This document shows positions 1-5,217 of a stretch of DNA of 5,217 nt, piece after piece. The notes under the pieces are model-generated. The model did no database searches, was not told the origin of the DNA, and saw only the letters and a program-made list of their open reading frames with translations. A program made the translations under genes and the position numbers. Within the stretch, counting starts at the first letter, position 1. Each line of letters starts with the position of its first letter. Location: positions 1-5,217 of the forward strand of contig JAAYZL010000337.1 in the NCBI GenBank assembly GCA_012514855.1, written 5' to 3'. The DNA comes from Clostridiales bacterium. GTDB taxonomy: Bacteria > Bacillota_A > Clostridia > Christensenellales > Aristaeellaceae.

Positions 1-239
1 AGCTTGGAGAGGCGGAAATCATGGTTCCTCGGGATCGAAGCGGGGAATTTGAGCCGCAGGCCCGCGCAAAGCGTCGGACGAGTACGGACGATCCGGAAAG
101 CCGGATCCTCGCGATGTACAGCGGGGGATGCCGAATCGCGACATGGCGGCGAACCCGGCCGAAGATCGCCGAACGGCTGCCCTCAACGGAGCGTTGCTCA
201 ACCCTTAAGTCAATACCGCGCAAATCGTGCGGTACTGCC
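1..239. other. Unassigned region downstream of the aldolase gene
   Basis: I see no convincing gene here. The reading frames that stay open are Arg/Pro/Ser-rich in the way expected of random GC-rich DNA, start without a ribosome binding site and resemble no family I know. Two inverted repeats are visible. One is a 7-bp perfect stem, GATCCGG (90-96) against CCGGATC (101-107), with loop AAAG. The other lies at 205-243 and is listed separately. The window edge may cut a gene that continues to the left. Confidence 0.5.
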
Positions 240-243
240 TTAA
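205..243 (-). terminator. Hairpin over the aldolase stop codon, possible terminator
   Basis: An 8-bp stem (TACCGCGC at 214-221 against GTGCGGTA at 227-234, one G-T pair) with loop AAATC can be extended by TTAAG (205-209) pairing with CTTAA (239-243), leaving an internal loop of four bases on each side. The outer stem includes the TAA stop of the minus-strand aldolase. On the minus strand the stem is not followed by a real run of T, so an intrinsic terminator is only a possibility. Protection of the mRNA 3' end is equally compatible. Confidence 0.35.
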
Positions 244-1133
244 TTTTCCGGAATATAGGGGGCGATCGCGCGCTTCAATGCCTCTAGCTCCCCGGAGGCG
301 AGATCGAGGAGCGGCTTGCGCATGTGCCCGCCGCGAACGCCGCGCAGGGTCTGGACGTTTTTGAAAACGCTCATATCGGAGCCGCCCTTGAGCACGCGCG
401 TCATGTCGAAGCACCTGAGCTGAAGTTCGCGGGCCTTGTCGTACTCCCCGGCGCGGAAGGCGCGGTAGATTTCGACGAACGGCTCGGGCATGCAGCTCGA
501 GCAGCCGGAGACGGTGCCCTCGCAGCCCATGGCCAGGGCGGGGAAGAACAAATCGTCCGGGCCGAAGACCACGGAGAAACAGCCTTCGCGCACCTTGAGG
601 TATTCGGTTAAGCGCCGCATGTCGGCAAAGGAATATTTGACGCCCACGATGTTGGGGCAGGCGTCGGCGATTTTCTGCATGGTGGCGCCGTCGACGTCGT
701 TCATGGCGAGCTGCGGAATGACATACGCATATACCGGGAAATCCGCGGGGAGCTGCCCGCAGACGCGGCGGTAGTATTCGACCATCGCCCGGGGCGAAAC
801 GCCGAAGTAGCTCGGGGTGACGACGCCCACGCCGTCCGCGCCGATCCCGTGCGCGTGCCGGGCGAGGCGAACGACCTCGTCCTCGCGCATGGCGCCGCAG
901 TGGATGAACACCGTCACGCGCCCGGCCGCGCGGCGGACGACCGTCTCCGCGACCAGCATCCTCTCGGCCTCGTCCATCAGGTACATCTCGCCCGTGGTCC
1001 CGCAGGGGTAGAGGCAATCGACGCCCTATTCGATCAGAAAATCCGTCTGCTGCTCGAGCGCCCCGACATCCACCTGGCCGTCGGCGGTAAAGGGAGTGGT
1101 CATCGCGGTGATCACGCCAAACAAGGTTTTCAA
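240..1133 (-). pseudogene. DHDPS/NAL-family class I aldolase, interrupted by in-frame TAG
   Basis: This is a member of the dihydrodipicolinate synthase / N-acetylneuraminate lyase family. These are cytoplasmic TIM-barrel enzymes that form a Schiff base between a lysine and a 2-oxo acid, then cleave or condense it. Translated through one TAG (codon 36), the frame gives about 297 residues, the normal family length. Seen in it: an N-terminal FGVITAMTTPF strand, the GTTGE 2-oxo-acid loop at about 45-49, a Tyr in YVIP at about 137 (usually YNxP) and the Schiff-base Lys in GVKYS at about 166. I chose the TTG start at 1131-1133 because GGAGG lies 8 nt before it. An in-frame ATG at 1146-1148 has only a weak site. 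The next ATG after the stop (984-986) would lose the first strand and GTTGE, so that 248-residue product should be inactive. The gene is divergent from the LacI-type regulator. Exact substrate is unknown; true DapA is unlikely given the catabolic context. Causes of the stop could be a nonsense mutation, a base error or readthrough. Confidence 0.82.
1026..1028 (-). other. In-frame amber codon in the aldolase gene
   Basis: The plus-strand CTA reads TAG on the minus strand, between ...QQTDFLIE and GVDCLYPCGTTGE. Both sides continue the same family alignment in the same frame, so there is no frameshift. The residue falls at the end of the first helix, just before the conserved Gly, where the family often has Lys or another variable residue. 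A single change from AAG, GAG or CAG would create it. TAG also ends the isomerase gene at 3146-3148, so TAG appears to be a normal stop in this genome. Confidence 0.9.
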
Positions 1134-1163
1134 AGAAAACGCCTCCATTTCTCGCTCGAAACT

Positions 1164-1179
1164 GTGAAATCGATCTTAT
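1164..1179. promoter_or_regulatory. Operator O1, LacI-type palindrome at the aldolase promoter
   Basis: GTGAAATCGATCTTAT has a perfect left half and a degenerate right half around a central CG (1171-1172). It matches the inverted copy at 3409-3424 at 14 of 16 positions and the idealised palindrome GTGAAATCGATTTCAC at 13 of 16. It overlaps the -10 edge and the predicted start site (about 1172) of the minus-strand promoter, which suits a repressor that blocks RNA polymerase. The likely binder, by inference, is the adjacent LacI-family protein. Confidence 0.7.
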
Positions 1180-1207
1180 ATATAACACGGTTTTGGGCCC
1201 CTGTCAA
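1179..1207 (-). promoter_or_regulatory. Sigma70-type promoter for the aldolase gene
   Basis: On the minus strand a perfect TTGACA (plus positions 1202-1207) is followed by a 17-nt spacer and TATATA (1179-1184). Transcription would start near 1172 and give a leader of about 40 nt before the TTG start. The -10 lies within a run of alternating T and A, so its exact register could shift by two bases. Confidence 0.7.
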
Positions 1208-1240
1208 GCCCCTGACGGCGGGAATTTTATCGAGAATCTA

Positions 1241-1269
1241 TTGACAGAATCAACAAAATACAAGATAAT
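1241..1269 (+). promoter_or_regulatory. Sigma70-type promoter for the regulator-isomerase operon
   Basis: TTGACA (1241-1246), a 17-nt spacer and GATAAT (1264-1269, five of six consensus bases) form a strong promoter. The predicted start is near 1276, giving a leader of about 67 nt. The -35 box is flanked by a direct repeat GAATC (1234-1238 and 1247-1251). No good copy of the O1/O2 operator overlaps this promoter, so direct self-repression through that motif is not evident. Confidence 0.75.
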
Positions 1270-1284
1270 GACAGAGTTAAGGGC

Positions 1285-1313
1285 GGAAATTCGGCGATAA
1301 CGAGCCGCATTCC
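1285..1313 (+). repeat. Imperfect inverted repeat in the regulator leader
   Basis: GGAAATTCGGC (1285-1295) and GCCGCATTCC (1304-1313) are imperfect inverted partners around GATAACGA. In RNA this would be a modest hairpin about 30 nt before the start codon. It could also be a protein site. The match is weak and nothing else supports a role. Confidence 0.25.
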
Positions 1314-1342
1314 ATCTGCAATCGGGAAACGGGGGGAGCAAT

Positions 1343-2353
1343 ATGAATATCAAGGACATCGCGCGCCTCGCCGGGACCTCGCCGGCAACAGTTTCAAGGA
1401 TTCTCAACAACGATGCGCGCGTCTCCCCACAAACGCGGGAAAACGTTCTCAAGGTCATCGAGCAGACGCAGTACAAGCCGAATTCCCTCGGGCGAAATCT
1501 GCGCAGCCGAAGCAGCAAGAAGCTCCTGATGCTCCTGCCGACCATCCAGAACCCCTTTTACTCCGACATTTTTTTCAGCTTCGAGGAGCACGCCCGGCAG
1601 AACGGCTATTCGGTGCTGATCGCGGTGACCAACCGCGACCCGGAGATCGAGAGGCTCTATTTCGACGTGCTGTTTACCCGCCAGGTCGATGGCGTGGCCT
1701 GCTTTCTGCCGACGATCTCCTTTGAGGAAATTCAGCGGATTTCCGCGGAATATCCCTTTGTGGCCTGCTGCTGGCGCGGCTTTTCCGAGTTGGACGTCAA
1801 TTACGTCTGCATCGACAACGAGCGGGCGGTGTACGAGACGATGCAGTATCTCATCGGCCTCGGGCACCGGCGCATCGGCATCTTGAACGGCAACTACACC
1901 GGGCGCATGTACGAGGTGGAGCGGGAAAAGGGCTATCGCCGCGCGCTGGAATCGGCGGAGATTCCCTACGCGCCGGAACTGAGCGTGCTCTGCGAATACA
2001 GCCACCGGGCGGGATACGAGGGCGCGAAAAAGCTGATGGCGCTGAAGAAGCCGCCGACCGCGATCATGGGCCTCTCCGACGACCGCGCGGCGGGGGCGAT
2101 CAAGTATCTGGTCGAGAACGGCCTTCGGCCGGGCGTGGACGTGGACGTGGTGGGATTTGACGACCTGATGGTCTCGGAGGTCGTTACGCCTACCCTGACC
2201 ACCATCGCCCAGCCGCGCCACGCGATTGGGCGGGATGCGGCCGAACTGCTGCTCTCCCGGATCGAGGACGCGGAAGCGCCCAACAAGGGGATCATACTTT
2301 CCCATAAGCTGATTCTCCGGGAGTCCACGCGCAGGCCCGGCGAGCAATGCTGA
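1343..2353 (+). CDS. LacI-family transcriptional repressor
   Basis: A 336-residue cytoplasmic DNA-binding repressor of normal LacI/GalR length. Residues 2-22 (NIKDIARLAGTSPATVSRIL) are the typical helix-turn-helix, and YKPNSLGRNLRSR (44-56) is the hinge helix, with Leu53 where PurR-type proteins insert a leucine into the central CpG of the operator. Residues 60-336 form the periplasmic-binding-protein-like effector and dimer domain, with landmarks such as NPFYSDIF, VDGVACF, HRRIGILNG, MGLSDDRAAGA and VVGFDDL. The recognition helix S-x-A-T-V-S-R resembles GalR and CcpA, whose operators have TG half sites around a central CG, in agreement with O1 and O2. The start follows a GGGGGAG site 4 nt upstream. 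The gene is first in an operon with the isomerase, 15 nt apart. The effector is not readable from sequence but is probably the imported compound or a derivative of it. Confidence 0.95.
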   Translation: MNIKDIARLAGTSPATVSRILNNDARVSPQTRENVLKVIEQTQYKPNSLGRNLRSRSSKKLLMLLPTIQNPFYSDIFFSFEEHARQNGYSVLIAVTNRDPEIERLYFDVLFTRQVDGVACFLPTISFEEIQRISAEYPFVACCWRGFSELDVNYVCIDNERAVYETMQYLIGLGHRRIGILNGNYTGRMYEVEREKGYRRALESAEIPYAPELSVLCEYSHRAGYEGAKKLMALKKPPTAIMGLSDDRAAGAIKYLVENGLRPGVDVDVVGFDDLMVSEVVTPTLTTIAQPRHAIGRDAAELLLSRIEDAEAPNKGIILSHKLILRESTRRPGEQC

Positions 2354-2354
2354 C

Positions 2355-2360
2355 AGGAGG
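2355..2360 (+). promoter_or_regulatory. Ribosome binding site fixing the GTG start of the isomerase
   Basis: AGGAGG, starting one base after the repressor stop codon, lies 8 nt before GTG at 2369-2371. The first in-frame ATG is much further inside and would remove the first barrel strand (LGCFGFS), so the GTG start is strongly preferred. Confidence 0.85.
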
Positions 2361-2368
2361 AATCGCCC

Positions 2369-3148
2369 GTGCGACTGGGATGTTTTGGGTTTTCCGGAGA
2401 CTTGGCGGCCATCCGCCGCGCCGGATTTGATTTCGCGGAGCTGGACTTGATGGAGCTTTCCCGGATGACGGACGGCGAATTTCGGGAATTTGTCCGCCGC
2501 GCGGGCGATTCCGGATTGGATTTCGACGCCTTTTCCGGCTTTATGCCGCTGACGGAGCGCATTCACAGCCCGGCGTTTTCCGCCGAATGCTGGCTGGAGC
2601 ACGCGCGGCGAATGGCCGACCGCACCGCCAAATTGGGTGCAAAGCTCTGGCCGCTGGGCGCGGGGAAATGCCGGAGCATTCCCGAAAGGGCCGACCCCGC
2701 CGCGGCCCGGGAGCGCGTCAAGACCTTCTTCGGAGGCATCGCCAAGATCGTCGCGCCCTGCGGCGTCAAGCTGTGCATAGAGCCGCTGGGGCCCAACAAC
2801 TCCAATTTTCTCAACACCGTCGGGGAGGCGGCGGAATTCGCGGCGGAAATGGGCCTCGCCAATTGCGCCACGATGTGCGATATGCGCCACATGGTCGCGC
2901 TCGACGAGCCCTTCGAGGACATCGCGACCTGGCGGGAGAGCGTTTGGCACGCGCACATCGACTATCCGCTGGGCTTCGAAAGGCGCTTTCCGAACCCGGA
3001 GGACGGCTGGGATTACCGGCCCTATCTCCTGGCGCTTCACAGGGCGGGCTACGCGGGGCCGCTGACCGTGGAGGCCACCTCCTACGGGAATCTCGAGCGG
3101 GAGGGCGCGGCGTGCGCAAAAATGCTGCGCCGATTGTGGGAGGAGTAG
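2369..3148 (+). CDS. Sugar phosphate isomerase/epimerase, TIM-barrel family
   Basis: A 259-residue protein of the xylose isomerase-like TIM-barrel (AP endonuclease 2) family, which holds metal-dependent epimerases and isomerases such as D-tagatose 3-epimerase and hydroxypyruvate isomerase. Visible landmarks are a first strand RLGCFGFS, Glu24 in FAELDLM, Glu138 in CIEPL, Asp171 and His174 in CDMRHM, His196 in HAHID and Glu235 in TVEATS. Glu138, Asp171, His196 and Glu235 are the likely divalent-metal ligands by family pattern. No signal peptide is seen, so it is cytoplasmic. It is translated from GTG and is second in the operon with the repressor, so it may be made at a basal level. It probably interconverts a keto sugar or sugar-acid intermediate upstream of the aldolase. 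The specific substrate cannot be assigned, and a dehydratase of the same fold is possible. It ends with TAG. Confidence 0.88.
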   Translation: MRLGCFGFSGDLAAIRRAGFDFAELDLMELSRMTDGEFREFVRRAGDSGLDFDAFSGFMPLTERIHSPAFSAECWLEHARRMADRTAKLGAKLWPLGAGKCRSIPERADPAAARERVKTFFGGIAKIVAPCGVKLCIEPLGPNNSNFLNTVGEAAEFAAEMGLANCATMCDMRHMVALDEPFEDIATWRESVWHAHIDYPLGFERRFPNPEDGWDYRPYLLALHRAGYAGPLTVEATSYGNLEREGAACAKMLRRLWEE

Positions 3149-3164
3149 TATTTGCCAATCTCCG

Positions 3165-3195
3165 TGGCCGTCGCGATGCTCGCGTCGGCCATTTT
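3165..3195 (+). terminator. Rho-independent terminator after the isomerase
   Basis: An 11-position GC-rich stem pairs GGCCGTCGCGA (3166-3176) with TCGCGTCGGCC (3180-3190), with a single T-T mismatch and loop TGC. T3165 and A3191 add a pair. TTTTA follows at 3192-3196. The stem is strong and the T run short. It sits 17 nt past the isomerase stop, so it separates the repressor-isomerase unit from the transporter unit. Confidence 0.65.
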
Positions 3196-3375
3196 ATGGA
3201 TTATATGGAATCGTTTTCCTGGCAAAGGAGAAGGGGGCGGTTGTCGCAGATTTGCCTAATAACTTTGGTATATTTTGTAGAGAACGGCAGATATACTGGT
3301 CGCGCGCCCCATGACTTACGAAGATGGATGCGCATAATGCATCAATATATAATAAAAAATATGGCGGAATGTCTA

Positions 3376-3404
3376 TTTACAAAAGAAAGAGCAGATGCTA
3401 CAAT
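3376..3404 (+). promoter_or_regulatory. Promoter of the ABC transporter operon
   Basis: TTTACA (3376-3381, five of six), a 17-nt spacer and TACAAT (3399-3404, five of six) form a strong sigma70-type promoter. The bases TGC directly before the -10 also make an extended -10 element. Predicted start is near 3411, inside operator O2, with a leader of about 96 nt. Confidence 0.75.
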
Positions 3405-3408
3405 AACT

Positions 3409-3424
3409 GTAATATCGATTTCAC
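3409..3424. promoter_or_regulatory. Operator O2, LacI-type palindrome at the transporter start site
   Basis: GTAATATCGATTTCAC has a perfect right half around a central CG (3416-3417). Read on the other strand it is GTGAAATCGATATTAC and equals O1 at 14 of 16 bases. It begins 4 nt after the -10 and covers the predicted transcription start, a classic repression position. It probably binds the LacI-family protein encoded upstream, which would make the transporter inducible by the same signal as the aldolase. Confidence 0.72.
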
Positions 3425-3440
3425 GGGCTCGCAGGACGGG

Positions 3441-3474
3441 CGATCCGGGGATCGATGAGACGGCGTCCGTCTCA
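3441..3474 (+). repeat. Two adjacent inverted repeats in the transporter leader
   Basis: The first is CGATC (3441-3445), loop CGGG, GATCG (3450-3454). The second is TGAGACGGCGTCCGTCTCA (3456-3474), a perfect palindrome with 8-bp arms and a 3-nt centre. Both lie in the predicted untranslated leader, ending 17 nt before the ribosome site. The second is followed by AAAAGGG and not a T run, so it is not an intrinsic terminator. It may stabilise the mRNA 5' end, affect translation or bind a second regulator. Confidence 0.5.
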
Positions 3475-3506
3475 AAAGGGCGCAAAATAAAAAGGAGGGT
3501 CAATCG

Positions 3507-4667
3507 ATGAAGAGGTTATTCGCAATGCTTCTCGTGGTGGCCATGCTGGCCGGGCTGGGAATGGCCGCCCAAGCCGAATCCGACAAGATTATCATCGGCG
3601 CCATAACCGACCTGACCGGCAACGGCTCGGTTCTGGGAACCGGCTGCGCCAACGGCTGGACCTTCGCGGTGGAAAAGATCAACGCCGAGGGCGGCATTCT
3701 CGGCAAGCAGGTCGAATTGGTGATCTACGACTGCCAGTCCGATCCGCAGGAAGCCCTGAGCTGCTATGAGCGCCTGGTGAAGGTGGACGGCGCGTCCATC
3801 GTTCTGGGCCCTCCCTTCTCCAACATCGGCCTGGCGCTGGCGGACACGGTGGACGAATTGGGCGTGCCCTTCTTCGGCCTCTTCGGCGATCCGCGCTGCA
3901 TGCTGGGCGAGAATCTCGATACCCTGCATCCCTACATGTTCCTGGGTCAGCCCTCCGGCTATGACGCGGGCCTGATCTCCGGCAGCTATCCGCACGAGGT
4001 GCTGGGGCTCAACAAGGCCGCCATCCTCGTCACCCAGGACCACAGCTACAACATGACCATGACCAAAGCCTTCCAGGATTACGCGGCCAAGGTCGGCATC
4101 GAAATCACCACCGTCCAGTACTGCTCGGTCAAGGACACCGACCTGACTCTGCAGCTCACCGCGATCGCCAGCAGCGGCGCGGAGTACATCTTCGACGCCT
4201 GCAACACCAACGCGCTGGCCGTCGCCACCCAGCAGATGTACCAGATGGGCATCGACCTGGTCCACTGCGGCTCCCTCGACTTCTCCAGCCCCTTCAACGA
4301 GCTGGTCGATCCCCCCGAGGCCATGCGCAACATCTACTTCCCCTATGCCATCGACATGAACGCGGAAAGCCTCACCGACATCACCGCCGAGTTCACCGAG
4401 CGCTTCGGCGTGGCGCCCACGGTCAAGTCCTGGAACAGCTATGACCTGACGACGATCACCAAGGCCGCCATCGAGAAGGCCGGCTCCGCCGAGCCCGCCG
4501 CCATCCGCGACGCCCTGGAGACCATCGAGGGCGTTCCCTGCCTGGCGACCGAGAACTTCCGCATGGATCCCGAGACGCATATGCCTCTGGGCCTTGCGAT
4601 GTGCATCTACAACCTCGAAGGCGGCGAGTACAGCAACATGGGCTCCTTCTTCCCGGCCAAGTGGTAA
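3507..4667 (+). CDS. ABC transporter substrate-binding protein, HAAT (LivJ/LivK-like) family
   Basis: A 386-residue exported binding protein that captures the substrate outside the inner membrane and delivers it to a LivH/LivM-type permease. Residues 1-23 are a signal peptide: KR, a hydrophobic core, then AQA before Glu24, a signal peptidase I site. No lipobox Cys is present. The mature part starts with KIIIGAITDLTG and carries the family signature INAEGGILGKQVELVIYD (58-75), then SIVLGPPFSN (97-106) and NSYDLTTITKAAIEKAGS (310-327), as in Peripla_BP_6 proteins. It has nine cysteines, an unusual number for this family. The start follows AAGGAGGG with 8 nt between GGAGG and ATG. Codons favour GCC, GGC, CTG and TCC more than in the repressor and isomerase, as expected for an abundant protein. 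The family typically binds branched-chain amino acids, but members also bind amides, urea and aromatic acids, so the ligand here is open. Confidence 0.93.
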   Translation: MKRLFAMLLVVAMLAGLGMAAQAESDKIIIGAITDLTGNGSVLGTGCANGWTFAVEKINAEGGILGKQVELVIYDCQSDPQEALSCYERLVKVDGASIVLGPPFSNIGLALADTVDELGVPFFGLFGDPRCMLGENLDTLHPYMFLGQPSGYDAGLISGSYPHEVLGLNKAAILVTQDHSYNMTMTKAFQDYAAKVGIEITTVQYCSVKDTDLTLQLTAIASSGAEYIFDACNTNALAVATQQMYQMGIDLVHCGSLDFSSPFNELVDPPEAMRNIYFPYAIDMNAESLTDITAEFTERFGVAPTVKSWNSYDLTTITKAAIEKAGSAEPAAIRDALETIEGVPCLATENFRMDPETHMPLGLAMCIYNLEGGEYSNMGSFFPAKW

Positions 4668-4694
4668 TCACGGGTATAGAATATTTGGCGATCC

Positions 4695-4742
4695 GCGCGG
4701 CGGTTGCGCGGGTCGGCGGGCGGAAGTTCGTCAACCGCGCGC
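4695..4742 (+). repeat. First hairpin between binding protein and permease genes
   Basis: GCGCG (4695-4699) and CGGTTG (4701-4706) can pair with CAACCG (4732-4737) and CGCGC (4738-4742), giving 11 pairs with one bulged G and a 25-nt loop. No T run follows. It lies 28 nt after the binding-protein stop codon. Confidence 0.5.
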
Positions 4743-4769
4743 CGGCAAAGGAAGCGTGGTCCGGTTAAC

Positions 4770-4825
4770 CCCGGATGCCGTTGGTTCGCCCTCGTCCCTC
4801 CGGGCGGGGGCGAACCGAATCCGGG
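4770..4825 (+). repeat. Large two-part stem-loop between binding protein and permease genes
   Basis: CCCGGAT (4770-4776) pairs with ATCCGGG (4819-4825). After a small internal loop, GGTTCGCCC (4783-4791) pairs with GGGCGAACC (4808-4816), 9 bp and perfect. A small inner stem CCC/GGG (4796-4798 and 4802-4804) can form in the loop. AAGAACCGAG follows, so it is not a standard intrinsic terminator. Such structures between a binding-protein gene and its permease gene commonly protect the upstream mRNA segment or lower downstream expression. Confidence 0.65.
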
Positions 4826-4852
4826 AAGAACCGAGAAAGGCAGGAAAAGAGA

Positions 4853-5217
4853 ATGGGCCTGTCCTACTATTTTCAGCTCCTGATCGCGGGCGTCTCCAAC
4901 GGCGCCATGTACGCCGTGATCGCCGTGGGCTGGGCGCTGATTTTCAGCATTCTGAAGTTTTCCAATTTCGCGCACGGAGGCACCATGGTCTGCGCGGCCT
5001 ACGCCGGCATGTTCCTCTCCAAGGCGCTTCACCTGAACCTCTGGCTGACGCTTCTCGTCGCCGCCGTGTGCGGGGGCCTCATCAATATTCTCGTGGAATT
5101 CATCAGCTTCCATCGCCTCCGGCAGAAGTCGAAGAACATGACTTTGTTCTTCGTCTCCTCGATCACGATGGGCATGCTGCTTCAGAATATCATCGCGCTC
5201 CGGTTCAGCGGAACCTA
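4853..5217 (+). CDS. ABC transporter permease, LivH family (partial, 3' end beyond window)
   Basis: The first 121 codons of an inner-membrane permease for the HAAT transporter. The N-terminus LLIAGVSNGAMYAVIAVGWALIFSIL and FSNFAHGGTM (36-45) are the typical LivH start, where most relatives read NGL..G..YAL.ALG followed by NFAHG. Hydrophobic segments fall at roughly 7-33, 44-56, 62-83 and 97-115. The ATG at 4853-4855 has AGGA 7 nt upstream. The gene lies 185 nt after the binding-protein gene on the same strand with no obvious promoter between, so it is probably in the same operon. A LivM-like permease and two ATPases would be expected next. The coding sequence runs off the window edge, so it is incomplete only because of sampling. 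Confidence 0.9.
   Translation, partial: MGLSYYFQLLIAGVSNGAMYAVIAVGWALIFSILKFSNFAHGGTMVCAAYAGMFLSKALHLNLWLTLLVAAVCGGLINILVEFISFHRLRQKSKNMTLFFVSSITMGMLLQNIIALRFSGT

What the first reader, a model, noticed from the sequence alone, without database searches (positions are those of the whole stretch)
1164..3424. Two matching CG-centred operators link the aldolase and transporter promoters to the local LacI-family repressor
Seen: GTGAAATCGATCTTAT at 1164-1179, and GTGAAATCGATATTAC on the minus strand at 3409-3424, identical at 14 of 16 bases and both close to the palindrome GTGAAATCGATTTCAC. Each sits at the predicted transcription start of an independently recognised promoter. Known: LacI-family proteins with an A-T-V-S-R recognition helix and a hinge Leu bind palindromes with TG half sites and a central CG. 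Inferred: the 1343-2353 product represses both units, giving a local regulon whose motif and members can be read from one window.
Basis: partly seen in the sequence, partly recalled or inferred. Interest (0 to 1): 0.7.

Follow-up and report, generated by a model that had tools for sequence, protein, structure and literature searches.

The report
Local LacI-family repressor and two operators
A bacterial DNA fragment carries a sugar-sensing type of repressor gene and two matching landing sites placed over the start points of a neighbouring enzyme gene and a neighbouring nutrient-transporter gene, which looks like a well-built but ordinary example of local gene control.

Summary
Both 16-mers are at the stated places, CG-centred and alike at 14 of 16 bases. 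A comparable pair arises in 5 of 2000 shuffles of the intergenic DNA. Each overlaps the -10/+1 region of a promoter before the aldolase or binding-protein gene.

That the local LacI-family protein owns them is supported by two tests. First, among 99 TVSR-type homologous regulators, Pro at recognition residue 15 goes with A at operator position 5 (5 of 5 with a site of at least 13/14) and Val with T (24 of 27). The window protein has Pro, and its four half-sites have A. Second, of 13 LacI homologues of at least 52% identity on long contigs, 9 share their contig length with a homologue of this binding protein; of 53 remoter LacI homologues none does.

Limits: no orthologous DNA was reached, so conservation of the sites is untested. 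A CcpA-type regulator is a live rival, because both sites fit the cre consensus with one mismatch. One half of each site is poor. The aldolase gene is broken here by an in-frame TAG. Autoregulation is not shown. This is an ordinary local LacI-type regulon.

The parts
1164..1179 (+). operator 1 (poor half towards the promoter, perfect GTGAAATC half away from it), over the -10/+1 of the aldolase promoter
   Evidence: 12 of 14 to TGAAATCGATTTCA, 10 of 14 to TGTAATCGATTACA
3409..3424 (-). operator 2, at the +1 of the binding-protein promoter, same orientation relative to transcription as operator 1
   Evidence: 12 of 14 to TGAAATCGATTTCA, 10 of 14 to TGTAATCGATTACA
1179..1207 (-). likely promoter of the aldolase gene: TTGACA (1207-1202), 17 bp, TATATA (1184-1179)
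   Evidence: read directly; not listed by the hexamer scan
3376..3404 (+). promoter of the binding-protein gene: TTTACA-17-TACAAT with TG before the second hexamer
1241..1269 (+). promoter of the repressor gene: TTGACA-17-GATAAT; no site of at least 10 of 14 over it
1343..2353 (+). LacI-family repressor, 336 aa; Pro15 Ala16 Arg20 Leu54 Arg55 in PurR numbering (window residues 14, 15, 19, 53, 54)
   Evidence: PF00356 64.6 bits, PF13377 108.3 bits; residues
240..1133 (-). aldolase of the DHDPS/N-acetylneuraminate lyase family, TTG start with GGAGG before it (start assigned by me); frame interrupted by TAG
   Evidence: PF00701
1026..1028 (-). in-frame TAG, codon 36 of the aldolase frame
2369..3148 (+). 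sugar phosphate isomerase/epimerase-type TIM barrel (AP_endonuc_2), 15 bp after the repressor gene, probably one operon with it
   Evidence: PF01261
3507..4667 (+). branched-chain-type ABC substrate-binding protein (Peripla_BP_6)
   Evidence: PF13458 175.4 bits
4853..5217 (+). LivH-type permease, cut by the window end
   Evidence: PF02653
3206..3219 (+). weak third site TGGAATCGTTTTCC (11 of 14), possible auxiliary site; chance not excluded

Best explanation
The 1343-2353 gene encodes a local LacI-family repressor. As a dimer it binds two imperfect CG-centred palindromes of type TGAAATCGATTTCA, one over the start of the divergent aldolase gene and one over the start of the downstream binding-protein/permease operon. 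It blocks RNA polymerase there until an effector, probably the imported compound or an early intermediate, releases it. Shown: the sites, their positions, the protein family, the residue-base agreement in the good halves and at position 5, and the linkage of homologues. Inferred: binding, repression, effector.
For: Sites and shuffle control. Placement over promoters, with 30 and 82 bases between operator and start codon; more than 75% of LacI-family sites lie 140 to 30 bp before the start codon (PMC4052901, passages). LacI-family domain set. Residue test (counts of dropped rows): of 103 HTH hits 99 were kept (1 with too little upstream DNA and 3 not TVSR were dropped). 33 of the 99 have an upstream site of at least 13/14 (0.2 expected from shuffles); Pro15 gives A at position 5 in 5 of 5, Val15 gives T in 24, A in 1, C in 1 and G in 1 of 27 (Fisher, A against T, P = 4e-5). 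At 12/14 (43 of 99, 1.2 expected): Pro15 5 A of 5; Val15 25 T, 8 A, 1 C, 1 G of 35 (P = 0.003). The window protein has Pro15, and all four half-sites have A at position 5. An exact TGAAATCGATTTCA lies between a Pro15-Ala16-Arg55 regulator and divergent ABC-transport genes in Cohnella zeiphila (L055). Linkage: LacI and binding-protein homologues share a longest-contig length in 9 of 13 cases of 5 kb or more, control 0 of 53.
Against: No orthologous DNA was reached, so conservation of the sites is untested. Each site has one poor half, with A instead of G at position 6 (where Arg20 is linked to G) and G or T instead of A at position 4 (which residue 16 is linked to). 8 of 35 Val regulators also have A-type sites at the looser threshold, and 5 of 10 Pro regulators had no site of at least 12/14. 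The repressor's own promoter has no proximal site, although 72% of LacI-family regulators autoregulate (PMC4052901). Contig sharing is inferred from equal lengths; 4 of the 13 long LacI contigs, one of 610,790 bases among them, show no listed binding-protein partner, and 3 of the 9 partners are only 42-47% identical to the window's binding protein.
Confidence: 0.8

Rival explanations
1. The two sites are catabolite-responsive elements bound by a CcpA-type global regulator encoded elsewhere; the local LacI protein has other targets.
For: Both sites fit TGWAANCGNTNWCA with one mismatch. CcpA chains are the nearest solved structures to the window protein, and a regulator annotated ccpA carries Ala16 too (L216). 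Catabolic genes are usual cre targets (recalled).
Against: Position 2 is T in all four half-sites and the window protein has Arg55. Arg55 regulators with a site of at least 12/14 have T in 14, A in 17, C in 4 and G in 0 of 35; of three Ala55 regulators the one with a site has G. This is weak evidence, because the cre consensus allows any base at position 2. Nearly 90% of LacI-family regulators are local (PMC4052901, abstract). Repressor and transporter homologues are linked. The window protein itself is far below the CcpA cut-off (191.6 against 442.35 bits).
Confidence: 0.12
2. Both regulators share the sites: the local repressor and CcpA bind the same operators, giving induction plus catabolite control.
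For: The motif satisfies both descriptions.
Against: No direct evidence; a CcpA gene cannot be looked for, because no whole genome is held.
Confidence: 0.05
3. The pair is a chance resemblance.
For: In the whole window such pairs are not rare (162 of 1000 shuffles; a second, coding pair exists).
Against: Intergenic-only chance is 5 of 2000, before counting the placement over two promoters and the residue agreement.
Confidence: 0.03

Closest known systems
Local LacI-family sugar-utilisation regulons (Ravcheev et al. 2014, PMC4052901)
   Same: LacI-type repressor beside transport and catabolic genes, even palindromes with central CG, sites about 30-140 bp before start codons
   Different: No site over the repressor's own promoter; targets are a branched-chain-type ABC system and a DHDPS-family aldolase; conservation untested
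TVSR recognition classes of the LacI family (Camas et al. 2010, PMC2978694)
   Same: Arg20 with G at position 6 in the good half-sites, residues 15 and 16 linked to positions 5 and 4, Leu54 with central CG
   Different: Each site has one poor half that departs at positions 4 and 6
CcpA and cre
   Same: TGAAA half-site and central CG; one mismatch to TGWAANCGNTNWCA
   Different: Pro15 and Arg55 in the local protein, and no CcpA-level score
Cohnella zeiphila Pro15-Ala16 LacI homologue (L055)
   Same: Same recognition residues; exact TGAAATCGATTTCA between the regulator and divergent ABC-transport genes
   Different: Only 36% identical protein; another transporter type (BPD_transp_1, SBP_bac_1)

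Membership tests
LacI-family local regulon | LacI HTH plus periplasmic-binding-like effector domain | tested here: met
   PF00356 and PF13377 above the gathering scores
LacI-family local regulon | Even palindrome with central CG | tested here: met
   16 bp, CG centre, 5 and 6 of 8 pairs palindromic
LacI-family local regulon | Operators at promoters of neighbouring transport or catabolic genes | tested here: met
   the aldolase promoter is likely, not scan-called
LacI-family local regulon | Operator bases agree with the recognition residues of the regulator | tested here: met
   Pro15 with A at position 5 in 4 of 4 half-sites (rule); the two poor halves depart at positions 4 and 6
LacI-family local regulon | Regulator and targets stay together in relatives | tested here: met
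   9 of 13 share a contig length with a binding-protein homologue, control 0 of 53; a length proxy. For the aldolase 4 plausible matches among 30
LacI-family local regulon | Sites conserved upstream of orthologues | tested here: inconclusive
   no orthologous DNA found:
LacI-family local regulon | Binding and derepression by an effector | not testable with these tools
   needs bench work
CcpA/cre regulon | Fit to the cre consensus | tested here: met
   one mismatch at each site
CcpA/cre regulon | The window protein is itself CcpA | tested here: not met
   TIGR01481 191.6 bits, cut-off 442.35
CcpA/cre regulon | A CcpA gene in the genome and sites elsewhere in it | not testable with these tools
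   no whole genome is held for the window

The most novel reading that the evidence does not exclude
Within one orthologous cassette the repressor has switched residue 15 from Val (most remoter homologues) to Pro (the nine closest), and the operators have switched with it from TGTAATCGATTACA to TGAAATCGATTTCA at both promoters, a natural record of repressor and operators changing together.
Probability: 0.45. Interest if true: 0.4.

Novelty: new member of a known kind. Interest (0 to 1): 0.22.

Why it matters
It gives a motif and a candidate regulator for an uncharacterised branched-chain-type transporter cassette whose closest named relatives are in Clostridia. It also adds a case (Pro15 with TGAAAT half-sites) to the recognition code of the LacI family. 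It changes no general picture.

Tried and rejected
In those loci the only matches to the window's aldolase or binding protein were weak ones: aldolase-type in L004 (29%) and L059 (40%, about 1.2 kb behind its LacI gene), binding-protein-type in L053 (24%). A viral-contig scan gave no relative. Twelve genome searches over 1735 genomes, repeats counted, gave nothing closer than 45% for LacI and 51% for the aldolase, and no binding protein at E 1e-50: LacI in 10 and 391 genomes, binding protein in 188 and 394, aldolase in 391, 98, 59, 10, 3, 188, 1 and 2.

TAG reassignment as an explanation of the aldolase stop: rejected as unlikely, because the TIM-barrel gene of the same window ends in TAG. Two cre-like sites in coding DNA (362-375 and 1438-1451) as auxiliary operators: not pursued. 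Known RNA element: none at the gathering scores. Literature search for the motif string: 22 papers hold at least one of three strings; the 20 rows that I saw show no occurrence of the 14- or 18-mer.
Full report
What is there. The window (61% GC) holds, from left to right: a DHDPS-family aldolase on the minus strand (240-1133), a LacI-family regulator (1343-2353), a TIM-barrel isomerase/epimerase 15 bp behind it (2369-3148), a branched-chain-type ABC binding protein (3507-4667) and the start of a LivH-type permease (from 4853). No whole genome is held for it. The nearest named homologues are in Clostridia: the aldolase is 88% identical to that of Candidatus Pullichristensenella excrementigallinarum (P0173), and the binding protein 87% and the LacI protein 75% identical to proteins of a 'Clostridia bacterium' MAG (P0123, P0007).

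The observation. Both 16-mers are at the stated coordinates and alike at 14 of 16 bases. They are the only matches to the palindrome with up to three mismatches, against 0.01 expected. Because the palindrome was read off the sites, I also asked how often any comparable CG-centred pair arises. In shuffled intergenic DNA this was 5 of 2000, but in the whole shuffled window 162 of 1000, and a GC-rich coding pair at 922/2493 passes as well. Intergenic placement therefore carries the significance. Read in the direction of transcription, both operators have the poor half nearer the promoter and a perfect GATTTCAC half beyond it. Operator 2 starts 5 bases after the TACAAT hexamer found by the scan. 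Operator 1 overlaps the end of TATATA, 17 bp from a perfect TTGACA; the scan did not list that promoter because the sixth base of its second hexamer is not T. There are 30 and 82 bases between operator and start codon (TTG at 1133, ATG at 3507).

Which protein binds. In the LacI family, residues 15 and 16 are linked to operator positions 5 and 4, Arg20 to G at position 6, residue 55 to position 2, and Leu54 to the central CG (PMC2978694: abstract, passages and sections 6 and 9 read). Of 1303 LacI-type regulators, 1251 have even palindromes and 1173 have a central CG (PMC4052901: abstract and passages read). The window protein has Pro15, Ala16, Arg20, Leu54 and Arg55. I tested the code on homologues without using the window. 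In 80 LacI loci from genomes and 18 plasmid loci, 103 LacI-type HTH hits were found; 1 with too little upstream DNA and 3 that were not TVSR were dropped, leaving 99. For each I took the best of 16 templates of the form TG-x-AA-y-CG within 400 bases upstream. With at least 13 of 14 matches, 33 had a site against 0.2 expected from shuffles: Pro15 5 A of 5; Val15 24 T, 1 A, 1 C and 1 G of 27; Thr15 1 C. With at least 12 matches, 43 had a site against 1.2 expected: Pro15 5 A of 5; Val15 25 T, 8 A, 1 C and 1 G of 35; Ser15 1 A; Ile15 1 A; Thr15 1 C. Of ten Pro15 regulators five had no site of at least 12; three of those five had an A-type best match of 11. The Val15 group contains close relatives and so is not that many independent cases; the five Pro15 cases come from Cohnella, Paenibacillus, an Anaerolineae MAG, Pseudoduganella and Thermus. 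In the window all four half-sites have A at position 5, as Pro15 predicts. Against this, the poor halves have A instead of G at position 6 and G or T instead of A at position 4. The exact 14-mer lies between a Pro15-Ala16-Arg55 regulator and divergent ABC-transport genes in Cohnella zeiphila (L055).

Does the set stay together? Protein clusters were compared by the length of the longest contig that carries them, a proxy for lying on one contig. Of 30 LacI clusters of at least 52% identity (window excluded), 13 have a contig of 5 kb or more, and 9 of these share its length with one of 47 binding-protein clusters; six of those nine partners are 59-87% identical to the window's binding protein and three 42-47%. 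The other four LacI clusters (P0008, P0014, P0017, P0020, the last on 610,790 bases) show no such partner in a list that was capped by shared words. Of 89 remoter LacI homologues, 53 with contigs of 5 kb or more, none matches. Against all 120 listed aldolase clusters the 30 LacI clusters share five lengths: four plausible (4478, 3368, 2407, 287,967) and one (1767) too short to hold both genes, hence a coincidence; the 89 controls share one (1596), also too short. The 287,967-base length occurs for all three proteins. This supports a local regulator with the transporter among its targets, less firmly the aldolase.

The main rival. Both sites fit the CcpA cre consensus with one mismatch, and the window has four such matches against 0.12 expected, two of them in coding DNA. 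The cre string is known to me from recall and from the search listing; no CcpA paper was opened. Position 2 discriminates little: Arg55 regulators with a site have T in 14, A in 17, C in 4 and G in 0 of 35, and of three Ala55 regulators the one with a site has G, but cre allows any base there. The linkage data and the local position favour the local protein; CcpA cannot be excluded without the genome.

A prediction. Among the 24 homologues aligned, residue 15 is Pro in the nine closest (P0002-P0010) and in P0030, Ser in three and Val in eleven. The nearest Val15 homologues in hand, at 42-44% identity (L001-L004), have TGTAATCGATTACA or close variants upstream of their own genes. Val15 members of the cassette should therefore carry TGTAAT-type operators. 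This is untested.

Limits and corrections. The aldolase frame is interrupted by TAG at codon 36, before the GTTGE motif; the seven homologues aligned have a residue there, so intact copies exist. TAG ends the TIM-barrel gene, so it is probably read as a stop here too. Whether the interruption is real or a sequencing error is open. The repressor and TIM-barrel genes probably share a promoter (1241-1269) with no operator over it; the centre of operator 1 lies 69.5 bp upstream of that -35 element, so autoregulation is possible but not shown. The weak site at 3206-3219 (11 of 14) could be an auxiliary operator or chance.

Verdict. It is a typical local LacI-family regulon with a good, not perfect, fit to the known recognition code.

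Noticed in passing
1026-1028 (minus strand): In-frame TAG at codon 36 of the aldolase gene; the seven aligned homologues of 65-88% identity have a residue there. Mutation or sequencing error.
   Followed up: partly
362-375 and 1438-1451: Two cre-like matches with one mismatch inside the aldolase and lacI coding regions; with the two operators four in all against 0.12 expected.
   Followed up: partly
3206-3219: Weak third CG-centred site TGGAATCGTTTTCC between the TIM-barrel gene and operator 2, 204 bp from it centre to centre.
   Followed up: no
P0011 and PDB 3c3k: LacI-family proteins whose given name is 'alanine racemase', apparently a naming slip in the sources.
   Followed up: no
L013, L016, L021, L025, L031, L035, L046 (exact), L001-L003 (outer base differs): Val15-Ala16 LacI homologues in Firmicutes and Proteobacteria share ATGTAATCGATTACAT-type sites upstream of their own genes.
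   Followed up: partly
P0131, P0288, P0136: Relatives of the binding protein (63-67%), and an aldolase on a contig of the same length as one of them, are recorded from Limnocylindria and Anaerolineae MAGs, which suggests transfer of the cassette or misbinned contigs.
   Followed up: no
L059, LacI at 10001 and aldolase-type gene at 12130: An Anaerolineae locus also has a DHDPS-type gene (40% identity) about 1.2 kb behind a Val15 LacI homologue.
   Followed up: no
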